A model generated the notes under the pieces. The model was not told the DNA's origin. It searched no databases and saw only the letters and a program-made list of their open reading frames with translations. The position numbers and the translations under genes were made by a program. A DNA stretch of 64,000 nt from Haloferax marinum (GTDB lineage Archaea > Halobacteriota > Halobacteria > Halobacteriales > Haloferacaceae), in NCBI RefSeq assembly GCF_009674625.1, contig NZ_WKJQ01000001.1, forward strand, positions 682,001 through 746,000, in the 5' to 3' direction. How positions within the stretch are numbered: the first letter of the stretch is position 1; each line of letters begins with the position of its first letter. This document shows, in pieces, positions 1-64,000 of the stretch.

Positions 1-512
1 CGACCCTTGGCGAACTCAACGACGACCAGGGCGCAAACAACGTCAAACTCACCTTCAAGGTGAACGACGTCGGCAGCGACGCTGCCTACACCGAGTTCAT
101 CCAGCAGGAACTCACCCGAGACTACCTCCGTAGCCTCGTCCGCCGCGGCGCCTCGAAGGTCGAAGCCAACGTCACCGCCGTGACGAAAGACGACTACCGT
201 GTTCAGGTCCAGCCTGTCGCCTTCACCACGAAGAAGGCAGACCGCAGCCAGGAACACGAGATTCGCCGCATCATGATCGACCTCACCCGCGAGGCCATCA
301 CCGAGCGAACCTTCGACGACCTGACCGACAGCGTCACCGAAGGCCGACTCTCGTCGGCCATCTACGGCGAGGCGAAGCAGATTTACCCGCTCCGCCGCGT
401 CGAAGTCAAGAAGTTCTCCCTCGAAGCACGCCCCGCCGAAATCGAGGCCGAGGAAGAAGCAGCAGTCAGTGTCGACGAAGAAGACGTCGCAGTCGACGTC
501 GACGAAGAGTAA
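1..512 (+). CDS. rps3ae: 30S ribosomal protein S3Ae, 5' end missing
   Basis: Small-subunit ribosomal protein of the archaeal/eukaryotic S3Ae (S1e) family. The reading frame is open from base 3, so the N-terminus lies left of the window; an in-frame GTG at 60 is internal because LGELNDDQGANNVKLTFK-type S3Ae sequence precedes it. Family features visible are the TRDYLRSLVRRG block, the RRIMIDLTREA helix and the VEVKKFSLEARPAE ending, followed by a very acidic haloarchaeal tail. A hairpin with a T-tract follows the stop codon. Confidence 0.95.
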   Translation, partial: TLGELNDDQGANNVKLTFKVNDVGSDAAYTEFIQQELTRDYLRSLVRRGASKVEANVTAVTKDDYRVQVQPVAFTTKKADRSQEHEIRRIMIDLTREAITERTFDDLTDSVTEGRLSSAIYGEAKQIYPLRRVEVKKFSLEARPAEIEAEEEAAVSVDEEDVAVDVDEE

Positions 513-514
513 GT

Positions 515-554
515 CCGCCCACCTGGCGGTCTGACTTCCAGTTTCGACTTTTTT
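515..554 (+). terminator. Hairpin and T-tract after rps3ae
   Basis: CCGCC (515-519) and GGCGG (525-529) form a short perfect stem three bases after the stop codon, and a run of six T lies at 549-554. Archaeal termination depends mainly on the U-tract. The site sits between the ribosomal gene and the convergent halocyanin gene. Confidence 0.55.
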
Positions 555-601
555 GACGCGACGTCGGGAGCGTCGTGGCTATCGACAAAAGCGGTCAGTG
601 A

Positions 602-1048
602 TTACTCTTCGACGACGACCGTCCCGACCATCCCCGCCTGTTCGTGCGGGATACAGAGATACTCGTACTCGCCCGGAACGTCGAACGTGTACGAGTACGT
701 CTCGTTACTGTTGATGAGGCCGCCGAGTGAGTTCGAGTACGCGTCTCGTGCAGTTTGTTCGTCGTCGTATCCGCCGCTGGCGAAGAAATCTGCGCCCTCG
801 GGGATGAGGCTCTCGTAGGCAGTGACGGTGTGGCCGCGAGAACTCGTGTTCTTCCACACGACAGTGTCACCGACTTCGATGGTGACTGTCGGCGGAGTGA
901 AAGCGACGGCGGTCATTCCCACGTCGAAGTCGCCATCGGAGGCCAACGACGTTGCACACCCCGCGAGGCCGACCGTTACGGCCGTTCCTGCTGCCGCGAG
1001 GAATCGACGTCGACTCTGGTGACCGTCTGCAGACCCATCGTCTCGCAT
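602..1048 (-). CDS. Halocyanin-like blue copper lipoprotein
   Basis: Predicted 148-residue secreted cupredoxin that would carry electrons at the outer membrane face. The N-terminus has a Tat motif (SRRRFLAAAG, residues 12-21) and a lipobox ending at Cys31, so it should be folded before export and lipid-anchored. Copper ligands expected for halocyanin are visible: His73 (GHTV), Cys132, His135 and Met140 in YLCIPHEQAGM. The start at 1048 is chosen because it gives a compact Tat leader; a farther in-frame ATG at 1084 would add 12 poorly fitting residues. The redox partner is not evident nearby. A second halocyanin lies at 28235. Confidence 0.88.
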   Translation of the reverse strand: MRDDGSADGHQSRRRFLAAAGTAVTVGLAGCATSLASDGDFDVGMTAVAFTPPTVTIEVGDTVVWKNTSSRGHTVTAYESLIPEGADFFASGGYDDEQTARDAYSNSLGGLINSNETYSYTFDVPGEYEYLCIPHEQAGMVGTVVVEE

Positions 1049-1155
1049 AGGCGACTCTCGGGAGGCGATGGATAAATGTCGCATGGTTCGCCCGACGAAC
1101 CGGACGACACGGACGGAACGTAAGAGGCAAAGGGGAGGTCCGCAATCGCAACGGT

Positions 1156-1827
1156 ATGAGACCCCGATTCGTCGGCCGGTTGGGACTCGCGGATATGGTC
1201 ACCGCGGGTAATGCGGCGCTCGGGTTCGTCGCTGCGGTGTTGACCGCAATCGACGTCCGCCTCGCCGCCAAGGCGATTCTCCTCGCCGCGATGGCCGACG
1301 GACTCGACGGTGTCGTCGCCCGACGCTACGGCGGGACCGAAGCAGGTCCGTATCTCGACTCCCTCGCGGACGTCGCCTCTTTCGGTGTCGCGCCGGCACT
1401 CCTCGTCGTCTCCGTCGTCCGCGAGATGTGGGGCTTCGACCAACTCAGAGTCGTCGGCGGCGTCGCCATCGCGGCGCTGTTCGTGGCGGCCGCTGTCGTC
1501 CGATTGGCACTCTATACGGCCTACGACAGCGGGAGCGACGAGACAGTTGGTGTGCCGACGACGCTCGCGGCGACCATCCTCTCGGCGGGCGTCCTCGTTG
1601 GGTTCGTCGACCCGATGCTGCTCGTCGTGCTCTCGGCAATCATGGGCGCGCTCATGCTCTCGGACGTGACGTACCCCGACTTACACGCCCAAGACGCGCT
1701 CGTGATGGGCGTCGTGCAGGGACTCGCCATCGTCCTCTCGGGGAGTCTCGGTGAGGGATTCGCGTTCGGACTGCTGTTCTTGGCGCTCGGCTATCTCTTC
1801 TTGGGGCCCAGATTCTACTGGGGGTGA
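1156..1827 (+). CDS. pssA: CDP-alcohol phosphatidyltransferase, archaetidylserine synthase type
   Basis: Integral membrane enzyme of 223 residues that transfers an archaetidyl group from CDP-archaeol to an alcohol, most likely L-serine. The family signature is clear: D48xxDGxxAR56 then G64xxxDxxxD72 within MADGLDGVVARRYGG and GPYLDSLADV; the acidic residues bind metal and CDP. About six hydrophobic segments follow. In Haloferax, PssA and the decarboxylase PssD make archaetidylethanolamine used for lipid anchoring of archaeosortase (ArtA) substrates, which is relevant to the PGF-CTERM-like tail of the binding protein at 35068. Serine specificity is inferred from family position. Confidence 0.85.
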   Translation: MRPRFVGRLGLADMVTAGNAALGFVAAVLTAIDVRLAAKAILLAAMADGLDGVVARRYGGTEAGPYLDSLADVASFGVAPALLVVSVVREMWGFDQLRVVGGVAIAALFVAAAVVRLALYTAYDSGSDETVGVPTTLAATILSAGVLVGFVDPMLLVVLSAIMGALMLSDVTYPDLHAQDALVMGVVQGLAIVLSGSLGEGFAFGLLFLALGYLFLGPRFYWG

Positions 1828-1898
1828 TTGGGTTCGACTGGGTTTGGCTGAGTTCGCCTACCGAGGTCGACTGGGTTCGTCCGTGAGAACTGTCGTGT

Positions 1899-2174
1899 TC
1901 ACATTCCCATGTCTGCGGCGTCTTCCGGAACGGGGAGGTCTCGTGGGGAGACACCGAGGAGTTCTGCGGCGTGGTCGAGCGCCATATCGAATCCATAGTA
2001 CCGTTCTAACTCGTCGCCATCGACCGTCGGGCGAACTTTGAGCATCGCGTACCCGGAGATATTTTGCGCCACGGCGGCGGTCCGACCGTCCCGGTCGAAT
2101 TCGAGGACGCGCTCAGACTCGGTGACGTAGTATCGTGCGGTGATGCCGTTGGCGCTGGCCTCCTGTTCACTCAT
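1899..2174 (-). CDS. Conserved haloarchaeal protein of unknown function
   Basis: Soluble 91-residue acidic protein. I do not recognise a characterised domain. The body (ARYYVTESERVLEFDRDGRTAAVAQN) looks like a small beta-rich fold, followed by an amphipathic helix (ERYYGFDMALDHAAELLG) and a proline-rich acidic end. No cysteines, membrane segments or signal peptide are present. It stands alone between pssA and a winged-helix regulator, convergent with pssA. Codon use and composition match its neighbours, so it is a real gene. Confidence 0.7.
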   Translation of the reverse strand: MSEQEASANGITARYYVTESERVLEFDRDGRTAAVAQNISGYAMLKVRPTVDGDELERYYGFDMALDHAAELLGVSPRDLPVPEDAADMGM

Positions 2175-2286
2175 AGCCGCCGGTAAGGACGGGGGTGTGT
2201 CTAAAGTACCGGTTCGCTCGAACGGCGAGAATACGAGTCGCAGGATGGAACGAAAGTGACGTGTGTCTCTCCATCGACCAAGTGGT

Positions 2287-2589
2287 ATGTGGTTTCAGAG
2301 TGGCCGTCGGCGTGACCTCTGCGCCATCCTCTACGACGCAGGTGAACTCCGAGGACAGAAACTAAAGACGCAGTTAGAGCGGTACTACGACACCCGACTC
2401 GACCCGCAATCGTTCTACGCGACGCTCGACGCACTCGTGGATTCGGGTCACCTCGAACGACGAACAGAAGGAATCTACGACGTGTACGGACTCACCGACG
2501 CGGGGGCAAATCGAGTCGAATCGTACTACGCGTGGCTCACCGAGCGCGTGGAACGTCGCGGGAAGAAGACGGCCGAAGCGGACGAGTAA
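2287..2589 (+). CDS. PadR-like winged-helix regulator
   Basis: Predicted 100-residue DNA-binding protein. The sequence WFQSGRRRDLCAILYDAG, then LKTQLERYYDTRLDPQSFYATLDALVDSGHLERR and GIYDVYGLTDAGANRVESYYAW, reads as the helix-turn-helix and wing of PadR/phage-repressor-type proteins; the basic end ERRGKKTAEADE is disordered. Start ATG 2287 is preferred over an in-frame start at 2263 because the conserved haloarchaeal core begins MWF. It is convergent with the acyl-CoA dehydrogenase gene 18 bp away. Target genes cannot be told from sequence. Confidence 0.75.
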   Translation: MWFQSGRRRDLCAILYDAGELRGQKLKTQLERYYDTRLDPQSFYATLDALVDSGHLERRTEGIYDVYGLTDAGANRVESYYAWLTERVERRGKKTAEADE

Positions 2590-2607
2590 CTCGTCCACTG
2601 ACGACGC

Positions 2608-3750
2608 TTACTTCTGTATCCAGTCGCCGATGGTGTTGCGGAGAATCTCGCTGGTCCCCTCGTAAATCTCGTTGAGTTTGGCGTCGCGGTAGTAGCGCTC
2701 GGCCGGGAAGTCCTTGGTGTAGCCGTAGCCACCGTGAATCTGTATCCCCTCGTTGGCGACTTCGCGAGAGATTTCAGAGGCGTAGAGTTTCGCCTGTGCG
2801 GCCTCTTTGATGTACGTCTCGTCGTTCATCTTCAGGTCGGCAGCCTTGTGCATGAGGAGTTTCGCGGCCTGGACCTTGGTATCCATGTCGGCGAGTTTGT
2901 GCTTGATAGCTTGGAACTCGCCGATTGGCTGGTCGAACTGCTCGCGCTCGCCGGCGTACTTCACGGCGTCGTCGAGGGCGGCGCGTGCGATACCAACCGA
3001 CCGTGCCGCGATAGAGATGCGCCCGCCGTTGAGCGTCTTCAGTGCCTGAATGAATCCATCACCCTCCTCGCCGAGGAGTCGGTCTTCGGGGATGCGCATG
3101 TCGTCGAACCGGAGTTCGGCGGTCGGACATCCCTTGTCGCCGAGTTTGTGCTCCGTCCCTTCGACGATGAACCCGTCGTCTTCCTCGGGACGGACGACGA
3201 ACGAGGAGATTCCTTTGTTACCCGCGTCGGGGTCAGTCTTGGCGAATAGGACGACGGTGTCGGCGACAGACCCGTTCGAAATCCAGAGTTTGCCGCCGTC
3301 GACGACGTACTCGTCACCGTCTTTCTTCGCCGTCGTCTCCATGGCGGGCACGTCGCTTCCCGCACCGGGTTCTGAGAGGGCAAACGCACCGATGTCGGTG
3401 CCTTCGTTGACCGGCGTGAGGTAGGTCTGTTTCTGCTCTTCGCTACCGAACTCGTAGAGCATGTTGCCCGCGAGGCTCGTGTGGGCCGCGACGATGGTGC
3501 CGAGACCACCGGACCCCCGCGAAATCTCTTCGATACCGATAGCGTAGGTGTGATAATCGAGGCCTGCGCCGCCGTACTCCTCCGGGAAGGGCATCCCCAT
3601 CAGACCGAGTTCGCCCATCTCGCGGACGAGGTCTGCGGGGAACTCGTCAGTCTCGTCGATTTCGGCCGCACGAGGCTTGACCTCCTCGTCGACGAACTCC
3701 GAGACCATCTCCTTGATTTGCTTCTGCTCTGCAGTGAGCGTGAAGTCCAT
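2608..3750 (-). CDS. Acyl-CoA dehydrogenase
   Basis: FAD-dependent dehydrogenase of 380 residues that oxidises an acyl-CoA to the 2,3-enoyl-CoA in fatty-acid or branched-chain amino-acid breakdown. All three domains are present: the N-terminal helical part, the middle beta domain with FALSEPGAGSD and KLWISNGS, and the C-terminal helices with the REQFDQPIGEFQAIKHKLADM and IQIHGGYGYTKDFPAERYYRDA blocks. The catalytic base is expected at Glu364 in IYEGTSEILRN, as in short/medium-chain and butyryl-CoA enzymes. A TATA-like box (CATAAGC) sits about 25 nt upstream on the minus strand. Chain-length preference is not predictable here. Confidence 0.92.
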   Translation of the reverse strand: MDFTLTAEQKQIKEMVSEFVDEEVKPRAAEIDETDEFPADLVREMGELGLMGMPFPEEYGGAGLDYHTYAIGIEEISRGSGGLGTIVAAHTSLAGNMLYEFGSEEQKQTYLTPVNEGTDIGAFALSEPGAGSDVPAMETTAKKDGDEYVVDGGKLWISNGSVADTVVLFAKTDPDAGNKGISSFVVRPEEDDGFIVEGTEHKLGDKGCPTAELRFDDMRIPEDRLLGEEGDGFIQALKTLNGGRISIAARSVGIARAALDDAVKYAGEREQFDQPIGEFQAIKHKLADMDTKVQAAKLLMHKAADLKMNDETYIKEAAQAKLYASEISREVANEGIQIHGGYGYTKDFPAERYYRDAKLNEIYEGTSEILRNTIGDWIQK

Positions 3751-4043
3751 AGCTAATTCTTTAATCGACTATGCTTATGATTTTCTCCTATGGGTTGTCG
3801 ATTTTCTCGCGAGGGGGACGGCCGAGAGTGTCGCGCAGCCGTCACGAACGACAGCCACAGAGTTCTCACGGGTAGCGTGCGACGAGTATCCGTTTCTCGG
3901 GGCGTTCAGGTGGGGGAGGAAACCGAAGACGAACGAGAGGGAGTCAGGGACGCCCACGGAGGGCAGAACTGACTGAGCGAGCGGAACTGGACTCGCCCCC
4001 AAGAGACTTTTTATCCCCCCAACCGTATACCGGAACACTCCGA

Positions 4044-5120
4044 ATGTCTCGACACGCCGATGCCCGGCCACCGGCAACCGACGATGACCTCGACTGGTGT
4101 CACGACGCAGTTCAGGGTGTCTCGCGTACCTTTGCCCTCACCGTGGATGTGCTTGAGGAACCGATGTCTTCCTACATCTGTATTGGCTATCTCCTCTGCC
4201 GAGTTGCCGACACCATTGAAGACTCGTCGTCGATTTCGCCTGACGAACAGGCACACCTCTTACGACTCTACGATGGTGCGCTCGACCCAGAGGACGACAC
4301 CGACATCGACGAGTTCGTCACAGCAGTCGAACCGCACCTCCCTCCGGAAGGGGAGCGCTCCGACGACTGGATGGTCGTCGCGAACGCCGAACGCGTCGTC
4401 CGCACGTTCGACGCACTCCCAGACGACGTCCGCGAGGCGGTCACCCCGCCCGTGCGAGAACTCGTCTCTGGAATGGCGATGTTCGTCGAACGCCACTCTG
4501 ACACTGGCGGTCTCCGCATCCAGTCCCGAGAGGAACTCGAAGAGTACTGTTACTACGCCGCAGGAACCGTCGGCAACCTCATCACGAATCTCGTGACGCG
4601 CGAGAACATCGACCGTGAGCGCAAATCGCGACTGTACGACACGGCCGAGGAGTTCGGACTGCTCCTCCAACTCGTCAACATCGCGAAAGACGTTCACGAC
4701 GACTACACCGCAGAGAACAACGTCTACCTTCCCGCAGAGTGGCTGGAAGAAGAAGGAATCTCACAAGAGGAGGTCGTCGTGCCAGAACACCGAAGTAAGA
4801 CTGCGTCCGTCGTCTACCGCACTGCGACCCACGCCAAATCGTTCGTCGACGACGCCCAGACGTATCTGGAGACGGTCCCACTGCGCGACGGGAACACGCT
4901 CGCGGCGTGGGCGATTCCGTTCCTGCTCGCTGTCGGCACGCTCCGGGAACTACTCGCGAACCCAGAACACGCGGTGACCGGCGAGGGGGTCAAGATTTCG
5001 CGCAAGGAAGTGTTCGCCGTCGTCGCGGCGATGAACGACACCAGCGCCGACTCGCTCGCCGACATGCGACAGGTCATCTCTCGGCAACCGTTCCACCTGC
5101 AGACGACGAACGCCGACTGA
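4044..5120 (+). CDS. Squalene/phytoene synthase family, squalene synthase type
   Basis: Trans-head-to-head prenyltransferase of 358 residues that condenses two prenyl diphosphates. The two aspartate-rich Mg-binding motifs are visible: RVADTIED starting near Asp56, and NIAKDVHDD at residues 212-220. The middle block EEYCYYAAGTVGNLITNLV resembles squalene synthase (YCxYxAGxVG) more than CrtB-type phytoene synthase (NIARDVGED), so I favour squalene formation, a known component of haloarchaeal membranes. There is no strong C-terminal membrane anchor. A TATA-like TTTTTATCC lies at 4006-4015, about 30 nt before the ATG. It is monocistronic. Confidence 0.85.
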   Translation: MSRHADARPPATDDDLDWCHDAVQGVSRTFALTVDVLEEPMSSYICIGYLLCRVADTIEDSSSISPDEQAHLLRLYDGALDPEDDTDIDEFVTAVEPHLPPEGERSDDWMVVANAERVVRTFDALPDDVREAVTPPVRELVSGMAMFVERHSDTGGLRIQSREELEEYCYYAAGTVGNLITNLVTRENIDRERKSRLYDTAEEFGLLLQLVNIAKDVHDDYTAENNVYLPAEWLEEEGISQEEVVVPEHRSKTASVVYRTATHAKSFVDDAQTYLETVPLRDGNTLAAWAIPFLLAVGTLRELLANPEHAVTGEGVKISRKEVFAVVAAMNDTSADSLADMRQVISRQPFHLQTTNAD

Positions 5121-5292
5121 ACTGCTCTGCGTCTTTCGAGCGCGCACCACCCACACCGGGCGCGAGTATCGACTCCCGACTCGGCCGCCGTTCGAGTCGT
5201 CCGGCGTGACCGTCTTCTGACTCGGTTCCACGTCATCGAGTGTCGGGCGTATTTTGGGAGGATTTTTAGTAACCCAACTATAACGGGCCTCT

Positions 5293-6141
5293 ATGAGTAC
5301 CGAAGAAGCACACGACGACCACGGCCACCACCTGCCGGCGGTCCAGGACTGGCCGCGCGGCTTCGGCGAGGCGAGCTGGTGGCCGTTCGTCACCGCCGTC
5401 GGGGGCGCAGGCATCTACGTCGGCGCGGGTCTCTACATCATGGGACAGGACCAAATCGTCGGCGACATGCTCGGTCCCGCCGTGTTCGTCGGCAGTATAT
5501 TCGTCTTCCTGGCCGGACTGTACGGCTGGTTGTACCACGCCTTCGTGAGTCACTTCTGGTCGCGCGACGCGAACCAGAAGAGCGCGTCGAAACTCCGGTG
5601 GGGCATGATTGCCTTCCTCGGGTCCGAACTCGCGACGTTCGGTGCGCTGTTCACGTATTACTTCTACATACGTGCCGGAGCGTGGCCACCGCAGGAGCTA
5701 CCACCACTGGTCGGGTCGCTCGTGTTGGTAAACACAGCCATCCTGATCGCGTCGAGTTTCACCCTCCACTGGGCACACGTCGCCATCCGTAACGAGAACC
5801 GTCGGAACTTCATCCTCGGTCTCGCACTCACGCTGCTCCTCGGTGTTATCTTCATCGGCGGGCAGGTGTACGAGTACTACGAGTTCATCGTGCACAAAGG
5901 GTTCGACCTCACGACGGGCGTCTTCGGGTCGGCCTTCTACGGTCTCACGGGCCTCCACGGTCTCCACGTGAGCATGGGTGCGGTGCTTCTCGGCATCGTC
6001 TTCGTCCGTGCCCTCCGCGGGCAGTACTCCGCCGAACGTCACGTCTCGGTGAGTACGGCCTCGATGTACTGGCACTTCGTCGACGTCGTGTGGATCTTCC
6101 TCGTCGTCGTCCTCTACGTCGGCGCAGAAGTCGGCGCGTAA
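5293..6141 (+). CDS. coxC: Cytochrome c oxidase subunit III
   Basis: Membrane protein of 282 residues, subunit III of a heme-copper terminal oxidase. It begins with a His-rich cytosolic stretch (AHDDHGHHLP), then seven hydrophobic helices. Diagnostic subunit III sequence includes WGMIAFLGSELATFGALFTYYFYIR, LVNTAILIASSFTLHWAH, FYGLTGLHGLHVSMG and the final SMYWHFVDVVWIFLVVVLY. No subunit I, II or assembly gene lies next to it in this window, so the complex is encoded elsewhere or is split. A TATA-like TTTTTAGT lies at 5263-5270. Confidence 0.93.
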   Translation: MSTEEAHDDHGHHLPAVQDWPRGFGEASWWPFVTAVGGAGIYVGAGLYIMGQDQIVGDMLGPAVFVGSIFVFLAGLYGWLYHAFVSHFWSRDANQKSASKLRWGMIAFLGSELATFGALFTYYFYIRAGAWPPQELPPLVGSLVLVNTAILIASSFTLHWAHVAIRNENRRNFILGLALTLLLGVIFIGGQVYEYYEFIVHKGFDLTTGVFGSAFYGLTGLHGLHVSMGAVLLGIVFVRALRGQYSAERHVSVSTASMYWHFVDVVWIFLVVVLYVGAEVGA

Positions 6142-6167
6142 TCGCAGTACCTACCGCGAACGTCCTC

Positions 6168-6176
6168 TTTTATATA
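6168..6176 (+). promoter_or_regulatory. Orphan TATA-like element after coxC
   Basis: TTTTATATA lies 27 bp after the coxC stop and faces a 150-bp gap that holds no convincing protein gene. The gap carries two inverted repeats: GACAGG/CCTGTC (6191-6213) and ACGTCCAC/GTGGACGT (6229-6282). It may drive a small RNA or mean nothing. Confidence 0.3.
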
Positions 6177-6329
6177 GCTAGTGAGAGAGCGACAGGTTCC
6201 GGCACGTCCTGTCAGAGGTTGTCTGCGGACGTCCACTGCCATGGGTTTCTTCCCGCTAGCACCTCGGCCGAACCGTGGACGTGTCGGGCGTTCCTCTCGA
6301 TTCGAGTGCCATCGGTGTCGCCTCGACGC

Positions 6330-7988
6330 TTACCCGAACAGTTCGTTGAAGCGGTAGATGTCTTCGTCGATACCGGCGACGATGAGGTCGTCGTCCCGTC
6401 TGACACGGAGGTCGGGGCCCGCTTCGGTGATGAGGTCTCCGTCTCGCTCGACGGCGATGATAGTGCAGTTCGTCTTGGCCCGAACGTCTGCACCGGCGAG
6501 TGTCTGCCCGACGAGACCCGGTGCCTGCGTCCGGACGATTTCTATCTGCGACTGCGGCGCGATGACCTCCTCGTCTAACACTGTCGACGCGAGCATGCGC
6601 CCGGCGACGGTCGAAAGGGCGAGGACGTAGTCCGCACCGGCGCGGTAGAGTTTCGCGATGCTCTCTGTCTCGTTCGCCCGCGCGATGACCTCGGTCTCTT
6701 CGGAGACCCGTTCGGAGACGAGCGTCGCGAACACCGCCGTCGTGTCGTCGTCGAGCGCGAGGAGCACACCACGCGCTTCGGTCACCTTCGCTTCAGTCAG
6801 TGTCTGTGGGTCGGTGATGTCTCCGACGACGTCTACGCCAGGTTTGTCGACTTTGTCCACGACGAGGTGTGGGACGCCCGAACTCGCGAGTGTCTCTGCG
6901 GCCGTCGACCCGACCTCTCCGTATCCGGCGACGATGATTGTTCCACGGCGGAACCGACGGGCAGACGAGAGCGTGAGGGCGCGGAGTTCTTCGAGCCGTT
7001 TCTCACGGCCGACGACGAGGAGAATCGTGTGCTCGTCGATGACTTGGTCGGGGCCGGGTGGCGAGACGAACTCCCCACTGAACCACGCACCGATGACGTT
7101 GACGCCGGTGATACCACCGATACCACTCTCTTCGATGGTCTTCCCTTCGACCGGACTTCCGCGCTGGACCAGCAGTTCTGCGACTTCGAAATCTTCGCCA
7201 ATCTCGATAGCGTCACCGAGTGACGAAGAGACAGACGTCGTCGCCTTGCCCGCCAGACTCTCACCGAGCAGACGACGGGGTGAGACGACTTGGTCTGCAC
7301 CGGCGTAGCGGTGGTACTCTGCGACTCTCGGGTCTTCGATGAGACTGACCACGCGACTGGTCGGCGCGGCCTGCTTCGCGGCCAGGATGATACTCGCGTT
7401 GGTCTCGTCGTCGTCGTCGGCGACGATTGCGAGTGCCTCGGAGGCGTTTGCGGCCTCCAGTGCGTCGGCAGATTCAGGGTCTCCGTGGACGACGTCGTGC
7501 CCTTGGGCGTAGAGGTCCTCTGCGAGGTCACGGTCAGATTCGAGGATGACGTACTCCATATCCATCGCGTCGAGTTCGTCGACGAGTGCGTCACCGCGGG
7601 GAGTGAACGTACAGATGATGACGTGGTCGGTCAGACTGGAACTCGCCGGTGGGGCAGTCCGCAGGGCGTCTTCGACGAGTGGAACGAGGAACAACGGGAG
7701 CGTGAGGAACACCGTCGTCACGCCCGTCAGTTGCATCACGATAGAGAGAGCGAGGAGAGGCGGGTAGTCGACCCAGAACCGGGTCTGTTCGCCGTACCCG
7801 GTCGTCGTGAACGTCTCGACGACGACGTGAACCGCCTGGATGAAAGAGACGTCTACTCCTGCGAAGAATCCGACCGCCCAGCGATAGATTAGCGCGTACG
7901 TGAGCATCAACAGCGCCGCGCCCGCGAGGTAACGGCCGAGACGAGATTTCGCTTTCGACAAGCCGGGGCCGTCACCCGATATAGACAT
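6330..7988 (-). CDS. Potassium channel with two RCK/TrkA domains
   Basis: Predicted 552-residue K+ channel or channel-like transporter. Two transmembrane segments flank a pore loop whose selectivity filter reads TTTGYGE at residues 61-67. Two regulator-of-K+-conductance modules follow: a TrkA-N Rossmann domain (DHVIICTFTPRGDALVDEL), a TrkA-C domain (near residues 250-335), a second TrkA-N domain (GTIIVAGYGEVGSTAAETL with a good GxGxxG) and a second TrkA-C (residues ~475-552). The first Rossmann domain lacks the classic GxGxxG glycines (CTFTPRGD), so nucleotide binding may reside in the second. It probably acts in intracellular K+ control, central to salt-in halophiles. Monocistronic. Confidence 0.9.
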   Translation of the reverse strand: MSISGDGPGLSKAKSRLGRYLAGAALLMLTYALIYRWAVGFFAGVDVSFIQAVHVVVETFTTTGYGEQTRFWVDYPPLLALSIVMQLTGVTTVFLTLPLFLVPLVEDALRTAPPASSSLTDHVIICTFTPRGDALVDELDAMDMEYVILESDRDLAEDLYAQGHDVVHGDPESADALEAANASEALAIVADDDDETNASIILAAKQAAPTSRVVSLIEDPRVAEYHRYAGADQVVSPRRLLGESLAGKATTSVSSSLGDAIEIGEDFEVAELLVQRGSPVEGKTIEESGIGGITGVNVIGAWFSGEFVSPPGPDQVIDEHTILLVVGREKRLEELRALTLSSARRFRRGTIIVAGYGEVGSTAAETLASSGVPHLVVDKVDKPGVDVVGDITDPQTLTEAKVTEARGVLLALDDDTTAVFATLVSERVSEETEVIARANETESIAKLYRAGADYVLALSTVAGRMLASTVLDEEVIAPQSQIEIVRTQAPGLVGQTLAGADVRAKTNCTIIAVERDGDLITEAGPDLRVRRDDDLIVAGIDEDIYRFNELFG

Positions 7989-8042
7989 ATCGTTCGCTAT
8001 GACCCCCGGTGTCTAAAAGGGACCTGCCGACAGAGGGCTGAT

Positions 8043-8381
8043 ATGGGCAGACGGAGAGACGCCGTGCTCACCCTCCTCGTGGGAGTACCGGTGGGAATCG
8101 GCGTGGTTGCGTTCGACCCGCCCCTCACACTCGACGCCGTCCTCGTCGGTGTCTTCGGGACGCTCGCACTCGAAGCGGCACTCCTGTCGCGTCGTACTCG
8201 GGTTCGAACACTGTGGGACAGCGGGTCGGTTCGAGCAGTCGCCGTCGTCAGCACACTCGTGGCCGTCGCCGTCGCGGTGGCGGTCGTCGGGACGGCCGTG
8301 TTGGTCGTCGTCCTCTCAGGTGTCGTGACCTATCTCTTCGTGCTCGCCGTCGTCGAACTCCGAACCCGACTGAGTCGGTGA
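8043..8381 (+). CDS. Small membrane protein of unknown function
   Basis: A 112-residue hydrophobic protein with about four membrane segments: VLTLLVGVPVGIGVVAFDP, LDAVLVGVFGTLALEAALL, and a long pair covering VVSTLVAVAVAVAVVGTAVLVVVLSG and VVTYLFVLAVVEL. Basic residues at both ends (MGRRRD, RTRLSR) suggest cytosolic termini. I recognise no family. It lies between the divergent K+ channel and the penicillin acylase gene. Confidence 0.65.
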   Translation: MGRRRDAVLTLLVGVPVGIGVVAFDPPLTLDAVLVGVFGTLALEAALLSRRTRVRTLWDSGSVRAVAVVSTLVAVAVAVAVVGTAVLVVVLSGVVTYLFVLAVVELRTRLSR

Positions 8382-8420
8382 CGGGAGAACTCAGCGTTCG
8401 TTTACAATCGTCATTTGAGG

Positions 8421-8430
8421 AATATTTATC
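8421..8430 (+). promoter_or_regulatory. TATA box deciding the acylase start
   Basis: AATATTTATC lies 25-34 nt before the ATG at 8455, the spacing of a leaderless haloarchaeal transcript. This favours 8455 over the in-frame GTG at 8449. Confidence 0.6.
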
Positions 8431-8454
8431 CACGGCCCGGCCGCCAATGTGTGT

Positions 8455-10872
8455 ATGAATACCACGACCCGAGCGGCAATCGCCGTCGTGTGTACCGCGG
8501 TGCTCGTGGCCACGTCGGTTCTCGGCGGGTCGTATCTCGGTCTCGCCGCACCACTGTCGGGAGACATCTACGACACGGTGTCCCCGCCGGGTGCGACGAA
8601 CGTAGAGAGTCCGTACGGGTCTGCGAGCGTCTGGTACGACGACGCTGGCGTCCCCCACATCGAGGCCGAAAACGAGGAGGCACTGTACTACGCCGTGGGC
8701 TACGTGCAGGCCCGTGACCGACTGTTCCAGATGGACCTCCAGCGGCGACTCGTCGGCGGAAAACTCTCGGCGATGGTCGGCAACTCGACGCTCGAATCGG
8801 ACCGATTCTACCGCAGTCTCGACTTCCAATCGGCCGCCGAGGCGTCGTGGCAGTCCGTGCGCGGAACCGACGTCGGCACGCCCATCGAAGCCTTCACCGC
8901 CGGCGTGAACTACTACGCGGACACCACCCCACTGCCGCCCGAATACGCCCTCCTCGACGCGGAGTTCGAAGCGTGGACACCGACTGACACCCTCCTCGTC
9001 GGGAAACTCATCTCGTGGCAACTCTCGGGGTCGTTCGCCGACCTGCGCCGGTCGACTACCGTCTCTCGGCTCGGCCCGAACGCGTCTGAACTCTACCCGT
9101 CAGAACTCGACCACGACGTCCCGATTATCCGTGAGTCGGCAGCGTCGGACGCCGAGTCGTTCTCCCCAACCGACGTGGTCGAAGAGACGGGAGAGTCGAC
9201 TGCGAACGCCGATGGCGACTTCGCTGCGCTCGCAGAGTGGACCGACCGGTACGACAAAGACCCGACCTACGGGTCGAACAACTGGGTCGTCTCCGGCGAC
9301 CACACTGCCTCTGGAAAACCACTACTCGCGAACGACCCGCACCTCTCGTTGACCGTCCCACCCATCTGGTACGAGATGCACCTCTCGACCGACGAGATGG
9401 ACGTCCGCGGCGTCGGGTTCCCAGGCATCCCGATGGTCGTCATCGGGCGGACTGCCGACGCCGCGTGGGGAGTGACCAACGTCGGCGGCGACTTCACCGA
9501 CCTCTACACCTACGAGATGCGAGACGGTGGATACGTCTACGACGGTGAGGTTCGGTCGTTCGAAACCGAGACCGAACTCATCGAAGTCGCGGGCGGTGAC
9601 GACGTCGAACTCACCGTCAGGAAGTCGGTTCACGGCCCGGTCATCGAACGCGGTGGGAAGACAGTCGGCGTCGCGTGGCCCGGTTTCTCCGCGACGAACG
9701 AATCGCTCGGCGTCTACCGACTCAACCACGCCGAATCTGTCGGAGAGATACGCGACGCGCTCCGAATCTGGGACGTGCCCGCACAGAACTTCGTCGCCGC
9801 CGACAGCGCGGGGAACACGCTCTACTACCCCGCCGGTCGCTATCCACTTCGCGTGACCGATGGCGCGGTCGTCCGCGGCGACACCATCTTCAACGGGTCT
9901 GCCGGCGAAGGTGAGTGGCGTGGCTACGAACCGTACGGACAGTCGTCGTGGGATGGGTTCGTCCCGTTCGAGTCGATTCCGCACGTCGACAACCCGGACC
10001 TCCTCGCCACGGCGAACCAGCGAACCATCGACGACCCGGCGTTCTACATGGGCACGTCGATGACCTACGCCGACCCCTACCGAGGGCAACGCATCTACGA
10101 CTTGCTCGACGACGCGGCCCGAGAAGGCGGTGTCACTGCGGAGACGATGAAACAGGTCCAGCGTGACGTTCACTCCGAGGCGGCGACGAGTTTCACTCCG
10201 TACGCGACTGCACCCGACGCAGTGTCCCAGATGTCGCCCGACGCGCGTGAACTCGTCTCCGAACTCGACGGATGGGACGGACAGATGCGCGCCGACTCGC
10301 GGGCCGCACTCGTCTACCGGGTCTGGGTCGACGAGTTCCGCAACGCGACGTTTAGCGACGAGTTCGAACCGCAGGGATTAGACGAGTCGTACTATCCGCG
10401 TCTCTACGTCTTACAGCGACTCGGCCCCGACGCTCGCTGGTACGACGACCGCTCGACTGCGGACGTGACCGAGACACGTGACGACGTCGCCGCGGACGCG
10501 ATGAACCGGACCGCGGCACGACTCGAACGAGAGGGGTGGAAGACGTACGGTGAGTTCAACAGACTCGACATGAACCACCCGTTCGACCGCGAGTTCCTGA
10601 ACTATCCAGAACGGCCGATGGACGGGTCACCGTACACCGTGTTCAACTTCCGGTCGTCGGGGGACACACAGGCCGGGAGCAGTTGGCGAATGGTCGTCGA
10701 CTTCTCTGCAGACGACGACTCTGTCGGGGTCGTCCCCGGCGGCCAGCGCGGCGTCTTCTGGTCCGACGAATACCACAGTCAACTGGACGAGTGGGCCGAC
10801 GGCGAGTACAAACCACTCACACTCGACCGACCGAGTGGGTCGCCCGACATCGTCTTCGGAGGGGCGCAATGA
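8455..10872 (+). CDS. Penicillin acylase family amidohydrolase
   Basis: An 805-residue Ntn-hydrolase precursor expected to cleave itself into alpha and beta chains. An N-terminal hydrophobic segment (AIAVVCTAVLVATSVLGGSYLG) is a signal peptide or anchor, so the enzyme works outside the cell or at its surface. The nucleophile is predicted as Ser274 in YGSNNWVVSGDHTASGKPLL, the new N-terminus of the beta chain; LANDPHL and GIPMVVIGRT are further family blocks. The alpha-chain motif HIEAENEEALYYAVGYVQARDRLFQMD is present. Natural substrates could be N-acyl homoserine lactones, N-acyl peptides or other amides; the sequence does not say. It starts a three-gene run with ATGA overlaps. Confidence 0.9.
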   Translation: MNTTTRAAIAVVCTAVLVATSVLGGSYLGLAAPLSGDIYDTVSPPGATNVESPYGSASVWYDDAGVPHIEAENEEALYYAVGYVQARDRLFQMDLQRRLVGGKLSAMVGNSTLESDRFYRSLDFQSAAEASWQSVRGTDVGTPIEAFTAGVNYYADTTPLPPEYALLDAEFEAWTPTDTLLVGKLISWQLSGSFADLRRSTTVSRLGPNASELYPSELDHDVPIIRESAASDAESFSPTDVVEETGESTANADGDFAALAEWTDRYDKDPTYGSNNWVVSGDHTASGKPLLANDPHLSLTVPPIWYEMHLSTDEMDVRGVGFPGIPMVVIGRTADAAWGVTNVGGDFTDLYTYEMRDGGYVYDGEVRSFETETELIEVAGGDDVELTVRKSVHGPVIERGGKTVGVAWPGFSATNESLGVYRLNHAESVGEIRDALRIWDVPAQNFVAADSAGNTLYYPAGRYPLRVTDGAVVRGDTIFNGSAGEGEWRGYEPYGQSSWDGFVPFESIPHVDNPDLLATANQRTIDDPAFYMGTSMTYADPYRGQRIYDLLDDAAREGGVTAETMKQVQRDVHSEAATSFTPYATAPDAVSQMSPDARELVSELDGWDGQMRADSRAALVYRVWVDEFRNATFSDEFEPQGLDESYYPRLYVLQRLGPDARWYDDRSTADVTETRDDVAADAMNRTAARLEREGWKTYGEFNRLDMNHPFDREFLNYPERPMDGSPYTVFNFRSSGDTQAGSSWRMVVDFSADDDSVGVVPGGQRGVFWSDEYHSQLDEWADGEYKPLTLDRPSGSPDIVFGGAQ

Positions 10873-11207
10873 GCGTCCTCTCTGAGGTTCGAACCGGTCG
10901 CCGTGCCGAACTCGCGCTGGTCGTGGCGACGGTAGTTGGCCTCGCCGCAGCGTCGGCTCACTGGGCGGGACTCGTCGTCGGAGGTGTCCTCGTCGGACTC
11001 CTCGCGACGTCGGTCAGTCGAGCAGTCGTACAGGGAGTCACCTTCGGCGGAATCGCGCTCTCGGTCCACGTCGGTCGCCTCTGGTTGCGAGGGGCGCTCG
11101 ACCCGTTCTTCGAGACCGGCATCCTGCTCGTGGTGACAGTCGCCATCGGGTTCGTCCTCCCGACCGTCGCGGCCGTCGGCACTCGCGCGCTCGTGGGCGA
11201 TGTCTGA
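10869..11207 (+). CDS. Small membrane protein in acylase operon
   Basis: A 112-residue protein with four predicted membrane helices (LALVVATVVGLAAASAHW, LVVGGVLVGLLATSVSRA, VTFGGIALSVHVGRLWL, GILLVVTVAIGFVLPTVAAV). Its ATG overlaps the acylase stop codon (ATGA), and its own stop overlaps the next start, so the three genes are almost certainly co-transcribed and translationally coupled. No named family is recognised. Its position suggests a role linked to the surface acylase or to the lipid enzyme after it. Confidence 0.7.
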   Translation: MSVLSEVRTGRRAELALVVATVVGLAAASAHWAGLVVGGVLVGLLATSVSRAVVQGVTFGGIALSVHVGRLWLRGALDPFFETGILLVVTVAIGFVLPTVAAVGTRALVGDV

Positions 11208-12054
11208 AGCGCTGTCCTCGGAAGCGACCGAACGGACTCGAGGGCGACTTCTCGGCGGCGGTGCAGTCACCCTCGCCGCCACGGTGAGTGTGGGATGGGG
11301 CCTCACCACGGCGTCTGCGTCGTCGGTGTCGTCCACCGACGCGGTGACGTGGACGAGCGCGACGATACTTGTCGTCGTCGGACTCTGGGCTTACACCTAC
11401 ATCTACGCCGCCGAAAACGTCGCAGACGAGCGTGGCGAAACCGCCGCTGTGGGTGACCACGTCGAGTACGACACACTGGGCCTCCCGACTGGGGTGACGC
11501 TGTTCCGAGGCCTCCTCGTCGCAGGCATCGCGGGCGTCGGAGCAGTGGCCGCACTCGGAGTCGTCACCGATTGGTTGGCGTGGGGTGCCGCGATAGGCTA
11601 CGGGCTCGCCGCGGCACTGGACGCTGTCGATGGATTCCTCGCACGACGATTGGGTCGAACCACGCGACTCGGCCAGCGACTCGACACCGCGGTCGATGCC
11701 TTCGGTCTACTCGTCGCACCGCTCGCAGGAGTCGTTCTCGGCCAACTCCCGTGGTGGTATCTCTCGGTCGGTGTCGCACGCTACGTCTTCGTCGCCGGCC
11801 TCTGGTGGCGCGAGCGAACCGGGCGGCCGACGTTCGACCTTCCCCCTCGGGAATCTCGACGCGTCCTCGCCGGCCTCCAGATGGCAGTCGTTCCGGTCGC
11901 ACTCGCCCCGAATGTTGGCGACGCGTGGATACCGCTCGTCGCTGGCGCCGCTGCGAGCGGGTTGCTCGTTGGATTCGGGCGAGATTGGCTCTACGTCTCG
12001 GGACGACTCGAAGCAGGAGTCTGGGACAGACCAGACACGCCGACGAGAGACTAA
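11200..12054 (+). CDS. CDP-alcohol phosphatidyltransferase family protein
   Basis: A 284-residue membrane protein. The central signature LDAVDGFLARRLGRTTRLGQRLDTAVDAFG fits D-x2-DG-x2-AR-xn-G-x3-D-x3-D, so a catalytic CDP-lipid or CDP-polyol transferase fold is present, flanked by about six membrane helices. Unlike pssA at 1156, the signature lies near the middle (after about 145 residues), and the N-terminal third carries two extra helices. The substrate is unknown; inositol-phosphate, glycerol and serine types share this motif. It overlaps the preceding gene by 8 bp and ends in a 4-bp tail-to-tail overlap with the methyltransferase gene. Confidence 0.82.
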   Translation: MSEALSSEATERTRGRLLGGGAVTLAATVSVGWGLTTASASSVSSTDAVTWTSATILVVVGLWAYTYIYAAENVADERGETAAVGDHVEYDTLGLPTGVTLFRGLLVAGIAGVGAVAALGVVTDWLAWGAAIGYGLAAALDAVDGFLARRLGRTTRLGQRLDTAVDAFGLLVAPLAGVVLGQLPWWYLSVGVARYVFVAGLWWRERTGRPTFDLPPRESRRVLAGLQMAVVPVALAPNVGDAWIPLVAGAAASGLLVGFGRDWLYVSGRLEAGVWDRPDTPTRD

Positions 12055-12956
12055 CCGAGTTGCGCGAGGATGTCGAGATTGTGGGCGACGTAGGACAGTT
12101 CGTCAGTCTCTACCTGTCGGTGCCGAGTCGCAAGCCACTCTCGGAGCGTCTCGTCGTCGACAGCGTCTGACTTCCCGAGCGACTGTTCGAAGAATCCGAG
12201 GATGTGGTCGAGGAAGACGCGCTCGTGGTCGTCGTGTTCCGGGTGGACGACCCAGTCAGACCCGCCTGCACCGATGACTCGTGCGCCGAGTTCCGGGAGG
12301 ACCGAGAGGAGGTCAGACCCCGTTTCCGGCCCCGCGCTCTCGCCGTCTCGCATCGTTTCGTGGTAGGCGGCGACGACATCGTCGTCGGCGTCGTGCGCAG
12401 GGCGGAACGCGGTTCGGCCGTCGAAGGTAATCGGTGCGTAGAGATAGCCGCCGTCGACGACTCGAGAGAGGATGGTCGAGACGGCACGTCTGAGCGGGAG
12501 CAGGTCGAACACCGCGTGTCCGATCGCGAGGTCGATTGCCCTCGGAAGCGCCGACATGGCGTCGAAGAGGTCGCTCGTCATGTAGGTGAGAGAGACCTGT
12601 CGGCCGTGTCGTTCGATTCGAAACCCATCTTTCGTGGGTGAGGCCGCCCATCCAGCGGCCCGTGCCCACTTCGCGAACGCGGCCGCGGCCTCGTCTGCCA
12701 TGCCCTTCCGCCGGTCAACCATGACGTACTTTATCTCGTCGTGGCCGTCGAAGACACCCCACGAGAGCAGTCGTCGGCACATCGCCCCCGTCCCCGCCCC
12801 GACCGAGACGACACGAAGTGGTTCACCGGGTTTCGAATCGGCGCGTCTGCCCAGACGGTCTCCAAGCTCCGCGAGCGTGGGTCGGTGGAGCGCGCGGTCG
12901 TCTATCGCCTCCTTCGACCGGAGATAACGCACGAACGGGTCGTCGTGTCTGGTCAC
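12051..12956 (-). CDS. SAM-dependent methyltransferase-like protein
   Basis: Predicted 301-residue class I methyltransferase. The SAM-binding motif I is LRVVSVGAGTGAMCRRLL; an acidic second strand (YVMVDRRKGM) and the post-motif IDLAIGHAVFDLLPLRRAV follow. The frame is open to 13166, but I place the start at GTG 12956 (VTRHDDPFVRYLRSKE) because a TATA-like element lies about 26 nt upstream and the upstream residues have atypical composition. The C-terminal half (GGYLYAPITFDGRTAF, HDDHERVFLDHILGFFEQS) is unlike common small-molecule methyltransferases. The substrate is unknown. It is convergent with the CDP-alcohol transferase. Confidence 0.75.
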   Translation of the reverse strand: MTRHDDPFVRYLRSKEAIDDRALHRPTLAELGDRLGRRADSKPGEPLRVVSVGAGTGAMCRRLLSWGVFDGHDEIKYVMVDRRKGMADEAAAAFAKWARAAGWAASPTKDGFRIERHGRQVSLTYMTSDLFDAMSALPRAIDLAIGHAVFDLLPLRRAVSTILSRVVDGGYLYAPITFDGRTAFRPAHDADDDVVAAYHETMRDGESAGPETGSDLLSVLPELGARVIGAGGSDWVVHPEHDDHERVFLDHILGFFEQSLGKSDAVDDETLREWLATRHRQVETDELSYVAHNLDILAQLG

Positions 12957-12979
12957 GAACGCCCCGTCTCGTCGGATTG

Positions 12980-12988
12980 GTATAATCG
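12980..12988 (-). promoter_or_regulatory. TATA element deciding the GTG start
   Basis: On the minus strand the stretch reads GATTATACC, centred about 27 nt upstream of GTG 12956. Leaderless transcription from here would exclude the far ATG at 13166. Confidence 0.5.
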
Positions 12989-13186
12989 TTCGCCTGGAAC
13001 AGACTGCGTGACCGAGACGAGACGTCGGAGATGGAAACGACGTCGGTCCGCAATCGGGTGAACCGTCGACCGAGACAGAATCACCTGTTTCACCAGTTTT
13101 GCCCATCGTTCCTCGCTGGCGACGGAGACAGAAATCCAGGAATCGCCCGGAAAGTATTTGATTCACTTCCCGAGAATTAACGCCAA

Positions 13187-15286
13187 ATGGATAGCGAGAT
13201 TATCGACGCGGTGACTGGGTGGGACTCCGCTCCTGCAGAGCGGGGGTACGGTGGCCTCCGGTCACTCGCAGACGACGGCTTCTCCGGTGCCGTCGTAGCC
13301 GGCATGACGTGGGGCTTCATGCTCAACGGTCGTCTCCTCGGGGTTTTCGACGGGACGATAGCCGACTTCGACGACGAATCGTTCGAAGCCTATCGCGCGC
13401 CAGACCCGTCGTTGCCACTCCTCTATGCGATGCAGGAGACCGGCGGCGACGTGCGCGCGCAGTACTACTCAGAAGATACACCGCTGAACGACGCCAACAG
13501 CACACTCTCTGCCGGTGGGTTCACGGGCTACGTGGAACTCTCAGAGAACGTTCTCTCGGGAGACTACTACACCGTCTACCACGGTGGGAAATCGATGAGC
13601 GTCGCCTTCGTCGGCAACAGTAGTCGTCTCGTCACGGGCGACGAAGCGTTCGAACTCGCCGACGACGAGATTGGAATCTACAAAGTGTACGACGTGGACA
13701 TCGACCTCGTCGAGATTCCGGGCGACGACGGTGACGACGCGAGTGCCGAAGACGACACGACCGACGCTGCAGTCGGTGGCGCGGCCGGTGGGGCCGACGC
13801 CGAATCCGACGAGCAGGACGAACCCGTCTCCGACACCGAGTCACCGACGATAGAGCGTGCCGAGGCGAACGGTGGAGCCGAATCGGCGAGTTCGACGCCG
13901 AGTGCAGACACGTCAAACGCCGACGCAACTGGGGCGTCGGCCACGGAGCAAACGGCGAGTAGTACGACCGACACTGCGACGCAAGTCCCGCAGGCCGAAT
14001 CGTCTACAGACGACACTCCTGCTTCGACGACCTCAGCCAGTGCGACGACGGCCGACAGTGGCTCGAAAAACGGGTCGTCGTCGGACGCAGATGACGACGA
14101 CGACGGTGACGACGTCTTCTCCGCCGAAGCAGAGTGGCGAAACGCCCGCTCGATTCCGTCGCTCGACCCGCGAGATTCGGAAGGGGAGTCGGTGAAGGAC
14201 CGGCCTGGAAAAGGCCGCCGTGGGAAACAGGGACCGAAGCGAGCCAAACGCTCCCGCAGTTCCTCCACTCAGAACCCGTCGAAATCGTCCACCTCGAATG
14301 GGTCGTCGAGTTCTCCCTCGACGAGTTCGAAGCCGACGAAGCCGACCTCGGCGGTCTCTGCCGGCAAAGTCCAGTCGCTCCGAGAAGAACTCGCGTCGGT
14401 CAAATCCGAACGTGACAGTCTCGTATCCGAGCGAGACACGCTCCAACGCGAACGCGACGAATATCGCCAGCGGGCAGACGAACTCGAGAGTCGAGTCGAA
14501 GAACTCGAATCGGAACTCGAAGATATCCGAGCGGAACTGGACGAAAACGGTGTCACGCTGACCGACCGCTCGATGCCCGCAGACGAAGCGCTCCGCGGAA
14601 CGAATCTGTTCGTCCGCTACGCGAAAAAGAGCGGTGCGACGCTGGAGAAGGCACACGCTGGACAGGCGAAACAGGACGACGTCGTAGAGAACCTCCGTCT
14701 CGAACACCACACGACGTTCGACGTCGAGGGACTCGGTGTCGACGGCAAGCCATACGAGGAGTTCCTCCACGACTCGGCCGAGTTCGGATTCGCCAAGTGG
14801 GCCGTCACCGACCTCCTCTACGAGATTGGCCAGACGGGCAATCGGTCGAGTCTCGCAGGTGTCTTCGACTCGATTCCGGAGGTCGACCGAATCGAACTCT
14901 ACGGAACCGTCTCGATACCGATCGACGAGGGTGAAAGCGAGTCTCGACGGTTCGACATCATCTTCCGCGACCAGATGGGCAACCCGCTGTTCGTCGCGAA
15001 CATGAACGACTCCCGTGACCCAGCGACGTATTCGATGGTCCAACAACTCATCAACGACTCGAAGAACGTGGCCGACGGCAACGAGACCCTCGGGTCGGCG
15101 TTCGTCGTCACGAAGAGTTTCTTCGAACCAGAGGCGCTCGAAGCGGCCACCGAAGAGACCGGTGGCGGACTCTTGAGTCGGTCGAAGCGCAAGAGCTTCG
15201 TGAAACTCTCACGCAAACAGGGCTATCATCTCTGTCTGGTCGAAGCGCGGAGTGGCGAGTTCCACCTGAACGTCCCCGACCTGTAA
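13187..15286 (+). CDS. Large coiled-coil protein of unknown function
   Basis: A 699-residue protein in three parts. Residues 1-180 form a globular domain (GYGGLRSLADDGFSGAVVAG, GVFDGTIADF, YYTVYHGGKSMSVAFVG). Residues about 185-390 are a low-complexity Asp/Ser/Thr/Glu linker that turns basic at its end (GRRGKQGPKRAKRS). Residues about 393-455 are a strong coiled coil of Glu/Arg heptads (VQSLREELASVKSERDSL and onward). Residues about 470-699 form a second globular domain with FVRYAKKSGATLEKAH, RRFDIIFRDQMGNPLFVANM and CLVEARSGEFHLNVPDL; the RFDIIF/PLFVANM pattern recalls nuclease-fold cores but I see no firm catalytic set. There is no membrane segment. Well conserved haloarchaeal architecture is likely, function unknown. 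Confidence 0.8.
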   Translation: MDSEIIDAVTGWDSAPAERGYGGLRSLADDGFSGAVVAGMTWGFMLNGRLLGVFDGTIADFDDESFEAYRAPDPSLPLLYAMQETGGDVRAQYYSEDTPLNDANSTLSAGGFTGYVELSENVLSGDYYTVYHGGKSMSVAFVGNSSRLVTGDEAFELADDEIGIYKVYDVDIDLVEIPGDDGDDASAEDDTTDAAVGGAAGGADAESDEQDEPVSDTESPTIERAEANGGAESASSTPSADTSNADATGASATEQTASSTTDTATQVPQAESSTDDTPASTTSASATTADSGSKNGSSSDADDDDDGDDVFSAEAEWRNARSIPSLDPRDSEGESVKDRPGKGRRGKQGPKRAKRSRSSSTQNPSKSSTSNGSSSSPSTSSKPTKPTSAVSAGKVQSLREELASVKSERDSLVSERDTLQRERDEYRQRADELESRVEELESELEDIRAELDENGVTLTDRSMPADEALRGTNLFVRYAKKSGATLEKAHAGQAKQDDVVENLRLEHHTTFDVEGLGVDGKPYEEFLHDSAEFGFAKWAVTDLLYEIGQTGNRSSLAGVFDSIPEVDRIELYGTVSIPIDEGESESRRFDIIFRDQMGNPLFVANMNDSRDPATYSMVQQLINDSKNVADGNETLGSAFVVTKSFFEPEALEAATEETGGGLLSRSKRKSFVKLSRKQGYHLCLVEARSGEFHLNVPDL

Positions 15287-15542
15287 CTCGGCGGACGGAA
15301 CGGGTCGGCTTTTCGACGCGTCGCGAGCGAAATACGACGTTCAGCGACAGAAGAGGAAGACTGCTCGGAGAGAGACGTCGCTCGTAACATAGTTGGTCTG
15401 GTTCGAATACCGAGTGACCGCGTATTATCGGCCCGGACGCGGCCACACCTGTCGGTGTTCAGCGGCGCGGGTGTCCCCAGCAGGAGCCAGATGTACCAGA
15501 GGTGACTCGTCGTGGAAACTTAGACGACCGCGCGTAACGGAA

Positions 15543-15848
15543 TTAACTCTCGATTTCTGCAGCTTCTTCGATCTTCATCGATTCGAGCTTGGTGACAATC
15601 TCGTCGAGCTTTCCGTCGAGTTCGTCGACGAACTCGTCGGTTCGCTCGGTCTTGATTGCGCCTTGGCTGGAGGGCTCGATAAGGTTCTCTTCTTCGAGAA
15701 CGCGAAGCGAGTACCGTACCTTGTGGTGTGGGTAGCCAGTTTCGTTCGACATCTTGACGATGCCGATTGGCTCGTTATCGATAACCATCTTCAGAACCTG
15801 GAGATGGCGCTCCAACATATCGACTTCTTTCTCAAGTCGGTCTATCAT
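15543..15848 (-). CDS. Winged-helix transcriptional regulator
   Basis: A 101-residue regulator. An N-terminal helix (MIDRLEKEVDMLERHLQVLKMV) leads into a winged helix-turn-helix (IVKMSNETGYPHHKVRYSLRVLEEENLIEPSSQGA), then a C-terminal amphipathic helix with heptad pattern likely used for dimers. I choose ATG 15848 rather than 15917 because a TATA-like CTTTAA sits at 15875-15880, matching a leaderless start. It stands alone between the coiled-coil gene and purA, which faces away; a role in regulating either neighbour is possible but unproven. Confidence 0.75.
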   Translation of the reverse strand: MIDRLEKEVDMLERHLQVLKMVIDNEPIGIVKMSNETGYPHHKVRYSLRVLEEENLIEPSSQGAIKTERTDEFVDELDGKLDEIVTKLESMKIEEAAEIES

Positions 15849-16016
15849 GCCATTTGTTAACTCTTCTTGGGAGGCTTTAAGCCTTGCCCTCTTCGGTGGC
15901 GAATAATAAGATGACACGGCCGTACTACGGCCAGATGCGATACCATTGCGTTCCCACGGACACTAATTAACGGTTGTGTTATCCATCGGCATGGAGATGC
16001 GAGTTCGTGACGGAAT

Positions 16017-16056
16017 CGAACTCTGGTTCGTGTGAAGTATACACGAACGTGTATTT
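16017..16056 (+). promoter_or_regulatory. Candidate purine operator upstream of purA
   Basis: Two adjacent palindromes precede purA. CGAAC-TCTG-GTTCG covers 16017-16030, and ATACAC-GAAC-GTGTAT lies within 16036-16056. The second closely matches, 20 of 23 bases, a palindrome in the divergent purNH/purB control region (57696-57718, reverse strand). Consensus GTATACAMGAACGWGTAT. It ends about 20 bp before the purA TATA-like box (GTTTAG, near 16080), a suitable place for an activator or repressor. Confidence 0.5.
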
Positions 16057-16109
16057 GTTCGAGAGCAGTACCGTAATGTGTTTAGTGCGTCGCGGGGAAC
16101 GGCCGACGT

Positions 16110-17447
16110 ATGACTGTTACCATCGTCGGTTCGCAACTCGGCGACGAGGGCAAAGGTGCGCTCGTCGACCTGTGGGGCGGCGACGCTGACGTCGTCGTCC
16201 GATATCAGGGCGGCGACAACGCCGGCCACACCGTCGTCGAAGACGGCGAAGAGTACAAATTATCGCTCGTCCCGAGTGGGGCCGTCCGCGACAAAGTGGG
16301 CGTGCTCGGCAACGGCTGTGTCATCAACCCGCGGACGCTCTTCTCCGAAATCGACGCCCTCCGCGAGCGCGGCCTCGAGCCCGACGTGCGTCTGGCGAAG
16401 CGCGCGCACGTCATCATGCCGTACCACCGCCGTCTCGACAACATCGAAGAGGAAGCGAAGGCAGACTCCGACGAAGACCTCGTCGTCGGCACGACCGGCC
16501 GCGGTATCGGCCCGACCTACGAGGATAAAGCCGGCCGTCGCGGTATTCGCGTCGGTGACCTCCTGGACCCCGAAATACTCCGGAAGCGACTCGAATACGT
16601 CGTCCCGCAGAAGAAAGCACTCATCGAGGACGTCTACGGACTCGAAGCCGGTGAGGAGTGCGACATCGACGCGCTCGTCGAGGAGTTCACCGAGTTCGGC
16701 CGCCGACTCCGCGAAGACGACATGGCCATCAACTGTGGTGACTTCCTCGCAGAACGGCGCGAAGCGGGCGAGAACGTGATGTTCGAGGGCGCACAGGGGA
16801 CGCTCATCGACATCGACCACGGGAGCTACCCGTACGTGACCTCCTCCAACCCGACTGCTGGCGGTGCGGCCACCGGGAGCGGTGTCGGACCGACCGTCGT
16901 CGGCCAGGGTGAAGTCGTCGGCATCGTCAAAGCGTATCTCTCTCGTGTCGGCGAGGGACCGATGCCGACCGAACTGAAGAACGACGAACGCGACGAAGAA
17001 CTCGCAGACTTCATCCGCGAGAAGGGTGGCGAGTTCGGAACCGTCACCGGTCGCCCACGCCGTATCGGATGGCTCGACATGCCGATGCTCCGCCACGCCG
17101 CCCGCGTCAGCGGATTCACCGGAATCGCCGTCAACCACCTCGACGTGCTCGCCGGCCTCGACGAAATCAAGGTCGGTCACGCCTACGAACTCGAGGGCGA
17201 CGAGCGACTCACCATGCCCGCGACCACCGAGCGCTGGGACGAGTGTGAACCCATCCTCAAGGAGTTCGACACGTGGCCGGAAGTCGACTGGACCGAAGTC
17301 GCAGAAGAGGGCTACGACGCCATCCCAGACGCCGCCCAGGACTACCTCGAGTATCTCTCCGACGAACTCGACGTCCCCGTCTACGCCGTCGGTGTCGGCC
17401 CAGACCGCGCACAGACCGTCCACCTCGCGAACCCGTTCGACCAGTAA
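16110..17447 (+). CDS. purA: Adenylosuccinate synthetase
   Basis: GTP-dependent enzyme of 445 residues that joins aspartate to IMP to form adenylosuccinate, the first step from IMP to AMP. Motifs are classic: the glycine-rich loop GSQLGDEGKG (residues 7-16), GDNAGHTV, GTTGRGIGPTYEDK, EGAQGTLIDIDHGSYPYVTSSN, and the GTP/guanine region AVGVGPDR near the end. Length fits the family. It is monocistronic, with a palindromic motif shared with the purNH/purB promoter region upstream; PurB, the next enzyme, is encoded at 57835. Confidence 0.96.
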   Translation: MTVTIVGSQLGDEGKGALVDLWGGDADVVVRYQGGDNAGHTVVEDGEEYKLSLVPSGAVRDKVGVLGNGCVINPRTLFSEIDALRERGLEPDVRLAKRAHVIMPYHRRLDNIEEEAKADSDEDLVVGTTGRGIGPTYEDKAGRRGIRVGDLLDPEILRKRLEYVVPQKKALIEDVYGLEAGEECDIDALVEEFTEFGRRLREDDMAINCGDFLAERREAGENVMFEGAQGTLIDIDHGSYPYVTSSNPTAGGAATGSGVGPTVVGQGEVVGIVKAYLSRVGEGPMPTELKNDERDEELADFIREKGGEFGTVTGRPRRIGWLDMPMLRHAARVSGFTGIAVNHLDVLAGLDEIKVGHAYELEGDERLTMPATTERWDECEPILKEFDTWPEVDWTEVAEEGYDAIPDAAQDYLEYLSDELDVPVYAVGVGPDRAQTVHLANPFDQ

Positions 17448-17564
17448 GCCGAATCTTCGACGAATCAGCCCCGACCGTTCGGCGCTGTTCGTCACCCGGA
17501 CTCTTTTGCGCCGTCCTCGACTCGTCGCGCCGAAGCGTTGCGACCACCCGGCGTCGAACCCGTA

Positions 17565-17575
17565 CGCTTTTACTT
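17565..17575 (+). promoter_or_regulatory. TATA-like box of trm112
   Basis: CTTTTACTTGA lies 23-33 nt before ATG 17598, supporting leaderless expression of this 61-codon gene. Confidence 0.45.
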
Positions 17576-17597
17576 GACGCAATCCACCGTCACGACA

Positions 17598-17783
17598 ATG
17601 AAAGAATCCCTGATGGACATCCTCTGTGACCCCCTCGACAAGAGCGAACTCGAGCTGGAAGTCGACGAGCGAGACGGTGACGAAATCATCGAAGGCCGAC
17701 TCATCGGCACCGTCACCGGTGAGGTCTACCCCATCGAGGACGGTATCCCGAACTTGCTCCCCCCGGACATGCGAGACGACTGA
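17598..17783 (+). CDS. trm112: Trm112-like methyltransferase activator
   Basis: A 61-residue protein of the Trm112/UPF0434 family that binds and activates several methyltransferases acting on tRNA, rRNA and release factor. The sequence MKESLMDILCDPLDKSELEL followed by EGRLIGTVTGEVYPIEDGIPNLLPP is the family hallmark. Only one of the zinc-binding Cys pairs remains (CDP), as in bacterial/short archaeal members, so a metal site is probably absent. A haloarchaeal Trm112 is known from experiments to serve multiple partners; the methyltransferases at 12051 and 48854 are candidates in this window. Confidence 0.88.
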   Translation: MKESLMDILCDPLDKSELELEVDERDGDEIIEGRLIGTVTGEVYPIEDGIPNLLPPDMRDD

Positions 17784-17826
17784 CCGGACCTGAACGTTTT
17801 TCTATTCTCGTCTCGACGGTGCAACC

Positions 17827-18408
17827 GTGTCGAACGCGACGCTCACCGTTTCGTTGAACGCCGAGCGCCCTCACGACCTCTCGGTGCGTCCGACGTTTAC
17901 GACCACCGACACCTTCGCGGTGGAGTTCGTCAACGAAGGACAGGCGGTCCACGTTCACCTCAACATCGACGACGAACTCTCGCGTGTGGTGTCGCTACCG
18001 TCAGGAAACCACTTCGTCGACGGTGGGCAGACCAAGTTGGTGACGTTGCCCGTCCGCTCGGCGTCGAAACCGGTGTCTGGGAAACTAAAAATCGTCTCTG
18101 GATACGGCTCAGAGACGGCGTACGTCGACGTGACAGTCAACCCCGGAACGGGCGGGAAGCCCCCGGTCGATATCGACGAGACGCTCTCGAAACCCGCCAC
18201 GCGAGAGCCCGAACCGGGATTGGTGGGGACACTCGGTGACGCACTCCCAGGAGTCGATTCCGGGGCAGTTCCACTGCTGGTTCTCGCCGGTATCGCACTC
18301 GTCCTCGCCATCGCCGTCGCGTCGGTGTTCGAAAGCATCGCCATCACGCTCGGCGCGGGCGCCGTCGTCGCCGGCGTCTTCGTCGCGTTGGCGTTGGCGA
18401 TTCAGTAA
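17827..18408 (+). CDS. Membrane-anchored protein, unknown function
   Basis: A 193-residue protein starting at GTG 17827, with TTTTTCTATT at 17794-17804 as a probable TATA region. Residues 1-115 have a beta-sandwich look (SNATLTVSLNAERPHDLSVRP, VEFVNEGQAVHVHLNIDD, GQTKLVTLPVRS, AYVDVTVNPG), a linker rich in Pro/Glu follows, and two helices (VPLLVLAGIALVLAIAVASVF, ITLGAGAVVAGVFVALALAI) anchor the C-terminus. There is no signal peptide, so the sandwich may be cytosolic. No named domain is recognised. Confidence 0.68.
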   Translation: MSNATLTVSLNAERPHDLSVRPTFTTTDTFAVEFVNEGQAVHVHLNIDDELSRVVSLPSGNHFVDGGQTKLVTLPVRSASKPVSGKLKIVSGYGSETAYVDVTVNPGTGGKPPVDIDETLSKPATREPEPGLVGTLGDALPGVDSGAVPLLVLAGIALVLAIAVASVFESIAITLGAGAVVAGVFVALALAIQ

Positions 18409-18426
18409 CTGAAAGCGCAGCGTCTC

Positions 18427-19521
18427 TTATTCGTCGTCGGTCGGAACGCCGCAGAGGTTTCCGTCGTCGTCGAACAACTTCGCACGCAGGAAGCGCGTCC
18501 GATAGCGGTTGGCACCTTCGTAGACGTCCGCCTCGCGGATGTCGTCGATTCGGTCGTCCGCGACTGCTTCGATGATGTCTTCGACCTGCTGTTTCTCCGA
18601 TGGCGTGAGCTCGAACTCGTAGGTCTTCGTCTCTTCACCCTCGAGGCGCGTCCACTTCCGGGAGGCCGCGATGACGAGCGAACAGGGCTCTCGGCAAGGG
18701 AACGCACCGTCTCCGCCATCGACGTCGAGGTCCGTCTCGTCGTTGTACTGCCACTCACGGCGCTTGACACACTGTGAGTCGTCGCAACAGGCCTCGGCGA
18801 CCCAGTCGACGTGTTCGTGACCGTCTCCGCGATTCCACGTGTCGATGACGCTGTACATCCCGGTCTGGCGGCCGATGGTGTCTTCCCAGTGTTCGACGTC
18901 GAGGCTCCCGTTTTGCTCGCGGTACCAGTTCGGAACCGACGCGGGGTAGAACGTCCCGACTGCTTCTACCAAGTCACGAGCGTCGAGTTCGGGGAAGACC
19001 CATCCACCGGCGAGGTTGGCACCGGTCTTCAGCGGCCGATACCGACCCTTCTCGTCGTAGGTCGCCAGTTGCCGGGCGGCGAGTGGTTCGTGGTACGGGT
19101 CCAACTCCTCGGCGTCGGTGCCGGCGTCGTCGACGTGGCGGAGGTCGTACGACCGTTCGCCGTGGTCGTCGACGCTGACGGTGACGAGCAACTGTCCCCA
19201 CTCGCGGTGAACCCCGTCTCGAAGCGCCTCGTAGCGTTCGGAGACTGACAGGTCGTCCGCACCTTCGACCCACCGGAGATACGCTCGCCGCTGGGGACTC
19301 GACTCGCCGACGACGGTCGTCCAGAAGTACCAGTTGGTCACGTAGTCGTCGTGGTCGGCCAGTGCCTCGGTCAGTTCGTCTTCCGAGAGGCCATCGTGGC
19401 GTGTCTCGGGCGTCTCCAGACGGTAGCCATCGTCGTGCTGTGAGACGGTGAGCCCATCTTGGGCGACTTCACCATCCGATTCGACGGCGGCGACGAGAGC
19501 GTCGGTGTGGTGACTCATCAC
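18427..19521 (-). CDS. DR2241-family protein with Fe-S-like cysteine motif
   Basis: A 364-residue protein of the DR2241 family, in some bacteria fused to a CbiX chelatase. Near residues 240-285 it has CCDDSQCVKR and CREPC, a spacing that fits a 4Fe-4S cluster. Other segments (LTEALADHDDYVTNWYFW, GRYRPLKTGANLAGGWVFPELD, ETKTYEFELTPSEKQQVEDIIEAV) match the family's stabilising domains as I recall them. Its start overlaps the cbiX stop, so the two proteins are made together, consistent with joint work in siroheme or cobalamin corrin assembly. The exact reaction is unknown. Confidence 0.78.
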   Translation of the reverse strand: MMSHHTDALVAAVESDGEVAQDGLTVSQHDDGYRLETPETRHDGLSEDELTEALADHDDYVTNWYFWTTVVGESSPQRRAYLRWVEGADDLSVSERYEALRDGVHREWGQLLVTVSVDDHGERSYDLRHVDDAGTDAEELDPYHEPLAARQLATYDEKGRYRPLKTGANLAGGWVFPELDARDLVEAVGTFYPASVPNWYREQNGSLDVEHWEDTIGRQTGMYSVIDTWNRGDGHEHVDWVAEACCDDSQCVKRREWQYNDETDLDVDGGDGAFPCREPCSLVIAASRKWTRLEGEETKTYEFELTPSEKQQVEDIIEAVADDRIDDIREADVYEGANRYRTRFLRAKLFDDDGNLCGVPTDDE

Positions 19522-20399
19522 TGCTCACCCGCCAGTTCCGTCGTTCGGGTTCGTTCACGGACGACTTCGAGCGCGTCACCGACGTCTGCGCCTGCGTCGG
19601 CGGCGCGTTCGAGCACCACGTCGGCCATGAGGCCCTCGGTTCCGACGGCACCCGCGTACCAGATGCGGTGGCCGTCGACGACGGTCGGAATCTCGTACCC
19701 GTCGCGGTAGTCGTCGGTGAGGCCCATGTCCTCGGGGATATCTTCCTGGGTGTGGAAGCCGTCGGCGACGAACAGTGGGACGACGACGACGTCGTCAGAT
19801 TCGAAGTAGTCGGTCACGTCGTCTACTTCCGGTTCTTCGTCCATGTAGAGCGCCTGCACCTCGTCGAATCGGTCCATGTCGCGGATGCGGTCGGCGTGGT
19901 ACTCGATCGCCTTCGCGGAGTTCTCGTTGCGCTCGGTTCCGTGTCCGACGACGGCGAGACCGAACCCCGAACCGACGTTCGGGTCGCCGGTGACGGTCTC
20001 TGCGCGGCGGACGATGACGTCGGTCATCGCTTCGTGGGTTCCGACCGGGCCACAGTAGTGGACCGTCTTGTCGGGCACGTCGGTGGCAGTGAGCGTGACG
20101 TGTGACGCCGAGAGGCCGTCGGAGTCCCAGTCGGCCACGTCCCAGCCATCGAGGTGGAGTTCTCGGGGGATGACCTGCTCTGTGAAGTATCCCTCGCTGA
20201 TGAACAGTGGGACGACGTACACTTCGTCTGCCTCCACAGTCCTGAGTACCTCCCGAATCGACGGCTCTTCTTTCCAGAAGCCCGTTCGGACCTCGTCGAA
20301 CGCGCCAACCTCGCGGATAGTGTCCGCGTGGTCGTAGGTAGGCGTGCTCGAATCCGGGTTCAGGTGCGACCCGTGCGCCACGATGACCAGCGCTTGCAT
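19518..20399 (-). CDS. cbiX: Sirohydrochlorin cobalto/ferrochelatase, two-domain CbiX
   Basis: A 293-residue chelatase that inserts Co2+ or Fe2+ into sirohydrochlorin. It holds two CbiX repeats. The first starts VIVAHGSHLNPDSS with His9 as metal-binding/catalytic candidate, and the second AVVGHGTERNENSAKAIEYH near residue 145; VYVVPLFISEGYFTEQVIP and VVVVPLFVADGFHTQEDIP are the matching second motifs, each carrying the conserved loop. A TATA-like TCATAAGAC lies about 26 nt upstream on the minus strand. It leads a two-gene operon with the DR2241-type protein. Siroheme or early cobamide synthesis are both possible. Confidence 0.92.
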   Translation of the reverse strand: MQALVIVAHGSHLNPDSSTPTYDHADTIREVGAFDEVRTGFWKEEPSIREVLRTVEADEVYVVPLFISEGYFTEQVIPRELHLDGWDVADWDSDGLSASHVTLTATDVPDKTVHYCGPVGTHEAMTDVIVRRAETVTGDPNVGSGFGLAVVGHGTERNENSAKAIEYHADRIRDMDRFDEVQALYMDEEPEVDDVTDYFESDDVVVVPLFVADGFHTQEDIPEDMGLTDDYRDGYEIPTVVDGHRIWYAGAVGTEGLMADVVLERAADAGADVGDALEVVRERTRTTELAGEQ

Positions 20400-20540
20400 A
20401 GCCGGGGGTTACGACGGGACTGTCTTATGAACTTCGCATCTCGAAAAGGAATCTTCGTGTTCGGCTAACTCGCGTTCGTCACCCGTTCAGCCATCGGTCG
20501 CGGCGGCGGTTTTTTGCGCTCGGCCATCGACACACCGGGT

Positions 20541-21035
20541 ATGTCTCTCGCCGCCGACGCACGCGATGCCGTTCGTGAACGACCGTTTCTCCTCGCGTCA
20601 CTCCGCGCGGGCGTCGTCAACTACGCCGCCGCGGCGGCGTCTCTCGACCTCGGCGACGACGACGCGGTTGCAGCAGCGCTCCGACGGTTCGCGGAGGACC
20701 TCCCCGAACTCGAAGCCGTGTCGCACGACGTGATGGTCACGATGCGCAGTGGCGTCGGCCTCGTCGGCGAAGATATCGAGGAGTCGGACGACGACCCGAT
20801 TCTCTCCGTCGCCGGCGTCGAGCTCTCGGGTGGCGGTCCACTCACTGCGATAATCGCAGAAGGTGAAGTCGGCCCAGCACTGCTCGCGACGGTCATCTCC
20901 CGACTCGACGCGGAATCTATCGTCGTCGATGCCGCCGGTGTCGCCGGCGACGCCTTGGCCGTGGTCGTCCCGAGACGACAGGGAGCGGCCGCCTTGCGAG
21001 TCGTCGAATCGGCGAGTGAAACGGCCTACGCCTGA
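20541..21035 (+). CDS. Conserved haloarchaeal protein, unknown function
   Basis: A 164-residue soluble protein starting at ATG 20541 (MSLAADARDAVRERPFLL). The N-terminal helical part (LASLRAGVVNYAAAAASLDLGDDDAVAAALRRFAEDL) may resemble a small DNA-binding or partner-binding bundle; the C-terminal half (GPLTAIIAEGEVGPALLATVISRL, AVVVPRRQGAAALRVVESA) has the alternating pattern of an ACT-like fold. No catalytic residues stand out. It precedes cysS by 111 bp on the same strand. Confidence 0.68.
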   Translation: MSLAADARDAVRERPFLLASLRAGVVNYAAAAASLDLGDDDAVAAALRRFAEDLPELEAVSHDVMVTMRSGVGLVGEDIEESDDDPILSVAGVELSGGGPLTAIIAEGEVGPALLATVISRLDAESIVVDAAGVAGDALAVVVPRRQGAAALRVVESASETAYA

Positions 21036-21146
21036 ATCTGCTGTCGCCACGTCACGACCCGTGGGTCGAGAGATTCGCCGAGAGCGCTCGTTTTCGAATC
21101 GGCGGGTTCCGACGGGTTGAAAATCCTGCCCCGAGTAGCCGAGGGC

Positions 21147-22631
21147 ATGACGCTGTCCGTGACCAACACGCTGTCAGGAGAACGCGAAGACTTCGAGCCG
21201 CACGGCGACGACGTGTTGCTCTACGTCTGTGGACTCACGGTCTCGGACGACGCCCACCTCGGTCACGCCCGTCTGTGGATGCACTCGGACATCATGCATC
21301 GGTGGCTCGAGTACGAGGGCTACGACGTCCATCACGTCGAAAACTTCACCGACGTGAACGAGAAGATAGCCGCCCGAATCGGCGAAGACGACCTCGGCGA
21401 CGACGAACCAGCCGTCGCAGAACACTTCATGAGCGACGTCATCCGCGACATGCGCGGCCTCAACCTGAAGCGAGCAGAGGTCTACCCACGCGTCACCGAA
21501 CACATCCCCGAGATTATCGACCTCATCCAGACGCTCGTCGACCGTGGACACGCCTACGAGTCCAACGGCTCGGTCTACTTCGACGTGACGACGTTCGACG
21601 ACTACGGCAAGCTCTCGAACCAGAAACTCGACGAACTCCAGTCGCAAGCAGACACGGACGAGCGCTCCGAGAAACGCAACGCGGCGGACTTCGCCCTCTG
21701 GAAAGCCGGTGCAGTATCTCCCGAAGAAGCGGCCGAACATCGCAAATCCCACCTCGACCCAATCACGGACCCGTGCGGTGAGACGTGGGACTCCCCGTGG
21801 GGTGAAGGCCGGCCGGGATGGCACATCGAGTGTTCCGCGATGTCGATGACGCACCTCGGCGAGACCATCGACATCCACGTCGGCGGCCGTGACCTGGTGT
21901 TCCCCCACCACGAGAACGAAATCGCCCAGTCCGAAGCCGCGACGGGGCAGACGTTCGCCCGGTACTGGCTCCACGTCGGCCTCCTGCAGACCGAAGGCGA
22001 CAAGATGAGTTCCAGTCTCGGGAACTTCTTCACCGTGAGCGACGCCCTCTCAGAGTTCGGTGCCGACGTCATCCGGACGTTCTACCTCTCGACGGCCTAC
22101 GGGTCCGAACAGACCTACTCCGAGGAGACCATCTCGGAGGCCCAAGAGCGCTGGGACCGACTCGAACGCGCCTACGAGGCCGCTGTCGAGGCGTGTGACA
22201 GTCCCGACTCGCGCACGAAAGTCGAAGCGACCGACCTCCGAGAGACCATCGAGGCGACCCGCGAGAACGTCCGCGCGGCGATGAACGACGACTTCAACGT
22301 CCGCGAGGCGATGGCAGAACTCCTCGGCCTCGCGAGTGCCGTCAACCGACACCTCGCAGACGCAGCCCTGTACGACTATCGCGCGCTCCGAGAGGCAATC
22401 GAGACGTTCGAAGACATCGGTGGCGAGGTGTTCGGCCTCTCGTTCGGTGCAGCAGGCGACGGCGGCGACGTCACCATCGCCGAAGACCTCGTCCAACTCG
22501 TCTTGGACGTGCGCGAAGCAGAACGCGAGGCAGGCAACTGGGACCGGGCAGACAGCCTTCGGGACGACTTGGCCGCCCTCGGCGTCGAAGTCGAAGACAG
22601 TGACGACGGCGCGACGTTCCGGTTCGAGTAA
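21147..22631 (+). CDS. cysS: Cysteinyl-tRNA synthetase
   Basis: A 494-residue class I aminoacyl-tRNA synthetase that charges tRNA-Cys. Key residues seen: Cys28 (zinc/substrate, YVCGLTV), the HIGH-like HLGH at 37-40, the zinc-binding block WHIECSAMSMTHLG with VGGRDLVFPHHENEIAQSEA, and the KMSKS-like KMSSS at residue 286. The C-terminal anticodon-binding helices end with REAEREAGNWDRADSLRDDL. ATG 21147 gives the usual length; an upstream in-frame start at 21117 lacks conserved sequence. Confidence 0.95.
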   Translation: MTLSVTNTLSGEREDFEPHGDDVLLYVCGLTVSDDAHLGHARLWMHSDIMHRWLEYEGYDVHHVENFTDVNEKIAARIGEDDLGDDEPAVAEHFMSDVIRDMRGLNLKRAEVYPRVTEHIPEIIDLIQTLVDRGHAYESNGSVYFDVTTFDDYGKLSNQKLDELQSQADTDERSEKRNAADFALWKAGAVSPEEAAEHRKSHLDPITDPCGETWDSPWGEGRPGWHIECSAMSMTHLGETIDIHVGGRDLVFPHHENEIAQSEAATGQTFARYWLHVGLLQTEGDKMSSSLGNFFTVSDALSEFGADVIRTFYLSTAYGSEQTYSEETISEAQERWDRLERAYEAAVEACDSPDSRTKVEATDLRETIEATRENVRAAMNDDFNVREAMAELLGLASAVNRHLADAALYDYRALREAIETFEDIGGEVFGLSFGAAGDGGDVTIAEDLVQLVLDVREAEREAGNWDRADSLRDDLAALGVEVEDSDDGATFRFE

Positions 22632-22650
22632 TCGGTCGGGCTGTCCGTCT

Positions 22651-23133
22651 CTATCCGAACGAGAACCGAACGACTGCGAGTGTCTTCGCCGTCTCTTCGA
22701 GCGACGTTCGGTACTCCTCTGGTTCGTCTGAGACGCCGAGGCTTCGTGCCACGTAGCCATGGGTGGACGCGTACGTGTCGAGCAGTTCGATTGCCCCCTC
22801 GCCCGTCACGACCGCACCGACCGCGGCGCGTCTCGCACCGCGGTACCACAGGCGACACGTCGTCGGGGTACGGAAGTTCTTCCACCAGTTGCTGTCGGCT
22901 TTCGGCGTGACGACGACTACGCCGTCCCCATCTCTCGCGTAGGCGACGGGGAACGTATACCGGCGACCACTTTTTGGCCCGACGTACGACAGGAGGACGA
23001 ACCATCGACTCGCCAGCGGGTGAAATGGCGAGCGCAAAAGCCACCGAAGGAATGGGTTTGCGAACCGCTGTTCGAGCGTTCGCTGGGCGTCGCCGACCCG
23101 ATGTTGGGGCGGTTTGGAGGACGCGGAAGACAC
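22651..23133 (-). CDS. Deazaflavin (F420)-dependent nitroreductase/quinone reductase family
   Basis: A 160-residue protein of the DDN-like split-barrel family that in other organisms uses reduced F420 to reduce quinones or nitro compounds. Family pattern: LSYVGPKSGRRYTFPVAYARDGDGVVVVTPKADSNWWKNFRTPTTCRLWYRG, with the conserved GRxxxxPV and WWxN segments. Haloarchaea make F420, so the cofactor is plausible. It is convergent with cysS (19 bp gap). The substrate is unknown. Confidence 0.82.
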   Translation of the reverse strand: MSSASSKPPQHRVGDAQRTLEQRFANPFLRWLLRSPFHPLASRWFVLLSYVGPKSGRRYTFPVAYARDGDGVVVVTPKADSNWWKNFRTPTTCRLWYRGARRAAVGAVVTGEGAIELLDTYASTHGYVARSLGVSDEPEEYRTSLEETAKTLAVVRFSFG

Positions 23134-23210
23134 GTCAGACGTACGATGAGATGGGTGATATACTTCGTGTCACCGACAGACTCGGAGACTCACATCGAAA
23201 ACAGACGTGC

Positions 23211-23495
23211 TTACATCGTGAACAGATGCGAGTCGTCCGGGACGTCGAACAGGCCCATCCGGACACCTGCGTCGAGCCATCCGTACCCGTACGAAAACGA
23301 CGCCAGCGCGTTCACCCAGTCGTCGGCCTCCTTGAAGTGGCGGCCATCGTCGAGATAGGACTCTGCCATCTCCAGGCAGTCGGCAGCGGCGTCTCCCAGC
23401 GGTGTCTCCTCGGGGACCGCCTGTACTGCTTCGTCCAGTGCGTCGGCCAGCATCGATTCGTAGCGGTTCGTCTTCTCCTGGAGGTCGGCGGGCAT
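23211..23495 (-). CDS. DUF357-family helical protein
   Basis: A 94-residue helical protein, likely DUF357. It starts at ATG 23495 (MPADLQEKTNRYESMLADALDEAV); the open frame to 23654 adds residues of unlike composition. The block AADCLEMAESYLDDGRHFKEADDWVNALASFSYGYGWLDAGVRMG is the conserved part, typical of small archaeal proteins with a helix-hairpin fold. Function unknown. Divergent from trxB, sharing a 200-bp control region. Confidence 0.78.
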   Translation of the reverse strand: MPADLQEKTNRYESMLADALDEAVQAVPEETPLGDAAADCLEMAESYLDDGRHFKEADDWVNALASFSYGYGWLDAGVRMGLFDVPDDSHLFTM

Positions 23496-23696
23496 AGAGA
23501 GACGTGTGACGGCGACTGATACTGGTCTTTCGCTCCACATCGCCGAGTTCAGGTCCGAACCCAATTCCGAATCCAAGTCCGAGTGCGAGCTCGTGAAATC
23601 GAGACACCCTGCGTGGTATGCGAATCCGTGGCGGTGTTGTAGTACTCCTCGCAATACAGCGCAACCTTAAGGCACCGCTATATCGAACTACGGGAT

Positions 23697-24743
23697 ATGA
23701 CACAAGACGCGGATTCCTTCGTCGAGCACCGAAAGCTCATCATCGCCGGTTCGGGTATCTCTGGCCTCTCTGCAGCGATTTACGCGGCACGCTCGAACAA
23801 CGAACCACTCGTCCTCGAAGGGGACGAACCGGGTGGACAGCTCACCCTCACGACGGAAGTCGACAACTATCCTGGCTTCCCCGAGGGTATCTCCGGGCCG
23901 GAACTCATCAACAACATGAAACAGCAGGCCGAACGCTTCGGCACCGAGATTCGCCACGGCATCATCGAATCCGTCGACGCCTCAGAGCGACCCTTCACGG
24001 TCACGCTGAAGAACGGCGACGTCTACACTACCGACGCCATCATCTCTGCCTCCGGCGCCTCTGCGCGAACGCTCGGCATCCCCGGCGAGGACGACCTCAT
24101 GGGCTACGGTCTCTCGACGTGTGCCACCTGTGACGGCGCGTTCTTCCGCGACGAGAAGATTATGGTCATCGGTGGCGGTGACGCCGCCGTCGAAGAGGCC
24201 AACTTCCTCACCAAGTTCGCCTCGAAGGTCTACCTCGTCCACCGCCGCGAAGAGTTCCGCGCCGAAGACTACTGGGTCGACCGGCTGATGGAGAAGGTCG
24301 AAGCCGACGAAATCGAACTCATGCTCAACACGGAAGCGACCGAACTCCACGGCTCGCCCGAAGAAGGCGTCGACCACGTCACACTCGTCCGCCACCCCGA
24401 AGGCCACCCGACGGACAAACTCGACGACCCCGAGACGGAGGAGTTCGACTTCGACGTTGGCGCGGTGTTCTACGCCATCGGCCACACGCCGAACGCCGAC
24501 TACCTCGAAGGAACCGCCGTCCAGCGTGACGACGACGGCTACATCGTCGCCAAAGGCGGGTCCGGCGGCAACCAGACGGCCACCGACGAACCCGGCATCT
24601 TCGCCGCGGGCGACGTGGTGGACTACCACTACCAGCAGGCCGCGACGGCCGGCGGCATGGGCGTGAAGGCCGCCCTCGACGCCGACGACTACCTCGAAGA
24701 ACTCGAACGCGAAGAGACGAAGGCCGCGACGCCCGCAGAGTAA
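23697..24743 (+). CDS. trxB: Thioredoxin reductase
   Basis: FAD/NAD(P)H-dependent disulfide reductase of 348 residues. The FAD site is IIAGSGISGLSAAIYAAR, the redox-active pair is Cys142-Ala-Thr-Cys145 (STCATCDGAF), the pyridine nucleotide site is VIGGGDAAVEEANFL, and GIFAAGDVVDYHYQQAATAGGMG closes the FAD domain. The insert LVRHPEGHPTDKLDDPETEEFDFD is acidic and haloarchaeal. The nucleotide loop ends HRREEFRAE, keeping Arg residues compatible with NADPH, but specificity is uncertain. CTTAAG at 23666-23671 is a likely TATA element for leaderless expression. Confidence 0.93.
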   Translation: MTQDADSFVEHRKLIIAGSGISGLSAAIYAARSNNEPLVLEGDEPGGQLTLTTEVDNYPGFPEGISGPELINNMKQQAERFGTEIRHGIIESVDASERPFTVTLKNGDVYTTDAIISASGASARTLGIPGEDDLMGYGLSTCATCDGAFFRDEKIMVIGGGDAAVEEANFLTKFASKVYLVHRREEFRAEDYWVDRLMEKVEADEIELMLNTEATELHGSPEEGVDHVTLVRHPEGHPTDKLDDPETEEFDFDVGAVFYAIGHTPNADYLEGTAVQRDDDGYIVAKGGSGGNQTATDEPGIFAAGDVVDYHYQQAATAGGMGVKAALDADDYLEELEREETKAATPAE

Positions 24744-24845
24744 GCGACTCTTCGTCTACCCACGACGCGTCTCTTTTCGGCTTCGTCGAGTGTACTCACG
24801 TCCGTGAGAACAGGGTATAAGTGGCAATCCAGATAACAGAATGAC

Positions 24846-25055
24846 ATGAGTGCCGACACTGGCCGTCTCGGTGGAAGATTGTCGAGTATCGACCCTGCCG
24901 ACGCGGTCAGTATCCCAATCGTCGTCGCCCCGTTTGGCTATCTGATTGGGTCGCTCTTCGTCACGCATCTGGTCGGGTCGGAGTCAGCGGCGGTTTGGAT
25001 GACGACGGTGGCGCTCACCAGCCTCGCGTTTCTCGTCGTTTCGATGCGTTCCTGA
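24846..25055 (+). CDS. Small two-helix membrane protein
   Basis: A 69-residue protein with two membrane helices (AVSIPIVVAPFGYLIGSLFVTHL and AAVWMTTVALTSLAFLVVSM). A TATA-like TATAAG lies about 25-30 nt before the ATG, which supports it as a real leaderless gene despite its size. No family recognised. Confidence 0.6.
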   Translation: MSADTGRLGGRLSSIDPADAVSIPIVVAPFGYLIGSLFVTHLVGSESAAVWMTTVALTSLAFLVVSMRS

Positions 25056-25306
25056 CGGTTCGGTTGATTTTCGGCTTCGTCGAAGCCCTCAGAGTGTGCC
25101 AGAGCGACGTGACTCGCCCCGAGGTTCTCTGTAGCAGAACGTCCCCTCTCACAACCGCCGTTTGTGTCCCACCGTCACGACGGTCTCACGTACGAGATTG
25201 TCGAGATAAATACGATAGCCGTGCGTGAAATCCGTCGTTATCGACCGAAAAAACCTCGATTTGTTGATGATTGTTATGCTTCACCGGCTCCTATTAGTAT
25301 GCCACT

Positions 25307-26281
25307 ATGACCACCGACGAAGAGTCGGAAAACCAATTCCCGCCGGACAGGGCGTTTGCCCTACTCGGCCACGAGACGCGACTCGCCATCCTGTTCGAAC
25401 TCTGGAAACAACGCCGTCCCGACGAACACGTTCCGCAGCACCCGATGACGTTCTCGGAGTTGCGAAAGGCCGTCGGGATGCGCGACGGCTCGCAGTTCAA
25501 CTACCACCTCAAGCCACTGGTCAACCGGTTCGTCCGCCACGACGAGGATGGCTACGTCCTCCGGCGTCAGGGCGAGCGCGTGGTCAGCGCGATCCTCGCC
25601 GGGGCGTTCACCGACGAAGTTGTGTTCGACGCGGTTCCGAACGACAAGCCGTGCGAAATCTGTGGGGGCCAGACCGTCTTCGAGTGCAACACCGACCAAA
25701 CCCTCGGTTACTTCGCAATCAGATGCACCGAGTGCGAGGGCGCGTTCGGCGGCACCAGCTTCGATGGGGCACTGAGCCTGACAGAATCGCTCTCGCCGGT
25801 CGGCACTCGTAGCCGAGACCCGGAGGAGTTCTACCGGGCACTGGATATCATGGTAAAACATCAATTCATGTCCGCGGTGGAGGGGGTCTGTCCCGACTGT
25901 ACCGGAACCATGAGCGTGACTCCCCAGGTCTGTCGGGGCCACCACGTGGAACCTGGCCGGCGCTGTGAGTCGTGTGACACCATCTTCGAGGTCCGGTACG
26001 TCATAGTGTGTGACGTCTGTAAAACGATGATCGACATTCCGAGCAATCGGTTCCTGCTCACCGAGCCGCGAATGCTCGTGTTCCTCGACGACCACGACTA
26101 CCACCCCTGGTACGACTGGCTCTTGATAGAACTGGAGTTGGTCCAACGCCAAACGGTTCTCTCCGAGGACCCGTTCGAACTGGAGATGGTCCTCGAAGCC
26201 GACGGGGACCGACTGGTCGCGACACTCGACGAGACGGGTGCTGTCACGACTCTCCACACGGGCGCCTCGGTAGACGTGTAG
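25307..26281 (+). CDS. ArsR-like regulator with zinc-ribbon-like segments
   Basis: A 324-residue protein. The N-terminal 100 residues form a winged helix-turn-helix (AFALLGHETRLAILFELWKQ, MTFSELRKAVGMRDGSQFNYHLKPLVNRFV, GYVLRRQGERVVSAIL). Five CxxC pairs follow: CEIC, CTEC, CPDC, CESC and CDVC, enough for two zinc ribbons or a metal/redox sensing domain. The C-terminal part (PWYDWLLIELELVQRQTV, FELEMVLEADGDRLVATLDETGAV) is a separate small domain. Regulator-plus-sensor design is inferred; the ligand is unknown. It stands alone after 250 bp of noncoding DNA. Confidence 0.78.
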   Translation: MTTDEESENQFPPDRAFALLGHETRLAILFELWKQRRPDEHVPQHPMTFSELRKAVGMRDGSQFNYHLKPLVNRFVRHDEDGYVLRRQGERVVSAILAGAFTDEVVFDAVPNDKPCEICGGQTVFECNTDQTLGYFAIRCTECEGAFGGTSFDGALSLTESLSPVGTRSRDPEEFYRALDIMVKHQFMSAVEGVCPDCTGTMSVTPQVCRGHHVEPGRRCESCDTIFEVRYVIVCDVCKTMIDIPSNRFLLTEPRMLVFLDDHDYHPWYDWLLIELELVQRQTVLSEDPFELEMVLEADGDRLVATLDETGAVTTLHTGASVDV

Positions 26282-26422
26282 GCTGTCCTCGAGAGTCGCC
26301 CGGTTGATGCTATTTTCTGTCTGTCTTCGCCAGACGAAGAGGCCGATGTAACCGACTCGCACCCGCTATTCAGCACGGCCTCGACAAACTCTCACTATTC
26401 GAGGATTCGAACAGAGTCCAAC

Positions 26423-26608
26423 TCACGTGAGTCGCCACAGTATCCACGCCAGGACGAGATTCACAGCGGTGATGATGGCGTAGATGGCGAACGGAAACGG
26501 AGCGTCGTACACGCCGACGACGCCCGCGAAACCGAGTGCGAGGACGACGAGGGCGACGACAGTGAACACGGCGGCGAGGATGTTTGGGACGCCTCGACTG
26601 GTTTGCAT
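26423..26608 (-). CDS. Small two-helix membrane protein
   Basis: A 61-residue protein with two membrane helices (ILAAVFTVVALVVLALGFAG and FPFAIYAIITAVNLVLAWILW). It follows the radical SAM gene on the same strand. A T-tract just upstream can act as that gene's terminator and as a promoter element for this one. No family recognised. Confidence 0.58.
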   Translation of the reverse strand: MQTSRGVPNILAAVFTVVALVVLALGFAGVVGVYDAPFPFAIYAIITAVNLVLAWILWRLT

Positions 26609-26629
26609 ACCGTCTTCTCAGGATGTGAG

Positions 26630-26640
26630 TGAGAAAAAAC
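26630..26640 (-). terminator. T-tract after the radical SAM gene
   Basis: On the minus strand the bases after the radical SAM stop read CGGTTTTTTCTC. A run of six T fits U-tract termination in haloarchaea; there is no clear stem. It also lies about 25 nt before the start at 26608. Confidence 0.45.
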
Positions 26641-26654
26641 CGCGGGGAATCGCC

Positions 26655-27851
26655 TCAGTCTGCTGGTTCGGGCGTCTCGCCGCGCTCTTCGGGCGTGAGG
26701 TAACACTGCGGGTCCGGGCCGAACAGGTCACCAGAGCCAGCGAGCGCGCGAAGCCGTGACGACCCGCGGCAGACGTCCTGATACTGGCAGGTCTGACACT
26801 TGCCGGTGAGGTGTTCTTCGCGTTCTCGCAGACGGGCGAGAAGCGGGTTCGACTCGTCGTCCCAAATCTCGCCGAACGGCCGGTCACGCACGTTTCCGAG
26901 GCTGTAACTCTGCCAGAACTGCGTGAGGTGGACGTCGCCGCGGTAGTCCACGTCGGCGACGCGTTCGCCAGTCGGGTCGCCGCCGTTGACGCGGAGATAT
27001 CGGTGAATCTCGTCGGCGTGGTCCTGGCCGAGTTCTTCTTCGGCGTACTCGACGACGTACGCGGAGTCTGCGTAGTTGCCGACGAGGAGCGTCTCTATCT
27101 CTTCGCCCTCCTCGTGGTACTCGCGGGTCATGTCGAACAGCCGCCGGACGGCGCGGCGTTGTGCCTCGTCGTCTAAGTCTGCGTCGACGATTTCACCGCC
27201 GCGTCCACCGTAGTCGAGGTGGTAGAAACAGAAGCGGTCGATGCCCACGTCGTAGAGGAAGTCCACGACGTCTTCCATGTCGGGGGCGTTGTGTTCGGTG
27301 ATAGTGTATCGGAGGCCGGTCTTGAGCCCAACGGAGAGACTGTTTTCGATGCCTCGGATGGCGGCGTCGAACGCGCCGTCTTTTCCGCGGAACTCGTCGT
27401 TGCGTTCTCGCAGGCCGTCTACCGACACGCCGGCGTACGAGAGGCCGGCGTCTTTGAGCGCCTGTGCTTTCTCCTCGGTGATGAGTGTCCCGTTGGTCGA
27501 GAGGACGGCGCGAACACCCTGGTCGGTGCAGTAGTCGACGAGTTCGACGATGTCGTTTCGGACGAGCGGTTCGCCACCGGAAAAGAGGAGAACGGGCACG
27601 TCGTAGGCGGCCAGGTCGTCGATGAGGCCCTTCGCTTCCTCGGTCGAGAGTTCGCCCTGTGCGGGGTCGAGGTCAGCACCCGCATAACAGTGCTCGCAGT
27701 AGAGGTTACAGCGGCGAGTCGTGTTCCAGACGACGACCGGTCGCTTCTGTTTCTCTTCGCGAATCTGTTCGACCGAGACGTCGGGGTCGTCGTATCGGAG
27801 TCCGTCGCCTTCGGCGACTTGCCCACACAGCAGTTTACTAATCGATATCAT
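26655..27851 (-). CDS. Radical SAM/SPASM enzyme, AhbD/NirJ-like
   Basis: A 398-residue radical SAM protein. The cluster-binding CxxxCxxC is Cys48, Cys52 and Cys55 (RRCNLYCEHC). LLFSGGEPLVRNDIVEL and RAVLSTNGTLI are the usual second and third motifs. A C-terminal SPASM-type set of cysteines (CQTCQYQDVC and a later Cys in DPQC) should hold an extra Fe-S cluster. The overall pattern is close to NirJ/AhbD enzymes of alternative heme and heme d1 synthesis, so conversion of Fe-coproporphyrin to heme is the leading idea, but peptide modification is possible. Its start overlaps the stop of the Htur_1727-type partner by 4 bp. Confidence 0.85.
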   Translation of the reverse strand: MISISKLLCGQVAEGDGLRYDDPDVSVEQIREEKQKRPVVVWNTTRRCNLYCEHCYAGADLDPAQGELSTEEAKGLIDDLAAYDVPVLLFSGGEPLVRNDIVELVDYCTDQGVRAVLSTNGTLITEEKAQALKDAGLSYAGVSVDGLRERNDEFRGKDGAFDAAIRGIENSLSVGLKTGLRYTITEHNAPDMEDVVDFLYDVGIDRFCFYHLDYGGRGGEIVDADLDDEAQRRAVRRLFDMTREYHEEGEEIETLLVGNYADSAYVVEYAEEELGQDHADEIHRYLRVNGGDPTGERVADVDYRGDVHLTQFWQSYSLGNVRDRPFGEIWDDESNPLLARLREREEHLTGKCQTCQYQDVCRGSSRLRALAGSGDLFGPDPQCYLTPEERGETPEPAD

Positions 27852-28132
27852 CCTTGGGTTACCTCCGCGTCCGCGGCGGTCGATTCCCCTCGCCCTTTGG
27901 TGTCGAGGTCGTTTCCGCCGATTCGACGGACTTCGTCGGCCGGACAGAGCCACAGCGCCGACGACGCGAACCCGAAGAGTGTCGTCGCCTGTTCAGTCGC
28001 GATGTCGACCGATGGAGCAGAGACGCTCCCGACGTGGCGCATCGGTTCGGCGTCGTTCTCACGAATAAATACCTCCCACTGGCGGCTACCGTCGATTCGC
28101 GGTTTTCGCCGCGGGTCGTCCTGCGTGGGCAT
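27848..28132 (-). CDS. Htur_1727-family radical-SAM partner protein
   Basis: A 94-residue protein that I match to the haloarchaeal 'rSAM-partnered, Htur_1727' family, whose members sit next to radical SAM genes. Sequence: RQWEVFIRENDAEPMRHVGSVSAPSVDIA and TTLFGFASSALWLCPADEVRRI, which resembles PaaB-like ferredoxin-fold subunits. It starts at ATG 28132, and its stop overlaps the radical SAM start, so the two are translationally coupled. A supporting or electron-transfer role is inferred; it has one cysteine only (LCPADE), so it is not an obvious Fe-S carrier or a precursor peptide. Confidence 0.78.
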   Translation of the reverse strand: MPTQDDPRRKPRIDGSRQWEVFIRENDAEPMRHVGSVSAPSVDIATEQATTLFGFASSALWLCPADEVRRIGGNDLDTKGRGESTAADAEVTQG

Positions 28133-28234
28133 ATGCGGAGGCCTTTGCGGCAGATAGATAGGGACGTTTCGGCTGTTTTCATCGCGTGGGAATCGAAGGA
28201 TTAGCCTTGTTCGATGGCCTAGTACTGGTGACCA

Positions 28235-28723
28235 ATGTCCGAATTGTTCTCCCGGCGGTCTTTTCTGCAGACGACCGTGGCCACGACTGGAATCACGCTC
28301 CTCGCTGGCTGTAACAGTGCATCGGGTGGTAGTGACGAAGACTCCGGAGGCGACACCGGAGGGGCCGACACGGAGGTGCGTGATTTCGGCGGGTTCTTCG
28401 AACGGACCCAAAACTACGACGGAGTCCGCGACCTGACCGGCGAAGACAGCGTCACTGTCGAGGTGGGCGCAGAGGGCAACGGCGGCGGATTCGCCTTCGG
28501 CCCGGCAGCGGTGAAAATCTCACCGGGAACGACCGTCGTCTGGGAGTGGACCGGCAACGGCGGGACACACAACGTCCTCCATCGCGGTGGCGAGTTCGAA
28601 TCCGAACTCACCGCCATCGAAGGAACCACCTTCGAACACACGTTCGAAGAGACTGGCGAGTATCGGTACGTCTGTGTTCCCCACGAGACACTCGGGATGG
28701 TCGGTGTCGTCGTCGTCGAATAG
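28235..28723 (+). CDS. Halocyanin, Tat-exported lipoprotein
   Basis: A 162-residue blue copper protein. The leader has a Tat motif SRRSFLQ and a lipobox ending at Cys26 (LLAGC), then a Gly/Ser/Asp linker. The cupredoxin domain holds likely copper ligands His112 (GTHNV), Cys147, His150 and Met155 (VCVPHETLGM). It would move electrons at the outer face of the membrane. It is divergent from the radical SAM pair, sharing a 100-bp control region; whether it feeds that enzyme is unknown. Confidence 0.92.
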   Translation: MSELFSRRSFLQTTVATTGITLLAGCNSASGGSDEDSGGDTGGADTEVRDFGGFFERTQNYDGVRDLTGEDSVTVEVGAEGNGGGFAFGPAAVKISPGTTVVWEWTGNGGTHNVLHRGGEFESELTAIEGTTFEHTFEETGEYRYVCVPHETLGMVGVVVVE

Positions 28724-28790
28724 TCTCAAAACGAGTACGCGCTACACAACAGTTCGGTACAACCCGAACACTCACCTCTGCGCTACGTTC

Positions 28791-28925
28791 TCACGCGAGC
28801 GTCTTGGTCCCGCTCATCGGGGCTTTGCACATGACGCATCCAGTCTCCTGGAGGGTCTCTAACATCCGTTCGTTGACCCGGTACTGATTTCCACACTCAG
28901 GACAGGTCACGTCGAGTTCACGCAT
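28791..28925 (-). CDS. 44-residue zinc-ribbon protein
   Basis: A tiny protein found by translating the gap on the minus strand: it starts MRELDVTCPECGNQY, continues RVNERMLETLQETGC, and ends VMCKAPMSGTKTLA. CPEC (residues 8-11) with Cys30 and Cys33 makes a four-cysteine zinc site, the pattern of the many small haloarchaeal CPxCG zinc-finger proteins. Length is 44 codons plus TGA. Function is unknown; such proteins often have regulatory roles. It sits between the halocyanin gene and the HTH_10 regulator. Confidence 0.75.
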   Translation of the reverse strand: MRELDVTCPECGNQYRVNERMLETLQETGCVMCKAPMSGTKTLA

Positions 28926-28999
28926 CGTGTTGACTCACCAATTAGTTGTATGTTCGCACGCCCCGAGGGAGGGTACCCTCAATTCAGTGGGGCCTAACG

Positions 29000-29641
29000 T
29001 TAGTCTTGAAGGATAGCACCCATCAGCTTCTTCTGGGCCATCGCGAGGTGCTCGGAGAACGTCGAGGTCGTGATGTCGAGTTCCGCCGCGACCTCGCCTT
29101 TGTTCGCCCGACGCGGGTGGTCGAAGTAGCCCATCTCGTGTGCTTTCTCCAGTACTTCGCGCTGACGGTCCGTGAGTTGGCCACGCTCGACCAACACGAG
29201 GTCACGCGACTCGTCTGACGACGACTGAAGCAGTCTGCTCACGTCGACAGTGTCTGCCGACCCGCGGAGCGACGAGACGACGTCTCGAAGCGTCTCGACG
29301 TTCGGTGCGTGGAACGTCAAGAACAGTGCGCCATCACGAGTCTGTACGTCTACCACTGGACAGTCGAACGCCTCGATTCGCTCGCACGGACAACCGATGT
29401 TACCTTCGCGTGCAAATCGATAGACTGTCCCGTCACCGTAGTCGAATAGCTGTTCCATCTCCTCGGTTACCCCGGCGTCGCTGTCGAAGACGAACTCCTC
29501 CGTGATGGACCCCTCGTCCGTGGTGTCCATGCTTCGAGACAGCGCGTATCCGGAATTGTCGTTCGTGGATACAGACGCGACGGGGCAGTTGTCTACGCCC
29601 GTCACCTTCAACTCTGCTCTGATGCCCGCTGCGCTCGTCAT
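29000..29641 (-). CDS. Bat-like HTH_10 transcriptional regulator
   Basis: A 213-residue regulator of the bacterioopsin-activator (Bat) type. The C-terminal HTH_10 domain is clear: QLTDRQREVLEKAHEMGYFDHPRRANKGEVAAELDITTSTFSEHLAMAQKKLM. The N-terminal 140 residues form a sensor-like region with Cys residues in DNCPVASVSTND and GNIGCPCERIEAFDCPVVD, so metal or redox sensing is possible. I start at ATG 29641 since the minus-strand TTTATATCA at 29667-29675 is a well-placed TATA box. It is divergent from the ArsR-like gene at 29819. Confidence 0.85.
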   Translation of the reverse strand: MTSAAGIRAELKVTGVDNCPVASVSTNDNSGYALSRSMDTTDEGSITEEFVFDSDAGVTEEMEQLFDYGDGTVYRFAREGNIGCPCERIEAFDCPVVDVQTRDGALFLTFHAPNVETLRDVVSSLRGSADTVDVSRLLQSSSDESRDLVLVERGQLTDRQREVLEKAHEMGYFDHPRRANKGEVAAELDITTSTFSEHLAMAQKKLMGAILQD

Positions 29642-29662
29642 AATTCTAGGCAGACGCCCCAT

Positions 29663-29709
29663 CCCCTGATATAAACACCCCCGATACACCGGGCCTTTAT
29701 ATCATGGGG
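29663..29709. promoter_or_regulatory. Palindromic divergent promoter region
   Basis: CCCCTGATATAAA (29663-29675) and TTTATATCATGGGG (29696-29709) are an inverted repeat with a 20-bp centre. Each arm is a TATA box facing outward: the left for the HTH_10 gene (start 29641), the right for the ArsR-like gene. Symmetry extends past the TATA into the CCCC/GGGG flanks, so the arms may also bind a regulator. Confidence 0.55.
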
Positions 29710-29818
29710 AGCTACGACCTGCTCCGTTCGTGCCGACCTCACTGGCGCATCACCTTGGGGATAAAGAGCCCAACATATGCGGGGTACGGTTCGAGGGGTG
29801 GGGGGAACGAATCGACGA

Positions 29819-30190
29819 ATGAGCATGCAGACCGGCCTCACGCGCAAACCGACTGGACAGAACACCGCCGAGAGACCGAGCCTTTCGGAGTCGTACGCGG
29901 AGATGGTCCTCGACGCACTGTCCAATCAGACGTGCCGTCGGATACTGACAACCCTCCAGGGGTCGAGTGCCCCCATGACCGCTCAGGAACTCTCCGAAGA
30001 GTGCGACGTCCCCCTCTCGACGACCTACCGAAAGCTCGAACATCTCTCGAACGCCCGCCTCGTCGACGAGACGCTTCAGCTACGCAAGAACGGGACCCAC
30101 ACGAGTCAGTACCGGACCGACGTCGACTCCGTCACCGTCTCGTTGGGTGAAGACAGCGGCCTCACCGTCGCCATACCGGGGGGTCGCTGA
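29819..30190 (+). CDS. ArsR-type winged-helix regulator
   Basis: A 123-residue regulator. The helix-turn-helix is ALSNQTCRRILTTLQGSSAPMTAQELSEECDVPLSTTYRKLEHLSNARLV, followed by a wing and a short beta end (TVSLGEDSGLTVAIPGG). I start at ATG 29819 (MSMQTGL); an in-frame ATG at 29777 adds a Gly/Arg-rich stretch. The stop codon overlaps the next start (TGATG), so it is coupled with the small protein after it. The single Cys in the recognition region and one in EECDV could be redox sensitive, which is speculative. Confidence 0.82.
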   Translation: MSMQTGLTRKPTGQNTAERPSLSESYAEMVLDALSNQTCRRILTTLQGSSAPMTAQELSEECDVPLSTTYRKLEHLSNARLVDETLQLRKNGTHTSQYRTDVDSVTVSLGEDSGLTVAIPGGR

Positions 30191-30390
30191 TGGGCACAGA
30201 ATCTGCGCACACGCCGGACCGCAACACGAATCTCCCCGTTCGCCCGCGTCTCACCTCACGTATCGTGACCGGGCCCGATGGGCAAGAAGAGTGTACGATT
30301 CACCCCGAAGACGCCGAGCCAGAGCAACTCCTCTCGGAGTGGGTCACCGCTATCGGAGATTCGTTCGTCGATTTAGACGAGATGCGATAA
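30190..30390 (+). CDS. Small DUF7511-like haloarchaeal protein
   Basis: A 66-residue acidic protein (RPRLTSRIVTGPDGQEECTIHPEDAEPEQLLSEWVTAIGDSFVDLDEMR). The ending ECTIHP-EDA-LLSEWVTA-SFVDL-EMR is a pattern I associate with the haloarchaeal DUF7511 family, often encoded beside winged-helix regulators. It shares a base with the preceding stop, so it is expressed with the regulator and may modulate it. No known biochemical function. Confidence 0.65.
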   Translation: MGTESAHTPDRNTNLPVRPRLTSRIVTGPDGQEECTIHPEDAEPEQLLSEWVTAIGDSFVDLDEMR

Positions 30391-30434
30391 GAGCGCGGTC
30401 GGTTTCGGCCGCCTCGACTGTTCGTCTGCTGTGC

Positions 30435-31112
30435 TCACCACTTGCTTCGACTCTGTGGGTGTGGGTCACCAAGCGCCATGAGATACTCCTCGAGGAGCGT
30501 CGGGAACGCCCGGCCACGGAGGTTACGGAGGCCGAAGTCGGCGGCCCAACTGATGATACCCGTATCCTCTGTCACCACGCCAGCGTTCAGTTCACGCGCC
30601 AAGATGAGGAGGTCGAAGTCCTCACGCGAGTCGAGGACGCCCTGTCTGAGTGCGCCTCTGTAATCTTCTCTGAGGTCGGAGATGACCTTGTCCACGTCAG
30701 ACATCTTCGACGCACCATCGGACTGGAGTCTGGTCTCTTCGGCCTTTCGGACTGCCTTCTCGGAGACTCGAAGGCCGCGGTTGACTCGGTCAGACATCTC
30801 GTCGATGAATCGGTAGACGATCTCTGCGGGGATGTACACCTCGTAGCGGTCGGGGTGTTTCTTGATGACCCACGTGTCGAGTTTTCCGAGTAGCTCCTCG
30901 GAGACTCCGCGTTCCCGAAGGATGTGCTCCAGTTCGGCCGCGATAGACGGCGGCATGTAACAGGAGATGTTCAAATCTAAGCGCGCCGCGGCGATCGTGT
31001 CGAGCAATCGTTCGACTCCCTCTTCGAACGTCTCGTCGTCGTCGCGAATCTCCTCGGAAAGAAAAAGCGAGGTATCGAGCACGAACCGTTGTTTGAGCGG
31101 GTACTCGGCCAT
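30435..31112 (-). CDS. HARP: protein-only RNase P homologue (PIN domain, UPF0278)
   Basis: A 225-residue PIN-domain protein of the family once named 'RNA ligase partner' and later recognised as homologues of Aquifex protein-only RNase P (HARP). The first catalytic acid is Asp13 in RFVLDTSLF, and the later acids are in [29 protein letters not shown]. The inserted helical region ([36 protein letters not shown]) is the HARP oligomerisation arm. Published work found Haloferax HARP is not the main RNase P. Start ATG 31112 gives the family N-terminus; ATG 31133 is an alternative. It lies downstream of cetZ. Confidence 0.85.
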
Positions 31113-31180
31113 TGGTCGAGTCTTCGCACCCATAGACTATGACCCTTCCCGTGATTTCGAACGAGTCCCGAACTGAGAGA

Positions 31181-31268
31181 ACGTAGGTCGATAGTCCGCA
31201 GAATAGCAGAATGCAGGTCGATAGTCCGCAGAATAGCAGAATACAGGTCGATAGTCCTCAGAATAGCG
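31181..31268. repeat. Three 30-bp tandem repeats at the cetZ 3' end
   Basis: AGGTCGATAGTCCKCAGAAT starts at 31185, 31215 and 31245, exactly 30 bp apart; the whole unit is about 30 bp. The third copy covers the last codons and the stop of cetZ, where one base differs (CTCAGA instead of CGCAGA on the plus strand) and makes the TGA stop. The repeats fill the gap between cetZ and the HARP gene. They are contiguous, so this is not a CRISPR array. Confidence 0.9.
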
Positions 31269-32427
31269 GTTCGAGTCTGTCGTCCCCTGAATCGACGAGT
31301 TCGTCGAGTGACGCCGCGCTGGCCGCTCGCTTGGCGAGCATGTCTCGCTGCGTCTCGATGGCGACTGCCTGCAGTTCCTTCACGCGTGGAACGTTGTAGA
31401 CACCCGAGAGGAGGACGACTGCGGCGACGAAGTTCGACTCGACAGGGTAGTCACCGCCGCGAATCTCCATCGTCCCTGTCTCCTCTTCGAGCCACTTTCG
31501 GCCGCGTTCCATGCCGCGTCGGGAGAGCACGTCCGGTGGGCCCGCGACGACGACGAGTCCGCGTTCGCTCCCAGCGATTTCACACGGGAGTGTGAGTCGG
31601 CCGAGGGCCGCACGTCGAACGAGACTCGTGATACGGTTCATCGACTCGCCGTCGTCGTCTGTGGCCGACGGGGTCCCCGCGAGTCGCGAGAAGAGCCCCC
31701 GTTTGGGTCTGTCGAGTTCGACGGGGGCGTAGCCAATCGTCGAGATACCTCCGGAGGCGAGAGTGTTGATTATCTCGGAGGCGTCGACCACCGACTCGGC
31801 GACGACGCTGGACCCATCTGTCTCACCAGCACTGAACAGGACGCCCAGTCGGCGGGCGAGTTCAGTGTTGATTTCGCTGTATCCTGCTTCGAGAGACTCG
31901 CCCGTTCGACGCCACGCCTCGTTGTCGAAGAGGATGAGGTTGTCGACCTCGGCGACGAACGTTTGGAGGGACCGCGCGGCGTTCAGCGTGTAGATGCCGC
32001 CTTCGTCTCGTGCGGGGAGGATTCCGAGGCCGTAGACTGGTTCGGTGTAGATGTGCTTGAGTTCGCGAGCGATGACGGGTGCGCCACCGGACCCCGTTCC
32101 GCCGCCGAGTCCCGCGACGACGAGAAACGCGTCTATCTCGTGGACCGGCAAGTCGTCGACCGCCGAGAGCACCTCACCCACGTCCTCTGCGGTCACTTCT
32201 GCACCGAGGTCGTTGTCCGCACCGACACCGTGACCCTTCACGCGTGACGTTCCGACGAGGATTTGGTGGGATTGTGGGATGTTCCGCAACCCCATCAGGT
32301 CCGCGCGGGCCGTATTGACCGCCACCGCGTCTACGATGTAGTCACTTTGCGTCCGCCGGTCGTAGTCGATGAGGGCGTCGACGACCTTTCCACCGGCCTG
32401 TCCGACCCCAATGAGTGCGAGTTTCAT
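31258..32427 (-). CDS. cetZ: CetZ tubulin-like GTPase
   Basis: A 389-residue tubulin/FtsZ superfamily protein of the archaeal CetZ group, which affects cell shape and motility in Haloferax. The N-terminal nucleotide site starts ALIGVGQAGGK, and the T4 signature GGGTGSGG is at residues 108-115, preceded by AFLVVAGL. The CetZ-type N-terminal sequence MKLALIGVGQAGGKVVDAL and the C-terminal SNFVAAVVLLSGVYNVPRVKELQ separate it from FtsZ1/2; there is no FtsZ-type C-terminal peptide. By remembered Haloferax gene order it may be CetZ3. CTATTAG upstream (near 32453, minus strand) is a likely TATA box. Confidence 0.92.
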   Translation of the reverse strand: MKLALIGVGQAGGKVVDALIDYDRRTQSDYIVDAVAVNTARADLMGLRNIPQSHQILVGTSRVKGHGVGADNDLGAEVTAEDVGEVLSAVDDLPVHEIDAFLVVAGLGGGTGSGGAPVIARELKHIYTEPVYGLGILPARDEGGIYTLNAARSLQTFVAEVDNLILFDNEAWRRTGESLEAGYSEINTELARRLGVLFSAGETDGSSVVAESVVDASEIINTLASGGISTIGYAPVELDRPKRGLFSRLAGTPSATDDDGESMNRITSLVRRAALGRLTLPCEIAGSERGLVVVAGPPDVLSRRGMERGRKWLEEETGTMEIRGGDYPVESNFVAAVVLLSGVYNVPRVKELQAVAIETQRDMLAKRAASAASLDELVDSGDDRLEPLF

Positions 32428-32575
32428 CTGCAGTTCCTCTCAGAAATCGAACTAATAGACGCACGCACACGTCTTGAATATGTGGCCTGTAGCCAAGTTC
32501 AGAGAACCACTAACCTGCCGACTTCGACGAGCACAGTTGAGCGAGTCGGTGTGCCGAAAATCAGTAGCCGACGAG

Positions 32576-33916
32576 TCACTCACCGGCCGCCTCGCAGGCC
32601 AACTCACCGACGACGGAGAGTAACTCACTGGGTTCGACGACGTGACCACGTTCGCGAAGTTGCTCGTAGACTGCCCGCCCAGCATCGCCTGCGTAGTTGC
32701 GCTCGGAGAAGGGGCGTTCTTCGACGAGGACGAGGTAGTCTGCGGCCGCCGCCGCTTCGAGGTTTGCGAGGTTCCCCTCTCCGACTTCGACGTCGGCGAC
32801 GACGGTCACGTCCGCGGCTTTTACACGCGATTCGACTGCAGACTGCGCCGCGTGGTCGACGGGTGCGTACGGCGGAACCGTCACGAGGTCCGCGCCGACT
32901 CGTCGCGCCGCTTCGGCGTCGGTGTCACCTTCGTTGAGCGCGCCGGCAGAGAGGGCGTACCCTGCTGCCGAGAGGACGTGCAGAGACCGTGCGGCGGTTC
33001 CACCGCCACCCACGACGTGAACTCGACCGGTCGCGTCGGCAGACGCAGACGACGGGAGTGCAGTGACGTACACCGAGCCAGTTACCGGATGTCTCGAGAC
33101 GACTGCCTCTGCGTCGAACGCCTCTCGGAGGTTCGATTCGGAGAGGACGGTCGCTGGGTCACCCGCCGAGAGGATGCGCCCGTTCGCGAGGAGAATCAGG
33201 GCGTCGCAGTAGTGTGCCGCGAGGTTCAAGTCGTGAATCGCGGCCACCGCAGTCGTCCCTTCGCCGACCAGGTCGTCGACGAGTTCGAGCGTTCGAACCT
33301 GGTGGTTGATGTCGAGGCTGGCGGTCGGTTCGTCGAGGAGAAGCGTCGGCGTCTGTTGTGCGAGCGCCCGAGCGATGAGGACTCGCTGTCGCTCACCACC
33401 ACTTATCTCGGTTACTGGCCGCTCTGCGAGGGCAGCGACAGACGTCCGACGCATCGCGGCCTCGACGGCGGCTTCGTCGTCTTCGGACCACCCGTCGAAC
33501 CGTCCGCGGTGTGGAGTCCGACCCATCCGCACGACTTCGCGGACGGGGAAGTCGAAGGTGACGGCCGTCGTCTGCGGAACCGTCGCGACGAGGCGACTCG
33601 CCGCTTTCGAAGACAGCGCGTGAATATCTTCGCCGGCGACGTGGACCCTGCCCGAGTTCGGTGAGAGCGACCCGTTGAGAATCCGAAGCAGTGTCGTCTT
33701 CCCTGCGCCGTTCGGGCCGATGAGCCCGACGAACGTTCCGTCGCCGATATCTGCCGAGATTCCGTCGAGAACTGTCTGGCCACCCAGCGAGACCGACACG
33801 TCGTCCAACTCGATTGCGGGCTTCGACGCTGTGAATGGGTCGTCTGCTACCGCAGCATGGTCTGCTGAACGGTCTGTTGAGTGGTCTGCAGCGTGTTCTG
33901 TTGGGTCGTTACTCAC
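32576..33916 (-). CDS. btuD: Cobalamin/metal-chelate ABC transporter ATPase with extra domain
   Basis: A 446-residue ATP-binding subunit. Walker A is GPNGAGKTT at residues 67-75, the signature is EISGGERQRV, Walker B is TLLLDEPTASLD, and the switch His is in AIHDLNLAAHYCD, all as in the BtuD/FhuC group. Beyond the usual ~260 residues there is an added domain (about 300-446: VHVVGGGGTAARSLHVLSAAGYALSAGALNEGDTDAEA and onward), like those on archaeal BtuD proteins, with a Rossmann-like start. GTG start at 33916 overlaps the permease stop (GTGA). The N-terminal His/Asp-rich tail is disordered. Substrate: cobamide or another chelate. Confidence 0.87.
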   Translation of the reverse strand: MSNDPTEHAADHSTDRSADHAAVADDPFTASKPAIELDDVSVSLGGQTVLDGISADIGDGTFVGLIGPNGAGKTTLLRILNGSLSPNSGRVHVAGEDIHALSSKAASRLVATVPQTTAVTFDFPVREVVRMGRTPHRGRFDGWSEDDEAAVEAAMRRTSVAALAERPVTEISGGERQRVLIARALAQQTPTLLLDEPTASLDINHQVRTLELVDDLVGEGTTAVAAIHDLNLAAHYCDALILLANGRILSAGDPATVLSESNLREAFDAEAVVSRHPVTGSVYVTALPSSASADATGRVHVVGGGGTAARSLHVLSAAGYALSAGALNEGDTDAEAARRVGADLVTVPPYAPVDHAAQSAVESRVKAADVTVVADVEVGEGNLANLEAAAAADYLVLVEERPFSERNYAGDAGRAVYEQLRERGHVVEPSELLSVVGELACEAAGE

Positions 33917-35007
33917 GGCGAACGCACCTCCCGAGTTCGAAGGAGATAGAGGAAGAACGGCGCACCGAGTGCCGCGGTCACGACGCCGACGGGAATCTCT
34001 GCCACACCCGACCGGGCGATGGTGTCGGTGAGAACGAGGAACGACGCGCCCGCCAGTGCCGACGTCGGCAAGAGGAGACGGTGGTCCGGCCCGACGACGA
34101 GACGGAGCATATGGGGAACGACGAGACCGACGAATCCGATGACACCGGAGACGGCCACTGCCGCCGCCGTGACGATACTCGCCGTGGCGAGGAGAAGTTG
34201 CTTCGTGCGCTCTACTTCGATGCCCAGGGCGTGGGCGTCTTCCTCTCCGAGGAGCAGGACGTTCAGGTCGCGAGTGTGTGCGAGTAAGACGGCGAAGGGG
34301 AGCGGAAGCACCAGCGTGAGCATCACGACTTCGTCCCACGTCGCCCCCGAGAGATGGCCCATCAACCAGAAGACGACCTGCCGGAGACTCTCACCGCTCT
34401 GCAAGAGGAGAAACGAGATGACTGCACCGAGGAACGTCTGGACCGCGACACCCGCCAGAAGGAGCGTCGCGACGGGCGTGCGGCCGTCTTGCGTGCCGAG
34501 CATGTAGACGACGAACGCGGTGACGATAGCCGACGCGAAGGCCGCTCCGTGCAGGCCGAACGGAAGCGAAAGCGAGAGTGCAATCGTCGCGACGGCACCG
34601 ACCGCCGCACCCGACGAGACGCCGATGATAGACGGGTCGGCCATCGGATTCCGGAAGAACCCCTGCATGACGACGCCCGCAGTGGCGAGCGCGAATCCGA
34701 CGAGGGCCGCGAGGACGATGCGAGGGAGGCGGACGGAGACGACGATGACCTGCGCAGTTCGCGGGACCGACGTCGAGAACGGTGAGACGAAATCGACAGA
34801 TGGCAAGGGTACGGAGCCGACGATTGGGAGCGCGGTTGCGCCACTCAGAGAGACGCCGACGGGGACCGGAAGCGCGTCGAGGAGGACGAGCGCGACGGTC
34901 CGCGGCGGAATCGAGACGTGGCCGATACCGGCGCTGACGACCACGACGAGCGCCAACAGGGCAGTGAGACCGAGTGCCCACGTCGCCGCTCGTGTTCGAA
35001 CGTTCAT
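33913..35007 (-). CDS. btuC: BtuC/FecCD-type ABC transporter permease
   Basis: A 364-residue permease with about ten membrane helices. Family blocks include VRLPRIVLAALVGFALATAGVVMQGFFRNPMADPSIIGVSSGAAVGA, WLMGHLSGATWDEV and ISGFVGLVVPHMLR-type sequence (GVIGFVGLVVPHMLRLVVG), where the coupling helix contacts BtuD. I start at ATG 35007 (MNVRTR), since the TATA-like AATAAATATTTA at 35033-35044 would lie at -30; an in-frame ATG at 35028 is too close to that box. It is divergent from the binding-protein gene. Confidence 0.9.
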   Translation of the reverse strand: MNVRTRAATWALGLTALLALVVVVSAGIGHVSIPPRTVALVLLDALPVPVGVSLSGATALPIVGSVPLPSVDFVSPFSTSVPRTAQVIVVSVRLPRIVLAALVGFALATAGVVMQGFFRNPMADPSIIGVSSGAAVGAVATIALSLSLPFGLHGAAFASAIVTAFVVYMLGTQDGRTPVATLLLAGVAVQTFLGAVISFLLLQSGESLRQVVFWLMGHLSGATWDEVVMLTLVLPLPFAVLLAHTRDLNVLLLGEEDAHALGIEVERTKQLLLATASIVTAAAVAVSGVIGFVGLVVPHMLRLVVGPDHRLLLPTSALAGASFLVLTDTIARSGVAEIPVGVVTAALGAPFFLYLLRTREVRSP

Positions 35008-35031
35008 CGAACACAAGCGCGCTTTCATTAG

Positions 35032-35044
35032 GTAAATATTTATT
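35032..35044. promoter_or_regulatory. Shared bidirectional TATA element of the importer genes
   Basis: TAAATATTTATT is nearly palindromic and sits about 25-35 nt from both the permease start (35007, minus) and the binding-protein start (GTG 35068, plus). One AT-rich element may therefore serve both directions, tying expression of importer parts together. No cobalamin riboswitch is visible in the 60-bp gap. Confidence 0.6.
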
Positions 35045-35067
35045 GAACTGTCGACGACGCCACTACT

Positions 35068-36183
35068 GTGAATCAACGAATTGCCGCTGTACTGCTGGTA
35101 CTCGTAACCGTGTTCGCCGGCGTTCCGGCCCCGGTTGCGGCAGACCACGATGGACAGTGTTCGTTCCCGATGACGGTCACCGACGCCACGGGAACCGAAG
35201 TGACCATGTCCGAGGACCCAGAGCGCGTCGTCACGACCAACCCGAGCGCCGCCCAGACGATGTGGGAGATTGGCGCGAAAGACGAAGTCGTCGGCGTCTC
35301 GCAGTTCGCACAGTATCTCGACGGGGCGAGCGAGAAAGCGAACGTCTCCGGGTCGGGGGGCCTCAGCGTCGAGGCAGTCATCGGCCTCGAACCCGACGTC
35401 GTCCTCGTTCCGAACACGACGTACACCGTCGAGAAGGACCGCATCGCACAACTCCGTGACGCTGGGCTGACTGTCGTCGTCTTCGAGAGCGGTGACTCAC
35501 TCGAGGCCGTCGCGGACAAAGTCGAGCGAATCGGTCGCATCACGGGCAACTGCGAGGCGGGGACCGAACGCGCCGACGAGATGCGCACTTCTATCGAGAA
35601 CATGGAGCGCGCACTGGAAGACGTCGAACGGCCAGTCGGACTCAACGTGTTCTTTGGCTACGCCGCCGGTGGTGAGACGTTCATCTCCGAGATTATGACC
35701 ACAGGTGGCCTTCGAAACGGAGCTGCTGAGGCTGGTTTCACCGGATTCGGGGAGATAAACGAAGAGCTCGTCGTGGAGATGAACCCCGAGTACCTCGTCG
35801 TCCCCTCTCACGCTCCCATCCCGAGTAGCCCCGCGTACAACAGCACGACTGCCATCGAAGAAGGCAACGTCGTCGTCGTGGACGCCAACAACCTCCAGCA
35901 ACCTGCACCCCGCGCAATCGACGCGAGTGAGACGATTCTGAAGGCCGTCCACCCCGACGCGTACGAGCGATATCAGGAACTCCAGAACCAGTCGGAGACG
36001 ACGGAGACGACGACCACGACCTCCGAAACGACGACCGCTACCCCCGAAACGACGGCCGGCGAACAGGACGCGACTGCGACCGCTGACGACCCGCAAACGA
36101 CCGAGAGTAGCGCACCCGGCTTTTCTGCCGTCGCCGCAGTCGTCGCACTTGCTCTCACCGCGTTCGTCGGTCGCCGCCTGTAA
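35068..36183 (+). CDS. btuF: BtuF-type ABC substrate-binding protein with PGF-CTERM-like tail
   Basis: A 371-residue exported binding protein. A signal peptide (IAAVLLVLVTVFAGVPAPVAA) is followed by the periplasmic-binding fold typical of BtuF/FecB: ERVVTTNPSAAQTMWEIGA, LEPDVVLVPNTTY, LRDAGLTVVVFESGDSLEAVADKVERIG. A Thr/Glu-rich linker (residues ~310-345) leads to SSAPGFSAVAAVVALALTAFVGRRL, a PGF-CTERM-like sorting signal: short motif, hydrophobic helix, then RR. Such proteins are processed by archaeosortase A and lipid-anchored. GTG start at 35068. Partners are the divergent BtuC/BtuD genes. Confidence 0.9.
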   Translation: MNQRIAAVLLVLVTVFAGVPAPVAADHDGQCSFPMTVTDATGTEVTMSEDPERVVTTNPSAAQTMWEIGAKDEVVGVSQFAQYLDGASEKANVSGSGGLSVEAVIGLEPDVVLVPNTTYTVEKDRIAQLRDAGLTVVVFESGDSLEAVADKVERIGRITGNCEAGTERADEMRTSIENMERALEDVERPVGLNVFFGYAAGGETFISEIMTTGGLRNGAAEAGFTGFGEINEELVVEMNPEYLVVPSHAPIPSSPAYNSTTAIEEGNVVVVDANNLQQPAPRAIDASETILKAVHPDAYERYQELQNQSETTETTTTTSETTTATPETTAGEQDATATADDPQTTESSAPGFSAVAAVVALALTAFVGRRL

Positions 36184-36264
36184 CTGACGACCGCTTTTCG
36201 AATCGTCCGCACGTTTTTATCCGATACCGTCACCACTCCGGCGTGCGAACGCACAGAGACAGCA

Positions 36265-37263
36265 TCACAACAAGGCCCCGAAACTCGCAGACGAGAGCCA
36301 AAACGACGCGAGTTGGCCGCCCAGAATCATCCCGACACTGACGGTACCGAGCCAGTAGACGCGCTTGTGCATCGTGCGTCGTGCGCTCTCGATACCGCCT
36401 CGAATCAAGATGGCTTCTGCCTCCCCTTCCGGCGACGCCGAGTGGTTTGCGTGTGTTCCGAGGAGGGCGTCGATGGGTGCGCCATCGATACGGACGACCC
36501 CTGGCTCTCGGGTCTGTTCGACGTGCCCGAGGACGGTGACGGGTTCGTCGGCGGGGACGTACTGCTCGGTAACCTTTAGCCGTCCGTCCGACACCCCCGG
36601 CGACGGAAGCTCTGGGTGCTCCCGGAGGAAAGACGCTGTTCGCTCGTCGATGTCTCCGTCCAACTCGACGGCGGTCGTCGAGTGACGACTAGTGAATACT
36701 CGGTGTTGTCCCGGTGTGACTCTCACTGCCCCGTCACCGAGTGTGAACTCGGCACTCCGGACCCCTTCGGCGACGTTTCGCCACACCGTTCGAACGCCGA
36801 GTTGTTCACGGCGTTGGACTATCCAGTCGGTGTGGATGGAGGGGTGGCCGGTGAAGGGCGTCCTGAACTCGTCTTCGTTCCCGTCGGTGGGGACTTTCGG
36901 AACCCCCGACGTTGCGACGAGCGTGTCCGGGCCGTCCGAACTGACCGCTTCGGGTGCGACGTGCGGAACACGTTGGAGTAGTCGGTGCTCGTCGATCGAC
37001 CCTGCGGCAATCGTCGCGAGGTAGAACCCGGCCCCAGCGACTGCCGCGCCGGCGACCCACAGTTCGTTGTCACCGAGTTCTGCCCCGGCGAGGACCGGGA
37101 GGAACATCCACAGAAGTGCGACAATTCCGATACTCCACCCCTTCGTTCGACTCAATCCCATTCGCCGAGAGATTTGAGACACTGCTGCCGGGTCAAACCA
37201 TTTCACGCCGACTCCAAGGACGATGAAGAGGGAGACGAACCCAACGTAGCCGAGCACGTTCAT
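36265..37263 (-). CDS. Membrane protein with GIDE-like domain
   Basis: A 332-residue protein with a membrane helix at the start, two more near residues 42-90, and one at the end (RVYWLGTVSVGMILGGQLASFWL). Between them lies a 180-residue soluble part (FTGHPSIHTDWIVQRREQLG, TVWRNVAEGVRSAEFTLGDGAVRVTPG, LPSPGVSDGRLKVTEQYVPADEPVTVLGHVEQ) that resembles the GIDE/BAM domain of mitochondrial MUL1 and its prokaryotic relatives, including the TExxVPxGxxVxxxG-like segment. There is no RING finger here, so no ubiquitin-ligase activity is implied. Function unknown. Confidence 0.7.
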   Translation of the reverse strand: MNVLGYVGFVSLFIVLGVGVKWFDPAAVSQISRRMGLSRTKGWSIGIVALLWMFLPVLAGAELGDNELWVAGAAVAGAGFYLATIAAGSIDEHRLLQRVPHVAPEAVSSDGPDTLVATSGVPKVPTDGNEDEFRTPFTGHPSIHTDWIVQRREQLGVRTVWRNVAEGVRSAEFTLGDGAVRVTPGQHRVFTSRHSTTAVELDGDIDERTASFLREHPELPSPGVSDGRLKVTEQYVPADEPVTVLGHVEQTREPGVVRIDGAPIDALLGTHANHSASPEGEAEAILIRGGIESARRTMHKRVYWLGTVSVGMILGGQLASFWLSSASFGALL

Positions 37264-37381
37264 CTTGTCTCCAACTCATTCACCACGACAATAATATTAT
37301 TCCCGACATGATTTCGAAACTCGAGCACCCTCGGCCCGAGAGACCACAACCGTATTACCGTCGGGTGGCAGAGAAACGAGT

Positions 37382-37660
37382 ATGGTCGAGAACGTCATCT
37401 ACCCTGCCTACCTCGACGCCTCTCTCTCGCGCAGCGAAGGTCGGCGGGTCGCACAGTCGGCCGCAGTCGAAGACCCGACCGTAGACGAGATTGCGAAAGC
37501 AGTCCAGCAGGTCGGGTACGACGCGGTCATCGAACGGGACAAACGCTATCCGCGAGAGTTCGAGACGCGTGGTCGTATCCTCGTGGACAACGCAGACGAC
37601 GCCACGAAGAACGACATCGTACAGGCTGTCGCCGCCTACGTCGGCATCCTCCGAGACTGA
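37382..37660 (+). CDS. srp19: Signal recognition particle 19 kDa protein
   Basis: A 92-residue RNA-binding protein of SRP that organises 7S RNA so SRP54 can bind. The family pattern is [40 protein letters not shown] and [20 protein letters not shown], with the conserved Tyr/Lys-rich RNA-contact segment [12 protein letters not shown]. Its stop overlaps the gar1 start (TGATG), so the two RNA-protein genes are one transcript. Confidence 0.94.
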
Positions 37661-37884
37661 TGCGGCGAATCGGCACCGTCTCACGGACGGCGCAGGGTCT
37701 CGCTATCGTTCGCCTCGACGACGACGACACACCCGACATCGGGACGATGGTCTTAGACGAGTCGCTCTCGACAGTCGGCCGAATCGTCGACGTGTTCGGT
37801 CCAGTGGACCGACCATACGTCGCTATCACGGCGAACGACGACAACCCAGCACGACTCGTCGGCACCAAACTCTACGCTCGGTGA
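37660..37884 (+). CDS. gar1: H/ACA RNP protein Gar1
   Basis: A 74-residue protein of the archaeal box H/ACA particle that pseudouridylates rRNA; Gar1 aids product release by binding Cbf5. The beta-barrel pattern is VLDESLSTVGRIVDVFGPVDRPYVAITA, matching the Gar1 G-x-V-x-D-x-F-G-P-V core. It is shorter than eukaryotic Gar1 as it lacks glycine-arginine tails, normal for archaea. It is coupled to srp19. Confidence 0.92.
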   Translation: MRRIGTVSRTAQGLAIVRLDDDDTPDIGTMVLDESLSTVGRIVDVFGPVDRPYVAITANDDNPARLVGTKLYAR

Positions 37885-37950
37885 GCAAGGCAAGAGCGTA
37901 ACCGAGGCCAGAGCGCAATCCCCAAAGCCTTCGGGTTGGAACCCAGGAGT

Positions 37951-38931
37951 ATGCCACGCCGCGCCTATCGAGGTGTCGCCCTCGCCGCCCTCATCTTTCT
38001 CGTCGTACAGGTGGGTGCGCTCGCACTCGTCCCGACGTTCTTCGAACAGGGCTACCAGACGGTCGAAGACCCCACAGACCCGACGAACAGTCTCCTCTAC
38101 ATCGGCGCCATCATCGGGATGACGGCGTTCATGCTCGTCGCGTTCAAATACGACCTCGACCAACTCATCCGCGGCATCATCGTCTTTACGAGCGGGGTGT
38201 TGGCCTGGTACGTCTTCGCCGCAGTGCTCCCCAACGGGCTGCTCGCTCTCGCCCTCTCGGCCGTCGTCGCTCTCGCGCTCCTCGTCTACCCCGAGTGGTA
38301 CGTCATCGACACTGCGGGCGCACTCATGGGTGCAGGTGCTGCCGGTCTGTTCGGCATCAGTTTCGGCCTCCTCCCGGCGCTCGTCCTCCTGTCGATTCTC
38401 GCCGTCTACGACGCGATTAGCGTCTACAAGACCAAACACATGCTCGACCTCGCAGAGGGTGTGATGGACCTCCGAATCCCCGTCGTCCTCGTCATCCCGA
38501 CGACGTGGTCGTACTCACTCCTCGACGAAGACTTCGCGCGCGACGCGAACGACGTCGGCGAGAACGCTGACGATGGCGAGTCAGAGTCCGCAGACGGAGA
38601 CGACGCCGACGCAGACCCCGGCGACCGCGACGCGTTCTTCATCGGCCTCGGTGACGCTGTCATGCCGACGGTGATGGTCGCGTCGGCGGCGTTCTTCTCG
38701 AGTGCACCGTCGCTCGGCATCGCGGCACTTCCGGCGCTCAACCTCCCCGCACTGCTCGCGATGGTTGGAACGTTCGTCGGCTTTGCCGCGCTCATGTGGG
38801 CAGTGATGAAAGGTCGTGCACACGCTGGACTGCCGCTTCTCAATGGCGGCGCAATCAGCGGATATCTCGTCGGGTCGGTCGTCGCGGGCGTCCCACTCGT
38901 CTCCGCACTCGGTCTCGCACCGTATCTCTAA
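37951..38931 (+). CDS. Presenilin-family intramembrane aspartyl protease
   Basis: A 326-residue membrane protease with nine predicted helices. The catalytic Asp pair is Asp154 in VYDAISVY (the YD motif) and Asp235 in GLGDAVMP (the GxGD motif); LPLLNGGAISGY near the end takes the place of the PAL motif. An acidic loop of about 30 residues (residues ~200-230) separates the two halves, like presenilin's exon-9 loop. ATG 37951 is used rather than TTG 37936. Substrates are unknown. Confidence 0.9.
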   Translation: MPRRAYRGVALAALIFLVVQVGALALVPTFFEQGYQTVEDPTDPTNSLLYIGAIIGMTAFMLVAFKYDLDQLIRGIIVFTSGVLAWYVFAAVLPNGLLALALSAVVALALLVYPEWYVIDTAGALMGAGAAGLFGISFGLLPALVLLSILAVYDAISVYKTKHMLDLAEGVMDLRIPVVLVIPTTWSYSLLDEDFARDANDVGENADDGESESADGDDADADPGDRDAFFIGLGDAVMPTVMVASAAFFSSAPSLGIAALPALNLPALLAMVGTFVGFAALMWAVMKGRAHAGLPLLNGGAISGYLVGSVVAGVPLVSALGLAPYL

Positions 38932-38934
38932 GCG

Positions 38935-38973
38935 TCGCGTTCTCGCCTCGCGTTCCCCCCTCGCGTTCTCTCC
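38935..38973. repeat. 13-bp tandem repeat, three copies
   Basis: TCGCGTTCTCGCC, TCGCGTTCCCCCC and TCGCGTTCTCTCC follow each other at 38935, 38948 and 38961, right after the presenilin-family stop and before the end of the convergent PUA gene. Possibly slippage in a noncoding tail. Confidence 0.75.
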
Positions 38974-38978
38974 TGCAG

Positions 38979-39461
38979 TTACTCCTCGCTTCCAGCGCCT
39001 TCGCGGACGCGAACAGCCATGCCCGTCTCGAAGTCGAGCATCGCGTCGGCAGAGAGCTCCGCGCGGCCGACGCCGAGCAGTTCGCCGTCGGGACCGACGA
39101 CACACACCTCGTCGCCCGAGCGAACGGCGGGGTCGACGTCGGTCACGAATTTGGCGAATGCGTTCTTCCCGTCGCGGACGAACGGCACCGATTCGTCGCC
39201 GACGACGACGGTGTACGCCAACTCGTCGAGTGCGGTGCGAAGTCGTCGGCCACCCTCCACGCCGAGTGTGAATCGGCCGTCGGTGCCGTAGGAGGTGACG
39301 CGTTCACCCTCGACGTACACCTGTCGCGGGCGACCACTTCGAGAACGAGAGACCTCGGTAGCAGCGTCTGCAGGGAACAACGCGTCACCCGCGCCGGCCC
39401 CGAACTGGTAGTCTGCGACGACTCGGAGGTCCGCCAAGTCGGACCCATCGGCTTCGGTCAT
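38979..39461 (-). CDS. PUA-domain protein
   Basis: A 160-residue protein with a C-terminal PUA RNA-binding domain (FVTDVDPAVRSGDEVCVVGPDGELLGVGRAELSADAMLDFETGMAVRVRE), the typical G-D-V-V-x-G-x-A pattern. The N-terminal half (LADLRVVADYQFGAGAGDALFPADA) is the pre-PUA part seen in archaeal stand-alone PUA proteins that may aid RNA modification. ATG 39461 is selected since the frame upstream carries no matching sequence. Its RNA target is unknown. Confidence 0.82.
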   Translation of the reverse strand: MTEADGSDLADLRVVADYQFGAGAGDALFPADAATEVSRSRSGRPRQVYVEGERVTSYGTDGRFTLGVEGGRRLRTALDELAYTVVVGDESVPFVRDGKNAFAKFVTDVDPAVRSGDEVCVVGPDGELLGVGRAELSADAMLDFETGMAVRVREGAGSEE

Positions 39462-39550
39462 ACCCGGCAGTTCTCCCCGCCACCTAAAGTGGGTCGCGGT
39501 CCCGTCCGAGGGCGTGTGAACTGACAACACGGGCGAATCAATCAAAAAGT

Positions 39551-39560
39551 CCTAAATAGC
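39551..39560 (+). promoter_or_regulatory. TATA-like box of the 55-codon gene
   Basis: CCTAAATAGC is 21-30 nt before ATG 39581, correct for leaderless expression. It is the main support for the small gene that follows. Confidence 0.5.
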
Positions 39561-39580
39561 GGAACGACCGCCGTCGGAGT

Positions 39581-39748
39581 ATGTCAGTCGATATTCGACT
39601 CGCGGGGGTGGGGACAGTTCTCCTCCTCGCGAGTAGCGCCCTCCTCACACAGACGCCCCTCGACGGCCGTCTGTCGACCCTCCTCGCCGTCACTGCCGCA
39701 CTCGGTGCGTTCGCCACCGTCGTTCGGGCGTCGTCGCCCACGGCGTAG
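39581..39748 (+). CDS. Small two-helix membrane protein (55 aa)
   Basis: A short gene read from the gap: it begins MSVDIRLAGVGTVLLLASSA and ends ATVVRASSPTA, 55 codons and a TAG. Two hydrophobic stretches (AGVGTVLLLASSALL and LSTLLAVTAALGAFATVV) suggest a hairpin membrane protein. A well-placed TATA-like box precedes it. Function unknown. Confidence 0.55.
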   Translation: MSVDIRLAGVGTVLLLASSALLTQTPLDGRLSTLLAVTAALGAFATVVRASSPTA

Positions 39749-39828
39749 TCGGAGTTCCGACCCGCGTTTTGTTGATTGCAGCTTTCGACCCGCTGTTTTA
39801 CGTATAGTCGCTTCGACACGTTGGGTGT

Positions 39829-40755
39829 ATGGCAGCTATCAGTTCTCTCAAGACTGCCCTCCAGAGCATCGGGTCGAACCCGGTGTTGTTCCTCGGGGGC
39901 CTCCTCGCGGGACTCATCACGCTCCCGCAACTCGGGACGCAGTTGGCAGGGATTCCGTTCGTTCCCACGGTGTTGCAGGTGCTCGCGTTCTTCGTCACCC
40001 CGTTCGTCGCCGCCGGTATCTACGGGATGGCCGACGAAGCACTCGAGAGCGCAGAGTCGCGGACGACGCTCTCGACGTTGACCGCCGTGGGGCGTGAGAA
40101 GTACGTCCCCTTGCTCTTGGCGAACATCGTCGAACTCGGCATCGTCATCGCGTTCGGTATCGTGTTCGTCATCGTTACGACCGTCGTCGTGCTCAGCATC
40201 GGTCTCGGAGCGGTTGCCGGCGGCGGAGGCGGTGACCTCGCTATCGGTGGTGGCGTCGTTATCGCAATCGTCGCGCTCCTCTTGCTGTTTCTGGTGTTCG
40301 TCCTGGTCAACTTCTTCATCCAGTTTTTCCCCGTCGCCGTCGTCGTGGGCGAGTCTGGAGCGATCGAATCGTTCGGTGAGAGCTACCGACTCGTCCGGAA
40401 CAATATCGTCCCCGCACTCGGCTACTCGGTCATCCAACTCGTGGCCGGGTTCCTCGTCTCGATTCCCGTCACTGGATTCATCTTCTTCCGGACGTTCCAG
40501 AACCTCCAGGACATTCAGAACCTCCAGAACGCCGGTGGCGTCGCTCCGGGAACGGTCCCGTCTGGACTCGGTTTTTCGACGACAGAAATCGTCGCCATCG
40601 CAGCGATATCGCTGGCAGCACAGATGCTGTTGACGACGTTCCAGTACACCTACGCCGTCGCGTTCTTCGAGGCACACGACGGTGGCCACACCAAACAGGT
40701 GGGACCGACGGGCCCCGATATCGACGGCGAGTCGGTGATTCCGAAGTTCGAGTGA
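39829..40755 (+). CDS. Polytopic membrane protein, unknown function
   Basis: A 308-residue protein with about six helices, e.g. PVLFLGGLLAGLITLPQLGTQL, FVPTVLQVLAFFVTPFVAAGIYGMA, VIAIVALLLLFLVFVLVNFFIQFFPVAVVV, and a C-terminal hydrophilic tail. The repeated FFIQFFPVAVVVGESGAIESFGESYRLVRNN block is the pattern of a haloarchaeal family of DUF-type membrane proteins (DUF7847-like). Its stop abuts the end of the convergent NYN gene. No catalytic residues are seen. Confidence 0.72.
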   Translation: MAAISSLKTALQSIGSNPVLFLGGLLAGLITLPQLGTQLAGIPFVPTVLQVLAFFVTPFVAAGIYGMADEALESAESRTTLSTLTAVGREKYVPLLLANIVELGIVIAFGIVFVIVTTVVVLSIGLGAVAGGGGGDLAIGGGVVIAIVALLLLFLVFVLVNFFIQFFPVAVVVGESGAIESFGESYRLVRNNIVPALGYSVIQLVAGFLVSIPVTGFIFFRTFQNLQDIQNLQNAGGVAPGTVPSGLGFSTTEIVAIAAISLAAQMLLTTFQYTYAVAFFEAHDGGHTKQVGPTGPDIDGESVIPKFE

Positions 40756-41253
40756 CTACAGGAGGAAGGTCTCTTGTCGCTCCGAGAGGTCGATGAAGGC
40801 GTCTGCGGCCTCCACGAGTTCGTCCGCAGTCGATTCTCTGAAAGACATGACTTCGACGCGAACACCCTCGTGTCGAAGGTGTGAACAGAGGCGCTCGAAG
40901 TCGCCGTCTCCCGAACAGATGATTATCGTATCGACGTGGTTGGCGAGACTGACCGCGTCCAGCGCCATGCCGAGGTCCCAATCGGCTTTCTTCGACCCGT
41001 CGCCGAACGTCTTGATATCTTTAATCTTGGTCTCAAAACCGATGTCGACGAGTGCATCAAAAAACCGTTCTTCGTCGGGCGAATCCGCGCGGATGACGTA
41101 GGCGATTGCGCGAGTGAGCGCACGACCTGCGGTCGCTTTCTCTAACAGCGACGAGTAGTCGATATTCCTCGAATAGAGGCTCTGTGCGGTATGATAGAGG
41201 TTTTGCGCGTCTGCCAAGATGGCGACGCGTTGGTCGGGATGAATCTCTGTCAT
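40756..41253 (-). CDS. LabA-like NYN-domain protein
   Basis: A 165-residue NYN/PIN-like protein. The pattern is VAILADAQNLYHTAQSLYSRNIDYSSLL, KADWDLGMALDAVSLANHVDTIIICSGDGDFERLCSHLRHEGVRVEVMSF, with the conserved Asp residues of the nuclease-like site (ADAQN, KADWDLGM, GDGDF). Related LabA/DUF88 proteins are thought to act on RNA. ATG 41253 gives the family start; GTTATTAGCC at 41277-41286 (minus) is a likely TATA. It faces away from dapA and shares a 415-bp control region with it. Confidence 0.87.
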   Translation of the reverse strand: MTEIHPDQRVAILADAQNLYHTAQSLYSRNIDYSSLLEKATAGRALTRAIAYVIRADSPDEERFFDALVDIGFETKIKDIKTFGDGSKKADWDLGMALDAVSLANHVDTIIICSGDGDFERLCSHLRHEGVRVEVMSFRESTADELVEAADAFIDLSERQETFLL

Positions 41254-41293
41254 TCGTCCATCGGTTGCACCCCCCAGGCTAATAACCGTCCGG

Positions 41294-41387
41294 GAGCGTT
41301 CCCAACTCTGAGATTGGAGCGCTATAGCGCAAACTGAGATTGGAGCGCTACAACTCAAAAATGCATATTTGGAACGCTCAAACGCTC
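41294..41387. repeat. Array of five GAGCGYT motifs with a palindrome
   Basis: GAGCGTT or GAGCGCT occurs at 41294, 41317 and 41343 on the plus strand, and at 41373-41379 and 41381-41387 on the minus strand. Two of them sit in a 26-bp direct repeat (CTGAGATTGGAGCGCTA at 41308 and 41334). GCGCTATAGCGC (41319-41330) is a perfect palindrome. The array lies between the two divergent promoters and reads as an operator cluster. Confidence 0.6.
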
Positions 41388-41476
41388 GAAACACCGATTC
41401 GTGGTGAGAGGCAGGTCCTGCAGAGTGCGCAAGTTATATTATGCTCCCAGTACCTGCATCCGGTGTGAACGACTTT

Positions 41477-41518
41477 ACGCGACCTGCGACGACCGCCACA
41501 CGGTCGACAGCGTCGCGT
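41477..41518 (+). promoter_or_regulatory. Stem-loop in the dapA leader
   Basis: ACGCGAC (41477-41483) pairs with GTCGCGT (41512-41518), CTG with CAG inside it, and CGACCG (41490-41495) with CGGTCG (41501-41506) around a CCACA loop. Sixteen pairs in total. TTCTTTT follows at 41524-41530. Together they look like an attenuator-type terminator or a structured leader before the lysine operon. Confidence 0.5.
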
Positions 41519-41668
41519 GACGAATTCTTTTCGAAAAAACGCGCGTCATAATCGCTCGTTGCGGGAGTAGCGACCCCGTCTCGGGCGGCCCCCGATTCGA
41601 CGCGCACCCGGTCTGAACGACCGATTCCCACATTCCACCACAGCCGTCTCAACACCACACCACGACAC

Positions 41669-42586
41669 ATGACAACAATTGACCTTCGCGGCGTCTTCCC
41701 CGCGATGACCACTCCGTTCCACGAGGACGGAAGTATCGACTTCGAACAACTGCAGTCCGACACCCGCCGCCTCGAAGAGGCAGGCGTCGATGGACTCGTC
41801 CCGGTCGGTTCGACCGGCGAATCCGCGACGCTGACCCACGACGAACACGTCGAAGTGGTCGAAGCAGTCGTCGAGGCTGTCGAAGACGTGCCCGTCATCG
41901 CCGGGTCCGGGTCGAACTCGACCCGAGAAGCACTCGAACTCTCTCGACGCTCCGCCGACGCCGGCGCCGACGCACTCCTCCTCATCTCGCCGTACTACAA
42001 CAAGCCCGAACAGTCGGGCCTCGTCGAACATTATCGCACGATTGCCGACGAAGTCGACGTCCCACAAATCGTCTACAACGTCCCCGGCCGCACGGGAAGC
42101 AACATCCTGCCGGAGACGGCCGCAACCCTCGCCGAACACCCGAACATCGCCGGCTACAAGGCCGCGAGCGGTGACCTCGGACAGATTTCGCAGGTCGTCG
42201 AGTACACACGAGACGAGGAGTTCGCCGTCCTCTCGGGCGACGACGGCCTCACGCTCCCCGTGCTCTCCGTGGGCGGCGTCGGCACCATCTCCGTCGTCGC
42301 AAACGTCGAACCGGCACGCACGGGCGCGCTGGTCCACTCGGCACTGCAGGGCGATTACGAACGCGCTCGCGAACTTCACCACGAACTCGGCCCACTCTGC
42401 CGGCACCTGTTCTGTGAGACGAACCCCATCCCGGTCAAGGAAGCGATGGAGATTCGGGGCTACGGCCCGGCCGACCTGCGCCCGCCACTGACCCGTCTCA
42501 CCGAAGAGAACACCGCAGAGATGCGTCGCCTCCTCGACGAACTCGCCGCCGAACCGGCGGTTCCCGACGGAGGGGCCGACGAGTGA
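41669..42586 (+). CDS. dapA: 4-hydroxy-tetrahydrodipicolinate synthase
   Basis: A 305-residue aldolase-type enzyme that joins pyruvate and aspartate semialdehyde, the entry step of the diaminopimelate route to lysine. The Schiff-base lysine is Lys164 (IAGYKAASGD), and Tyr136 (IVYNVPGRTG) and GSTGESATLTHDEHVEV are the other active-site blocks. It leads a six-gene operon and overlaps dapB by 4 bp. Haloarchaea have no murein, so the pathway serves lysine only. Confidence 0.95.
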   Translation: MTTIDLRGVFPAMTTPFHEDGSIDFEQLQSDTRRLEEAGVDGLVPVGSTGESATLTHDEHVEVVEAVVEAVEDVPVIAGSGSNSTREALELSRRSADAGADALLLISPYYNKPEQSGLVEHYRTIADEVDVPQIVYNVPGRTGSNILPETAATLAEHPNIAGYKAASGDLGQISQVVEYTRDEEFAVLSGDDGLTLPVLSVGGVGTISVVANVEPARTGALVHSALQGDYERARELHHELGPLCRHLFCETNPIPVKEAMEIRGYGPADLRPPLTRLTEENTAEMRRLLDELAAEPAVPDGGADE

Positions 42587-43344
42587 CGGTCCGAGTCGCC
42601 GTCACCGGCGCGACGGGGCGAATGGGCGAGGAAGTCCTCGCCGCCGCGTCCGACCGCGACGACGTGGAAGTCGCGTTCGCAGTGAGTCGCTCCGCAGGCG
42701 ACGAAGTCGAGGGCGTCGCCGTCGCCGCCGCCGCCGACCTTCCGGACCTGTTGGCCACTCACGAACCCGACGTTCTCGTCGATTTTACCGGTCCTGCGTC
42801 CTGCGTCGAGTACGCGGCCGCCTGCGCCGAAGCGGGCGTCGCCTTCGTCTCCGGCACGACCGGACTGAGCGAAGGCGGATTCGACGCGCTCCGCGACGCC
42901 GCCGACGAGGTTCCGGTCCTGTACGCGTCGAACTTCTCGCGTGGTATCGCCGCACTCCGCCGCGCCGTTCGCGAGGCCGTTCCGGCACTCGACGGCTACG
43001 ACATCGAACTCACCGAGACACACCACAACGCCAAGCGCGACGCGCCGAGTGGAACCGCGCTGACGCTATTAGACGACATAGATGAAGCACGCGGCGACTC
43101 ACCCCGCGTACACGGCCGCGAGGGCGAAGCACCCCGAAGTGCGGGTGAAATCGGTGTCCACGCTCGCCGGGCGGGGGATATTGCCGGTGAGCACGAAGTA
43201 TTATTGGCTGGAAATCATGAGTCACTCTCACTCACTCACCGCGCGGGGTCGCGTGGGGTCTTCGCCGCCGGCGCACTCGACGCCGCGGCGTGGCTCTCGG
43301 GCCGCGACGCCGGGTGGTACGACTTCACCGAGGTACTCGAATGA
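42583..43344 (+). CDS. dapB: 4-hydroxy-tetrahydrodipicolinate reductase
   Basis: A 253-residue NAD(P)H-dependent reductase. The nucleotide loop is VAVTGATGRMGEEVL, and the substrate block is ELTETHHNAKRDAPSGTAL with the catalytic His-His and Lys. SGTTGLSEGGFDAL is the central motif. GTG start at 42583 overlaps the dapA stop (GTGA) and its own stop overlaps dapD (ATGA). The middle of the gene (around 43190-43230) is locally less GC-rich than the rest, without breaking the frame. Confidence 0.94.
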   Translation: MTVRVAVTGATGRMGEEVLAAASDRDDVEVAFAVSRSAGDEVEGVAVAAAADLPDLLATHEPDVLVDFTGPASCVEYAAACAEAGVAFVSGTTGLSEGGFDALRDAADEVPVLYASNFSRGIAALRRAVREAVPALDGYDIELTETHHNAKRDAPSGTALTLLDDIDEARGDSPRVHGREGEAPRSAGEIGVHARRAGDIAGEHEVLLAGNHESLSLTHRAGSRGVFAAGALDAAAWLSGRDAGWYDFTEVLE

Positions 43345-44183
43345 GCCTGGAATCCGACGTACGAGAACTGTGGCACCGATACGACGACGGCGACGTAGAC
43401 GCCGCGTCGGCGAGCGTAGACGAACTCGACACACTGGACGCGTTCCTCACCGCCCTCGAAGCGGGCGAGGTGCGCGCGGCCGAGAAGACGGGGTCTGCGG
43501 TGACCTCGTGGGAGGCCAACGAGTGGGTCAAGCGAGGCATCCTCCTCAACTTCGGTCTGCGGGAGACGCTCACCCGAGAGTACGGCGACGTTCGCTATCA
43601 CGACGTGCTGCCACTCCGCGACACCGAGGACCTGGCAGACCGTGGCACCCGAAACACGCCGGATGGCACCGTCATCCGCCGCGGCGCGTACCTCGGCGCT
43701 GACTGTATCATGATGAGCCCGTCGTTCGTCAACATCGGTGCGTACGTCGACGACGGAACGCTCGTCGATTCCTGTGACACCGTCGGGTCGTGCGCCCAAA
43801 TCGGCGCGAACGTGAAGCTCGGTGCGAACACGCTCATCGGTGGCGTCCTCGAACCGGTCGAAGACGCACCGGTCGTCGTCGAAGACGGTGCCGCACTCGG
43901 TGCCGGGTGTCGCGTCACCTCTGGATTCGTCGTCGGCGAGAACTCTATCGTCGGCGAGAACACGCTTCTCACGCCGCGCATCCCCGTCTACGACCTCGTC
44001 GACGAGGAGATACACTACGGCCACCTGCCGGCGAACCGCCGGGCGTTCACTCGCTTCGTCGAATCCTCTATCGGTGACCACGACCTGTTCGCCGGCGGCG
44101 CGTACAAACCCGCCGTCGTCGCACTCGACATCGAAGACGATACTCTCGACGCGACCCGCCGAGAGGAGGCACTCCGCGAATGA
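43341..44183 (+). CDS. dapD: Tetrahydrodipicolinate N-succinyltransferase
   Basis: A 280-residue acyltransferase that uses succinyl-CoA, marking the succinylase branch of lysine synthesis. The left-handed beta-helix hexapeptides are visible: VIRRGAYLGADCIMMSPSFVNIGAYVDDGTLVDSCDTVGSCAQIGANVKLGANTLIGG. MSPSFVNIGAY and the SCAQIG segment are the DapD active-site parts. Trimeric by family knowledge. The ATG overlaps dapB's stop; its end overlaps lysA. Confidence 0.94.
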   Translation: MSLESDVRELWHRYDDGDVDAASASVDELDTLDAFLTALEAGEVRAAEKTGSAVTSWEANEWVKRGILLNFGLRETLTREYGDVRYHDVLPLRDTEDLADRGTRNTPDGTVIRRGAYLGADCIMMSPSFVNIGAYVDDGTLVDSCDTVGSCAQIGANVKLGANTLIGGVLEPVEDAPVVVEDGAALGAGCRVTSGFVVGENSIVGENTLLTPRIPVYDLVDEEIHYGHLPANRRAFTRFVESSIGDHDLFAGGAYKPAVVALDIEDDTLDATRREEALRE

Positions 44184-45427
44184 GCGACGGAGGTCCGGCC
44201 GTCCGGCGACTGTCTGACTGGGACCGCGAGCAACTCCTGTCGCTCGCCGACGAGTTCGGGTCGCCGCTGTACGTGACCGACCTCCAGCGCGTCCGCGAGA
44301 ACTGTCTCCGCCTCCGTGAGGCGTTCCCCGAGGCACACGTCAGCTACGCCGTCAAGGCACACACGGGTAAGGCAGTCCTCGAAACCGTCCTCGACGCCGG
44401 TCTCGACGCCGAGTGCGCCTCCGCCGGCGAAGTCGAACGCGCCCTCGCGGCCGGATTCCCTGGCAACCGCATCCGCTACACGGCGGTCAACCCGCCGGCG
44501 GCCGACCTCGACCACGTCGTCTCCCGGTGGGAAGACAATCCCGAGATGACCGTCACCGTCGGCGCCGAGGATACCGTCGGCCGACTCACCGAGCGTGGGT
44601 TCGACGGCCGACTCTGTCTCCGGGCGAACCCAGGAGTCGGCGCGGGCCACCACGAGAAGGTCACGACGGGGGGCCACGCGAAGTTCGGCATCCCCATCGA
44701 CCGCGTCCCGAGCGTTGCCGAGGACGTTCGTGACGACGTCGAACTCGTCGGCGTCCACGCCCACGCGGGCAGCGGAATCTCGGGCGACGACCTCTCGGCA
44801 CACCGCGAACTCGTCCGTCGGATGGGTGACCTCGCTCGCGCCATCGGCGGCCTCGAATTCGTCGACGTCGGCGGCGGGTTCGGCGTCCCGTACCACGACG
44901 ACGAACCGCCACTCGACCTCGCGGCAGTCGCCGACGCGACCCGCGACGCCCTCGGCGACACCGACGCCCAACTCGCTGTCGAACCTGGGCGCTACGTGGT
45001 CGCCGACGCGGGCGTCCTCCTCTCGGCGGTCAACACCGTCAAGGAGGTTCCCGAGACGACTGTCGTCGGCATCGACGCTGGTATGACGACCTTGCTCCGA
45101 CCGGCGATGTACGACGCGTATCACGCGATTTCGAACCTCTCTCGCCCGGACGCCGACACCGTTTCGACCACCATCGCAGGACCTGTTTGCGAGACGAGCG
45201 ACGTCTTCGCAGAAGACCGACCACTCGCCCGACCAGCGCGCGGCGACGTCCTCGCAATCGGCAACGCGGGGGCATACGGCTACGAGATGGCCAGCACCTA
45301 CAACTCTCGGCCGCGACCCCCCGAAGTCGTCCTCGACGACGATGGCCCCCGCGTGGCCCGTCGCCGCGAGACTTTAGACGACGTCGTCACCCTCGAACGA
45401 ACCGCATCTGAACACCCTCCCAACTGA
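44180..45427 (+). CDS. lysA: Diaminopimelate decarboxylase
   Basis: A 415-residue PLP enzyme that converts meso-diaminopimelate to lysine, the last step. The PLP lysine is Lys59 (SYAVKAHTGK), the glycine-rich PLP phosphate loop is VDVGGGFGVPY, HAGSGI binds cofactor, and GRYVVADAGVLL plus CETSDVF (with the active-site Cys) are the C-terminal motifs. It sits mid-operon, before dapF and dapE, so the genes are not in reaction order. Confidence 0.95.
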   Translation: MSDGGPAVRRLSDWDREQLLSLADEFGSPLYVTDLQRVRENCLRLREAFPEAHVSYAVKAHTGKAVLETVLDAGLDAECASAGEVERALAAGFPGNRIRYTAVNPPAADLDHVVSRWEDNPEMTVTVGAEDTVGRLTERGFDGRLCLRANPGVGAGHHEKVTTGGHAKFGIPIDRVPSVAEDVRDDVELVGVHAHAGSGISGDDLSAHRELVRRMGDLARAIGGLEFVDVGGGFGVPYHDDEPPLDLAAVADATRDALGDTDAQLAVEPGRYVVADAGVLLSAVNTVKEVPETTVVGIDAGMTTLLRPAMYDAYHAISNLSRPDADTVSTTIAGPVCETSDVFAEDRPLARPARGDVLAIGNAGAYGYEMASTYNSRPRPPEVVLDDDGPRVARRRETLDDVVTLERTASEHPPN

Positions 45428-45447
45428 CCAAGCACACACACAGAATC

Positions 45448-46314
45448 ATGAGCGTACTCAACACCGTCCCATTCGAAAAGTTCCACGGCACCGGAAACGA
45501 CTTCTTCGTCGTCGATGCCGAAGACCCAGTTCCAGACCGCCCAGCGTTCGCACGAACGCACTGCGACCGACAGGGTGGTATCGCACTCGACGATAGCAAC
45601 CGACGCGGCGCAGATGGCGTCCTCTTTCTCGCACTCGAATCTCGATACGACCCACCACGCGTCGTCATGACGCTCGTCCAACCGGACGGGTCTGTCGCCG
45701 CCATGTGCGGTAACGGCGCTCGCGTCGCGGCGGCGTGGGCGGCGGAGCGAACCGACTCAGACGAGATTATGATAGATACGCCCGCCGGCACTCGGCGAGC
45801 GTCACTCGACGACGACTACGTGACCGTCGAGATGGGCGCCCCCTCGTTCGACCCACGGGACGTTCCACTCGAAAGCGACGAAGAACTCGTCGAAGCAGCG
45901 GTCGAGGGCCTGACCATCACGGCCGTCAACACGGGCGTTCCACACGCCGTGGCGTTCGTCGACGACGTCGACGACGTCGACCTCGAAGCGGTTGCCCCGT
46001 CGATTCGACACGCACCGCTGTTCCCCGAGGGGACGAACGTCACCCTCGCCTCGCCAGACGGCGACGGTGGGTTCCGCCAGCGGACCTTCGAACGCGGCGT
46101 CGAAGGCGAGACGCAGTCCTGCGGAACGGGTGCCGTCGCCGTCGTCGCCGCCGCGAAGCGGCTCGGCCACGTCTCCGGTGACGACCCCGTTCGCGTCTCC
46201 CCGCCCGGCGGGACGCTCTCGGTCACGGTTCCCGACGAAGGCTCCGCGCTTCTCGGTGGCCCTGCTGTCCACGAAGGCGACGGCGAGGCCGACATCGTCT
46301 TCCGCGAACGATGA
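45448..46314 (+). CDS. dapF: Diaminopimelate epimerase
   Basis: A 288-residue cofactor-free epimerase that turns LL- into meso-diaminopimelate. The two active-site cysteines are Cys87 (AAMCGNGARV) and Cys225 (TQSCGTGAVAV). The N-terminal block FEKFHGTGNDFFVVDA is diagnostic. Separated from lysA by only 20 bp and overlapping dapE by 4 bp, so part of the same transcript. Confidence 0.95.
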   Translation: MSVLNTVPFEKFHGTGNDFFVVDAEDPVPDRPAFARTHCDRQGGIALDDSNRRGADGVLFLALESRYDPPRVVMTLVQPDGSVAAMCGNGARVAAAWAAERTDSDEIMIDTPAGTRRASLDDDYVTVEMGAPSFDPRDVPLESDEELVEAAVEGLTITAVNTGVPHAVAFVDDVDDVDLEAVAPSIRHAPLFPEGTNVTLASPDGDGGFRQRTFERGVEGETQSCGTGAVAVVAAAKRLGHVSGDDPVRVSPPGGTLSVTVPDEGSALLGGPAVHEGDGEADIVFRER

Positions 46315-47402
46315 CCGGCGACGGGTTCGACCCCGTCTCGTTCCTCGAACGGGCCGTCCCCGTGGCCTCGAACGAAGACGTCGGTGCGATGCGTGACCTG
46401 CTGGTCGAGACCCTCGAAGCCAACGGTGCCGACCCGACCGTCGACGACGCCGGCAACACCGTCGCCTCGAAGGGTGCGTCCGACCCCGAGACGCACCTCG
46501 TTTTGAATACGCACATCGACACCGTCTCGCCGCACATCCCGTACTCCCGAGAAGACGGCACCATCCACGGACGTGGGTCGTGTGACGCGAAAGGCCCGCT
46601 CGCCGCACTTCTCGCGGCGTTCTTCTCGGCCGACCCGGCGTCGGATTCGCGAGTCACGTTGGCAATCACGCCCGACGAAGAACTGCTCTCGACGGGTGCT
46701 GCCGCACTCGACGTCGACGGCGACCTGTACATCGTCGGCGAACCGACGGGACTCGACGTGTGTACCGCGGCAAAAGGCCGGTTCGAAGGGACGGTTACCC
46801 TCGGCGGTGTCGCCGCTCACGCCGCAGAGCCCGACTCAGGTTCGAACGCTATCGACGCGCTCGCTCCCGTTCTCGACGCGCTCAGGTCGTTCGACGACGA
46901 CAGACCAGCCCACCCCGAACTCGGTCCGGCGACGTTGACGCCCACGATGGTCGATGGTGGAGAGAACTCGAATCAAGTCCCGGCGGAGTGTCGGCTCGTC
47001 GTGGACCGGCGGAGCGTCCCGCCGGAGACGGCAGACGGTTTCCGCTCGTCGCTTCTAGAGACGCTCGAGTCGGTCGTTCCCGAGGGAATCGACGTGGGGT
47101 TCGAACTCACCGAGCGCCCGACACCGTTCCTCGAAGCGTTTGCCACCGACCCAGACCACGACCTCGTGACGACGCTCGCAGACGCGTCACAGCGTGTGGG
47201 TGGCCGTGGCGACGTGCGACCGTTTACCGCCGCCACCGAAGCCTCGTACTTCTCACCTGCACCCGTGGTCGTCTTCGGCCCTGGCGTCCTCGCGGACGAC
47301 GAGGGTGCTGTCGCACACGCAGACCGTGAGTACGTCCACACCGACGACGTCCGAACTGCGGCAGAAGCCCTGGTCCAGACCGTCGACCATCTGGTCTCCT
47401 AA
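46311..47402 (+). CDS. dapE: Succinyl-diaminopimelate desuccinylase, M20 family
   Basis: A 363-residue zinc peptidase-like enzyme. Metal residues follow the M20 pattern: NTHIDTVSP, GRGSCDAKGPLAALL, ITPDEELLSTGA and VGEPTGLDV; the late His is in DREYVHTDDVRTA or the PFTAATEASYF region. M20 family members include ArgE and LysK; position in a dap operon with dapD makes desuccinylation the best call. The N-succinyl-DAP aminotransferase (DapC) is not in the cluster and must be supplied elsewhere. Confidence 0.9.
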   Translation: MTGDGFDPVSFLERAVPVASNEDVGAMRDLLVETLEANGADPTVDDAGNTVASKGASDPETHLVLNTHIDTVSPHIPYSREDGTIHGRGSCDAKGPLAALLAAFFSADPASDSRVTLAITPDEELLSTGAAALDVDGDLYIVGEPTGLDVCTAAKGRFEGTVTLGGVAAHAAEPDSGSNAIDALAPVLDALRSFDDDRPAHPELGPATLTPTMVDGGENSNQVPAECRLVVDRRSVPPETADGFRSSLLETLESVVPEGIDVGFELTERPTPFLEAFATDPDHDLVTTLADASQRVGGRGDVRPFTAATEASYFSPAPVVVFGPGVLADDEGAVAHADREYVHTDDVRTAAEALVQTVDHLVS

Positions 47403-47452
47403 ATGTCGTTCAATCAAAACGTTCATACTCTGCGGAAGATTCGTTGTAATCG

Positions 47453-48019
47453 ATGCGCCCTCCACATTCGCTCATCGCCCTCCTCCTCGTCCTCGTCGTC
47501 GCGTCGACGACTGTCGTCGCCTCGGATGGTCTAACCACCATCGAACATCAGGGTGACGAGATAATTCTCGACGCCGCGCAAAACCAGCAGATTCGCGGAA
47601 CGACACCGTTCGAACAGGGGACCGTCATCGGCGTCCGCGTGAAGTCGGTCGGTGACACACATCCGTTCTTGGTCTCGAAAGCAGTCAGAGTCGACGAGAA
47701 TGGGTCGTTCACCGTCGTCTTCGACCTCTCGGGGTTAGCCCCGTTACGCGGTGGTCCAGTCGACGTCGTGGTACGGCACAACCAGAGCACCATCCACGAG
47801 TTAGACGGGAGGCTTGTGACAGAGAACATGCCCGAGAACTCGACGCTCACCTACGACCCGTCGAACCCGGAGACGACCGCGACGACGTCACCAGAGACGG
47901 TGACCTCCACGACGACCACGACGGCGAGCGGTCCGCTCTCGGGGGTGACCGTCCCCGGTCTCGGTATCACAACCGGCGTCGTCGCCACCCTGGTCGTCGC
48001 ACTCCTCGCACGTCGGTGA
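47453..48019 (+). CDS. Surface protein with signal peptide and C-terminal anchor
   Basis: A 188-residue exported protein. Signal peptide LIALLLVLVVASTTVVAS, a beta-rich domain (LTTIEHQGDEIILDAAQNQQIRG, GTVIGVRVKSVGDTHPFLVSKAVRV, FTVVFDLSGLAPLRGGPVDVVVRH) like the BGTF/PGF-linked surface domains, a Thr-rich linker (~140-160), and a C-terminal helix ending in ARR (VPGLGITTGVVATLVVALLARR). The tail has the layout of an archaeosortase-type signal, with PGL in place of PGF. Function unknown; not obviously linked to the lysine operon. Confidence 0.72.
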   Translation: MRPPHSLIALLLVLVVASTTVVASDGLTTIEHQGDEIILDAAQNQQIRGTTPFEQGTVIGVRVKSVGDTHPFLVSKAVRVDENGSFTVVFDLSGLAPLRGGPVDVVVRHNQSTIHELDGRLVTENMPENSTLTYDPSNPETTATTSPETVTSTTTTTASGPLSGVTVPGLGITTGVVATLVVALLARR

Positions 48020-48174
48020 CGACCACGAAGCGACGTCGGTATCGAATACGGAGCGACGTCGGTGACGGCCACAGAGCAGAGCGGTCCCGATTGGAGTCTT
48101 CACTCCAACCGACTGCCTCCCTGGACTCGCCCAGGAACGCAACGCCCTTTTTCTACCCCACCTATCGTCGGCGT

Positions 48175-48870
48175 ATGTACGAGGCGGTCTACGCACACCC
48201 CGACGGCGAGAGTACGGCTAGTCGCGTCGCAATCGCCGCCGAGAGATACGGGTACGACGGCGTCGTCGTCCGTGGGATGGACGCCCGTCCCGACTTCGAC
48301 CGCCTCCGCGACGAACTCGACGTCGACCTCGTCGACGCGGTCGAAATAGACGCCCCGGACCCAGAACACGCCAGCGGGTCGGTCGGAAACTACCGGCCAC
48401 AGCGCGAACTCCTCATCCTCCGCGGTGGGACGAACGCGCTCAACCGATTTGCCGTCGAACAACCTCGCGTCGACGTGCTCGCGCGTCCGATGGCTGGAAA
48501 CGGGAACTTCAACCACGTGCTGGCGAAAGCCGCCAGAGACAACGGCGTCCGCGTCGAGTTCGACCTCTCTCCCGTCCTCCGAACCGAGGGCGGCAGTCGC
48601 GTCCAAGCGCTCTCTAACCTCCGAAAACTCCGCGAACTCGTCGAATACTACGACGTTCCGTACGTCGTCTCCGGCGGGCCGCGCTCACACCTCGAACTCC
48701 GCGCCCCCCGCGAGTTGGCCGCACTCGGGGACGTCGTCGGGTTCGACCGAGAGCAGATTCTGGACGGACTCCGCGAGTGGGACCGCCTGACCGAACGAAA
48801 CCGAGGCCGAACGTCCGAGTCGTTCATTGCTCCGGGCGTCAAACGAGGTCGGTATGAAGAAGACGATTGA
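48175..48870 (+). CDS. rnp3: RNase P protein component 3 (Rpp30)
   Basis: A 231-residue TIM-barrel protein subunit of RNA-based RNase P, which trims tRNA 5' ends. Rpp30 pattern: YEAVYAHPDG, ERYGYDGVVVR, LILRGGTNALNRFAVEQPRVDVLARPMAGNGNFNHVLAKAARDNGVRVEFDLSPVLR. It overlaps the next methyltransferase start by 17 bp and precedes Pop5, its RNase P partner, in the same transcript. An upstream in-frame start at 48016 is rejected as it has no family sequence. Confidence 0.92.
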   Translation: MYEAVYAHPDGESTASRVAIAAERYGYDGVVVRGMDARPDFDRLRDELDVDLVDAVEIDAPDPEHASGSVGNYRPQRELLILRGGTNALNRFAVEQPRVDVLARPMAGNGNFNHVLAKAARDNGVRVEFDLSPVLRTEGGSRVQALSNLRKLRELVEYYDVPYVVSGGPRSHLELRAPRELAALGDVVGFDREQILDGLREWDRLTERNRGRTSESFIAPGVKRGRYEEDD

Positions 48871-49480
48871 GGAACACGCCGCCCGGTTTTCAGAGATCGC
48901 CTCCGAGTACGACGAGAGTCAGAACAGCGAGGAGTACCGCGCGTGTGTCTCCCTCGTCGTCCACTACGCCGACCCGACCCCCGACGACGTCGTCTTGGAC
49001 CTCGGGACGGGAACCGGTGCCATCGCGCTCGCACTCGCACCGGACGCCAAGCGCGTCATCGGCCGCGACATCAGCGAGGGCATGCTCGAACAGGCACGGA
49101 CGAAAGCCGCCGAAGTCGGTATCGAGAACATCGAGTTCGGTGTGGGGAGGTTCCGCGACCCGAACGTCCCAGACGGGGAGCACATCGACGTCGTCGTCTC
49201 CAACTTCGCCATGCACCACCTCTCGGACGAGGAGAAACGCGAGGCAATCCGCGTCGTCGCCGACCTCGAACCGAAGCGATTCGTCCTCGGTGACGTGATG
49301 TTCTTCGGCGAACCGAACCCCGACGAACCGTTCTACTCACCCGAAGTAGACGACCCGTCGACCGTCGGCGTGCTCGCAGACGCGCTCACTGACGCTGGAT
49401 TCGTCCTCACCGCAGTCGAGTCGGTCCACGAGCAAGTCGGGGTACTAGTCGCAGAACGCGCACAATCGACCGAGGAATAA
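48854..49480 (+). CDS. SAM-dependent methyltransferase in RNase P operon
   Basis: A 208-residue class I methyltransferase. Motif I is VVLDLGTGTGAIALALA, motif II region VIGRDISEGMLEQARTKA, and motif IV VVVSNFAMHHLSDEEKREAI, resembling UbiE-like folds. It overlaps rnp3 and is 3 bp before rnp2, so it is cotranscribed with two RNase P subunits, which hints at an RNA or translation-factor substrate. I recall a haloarchaeal methyltransferase from this neighbourhood being reported as a Trm112 partner, but I cannot verify it here. Confidence 0.85.
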   Translation: MKKTIEEHAARFSEIASEYDESQNSEEYRACVSLVVHYADPTPDDVVLDLGTGTGAIALALAPDAKRVIGRDISEGMLEQARTKAAEVGIENIEFGVGRFRDPNVPDGEHIDVVVSNFAMHHLSDEEKREAIRVVADLEPKRFVLGDVMFFGEPNPDEPFYSPEVDDPSTVGVLADALTDAGFVLTAVESVHEQVGVLVAERAQSTEE

Positions 49481-49483
49481 CCG

Positions 49484-49963
49484 ATGAAACACCTCCCGAA
49501 ACATCTCCGCCCACGCTGGCGCTATCTCGCCGTCGAACTCGAGACGTGGCCCGACGCGACCATTCGTCGTGGCTCGTTCCAGCGAGAACTGTGGTACGCC
49601 GCCCAGAATCTCTACGGTGACGCCGGAAGTGCAGACGCCGACCTGACGGTCCTCGGGTTCGATTTCGAGGATAGCGTCGCCGAGACCATCGTCCGCGCCC
49701 GCCGTGGCTCCGTCGAAGAAGCGCGTGCAGCACTCGCCTGTATCGACACGGTCGGCGACCACCCGGTTGGCGTGAGAGTGCGCGGCGTCTCCGGAACGGT
49801 ACGTGCCTGTTCGGAAAGGTATTTACACCGCCGGGCCGGAATTTCTGAGGAGAGAGACGTCGTGTTCGAGACCGAATCCCGGACTGCCGTCGTCCGCAAT
49901 TCCCTCTTGGACGTCAGCGGGCCGGACGGGTTCACGGGCGCGACGCAACTCGATTTCGAGTGA
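49484..49963 (+). CDS. rnp2: RNase P protein component 2 (Pop5)
   Basis: A 159-residue RNase P subunit that pairs with Rpp30 and the catalytic RNA. The family pattern is MKHLPKHLRPRWRYLAVELETW, FQRELWYAAQNLYGDAGSA, ETIVRARRGSVEEARAALACIDTVGDHPVGVRVRGVSGTVRACSERYL. It is placed 6 bp before psmA. An RNase P/proteasome gene order like this is widely conserved in archaea. Confidence 0.92.
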   Translation: MKHLPKHLRPRWRYLAVELETWPDATIRRGSFQRELWYAAQNLYGDAGSADADLTVLGFDFEDSVAETIVRARRGSVEEARAALACIDTVGDHPVGVRVRGVSGTVRACSERYLHRRAGISEERDVVFETESRTAVVRNSLLDVSGPDGFTGATQLDFE

Positions 49964-49969
49964 TACTCT

Positions 49970-50734
49970 ATGCAGGGACAAGCGCAACAACAGGCGTACG
50001 ACCGCGGGATTACTATCTTCTCGCCGGATGGTCGACTCTATCAGGTCGAATACGCTCGTGAGGCCGTCAAGCGCGGCACCGCGAGTATCGGCGTGCGAAC
50101 ACCCGAGGGTGTCGTCCTCGCGGCGGACAAACGCTCTCGCTCGCCACTGATGGAACCGACGAGCGTCGAGAAGATTCACAAGGCGGACGACCACGTGGGT
50201 ATCGCGAGCGCCGGCCACGTCGCCGACGCCCGCCAACTCATCGACTTCGCCCGTCGCCAGTCGCAGGTCAACCGCCTCCGCTACGGCGAACCCATCGGTA
50301 TCGAGACGCTGACCAAGGAAGTCACCGACCACATCCAGCAGTACACGCAGGTCGGCGGTGCCCGTCCGTTCGGTGTGGCCCTCCTCATCGGCGGCGTCGA
50401 AAACGGCACCCCGCGCCTCTACGAGACGGACCCCTCGGGGACGCCCTACGAGTGGAAGGCCGTCGCAATCGGTGCCGACCGCGGCGACCACCAAGAACAC
50501 CTCGAAGAGAACTACCGCGACGACCTGACCCTCGAAGAGGGCATCGCACTGGCGCTCGAAGCCATCGCCTCGACCAACGAGGAAGGCATCGCGCCCGACG
50601 GCGTCGACGTGGCGACGGTCTCGGCCGAGTCCGAGCGCTTCGTCGAACTGTCGAACGAGGAGATCGAAGAACACCTCGTCGCCAACGACCTGCTGGCGAC
50701 CGAGGAAGACGAGTCGGACGACGACGAAGAGTAG
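49970..50734 (+). CDS. psmA: Proteasome alpha subunit
   Basis: A 254-residue outer-ring subunit of the 20S proteasome. The alpha-type N-terminal helix is intact: YDRGITIFSPDGRLYQVEYAREAVKRGTASIG, with the conserved YDR gate residues and VEYA. No N-terminal catalytic Thr, as expected for alpha. The last 15 residues are nearly all Asp/Glu, which is typical in halophiles and may tune gating or regulator binding. A hairpin and T-rich tract follow the gene. Confidence 0.95.
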   Translation: MQGQAQQQAYDRGITIFSPDGRLYQVEYAREAVKRGTASIGVRTPEGVVLAADKRSRSPLMEPTSVEKIHKADDHVGIASAGHVADARQLIDFARRQSQVNRLRYGEPIGIETLTKEVTDHIQQYTQVGGARPFGVALLIGGVENGTPRLYETDPSGTPYEWKAVAIGADRGDHQEHLEENYRDDLTLEEGIALALEAIASTNEEGIAPDGVDVATVSAESERFVELSNEEIEEHLVANDLLATEEDESDDDEE

Positions 50735-50762
50735 ACCGCATCCCGCGGTTTCGCGTTTTCTT
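50735..50762 (+). terminator. Hairpin and T-rich tract after psmA
   Basis: ACCGC (50735-50739) pairs with GCGGT (50745-50749) directly after the psmA stop, then TTTTCTT (50757-50763). Likely end of the rnp3-psmA transcript. Confidence 0.55.
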
Positions 50763-50971
50763 CTCAGAGACGACAGTCGCAGTACCGACGGCTTCGCGTC
50801 GCTACCGAACGGTATCTGTCGGCACTAGAGAGTGCGTCGAACATCGTTACTGCAGGGTTCGTCGTACATCGCGACTACAGCGTGGACCCAGCGTCGCCAC
50901 TCTCCAGTCACGTCAATCACTCGACGTCGCTCGACAAAATCCTCGAATTCGTCTGCTGTCTCGTCGGTGGT

Positions 50972-51325
50972 TCAGTATTCCTCGTAGGCGAGGTTCATCA
51001 GCCACTGCGAGAAGGCGTTACTGTTCGCGTTGATCTCTTCTTCCCCGATGAACGGCGAGAGCATGTCGCCGGCCATGAGCATCGAAAACTGCAGGTCGCG
51101 GGCGGCGGGTTCGAGGTAGTAGGTGGTGTGCCCGTTGTAGACGGCATCTGTCCGCTTGATAAGGTCGAGCGACTCCAGGACCTCGGCAATACGGCTTCCC
51201 TTGCGGGAGGAGATATCCAGTTCTTTCCAGAAGTCACTCTGATGGATGCCGCCCGACTCGCGGATGAGTTCGAGTCCCGCGCGCTCGTCGGAAGAAAGGT
51301 CGGCTTCGGCTTCGCTCGCGCTCAT
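50972..51325 (-). CDS. Winged-helix transcriptional regulator
   Basis: A 117-residue regulator starting at ATG 51325 (MSASEAEADLSSDERAG). The helix-turn-helix is LELIRESGGIHQSDFWKELDISSRKGSRIAEVLESLDLIKRTDAVYNGHTTYYL, close to Lrp/MarR-like archaeal regulators. The end (FSMLMAGDMLSPFIGEEEINANSNAFSQWLMNLAYEEY) is helical and conserved-looking. The TATA-like CATTAAACC about 26 nt upstream lies inside the 3' end of the next gene. Target genes unknown. Confidence 0.82.
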   Translation of the reverse strand: MSASEAEADLSSDERAGLELIRESGGIHQSDFWKELDISSRKGSRIAEVLESLDLIKRTDAVYNGHTTYYLEPAARDLQFSMLMAGDMLSPFIGEEEINANSNAFSQWLMNLAYEEY

Positions 51326-51350
51326 ACAATCTACACGTCGGGCGAGTGGT

Positions 51351-52103
51351 TTAATGCTGACGTTCGACCGGTTCGAAGGCGGTCTGACACGGCGACCCAT
51401 CGGCAAACTCGTACGACGAGTTCTCGGGTCCGAGCGTGATGAGCGACGACGAACGCGTCCCGAACCGACCCTCGGGGTCGTGGACGCAGACGCCGAAGTC
51501 GTGGTCACCGAGCGCGTCGGCCGCCCGCTTCCGCCACGTCACCATCGACTCACTCGGTTCTGGTTGGAGTGCTTCCCAGAGTCGTCGGGCGTTGTCGGCT
51601 TGCTGTTCGCCTCGCTCTGGATGGGTGGCAGGAACGAACCACGAGTCGTGCGTGCCGACGTTGACGACGACGTGGACGCCGGGGTCGAGGTTCTGCACCG
51701 ACACGCTGCCGTCCCACTCGAAGAAAATCGCCGCGTTCCTGTCCGCGATGACGAGGTTGAACCCGTCGTAGGTGTACTCGTCTACCGAGTGTTCGACGAA
51801 CCGCGCGGCGTCTTCGGCCGTCTCGTAGCGGAGGGCATCGCGGACGAGGTGCCCCCGAGAGCGCTCGCCGCCGCCTTCGACTTCGACCCAGCGGTTCGTG
51901 ATGCCGACGAAGACGCCGGCGTCGTTGTAGCCGACCCACGTGCCACCCGCCTCAGAGTCGCGCGGAGCGACGATTGCAGGACCATCGCCGTTCTCCCACC
52001 GCTGTGGCGGCTCGGCGGGCCTATCGAGTAGCTCGTCGCGGTTGGCGGCGACGACGACGGGCGCGTCGTCGAACACCTGCCACGCGAGGATGAGTGTACA
52101 CAC
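51351..52103 (-). CDS. NRDE/TANGO2-family protein
   Basis: A 250-residue protein of the NRDE (TANGO2) family. The family name motif is seen in VVVAANRDELLDRPAEPP, preceded by MCTLILAW with Cys2 as possible N-terminal nucleophile after Met removal. Other blocks: GGTWVGYNDAGVFVGITNR, RSRGHLVRDAL, SSSLITL. Eukaryotic TANGO2 and bacterial relatives are tied to heme handling, but the biochemical role is unsettled. Confidence 0.88.
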   Translation of the reverse strand: MCTLILAWQVFDDAPVVVAANRDELLDRPAEPPQRWENGDGPAIVAPRDSEAGGTWVGYNDAGVFVGITNRWVEVEGGGERSRGHLVRDALRYETAEDAARFVEHSVDEYTYDGFNLVIADRNAAIFFEWDGSVSVQNLDPGVHVVVNVGTHDSWFVPATHPERGEQQADNARRLWEALQPEPSESMVTWRKRAADALGDHDFGVCVHDPEGRFGTRSSSLITLGPENSSYEFADGSPCQTAFEPVERQH

Positions 52104-52154
52104 GGACGGAGGTAGGACTCACTCGGTCAAAAACCTCCGGAGGAACGCGACGGA

Positions 52155-54602
52155 CTACTCGCAGTCTTCGAACCGACTCGGGTCGCGCGACGCCAGCGCG
52201 ACGTTCACGGCCGCGACATTTTCGGGGACGTCGTGGACGCGGACGATATCTGCACCACGGTCGGCGGCGATGGCCGTCCCGGCGATGGTCGCCGCGAGGT
52301 TGTCTCCGGTCTGCTCGCCGACCAGCGAGAACATCGACTTGTGCGAGTGGCCGACGAGGATGGGACACCCGAGCGCCGACAACTCGTCCACACGGCCGAG
52401 CAGTTCGAAGTTCTCTGCCTTCGACTTCCCGAATCCGAGGCCGGGGTCGACGATGACGTTGTGACGCGGGATGCCCGCCTTCTCGGCGAGGAGGATTCGT
52501 TCTCCGAGTTCGTCGACGACGTCTTCGACCACGTCGTCGTAGTCGATTTCTTTGTCCGGAATCACCGGCGCGTCGATGCTGTGCATCACGATGACCGGCA
52601 CGTCGCGTTCGGCGGCGAGGAAGCGCATCTGCGGGTCTTCGAGGCCGGTCACGTCGTTGAGGATATCGGCACCGGCGTCGAGGGCCGCTTCGGCGACGGC
52701 GGCTTTTCGAGTATCGACCGAGACGAGTGTGTCGAGGTCTGCGAGTGCCTCGATGACCGGTGTGACGCGACGAATCTCCTCGTCGAGAGGGACCTCTTCT
52801 GCACCGGGGCGAGTGCTCTCGCCGCCCACGTCGATGATATCGACACCTGCTTCGACCATCGCCTGTGCCTGTGAGACGGCGGCGTCGACGTCGTAGAACT
52901 GGCCGCCGTCGTGGAAACTGTCCGGCGTGACGTTGAGAATCCCCATGACTGCGGTGCCGTCTTCCCAGGGGTAGCCGTGTGACTCTGCGTCGGCGTCGGG
53001 TTCGAGACTGCTTCGAATCTCGGTCGCGAGTTCCGGAAGCGCGTTCGGGCGGTCCGCCAGCGACGAGGTCAGTTTATCCAACTGCGCAACCGTCCCCATC
53101 ATGACGATATCGACGAGTTCGCCGCCGGAGTCGTGGCCAGAGACTGCGCACTCACCACCGATGGCGAGCAGTTCCTCCCGAATCGTCTGTGCTTGCCGTT
53201 TCTGCACTCGGGTGCGAATCGTCCGGTGGACGCCGCTTTTCGCACTCTCGGTATCCGACACTGGGACGTTGGCCCGTTCGAGCGTCGCCTGTGCGTCTGC
53301 AACCGTTCGGTTCGTCTTCGGAATCAGCGCTCTCGTCCACGTCGTCCGCGCTTCGGCGACGACGTAGAGCGACCCCACGACGAGGACGCAATCGTCGGCG
53401 TCGGCACGAGCGTGAGCGTCTGCCAACGCGGACGCGACCGCGCTCCCCGTCCGAACGTCGGGGATTCCCGCGTTCTCGAAGACTGCAGAGAGTATCTCCG
53501 GGTCTTCGGCCCGCGAGATGTCTGCGTGACAGGTGACGACCGACGCGACGTCCGGGAGTGCCTCGACCATCTCGTGGTGGTCTTTGTCGTGCATCGCGCC
53601 GTAGACGAGGTGTAAGTCGTCGTCGTCGAACTCGTCGAGGACGGTCGCGACCTGCCTGCAGGCGTCGGGGTTGTGCGCGCCGTCGAGGACGACCATCGGG
53701 TCGGTCGACATGACCTCGAACCGCCCCGGCCAGTGGGCGTTCCGCAGGCCGCGACGAATCGCCTCGGCAGAGATGTCGGGGAGGACCTGCCGAGCCAACG
53801 CGACGGCGATGCCGGCGTTTTGTGCTTGGTACGCGCCCAACAGTGGGATTCGAAGGTCGAGTTTGTCGTCGCCTGTGGCTACGGTGACGGCAGCCTCCTG
53901 ATGACTGACGCGGCCACCGTATGCAGTCCGAACGTCTGCGTCGGTGTCGGCACTGCCGACGGTCAGTACGTCGCCGACTTCGTCGCGGATGACGTCTAGT
54001 GCCTCGCCGGTCGCACCGGTTACGAGGGGGCCATCTTCCGGTGCGACGGCCGCTTTCGTCCGGGCGATTTCTTCGATGGTGTCGCCGAGGACTGCCGTGT
54101 GTTCGAGCGAGACGTTCGTGACGGCGCTCGCGACGGGAGAGACGGCGCTCGTCGCGTCGAGTTCGCCGCCCATCCCGACTTCGAGAACTGCGACGTCGAT
54201 GTCGGCCTCGGCGAAGTACCAGATGCCGAGTGCGGTCATCGTCTCGAAGAACGTCAGCGGTTCGCCCTCGGCAGCGCGTTCGACCAGATACGGTTTCGCT
54301 TCGTCTACGAATGCCGACAGCGCAGCTTTCGGAATCTTGCGCCCATCGACGCGGATGCGTTCGCGAACGTCGTCGAAGTGTGGCGACGTGTAGAGACCGA
54401 CGCGCAGACCCGCTTGGCGGAGCGTCGATTCGAGCATCCGGGCGGTGCTTCCTTTTCCGTTCGACCCTGCAACCTGCACGAACGACACGCCCTCGTGGGG
54501 GTCGCCGAGGTGAGAGAGTAACCGCTGAATCGACTCGGTCCCCGGCTTGACCTGAAATCGCCGGAGGTCGAAAAGGAAGTTCACCGCCTCGTGGTACTCC
54601 AT
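52155..54602 (-). CDS. folCP: Bifunctional dihydrofolate/folylpolyglutamate synthase - dihydropteroate synthase
   Basis: An 815-residue fusion for folate synthesis, known as FolCP in Haloferax. Residues 1-430 are FolC (Mur-ligase fold): P-loop AGSNGKGST at 45-53, LEVGMGGELDATS, and WPGRFEVM/DGAHNPDACRQV. Residues ~548-815 are FolP: GILNVTPDSF, DVGGESTRPGAEEV, DPGLGFGKSKAENF and HSHKSMF. Between them (~430-545) lies a linker domain (TNRTVADAQATLERANVPVS, IREELLAIGGECAVSGHDSGGELVDIVMMGTVAQLDKL) not part of either enzyme; it has an ACT-like or ferredoxin-like rhythm. The linkage would channel dihydropteroate to the glutamate-adding site. Confidence 0.93.
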   Translation of the reverse strand: MEYHEAVNFLFDLRRFQVKPGTESIQRLLSHLGDPHEGVSFVQVAGSNGKGSTARMLESTLRQAGLRVGLYTSPHFDDVRERIRVDGRKIPKAALSAFVDEAKPYLVERAAEGEPLTFFETMTALGIWYFAEADIDVAVLEVGMGGELDATSAVSPVASAVTNVSLEHTAVLGDTIEEIARTKAAVAPEDGPLVTGATGEALDVIRDEVGDVLTVGSADTDADVRTAYGGRVSHQEAAVTVATGDDKLDLRIPLLGAYQAQNAGIAVALARQVLPDISAEAIRRGLRNAHWPGRFEVMSTDPMVVLDGAHNPDACRQVATVLDEFDDDDLHLVYGAMHDKDHHEMVEALPDVASVVTCHADISRAEDPEILSAVFENAGIPDVRTGSAVASALADAHARADADDCVLVVGSLYVVAEARTTWTRALIPKTNRTVADAQATLERANVPVSDTESAKSGVHRTIRTRVQKRQAQTIREELLAIGGECAVSGHDSGGELVDIVMMGTVAQLDKLTSSLADRPNALPELATEIRSSLEPDADAESHGYPWEDGTAVMGILNVTPDSFHDGGQFYDVDAAVSQAQAMVEAGVDIIDVGGESTRPGAEEVPLDEEIRRVTPVIEALADLDTLVSVDTRKAAVAEAALDAGADILNDVTGLEDPQMRFLAAERDVPVIVMHSIDAPVIPDKEIDYDDVVEDVVDELGERILLAEKAGIPRHNVIVDPGLGFGKSKAENFELLGRVDELSALGCPILVGHSHKSMFSLVGEQTGDNLAATIAGTAIAADRGADIVRVHDVPENVAAVNVALASRDPSRFEDCE

Positions 54603-54674
54603 ACGCAGAAAACCCGCACGGTGGGCTTAGGCCTAACGCTCCGGGGCCACCACTCCGGAACGCTACTCGCGGCG

Positions 54675-55109
54675 TTAGTCGTCGATGTGGACGACGAGAA
54701 CAGGACGCTTCGCGTTCTCGACGACGCGTTCGGTGACGCTCCCGAGCGAGGTGAGTTTGTCGCGTCCGGTCCGACCGTGAGTTCCCATCACGACGACGTC
54801 GATACCGTGTTCGTCGGCGTACTCGAGGATGACCCGGTGGGGGACGCCCTCACGGACGGCCGTCGTCGTCTCGCACTTGCCTTTGCACTCTTCGGCACAT
54901 TCTTCGACAGCGTCGATGGCGTCGTCTCGGAGTGACTGGATGACCGCGTCCTGTTGGTCACCACCGGCAGCGAGATAGACGCGCTGGTCGACGACCGAGA
55001 GGACGTGTATCGTCGAGTCGGGGCCGGCGAGTTCGAGTGCGTGTTCGGTCGCTCGGCCTGTTCCGACACTGCCGTCGGTCGGGATGAGAATGTCTTCGTA
55101 CATACCCAT
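54675..55109 (-). CDS. Universal stress protein UspA family
   Basis: A 144-residue UspA-type protein. The start MYEDILIPTDGSVGTGRATEHALELA and the ATP-binding GTHGRTGRDKLTSLGSVTERVVENAKRPVLVV give the G-2x-G-9x-G(S/T) motif, so it should bind ATP. Start may be ATG 55109 or 55103. Cytosolic, probably dimeric. Haloarchaea carry dozens of such genes; role unknown. Confidence 0.9.
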   Translation of the reverse strand: MGMYEDILIPTDGSVGTGRATEHALELAGPDSTIHVLSVVDQRVYLAAGGDQQDAVIQSLRDDAIDAVEECAEECKGKCETTTAVREGVPHRVILEYADEHGIDVVVMGTHGRTGRDKLTSLGSVTERVVENAKRPVLVVHIDD

Positions 55110-55176
55110 ACCATCTGCACGCCGACACTTGAAGCATCCCGTCGATTTTGGTTCGTGAGAACGCTCCTGTTCCCCC

Positions 55177-55809
55177 TCAGACGAGACTGGCGAACACTGC
55201 GACCCCGAATCCGACGAGAATACCCCCCGCGAGTTGGTTCACCCGGCGGAGTAGGTCTTCTGTGACTCGGTCTCGAAACAGCGACACGCCCGTACTCAGG
55301 ACGAACCACCACGCCGCCGACCCGAGGACGACACCGCCGACCAGCGTCACCGTGTCGAGATAGTTCCCGGAAAGCCCCACACCCACACCGGCGAAGATAC
55401 CCACGAACGCGAGGATGGTGACTGGGTTCGTCAGCGTGAGGACGAACGTCGACGCGTAATCAGAGAGCAGGCCACTTTCGGACGCTTCGGCCGCCGTCGT
55501 GGCCGGCAGTGCGGTGAAGGTTTTTATCCCAAGATAGAGCAAGAACAGTCCACCACCGACGCGAATCACGGTCTGGAACGAGACGAGAAACGAGGAGATA
55601 GCGGTGAGGCCGAGGCCAGCGAGCAAGCCGTACACCCCGTCTGCAGTGGCGGCGCCGAGTCCACTGACGAACCCGGCGCGTCGTCCCCGTGAGAGCGTTC
55701 GCTGGATGCACAGTATCCCGATTGGGCCGACCGGTGCGGCGATAGAAAAGCCGAGGACGAGTCCCTGCCAGAAGAACGACAGCGGAGTCTGAGAGAACGG
55801 TGGAGTCAG
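55177..55809 (-). CDS. LysE-family exporter lacking a canonical start codon
   Basis: Six-helix LysE/RhtB-type amino-acid exporter of about 210 residues. The family N-terminus FWQGLVLGFSIAAPVGPIGILC-type sequence is intact, but reading back from it no ATG, GTG or TTG occurs before the stop at 55819-55821. The first plausible start is CTG at 55809 (TPPFSQTPLSFFWQ). A GTG at 55635 is in frame but would remove the first helix and the conserved APVGPIG motif. Further parts: SRGRRAGFVSGLGAATADGVYGLLAGLGL and LTNPVTILAFVGIFAG. Either a CTG start is used or this is an early-stage start-loss mutant; the rest of the frame is undamaged. Confidence 0.75.
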   Translation of the reverse strand: MTPPFSQTPLSFFWQGLVLGFSIAAPVGPIGILCIQRTLSRGRRAGFVSGLGAATADGVYGLLAGLGLTAISSFLVSFQTVIRVGGGLFLLYLGIKTFTALPATTAAEASESGLLSDYASTFVLTLTNPVTILAFVGIFAGVGVGLSGNYLDTVTLVGGVVLGSAAWWFVLSTGVSLFRDRVTEDLLRRVNQLAGGILVGFGVAVFASLV

Positions 55810-56032
55810 GACGTTACGTCACCTCTGCGTGGAGGCGAGGACCGAGCGGAGGATAACTGTGTGGTTTGGGCGTTAGACACAAAAGACGCGTTTCGGCCCT
55901 TAGACGCTTCCTCACCGCGTTCGGTCGTGTCTAAAGTCGCGTGAGACCCGCTTCGCTTGCCTCACTGCCTTCCGTCACTCAGCCACGAGTTCCAGGCTCT
56001 CCCTCACTCCGCTCAGTCGTGCCTGAAACACC

Positions 56033-56084
56033 GTATCCGGGTTACACCCGGCTACGAGTTTCCGTCACTAATCGTGACGGAAAC
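56033..56084. terminator. Two tandem hairpins at the purNH 3' end
   Basis: CCGGGT-TAC-ACCCGG (56037-56051) and GTTTCCGTCAC-TAATC-GTGACGGAAAC (56058-56084, 11-bp perfect arms). The second covers the last codons and stop of purNH. No strong T-tract follows on either strand, so RNA-end protection or a weak terminator is as likely as true termination. Confidence 0.45.
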
Positions 56085-57645
56085 ACCGCTGTCCAGTGAA
56101 CACCATCGCAATCCCGCGCTCGTTGCAGGCGTCGATGACCTTGTCGTCGTTGACCGACCCGCCGGGCTGGATGACCGCCTCGATACCCGCGTCCGCCGCC
56201 TTCTCGACACCGTCCGGGAACGGGAAGAACGCGTCAGAAGCCATGACGGCACCTTGGGCGTCCTTGCCTTCGGCGTGTTCTTCGGCCTTCATCGCGGCGA
56301 GTTCGACGGCATCGACGCGGGAGACCTGTCCCATCCCGACACCGACCGTCTCGGTTCCTTTGGCGAAGAGAATACCGTTGGACTTCACGTGCTTGAGGAC
56401 CTTCCACGCGAAGAGCATCGTCTCTAACTGCTCGTCCGTTGGCTCTGTCTCGGTGACGATTTCCAGGTCGTCCAGCGTCGGTGTCCAGAGGTCGCGCTCT
56501 TGAACCAGTCGGCCACCGACGAGCGCCTTCTCGGTGTACGTCTCGGTGCGCTCACCGAGTTCGCCCACGTCCAGCACGCGGAGGTTCTTCTTTTCGGTGA
56601 GAACGTCGAGTGCGTCGTCGGTGTAGCCGGGCGCGACGACGACTTCCTTGAACGAGTCGATAATCAACTCTGCAGTCTCGGCGTCACACTCGCGGTTGAG
56701 GGCGACGATACCGCCGAAGGCGCTCATCGGGTCCGTCGCGAGCGCGTCGGCATAGGCCTCTGCGAGCGTGTCGGCCGTTGCACACCCGGCCGGGTTCGTG
56801 TGCTTGATGACCGCGGCCGCGGGTTCGTCGAACTCCTTGATGATGTTGAGCGCGCCGTCTGCGTCGTTGTAGTTGTTGTACGACAGACCCTTCGCACCCT
56901 CGTTGAGTTGGGCCGCGCCGACGACGGACGCCTCGTCACAGGTTTCGTCGACGTAGACGGCGGCGTCCTGGTGTGGGTTCTCGCCGTATCGAAGTGTGTC
57001 GTAGCGGTCTTCGGAGGTGACGCGACGCTCGGGGAGTCCAGCGTCTTCGTCGCCGTCGATGGTGACGCCGTCGTCGTCGACGGTGACTCGTCCTTCGGCG
57101 AACCAGCGGACTGCACGCGGGTAGGCCTTGAACTCGGCGTCGTAGAGGACGCGCGATTTCAGGTCGTCTTCGTCGTCGCCCTCGTAGACTGGGACGGCCT
57201 CTTGGGTGACGATTGGGCCGGCGTCGACTTCTTCGTCGACGACGTGGACCGTACACCCCGTCATCTTCACGCCGGCGTCGAGGACCTGCTCGTGGGCGTC
57301 CATTCCAGGGAATGCGGGGAGGAGCGACGGGTGGACGTTGAGCGTCGTCGGCGTCGCGTCGAGGAACGTCGAGGTGAGGACGCGCATGTAGCCATCCAGG
57401 CAGACGATGTCGAACTCGTACCCCGAGAGGGCGTCGAGGATGCGTTCTTCGTGCGACTCGCGCGACTCGTCGTCGCCACGTTCGACGACTTCTGTCGGGA
57501 TGTCGTGTTCCGACGCCCAGTCGAGAATCGGGGCGTCAGCGTGATTCGAGACGACGACGCCGAGTTCCGCCCCGCCGGGGGAGCGGTCGGCGATGTTGCG
57601 CAGGTTTCGTCCACGGTTGCTCGCGAGACCGGCGATGGTGACCAT
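56068..57645 (-). CDS. purNH: PurN-PurH fusion: GAR formyltransferase and AICAR formyltransferase
   Basis: A 525-residue fusion. Residues 1-200 are PurN-like: VTIAGLASNRGRNLRNI, LTSTFLDATPTTLNVHPSLLPAFPGMDAH with the catalytic Asn-His, and HVVDEEVDAGPIVTQ. Residues ~210-525 are the PurH formyltransferase domain: RYGENPHQDAAVY, AAVIKHTNPAGCA with the Lys-His pair, DPMSAFGGIVALN, QVSRVDAVELA, DAFFPFPDGVE and IQPGGSVND. The IMP cyclohydrolase half of bacterial PurH is missing; archaea use a separate PurO. Start ATG 57645 matches the PurN start. It is divergent from purB and shares its control region. Confidence 0.92.
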   Translation of the reverse strand: MVTIAGLASNRGRNLRNIADRSPGGAELGVVVSNHADAPILDWASEHDIPTEVVERGDDESRESHEERILDALSGYEFDIVCLDGYMRVLTSTFLDATPTTLNVHPSLLPAFPGMDAHEQVLDAGVKMTGCTVHVVDEEVDAGPIVTQEAVPVYEGDDEDDLKSRVLYDAEFKAYPRAVRWFAEGRVTVDDDGVTIDGDEDAGLPERRVTSEDRYDTLRYGENPHQDAAVYVDETCDEASVVGAAQLNEGAKGLSYNNYNDADGALNIIKEFDEPAAAVIKHTNPAGCATADTLAEAYADALATDPMSAFGGIVALNRECDAETAELIIDSFKEVVVAPGYTDDALDVLTEKKNLRVLDVGELGERTETYTEKALVGGRLVQERDLWTPTLDDLEIVTETEPTDEQLETMLFAWKVLKHVKSNGILFAKGTETVGVGMGQVSRVDAVELAAMKAEEHAEGKDAQGAVMASDAFFPFPDGVEKAADAGIEAVIQPGGSVNDDKVIDACNERGIAMVFTGQRCFRHD

Positions 57646-57695
57646 GTGGAGTGGGCGTACCGCGGGCCTCAAAGTGGTTGCGGTCTTCGCCACCG

Positions 57696-57718
57696 AGATA
57701 TACTCGTTCTTGTATACT
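57696..57718. promoter_or_regulatory. Candidate purine operator between purNH and purB
   Basis: On the reverse strand the site reads GTATACAAGAACGAGTAT with one more base matching on each side, against GTATACACGAACGTGTAT before purA. The centre is an imperfect palindrome (TATAC, 8 bp, GTATA on the plus strand). It sits about 50-70 bp upstream of purNH's start and about 85 bp upstream of the purB TATA box (GTTTAAC, 57804-57810), so it could act on both genes. Confidence 0.5.
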
Positions 57719-57834
57719 CTGGCGTGAGTGATGGGCGAGGGGCACACCACATATCCACACACTTGCTTATTTTTGGACTTTCGGACGGACGCGAACCCCC
57801 GGCGTTTAACCCATCCCACCGAGACGACTCAGTC

Positions 57835-59223
57835 ATGACCGACGCCGACCGGAACGACCCGCTGTACGCGGTGTCACCGCTCGACGGGCGTTACGCCTCT
57901 CGAACCGCACCACTCGCACCACACGTGAGTGAGGCCGCACTCATGCGTGCTCGCGTGCAGGTAGAAGCCGAATACCTCGTCGCACTCGCGGACCTCGATG
58001 CGACGCCGCTCGAACTCTCCGACGCCGAGCGTGCCGACCTGCGAGCGCTCTACGAGGAGTTCGATGCCGACGACGCCGCCCTCGTGAAACGCCTCGAAGT
58101 CGAAGGCGCAGCAGGCTACACCGCGACGAACCACGACGTGAAAGCCGTCGAGTACTTCATTCGCACCGAGACGGACGACTCCATCCACCCGTGGATTCAC
58201 TTCGGACTGACCTCCGAAGACGTGAACAACCTCGCACAGCGCCTGATGGTCGTCGGTGCCGTCGAGGACGTACTCGTCCCCGAACTCCGTGCGATGCGTG
58301 ACGAACTCGTCGCACTCGCACAGGAGTACCGAGACGTGCCGATGCTCGCACGCACCCACGGGCAACCCGCGACGCCGACGACGTTCGGAAAGGAGATGGC
58401 CGTCTACGCCTCCCGTCTCGGACGGGCGCTTGCTCGCGTGGAGGCGGCCACCGACGACCTCGCCGGCAAACTCGCCGGGGCGTCTGGCACCTACGCCGCA
58501 CACGTCGCCGCGTTCCCCGACGTGGACTGGCGCGCCTTCTCCCACGAGTTCGTCTCCTCGCTCGGCCTCGAACACGTGTCGCTCGCGACGCAGGTCAACC
58601 CCTGTGACGACCTCGCGGCGCTGTTCGACGCCTTCCGTGGTGCCAACAACGTCATCGTCGATATGGACCGCGACATGTGGCTCTACGTCTCGGACCGCTA
58701 TCTCGGCCAAGAGACCGTCGAGGGTGAGACCGGGTCCTCGACCATGCCGCACAAGGTCAACCCCATCGACTTCGAGAACTCCGAAGGAAACCTCTCGAAA
58801 GCGAACGCCGACCTGACGTTCCTCGCGGACTACGTCACCACCTCGCGCCTCCAGCGTGACCTCTCGGATTCGACGGTCAAGCGCAACATCGGTGCCGCGT
58901 TCGCCCACTGTCTCATCGGCTACAAGAAGACCCAGACCGGCCTCGGGAAGGTCGTCCCGAACGAACACGTCATGCGCGGAGAACTGGACGACACGCCGGC
59001 CATCATCGGTGAGGCCGTCCAGACGATTCTCCGCCGCGAAGGCGACACGCAGGCCTACGAGCGTGTGAAAGAACTCACTCGTGGCCGCGAAGTGACGCTC
59101 GAAGACTTCCACGACCTCTTTTCGGACCTCGACGTGAGCGAATCGACGCGAGACGAACTCCTCGCGTTGACCCCCGCGACGTACGTCGGTCTGGCGGACG
59201 AACTCGTCGACGACATCGACTAA
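57835..59223 (+). CDS. purB: Adenylosuccinate lyase
   Basis: A 462-residue lyase that splits adenylosuccinate and SAICAR, serving both the IMP route and AMP formation. Motifs: ARTHGQPATPTTFGKEMAVYASRL with the catalytic His, the fumarase-superfamily loop GSSTMPHKVNPIDFENSEGNL with the catalytic Ser, and QRDLSDSTVKRN. TATA-like GTTTAAC is about 26 nt upstream. The last 12 coding bases, stop and the 12 bases after it occur again 45 bp downstream. Confidence 0.95.
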   Translation: MTDADRNDPLYAVSPLDGRYASRTAPLAPHVSEAALMRARVQVEAEYLVALADLDATPLELSDAERADLRALYEEFDADDAALVKRLEVEGAAGYTATNHDVKAVEYFIRTETDDSIHPWIHFGLTSEDVNNLAQRLMVVGAVEDVLVPELRAMRDELVALAQEYRDVPMLARTHGQPATPTTFGKEMAVYASRLGRALARVEAATDDLAGKLAGASGTYAAHVAAFPDVDWRAFSHEFVSSLGLEHVSLATQVNPCDDLAALFDAFRGANNVIVDMDRDMWLYVSDRYLGQETVEGETGSSTMPHKVNPIDFENSEGNLSKANADLTFLADYVTTSRLQRDLSDSTVKRNIGAAFAHCLIGYKKTQTGLGKVVPNEHVMRGELDDTPAIIGEAVQTILRREGDTQAYERVKELTRGREVTLEDFHDLFSDLDVSESTRDELLALTPATYVGLADELVDDID

Positions 59224-59277
59224 CTTCGGTCGTCTGGCCGTCAGTCGTTGCCTGACGACATCGACTAACTTCGGTCG
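59209..59277 (+). repeat. Duplicated purB tail
   Basis: A 24-bp sequence made of GACGACATCGAC, the TAA stop and CTTCGGTCG occurs at 59209-59232 and again at 59254-59277. The offset of 45 bp keeps frame, so a read-through product would again end in DDID and stop. Confidence 0.85.
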
Positions 59278-59395
59278 CCACTCCAGCAGTCACTGTTTCC
59301 GGTATCGAGTCCCAGAACACGTCGGTCACAGTGCTGTTTTCGTGGACTCCTTCACCGACGAGTCACGACGCTCACCGAGAGAGTGATGTCAGGAA

Positions 59396-59445
59396 AATGC
59401 CGGCGTCGGAGGCCACGGGCACGGGAGTGGCCGCCATGCGGCATT
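59396..59445. other. Nested inverted repeat (candidate RNA structure)
   Basis: AATGCCG (59396-59402) pairs with CGGCATT (59439-59445); inside it GGCCAC (59411-59416) pairs with GTGGCC (59427-59432) around a 10-nt loop. Could be a structured 3' element, a small RNA or an operator. No T-tract follows. Confidence 0.45.
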
Positions 59446-59556
59446 GGCACGGGTCGGTGAACGTCGACACGGATGGGCTGGATAGGCTGGTCCGTTCGTG
59501 ACGGTTCGTCATGGGCTGGTCAGACGACGCATGACGCTCACCGTGGATAAATTATT

Positions 59557-59572
59557 TACTCAGCATAGAATA
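59557..59572 (+). promoter_or_regulatory. TrmB-like site before gdh
   Basis: TACT-CAGCATA-GAATA fits the haloarchaeal TrmB motif TACT-N7-8-GAGTA with one mismatch. It is about 35-50 nt before the gdh start, upstream of or overlapping the likely basal promoter. Confidence 0.4.
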
Positions 59573-59605
59573 AGTCTTTTGGTGGGGTGGTGCATTGGTG
59601 GGGAT

Positions 59606-60679
59606 ATGAAAGCAATCGTCGTCAAGCGAGGGGGAGACAAACCGGTCGTCATCGACAAACCACGACCGGAGCCTGAGTCGGGGGAGGCACTCGTCAGGAC
59701 GCTCCGTGTCGGTGTCGATGGAACCGACCACGAGGTCATCGCCGGCGGGCACGGCGGGTTCCCGGAAGGCGAAGACCACCTCGTCCTCGGCCACGAAGCA
59801 GTCGGTGTCGTCGTCGACCCCAACGACACCGAGTTAGAGGAAGGCGACGTCGTCGTCCCGACGGTTCGACGCCCCCCAGCGTCGGGGACGAACGAGTACT
59901 TCGAGAAGGGGCAACCGGATATGGCCCCGGAAGGGATGTACGCCGAACGTGGCATCGTCGGCGAACACGGCTTCATGTCCGACTTCTTCACGAGTCCAGA
60001 GGAGTACCTCGTCCGAATTCCACGCTCGCTGGCAGACCTCGGCTTCCTCATCGAACCGATCTCTATCACCGAGAAAGCCCGCGAACTGGCCTACGCGAGT
60101 CGGTCGACGTTCGACTGGAACCCGTCTTCTGCGCTCGTCCTCGGCAACGGCAGTCTCGGTCTCCTGACGCTGGCGATGCTGAAAGCCGACGACAAAGCCT
60201 ACGACGACCTCTACTGTCTCGGCCGGCGTGACCGGCCCGACCCGACTATCGACATCATCGAGAAACTGGGCGGAACGTACGTCGATTCCAGAGAGACACC
60301 GGTCGGCGAGATTCCAGACGTGTACGAGCACATGGACTTCATCTACGAAGCGACGGGCTTTCCGAAACACGCGATACAGTCGGCTCAGGCCCTCGCTCCG
60401 AACGGTGTCGCCGCGTTGCTGGGCGTCCCGAGCGATTGGGCGTTCGAAGTCGACGCCGGTGCGTTCCACCGCGAGATGGTCCTCCACAACAAGGCGCTCG
60501 TCGGGAGCGTCAACTCCCACGTGAAGCATTTCGAGGCGGCGACGGTGACGTTCACCAAACTCCCCCGGTGGTTCCTCCGTGACCTCGTCACCGGCGTCTA
60601 CCCACTTTCGGAGTTCGAAGAAGCATTCGACGACGACGACACCACTATAAAAACCGCCATCGAATTCAGTAGCGTATGA
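59606..60679 (+). CDS. gdh: Glucose 1-dehydrogenase
   Basis: A 357-residue zinc-dependent medium-chain dehydrogenase that oxidises glucose to gluconolactone in the semi-phosphorylative Entner-Doudoroff route. The zinc and substrate residues known from the Haloferax mediterranei enzyme fall at the same numbers: Asp38, His63, Glu64 and Glu150. The nucleotide fold is LVLGNGSLGLLTLAML, and RRDRPDPT suits NADP binding. Start ATG 59606 (MKAIVVKRGGDKP) matches the family; an upstream in-frame start at 59498 is not credible. The stop overlaps gfcR (ATGA). Confidence 0.96.
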   Translation: MKAIVVKRGGDKPVVIDKPRPEPESGEALVRTLRVGVDGTDHEVIAGGHGGFPEGEDHLVLGHEAVGVVVDPNDTELEEGDVVVPTVRRPPASGTNEYFEKGQPDMAPEGMYAERGIVGEHGFMSDFFTSPEEYLVRIPRSLADLGFLIEPISITEKARELAYASRSTFDWNPSSALVLGNGSLGLLTLAMLKADDKAYDDLYCLGRRDRPDPTIDIIEKLGGTYVDSRETPVGEIPDVYEHMDFIYEATGFPKHAIQSAQALAPNGVAALLGVPSDWAFEVDAGAFHREMVLHNKALVGSVNSHVKHFEAATVTFTKLPRWFLRDLVTGVYPLSEFEEAFDDDDTTIKTAIEFSSV

Positions 60680-61308
60680 AGAACGTCGACGACCTCATCG
60701 CCAGTGCGGCGGAGCTCGCGGACCGTGGTCTCTCGAAAGGGGAAATTGCCGACGAACTCAACGTCTCCCGCGAAACCGCCAGTTGGCTGGTCGACCGAAG
60801 TGGTGCCGCCACGAAACCCGAACCCGAACAGAAACCCGACGGCCCACACGACATCCACGTAGACTGGAACGCCATCGGAAGCGGCGGCAGACGCCTCACG
60901 TACATCGGGCGCGCACTCGCAGACCTCCTGACCGAGACCCACGACAGCGCCGACGTGACCATCGGAATCGAGAAAGCTGGCGTCCCACTTGCCACGAGCG
61001 TCTCCCGCGAACTCGAAACCTCGCTCGGTTCGTACTCCCCCGCGAAACACCAGTGGGACGAAGGCGACATCGAAGACCTCGGTGGCGGCTTCTCCCGCAA
61101 CTTCGCACCCGTCTCTGGGCAACGGTGCTTCATCGTCGACGACACGGTGACGAGCGGAACCACGCTCCGTGAGACGATCGAATCGATTCGTGCCGAAGGT
61201 GGCGAACCGCTCGCGTGCGTCGTCATCGTCGACAAACAGGGTGTCGACGAAATCGACGGCGTCCCCGTCTACTCGCTCATCAACGTCGTGCGCGTCGGCG
61301 AGAAGTAA
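60676..61308 (+). CDS. gfcR: GfcR: PRTase-like transcriptional regulator of sugar catabolism
   Basis: A 210-residue regulator formed by an N-terminal helix-turn-helix (LSKGEIADELNVSRETASWLVDRSG) and a type I phosphoribosyltransferase-like domain. The PRPP motif is CFIVDDTVTSGTTL (~151-164). GfcR in Haloferax volcanii activates genes for glucose and fructose breakdown; it is not a true orotate enzyme. ATGA overlap with gdh couples the two. Ligand likely a phosphorylated sugar; direct gdh control is plausible. Confidence 0.92.
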   Translation: MKNVDDLIASAAELADRGLSKGEIADELNVSRETASWLVDRSGAATKPEPEQKPDGPHDIHVDWNAIGSGGRRLTYIGRALADLLTETHDSADVTIGIEKAGVPLATSVSRELETSLGSYSPAKHQWDEGDIEDLGGGFSRNFAPVSGQRCFIVDDTVTSGTTLRETIESIRAEGGEPLACVVIVDKQGVDEIDGVPVYSLINVVRVGEK

Positions 61309-61393
61309 CGGGACGCGTCCAGCCGGTTCGCGTCGTCTCCCCGAGTCACCCCACGACGCAACTCCTTTGTCTACCGGGGCGTAACGTGAGGCT

Positions 61394-61738
61394 ATGACTT
61401 TCCAACCCGAGAGCATGGACCCCGAAGAGGTCAAGTCCCGCGTCGACGACGCGATCGAGAACAACGATATCGTCCTGTTCATGAAGGGCAACCGCCTCAT
61501 GCCGCAGTGCGGCTACTCCGCGAAGGCCCTCGAACTCATCTCCCAGTACGTCGACGAGTTCGAGACGGTCGACGTGCTCCCTGCGCTTCCACACTACCGG
61601 GCGGCGCTCGACGAAAAAAGTGGCTGGGAGACGATTCCGCAGACGTTCGTCGAGGGTGAGTTCGTCGGTGGGAGCGACATCCTCGAAGAGCTCGACAACC
61701 GTGGCGAACTCGAAGCGACACTCGCTGGCGAGAACTAA
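61394..61738 (+). CDS. Monothiol glutaredoxin-like protein
   Basis: A 114-residue protein of the Grx4/Grx5 type. The active site is Cys39 in MPQCGYSAKAL, a CGYS variant of CGFS, and KGNRLMPQCG, DVLPALPHYRAAL, TIPQTFVEGEFVGGSDIL are matching blocks. Monothiol glutaredoxins carry Fe-S clusters with glutathione; haloarchaea use gamma-glutamylcysteine instead, so the cofactor pair may differ. Confidence 0.9.
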   Translation: MTFQPESMDPEEVKSRVDDAIENNDIVLFMKGNRLMPQCGYSAKALELISQYVDEFETVDVLPALPHYRAALDEKSGWETIPQTFVEGEFVGGSDILEELDNRGELEATLAGEN

Positions 61739-61882
61739 CCACCCGACTGCGCGGCGGTTACTCGATTTATTTCTTGGCTAACCGGAAGGGGAGCCCATAT
61801 AAGTCTCCGACTCGTACATCAACACAGGTATCGCCAACCGCGTGCGACCGCACTGTGGCACTCGTCGATACCGAAGCCAACA

Positions 61883-62449
61883 ATGTCAGGCCGCGTATAT
61901 CGACTCCATTCGACGTTGGAACTGCCACTCGAAGACGTAATGGACTACTTCGAGAATAACCCTACCCTCCCACCGGAGGTTGAGGACGTGGACATCACGC
62001 GCCGCAACAACACCCTCATCATCAAAGCCGTCTCTGCTGACGACAGCCTCAGCAAGTACACCCCGACGGCCCAGCTGAAGGCGAGCGTGACCGAAAACCG
62101 CGTCTACGAGGAAGAGCCACCCCGAGCGGGTGCACCGAGCTGGGGAGACGAAGAAGAAGAGGAAATCCCCTCGGAACTCGTCGAGTTCGCCTGTTTCAAA
62201 GGTGACCTCGAAACCGTGCTCCAGAACACGGCCCTCCAGTACCCGATGTTCCTCGTGCTGCGTGAGATCGCGATGCTCTCCGAGAAGGGCACGCTGACCG
62301 CAATCACCGAAGAGAGCGACGAACTTCAGGCGACGCGCATCGTCGAAGGAGAAGTGCGTGCTGCGTCCGTCGAAGTCGTCGAGAACCCCCAACAGAACGG
62401 GTCGTCCGACAGCGGTGTCAACTGGCGCGACAACAAGTTCATCTCCTAA
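61883..62449 (+). CDS. Conserved haloarchaeal protein, unknown function
   Basis: A 188-residue acidic soluble protein (RVYRLHSTLELPLEDVMDYFENNPTLPPEVEDVDITRRNNTLIIKAVSADDSLSKYTPTAQLKASVTENRV then a DEEEEE linker and a helical half VEFACFKGDLETVLQNTALQYPMFLVLREIAML). The two-domain layout looks conserved, but I know no function. TATAAG at 61798-61803 gives a leader of about 55 nt, longer than most here. Confidence 0.72.
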   Translation: MSGRVYRLHSTLELPLEDVMDYFENNPTLPPEVEDVDITRRNNTLIIKAVSADDSLSKYTPTAQLKASVTENRVYEEEPPRAGAPSWGDEEEEEIPSELVEFACFKGDLETVLQNTALQYPMFLVLREIAMLSEKGTLTAITEESDELQATRIVEGEVRAASVEVVENPQQNGSSDSGVNWRDNKFIS

Positions 62450-62583
62450 ACCCGCCCTTTCCTCCGTCTGGTGCCACAGTTCAGCGGTCGCCCCTGTCGC
62501 CACTGTGTTCATTGGTACCACGATTCGACCACTACCTGTTGCAAAAAGCATTTACAGTGCCTAATTATATCTAATTACGAACC

Positions 62584-63555
62584 ATGTCGGAAGCCTTCCC
62601 AGAGTACCTCGACGTCGACTACACCGACGGCGAAGGTGAGACGCCGGAAGATTACCCGAGCACCGAAGCGAAAATCGAGAAGGCAATCGAGGTCACCAAG
62701 CGCGGCCTCGAGCAGTACGAGAACCCCGCCGTCATGTGGACCGGTGGGAAAGACTCGACGCTCACGCTCTACTTCATCAAGGAAGTCGCAGAGAAGTACG
62801 ACCTCGAAGTCCCGCCGGCAGTCTTCATCGACCACTACCAGCACTTCGACGAAATCATGGACTTCGTCGAGCACTGGGCCGACGAGTGGGACCTCGACGT
62901 CATCTGGGCACGCAACGAGGACGTCGGCAACTACGTCGACGAACACGGCCTCGAACCCGGCGACGACATCCCCGTCTCGGAACTCTCCGAGCACAACCAG
63001 CACCACATTCGCAACATCCTCGAGTACGAAGAGGAGACGTTCCCCTTCCTGCTCGACACCTACGTGGGCAACCACCTGCTGAAGACCGTCGCGCTCAACG
63101 ACACCCTCGAGAAGCACGACATCGACGGCGTCATCTCCGGCGTCCGCTGGGACGAACAGGAGGCCCGCGCCGACGAGACGTTCTTCAGTCCGCGCCACAA
63201 CCCCGACATCTACCCACCACACGACCGCATCCAACCCATCCTCCAGTTCGAAGAGAGCGCCGTCTGGGACGCCTTCTGGTACTTCGCCGTCCCCGACACC
63301 GTCGAGAACTACCCCGAAGACGGCTACGTCCCGACGAGCGACGAGGACCTCCCCGAGGGCGTCTCGCAGGAAGACGTCCCCGTCTCGCCGAAGTACTTCG
63401 CTGGCTTCCGCAGTCTCGGCAGCGAAGTCTCGACCGACAAGTCCGCCGACGAACCGGCGTGGCTCCAGGACATGGCGAACACGACCGAGCGCGCAGGCCG
63501 CGCCCAGGACAAAGAAGACCTGATGGAGCGCCTGCGTGACCTCGGCTACATGTAG
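62584..63555 (+). CDS. PP-loop ATPase, PAPS-reductase family
   Basis: A 323-residue member of the phosphoadenosine phosphosulfate reductase/sulfurtransferase-like family. The PP-loop is MWTGGKDST near residue 52-60, with FIDHYQHFDEIMDFV (the second nucleotide strand) and GVISGVRWDEQEARADETFFSPRHNPDIYPPHDRIQPIL as the substrate part. It has almost no cysteine, so reductive sulfur chemistry of the CysH type is unlikely; adenylyl transfer (CysD-like) or RNA/cofactor thiolation could apply. A paralogue follows 220 bp later. TAATTATATC at 62561-62570 is the likely TATA. Confidence 0.85.
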   Translation: MSEAFPEYLDVDYTDGEGETPEDYPSTEAKIEKAIEVTKRGLEQYENPAVMWTGGKDSTLTLYFIKEVAEKYDLEVPPAVFIDHYQHFDEIMDFVEHWADEWDLDVIWARNEDVGNYVDEHGLEPGDDIPVSELSEHNQHHIRNILEYEEETFPFLLDTYVGNHLLKTVALNDTLEKHDIDGVISGVRWDEQEARADETFFSPRHNPDIYPPHDRIQPILQFEESAVWDAFWYFAVPDTVENYPEDGYVPTSDEDLPEGVSQEDVPVSPKYFAGFRSLGSEVSTDKSADEPAWLQDMANTTERAGRAQDKEDLMERLRDLGYM

Positions 63556-63570
63556 AGCCGACGTTTTTTG
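63556..63570 (+). terminator. T-tract after the first PP-loop gene
   Basis: AGCCGACGTTTTTTG: six T residues within 15 bp of the stop, a good archaeal terminator. A perfect hairpin (GGTTGCGC-TTT-GCGCAACC, 63578-63596) lies just beyond. Confidence 0.55.
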
Positions 63571-63577
63571 ACGTTCG

Positions 63578-63732
63578 GGTTGCGCTTTGCGCAACCACTC
63601 ACCCAATAACCTCGACTAAAAACTGCCGAGCGATTCGCTTCGCTCATCACTCGGTACAGCGTCTTGGACGAGTACCTCGTATGCTCGTTTTTTCGCAGTT
63701 AACAGTCGGTAGGCAGTGCCTACCGTCCTGTT
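63578..63732. other. Hairpin-rich gap between PP-loop paralogues
   Basis: Three hairpins in 155 bp: GGTTGCGC/GCGCAACC (63578-63596), GAGCGA/TCGCTC (near 63629-63646), and AACAG-T-CGGTAGGC-AGT-GCCTACCG-TC-CTGTT (63701-63732, 13 pairs). A second T-tract (TTTTTT, 63688-63693) lies before the last. Probable terminators and a possible structured leader for the next gene. Confidence 0.5.
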
Positions 63733-63774
63733 AGTCCGAAAACATAGATAACGTCTCCCGGCGATGTTTGGTGC

Positions 63775-64000
63775 ATGGCCCTATCGTTCCCAGACTATCT
63801 CGACCTCGATTACACTGCGGGGCGCGACGAGACTGCCGACGCGTACCCGACGCTCGAGGACAAACTCGAGAAAGCAGCACTCGTCACGCGGACCGCACTC
63901 GAACAGTACGAACGACCCGCAATCATGTGGACGGGTGGGAAAGACTCGACTGTCGTCCTCTACGTCGTCCGCGAAGTCGCTGCCGACATGGGTGTCGAGG
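63775..64000 (+). CDS. PP-loop ATPase paralogue, cut by window end
   Basis: Start of a second PAPS-reductase-like gene: MALSFPDYLDLDYTAGRDE, LEDKLEKAALVTRTALEQYE, and the PP-loop IMWTGGKDSTVVLYVV. It is clearly a paralogue of the gene at 62584 (EAFPEYLDVDYTDGEGET, VMWTGGKDSTLTLYFI) and in the same orientation, so a tandem duplication. 75 codons are inside the window. AACATAG at 63741-63747 may be the TATA element. Confidence 0.85.
   Translation, partial: MALSFPDYLDLDYTAGRDETADAYPTLEDKLEKAALVTRTALEQYERPAIMWTGGKDSTVVLYVVREVAADMGVE

Follow-up and report, generated by a model that had tools for sequence, protein, structure and literature searches.

The 64,000-nt stretch of the Haloferax marinum genome analysed here, referred to as the window, contains two 16-bp palindromic sites, one before purA and one between the divergent purNH and purB genes (Table 1), which are very probably operators of a purine regulon and most likely bound by a protein that combines an N-terminal HTH with a phosphoribosyltransferase (PRT) domain. 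The sites belong to an operator family with a defined set of targets and fixed positions before them, and the family co-occurs with the HTH-PRT gene.

The site before purA (dyad 1) reads ATACACG-AA-CGTGTAT, and the window dyad at 57700-57715 (dyad 2) reads ATACAAG-AA-CGAGTAT; the latter is an imperfect inverted repeat, with its 16-mer at the usual position of -70. These are the two top places of the window according to a hand-made dyad score, which was built from the consensus of relatives and is not a trained matrix, and none of eight mononucleotide shuffles contained a place as good as either. The original prediction, a palindromic motif shared by purA and purNH/purB, was right about the presence of both sites and about the three gene calls, which agree with curated models, but the identity amounts to 19 rather than 20 of 23 bases. 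Its pattern, which was derived from both sites, matched three places in the window with up to three mismatches, as compared to 0.06 expected in shuffles; the third match, at 29555-29572, has three mismatches. The distal dyad before purA is weak, scoring by hand below the 99% threshold; a dyad at equal spacing is clearer in loci L038-L041. The weak second dyad at purNH/purB is placed 53 bp away from dyad 2, towards purB within the divergent promoter. A core promoter like that of purA is also found in species which lack the dyad. A fused Mur-ligase and pterin-binding protein of the folate synthesis type is encoded at 52158-54602, a few kb from purNH/purB, and genes for glucose dehydrogenase and GfcR (59606-61308) are located downstream of purB.

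Table 1. Features of the window, and the HTH-PRT gene of the same genome
Feature	Position	Strand	Remarks
Small CggR_N-like winged-helix protein	15543..15848	-	divergent from purA
Degenerate distal dyad before purA	15997..16012	+	exactly 42 bp upstream of dyad 1
Putative operator dyad 1	16039..16054	+	ATACACGAACGTGTAT; perfect 7+7 inverted repeat around AA; best-scoring 16-mer; distance from the start of the 16-mer to the purA ATG 71 bp, from its end to TATA-like TTTAGT 26 bp
purA core promoter	16070..16088	+	BRE/TATA-like ACCGTAATGTGTTTAGTGC
purA, adenylosuccinate synthase	16110..17447	+	curated models
purNH, phosphoribosylglycinamide formyltransferase (purN) fused to AICAR transformylase domain	56068..57645	-	curated models
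purNH core promoter	57667..57685	-	GACCGCAACCACTTTGAGG
Putative operator dyad 2, before purNH	57700..57715	-	ATACAAGAACGAGTAT read towards purNH; best-scoring 16-mer ATACTCGTTCTTGTAT
Weak second dyad	57753..57768	.	ATCCACACACTTGCTT; score 10.0
purB, adenylosuccinate lyase	57835..59223	+	divergent from purNH; curated models
GfcR (HTH + PRT, sugar regulator)	60676..61308	+	NF045507; near purB
HTH-PRT gene	G000:C1:1505421-1506131	-	own genome, outside the window; neighbours are pyrE and a gene for an azgA-type purine permease

Scanning 392 genomes of the order (95 genera) with a strict pattern (ATRCACGNNCGTGYAT) identified 57 places in 50 genomes and 25 genera, as compared to none for the reversed pattern. 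Exact sites are located at purL (21), the purNH/purB intergenic region (9), purF (7), purS (5), folD (4), purA (2) and gcvPA (2); the other seven belong to azgA-type purine permeases (3), a xanthine-type NCS2 permease, purD, purO and locus L109. Since 56 of the 57 lie at purine or C1 genes, with none in the control, the predicted role as operator of a haloarchaeal purine regulon is supported: exact sites concentrate before purine genes in 25 of 95 genera. At locus L109 (G050:C3, 1448-1516), an exact dyad is accompanied by another at a distance of 53 bp, and no purine gene was recognised within 1.5 kb of them. The position of the 14-mer core is fixed for each gene, being -56 at purL (21/21), -88/-89 at folD, -65/-66 at purS, -75 to -89 at purF and -68/-69 at purNH in seven of nine cases; the remaining two are closer to purB, at -63/-65 from it.

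The pattern with one mismatch occurred at 181 places versus 41 for the control in 117 genomes. Among 40 of these places, hand-picked from the matches listed, purine or C1 genes, now including purC and guaB, account for 29, and 11 are elsewhere. Target names were assigned by tblastn with reference proteins taken from those loci, leftover loci (7 exact and 19 one-mismatch) were inspected by eye, and one representative of most target classes was confirmed by HMM. For the azgA proteins of L144 and L122, no NCBIfam model gave a match at 1e-20, but they share 53-60% identity with that of L112, a member of the Pfam family Xan_ur_permease; the permease of L111 scored over the NCS2 model cut-off and slightly under the xanthine permease cut-off. 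The target list therefore covers many of the steps from PRPP to AMP and GMP as well as C1 supply and uptake. At L096, L098 and other purS loci, a divergently encoded protein with ACT and formyltransferase domains (PurU/PurN-like) shares the purS operator region. Chance similarity, or shared promoter ancestry without function, is an extremely improbable explanation of the dyads. Loose matches are indeed common, the pattern ATACNNGAACNNGTAT with two mismatches occurring at 54 forward places in the own genome versus 20 for the control and being largely background; the exact sites, however, stand against an empty control and all but one lie at one pathway, and there are genomes in which the purNH core promoter persists although the dyad has gone.

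The operator consensus is ATRCACG-NN-CGTGYAT, a 16-bp dyad with the half-site ATRCACG. In 43 purNH sites, taken at the offsets located in the purNH survey described below, information peaks at A1, T2, C4, C6 and G7 and in the mirror half, while the two central bases carry little; AA/TT is the most frequent centre (34 of 57 exact sites). The previously proposed 'CGAAC core' is thus not retained, as the centre varies and the conserved bases are the outer AT-C-CG and their mirror, and because the information sits in these outer bases, the supposed sequence likeness to the bacterial PurBox is not supported either. Each dyad is probably bound by a dimer. Secondary dyads are about 8-fold denser around 85 target promoters than farther away (0.0016 versus 0.0002 per position), at spacings of 42-43 bp (11 of 37), 52-53 bp (7), 61-64 bp (4) or elsewhere (15). 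The favoured spacings are near 4, 5 and 6 turns; since a simple periodicity scan peaked near 9.75, without a sharp peak at 10.5, binding of paired dyads on the same face of the DNA is a tentative suggestion.

The region before purNH was compared among 70 genomes (30 + 40) of the order, with the 99% shuffle level as threshold. The proximal dyad exceeded it in 40 genomes, its 16-mer starting at -70 from the protein-match start in 28 and at -72 to -82 in 12; the proximal range (-84 to -66) was fixed after inspection of the sites, and the identical threshold was applied to the distal range. A distal dyad, mostly 52-53 bp farther upstream, was over threshold in 33 genomes (33 of the 48 with the HTH-PRT gene); 43 of 70 genomes have at least one purNH dyad, proximal or distal. 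Before purA, the dyad reached a score of 9.5 in 16 of 32 haloarchaeal loci, at -70/-71 (once -74); a cyanobacterial match, L061, is excluded from these counts. It is present in Haloferax, Halogeometricum, Halegenticoccus, Halogranum, Halalkalirubrum and SHRA6, narrowly below 9.5 in Haloferax profundi (9.4), and below 9.5 in the sampled Halonotius, Haloplanus, Halobellus, Halohasta, Halococcus, Haloquadratum, Halapricum and four others, mostly MAGs. The conservation expected for both genes is therefore strong at purNH, a wide member of the regulon, but patchy at purA. A dyad-like site precedes purL at -57 in 14 genomes of the window's genus, with scores of at least 10.4 in six, 9.4 in seven and lower in one; the own-genome site is GGGCACGTTTGTGCAC (9.4), and that of purF is ATACAAGTTCGTGCAT. 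Loci L072, L076 and L078 (genomes G091, G083 and G020 of one genus without the HTH-PRT gene) have another dyad-like sequence about 60-80 bp before purNH, roughly G(C/T)GTG-N9-CA(C/T)AC, which may be where a replacement regulator binds.

The HTH-PRT protein emerged from a PRT-domain search of the own genome. It comprises 237 residues, with an N-terminal HTH followed by the PRT domain (PF00156, 3e-9), and scores 355.8 bits (cut-off 184) with the model NF006328/PRK08558, named 'adenine phosphoribosyltransferase'. Its second NCBIfam match is the Bacillus pur operon repressor (TIGR01743; 4e-13, 49 bits versus a cut-off of 258.7), and the Pur operon repressor is also its best PDB sequence match (5e-11). 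The PuR_N winged helix was absent from a Pfam scan at E 0.1, which besides PF00156 reported just HTH_31 and HTH_3, both below cut-off. The AlphaFold model (pLDDT 84, about 55 at residues 141-170; pTM 0.80) shows an all-helical N-terminus and a PRT fold. Foldseek returned OPRT, APRT and PurR as relatives (1e-8 to 1e-7, query TM about 0.5); PurR 1p4a was found at 3e-8 with an rmsd of 11 across the entire chain, so only the PRT part resembles PurR. A PRPP-loop-like segment, VLVVDDLIRSGET, shows little or no variation among 22 sequences and fits the role of an enzyme or a regulator. NF006328 is named after an enzyme, while both the genomic evidence and the HTH at the N-terminus point to a regulator; the protein may be both, an active enzyme besides a putative regulator.

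An azgA-type permease gene is located downstream of the HTH-PRT gene in 24 of 30 loci, with dyads between the two in many. The loci L122, L243, L244, L245 and L247, found by the motif only, represent the same HTH-PRT/azgA junction, and in L221 the HTH-PRT gene is about 550 bp from the motif; in the own genome, no strong dyad was found on the azgA side. Upstream of the HTH-PRT gene there are weaker dyads near -72/-75 and -22/-32, the latter over the TATA region, and the best own-promoter scores reach the 95% shuffle level in 21 of 30 loci. As these sites are weak, autoregulation is only suggested. The gene was present in 13 of 13 searched genomes of the window's genus. Of 100 genomes of the phylum searched with the family model, 14 gave matches over the cut-off, and every one of these belongs to the window's order; the same search also matched 13 of 14 control genomes, two of them over the cut-off. 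The sole match to the candidate in a plasmid collection was a distant Bacillus purR.

Among the 48 genomes with the HTH-PRT gene, 43 have the purNH dyad, as compared to none of the 22 without the gene. Weak HTH-PRT matches (G003, G013, G037 and G089) were scored as absent, and 16 of the 22 are at least 90% complete. Five genomes have the gene but no purNH dyad (G002, G060, G075, G109 and G115), and two of these, G075 and G109, carry the most diverged HTH-PRT copies (63-67% identity). Within these 70 genomes, three families (f4, f5 and f7) include genera with and without the gene, and all of their gene-less genomes are dyad-less. The purNH core promoter (CGCAA-N4-TTT or similar) was recognisable in 10 of 15 gene-less genomes, partly so in three and not in two; it is thus mainly the dyad that has been lost. 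When the 117 genomes searched with one mismatch were split, the 80 with the gene contained 163 motif versus 31 control places and the 37 without it 18 versus 10. Of all 392 genomes, 295 have the HTH-PRT gene, among them, as compared by hand, all 50 with an exact motif (genome-level Fisher P about 2e-7 to 3e-7, relatedness ignored); at the level of genera, 70 of 95 have the gene, and these include every one of the 25 in which an exact motif occurs (P 1e-4, relatedness ignored).

The HTH-PRT protein would thus, in all likelihood, be the protein that binds the dyad. Co-occurrence is a correlation and three candidate proteins were compared, so the dyad might be bound instead by another regulator whose gains and losses coincide with those of the HTH-PRT gene; this is unlikely, since a permease gene often preceded by the dyad adjoins the HTH-PRT gene, the sensor domain of the HTH-PRT protein is suited to purines, and the other HTH-PRT protein, GfcR, shows no such association. 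GfcR is of the same haloarchaeal HTH and PRT architecture but of a different family, and is encoded near purB, while TrmB has been linked to purine genes in Halobacterium (PMC3794607); that either binds the sites is nevertheless most improbable. A strong GfcR match is present in 35 of 43 dyad genomes (missing or weak in 8) as compared to 26 of 27 dyad-less genomes, a distribution which excludes it as regulator of the dyads. The TrmB motif given for Halobacterium salinarum, TACT-N7/8-GAGTA, differs by eye in spacing from both window sites, which do not match it, and the purine gene dynamics are described as TrmB-independent (PMC3794607). A regulatory role of the small winged-helix protein beside purA is very unlikely as well. 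It neighbours purA in 31 of 32 haloarchaeal loci (by tblastn; not found in L054), but its 18 compared sequences are near-identical irrespective of a purA dyad at the locus, 86 of 100 genomes from across the phylum contain it, including some far removed from the haloarchaea, and it shows no sensor domain; near-invariance and wide distribution led us to discard it. Clustering of neighbouring ORFs for a regulator yielded mostly antisense noise and no regulator.

The PurR of Bacillus recognises the PurBox consensus and has an N-terminal domain named PuR_N. Like the HTH-PRT candidate, PurR of Bacillus subtilis combines a PRT-type sensor with an N-terminal DNA-binding domain, and it binds two operator copies with one dimer each (PMC8789054); the haloarchaeal dyads likewise are often paired. 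Its targets include the pur operon, purA, guanine and hypoxanthine permeases and its own gene (PMC8789054), and the title of a reference therein adds folD and glyA (PMC8789054). The candidate differs in its helical, XRE-like HTH, in that no PuR_N was found, and in its score under the PurR cut-off; the operator ATRCACG-NN-CGTGYAT and the archaeal promoters are also unlike the Bacillus system. In addition, ppGpp is not expected in the haloarchaeal system. A regulon of purine synthesis and permease genes with paired operators, as is typical of PurR-like working, was found, and judged from sequence the HTH-PRT system appears to work like a PurR regulon but fails with respect to PurR cut-off, PuR_N and PurBox. 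The hint at PurR in the original prediction thus fails for the operator sequence, but holds in so far as the PRT domain of the leading candidate is of the PurR type.

In the proposed mechanism, the PRT domain likely senses a purine nucleotide, a nucleobase or PRPP. When purines are plentiful, the HTH-PRT protein would stay on the dyads and lower transcription of the genes for purine synthesis, C1 supply and permeases, perhaps also of its own gene; when purines fall, it would release them. We lean towards repression as the sign of control, with activation a serious contender. Purine genes of Halobacterium rise as adenosine and guanosine fall, via a factor other than TrmB (PMC3794607, PMC4540570), which favours a purine-dependent brake. 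The authors of the same papers infer that PRPP is low in a mutant whose purine genes are highly expressed (PMC3794607, PMC4540570), arguing against PRPP as a simple inducer, unlike in Bacillus.

Archaeal sites upstream of BRE/TATA often mean activation, and Lactococcus PurR activates purine synthesis genes. Possibly, then, the same HTH-PRT protein acts with the opposite sign and, under purine shortage, activates the synthesis genes through dyads upstream of BRE/TATA, repression being restricted to dyads that cover TATA or start (own gene, purO and some azgA). In the examples inspected, judged by eye, the dyads end upstream of BRE/TATA at purL, purNH, purA, purF, purS and folD, and also at purD, gcvPA, guaB and two azgA genes; the dyads of purO and of the L245 azgA gene overlap the start region. 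However, the purO dyad covers the start codon in 4/4 loci although the purO step neighbours the purNH step, which suits repression, and since the sites through which PurR represses in Bacillus are located just upstream of -35 (PMC8789054), upstream dyads do not exclude repression. With most dyads upstream of BRE/TATA and some over TATA or start, the geometry seems compatible with either sign.

Haloarchaeal purine operators or regulators of this kind were not found among the matches listed from the open-licence PMC library, nor did feast/famine regulators among the matches listed there have a bearing on the purine dyad. TrmB of Halobacterium salinarum is an archaeal regulator reported near purine genes, with a motif that differs from the dyad; its role in purine control was inferred by the authors to be indirect, and one of the two papers states that no PurR homologue is identifiable by sequence in Halobacterium (PMC3794607, PMC4540570). 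The HTH-PRT protein is thus a candidate answer to a published question, namely which regulator, other than TrmB, controls the purine genes of Halobacterium, and the present analysis supplies an operator sequence, an order-wide target list and one candidate gene, which an NCBI model names an enzyme. The Haloferax group has good genetic tools.

If the proposed role is true, a PRT domain would serve as purine sensor within eukaryote-like archaeal transcription, joined to a DNA-binding domain unlike that of PurR. We tentatively consider that archaea may have built a PurR of their own, separately from that of Bacillus, in which a salvage-type phosphoribosyltransferase combined with an HTH became the master regulator of purine metabolism. 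If so, the HTH-PRT protein, maybe still an active enzyme, would read the salvage substrate directly, and this archaeal PurR would govern purine synthesis, C1 supply, uptake and itself.
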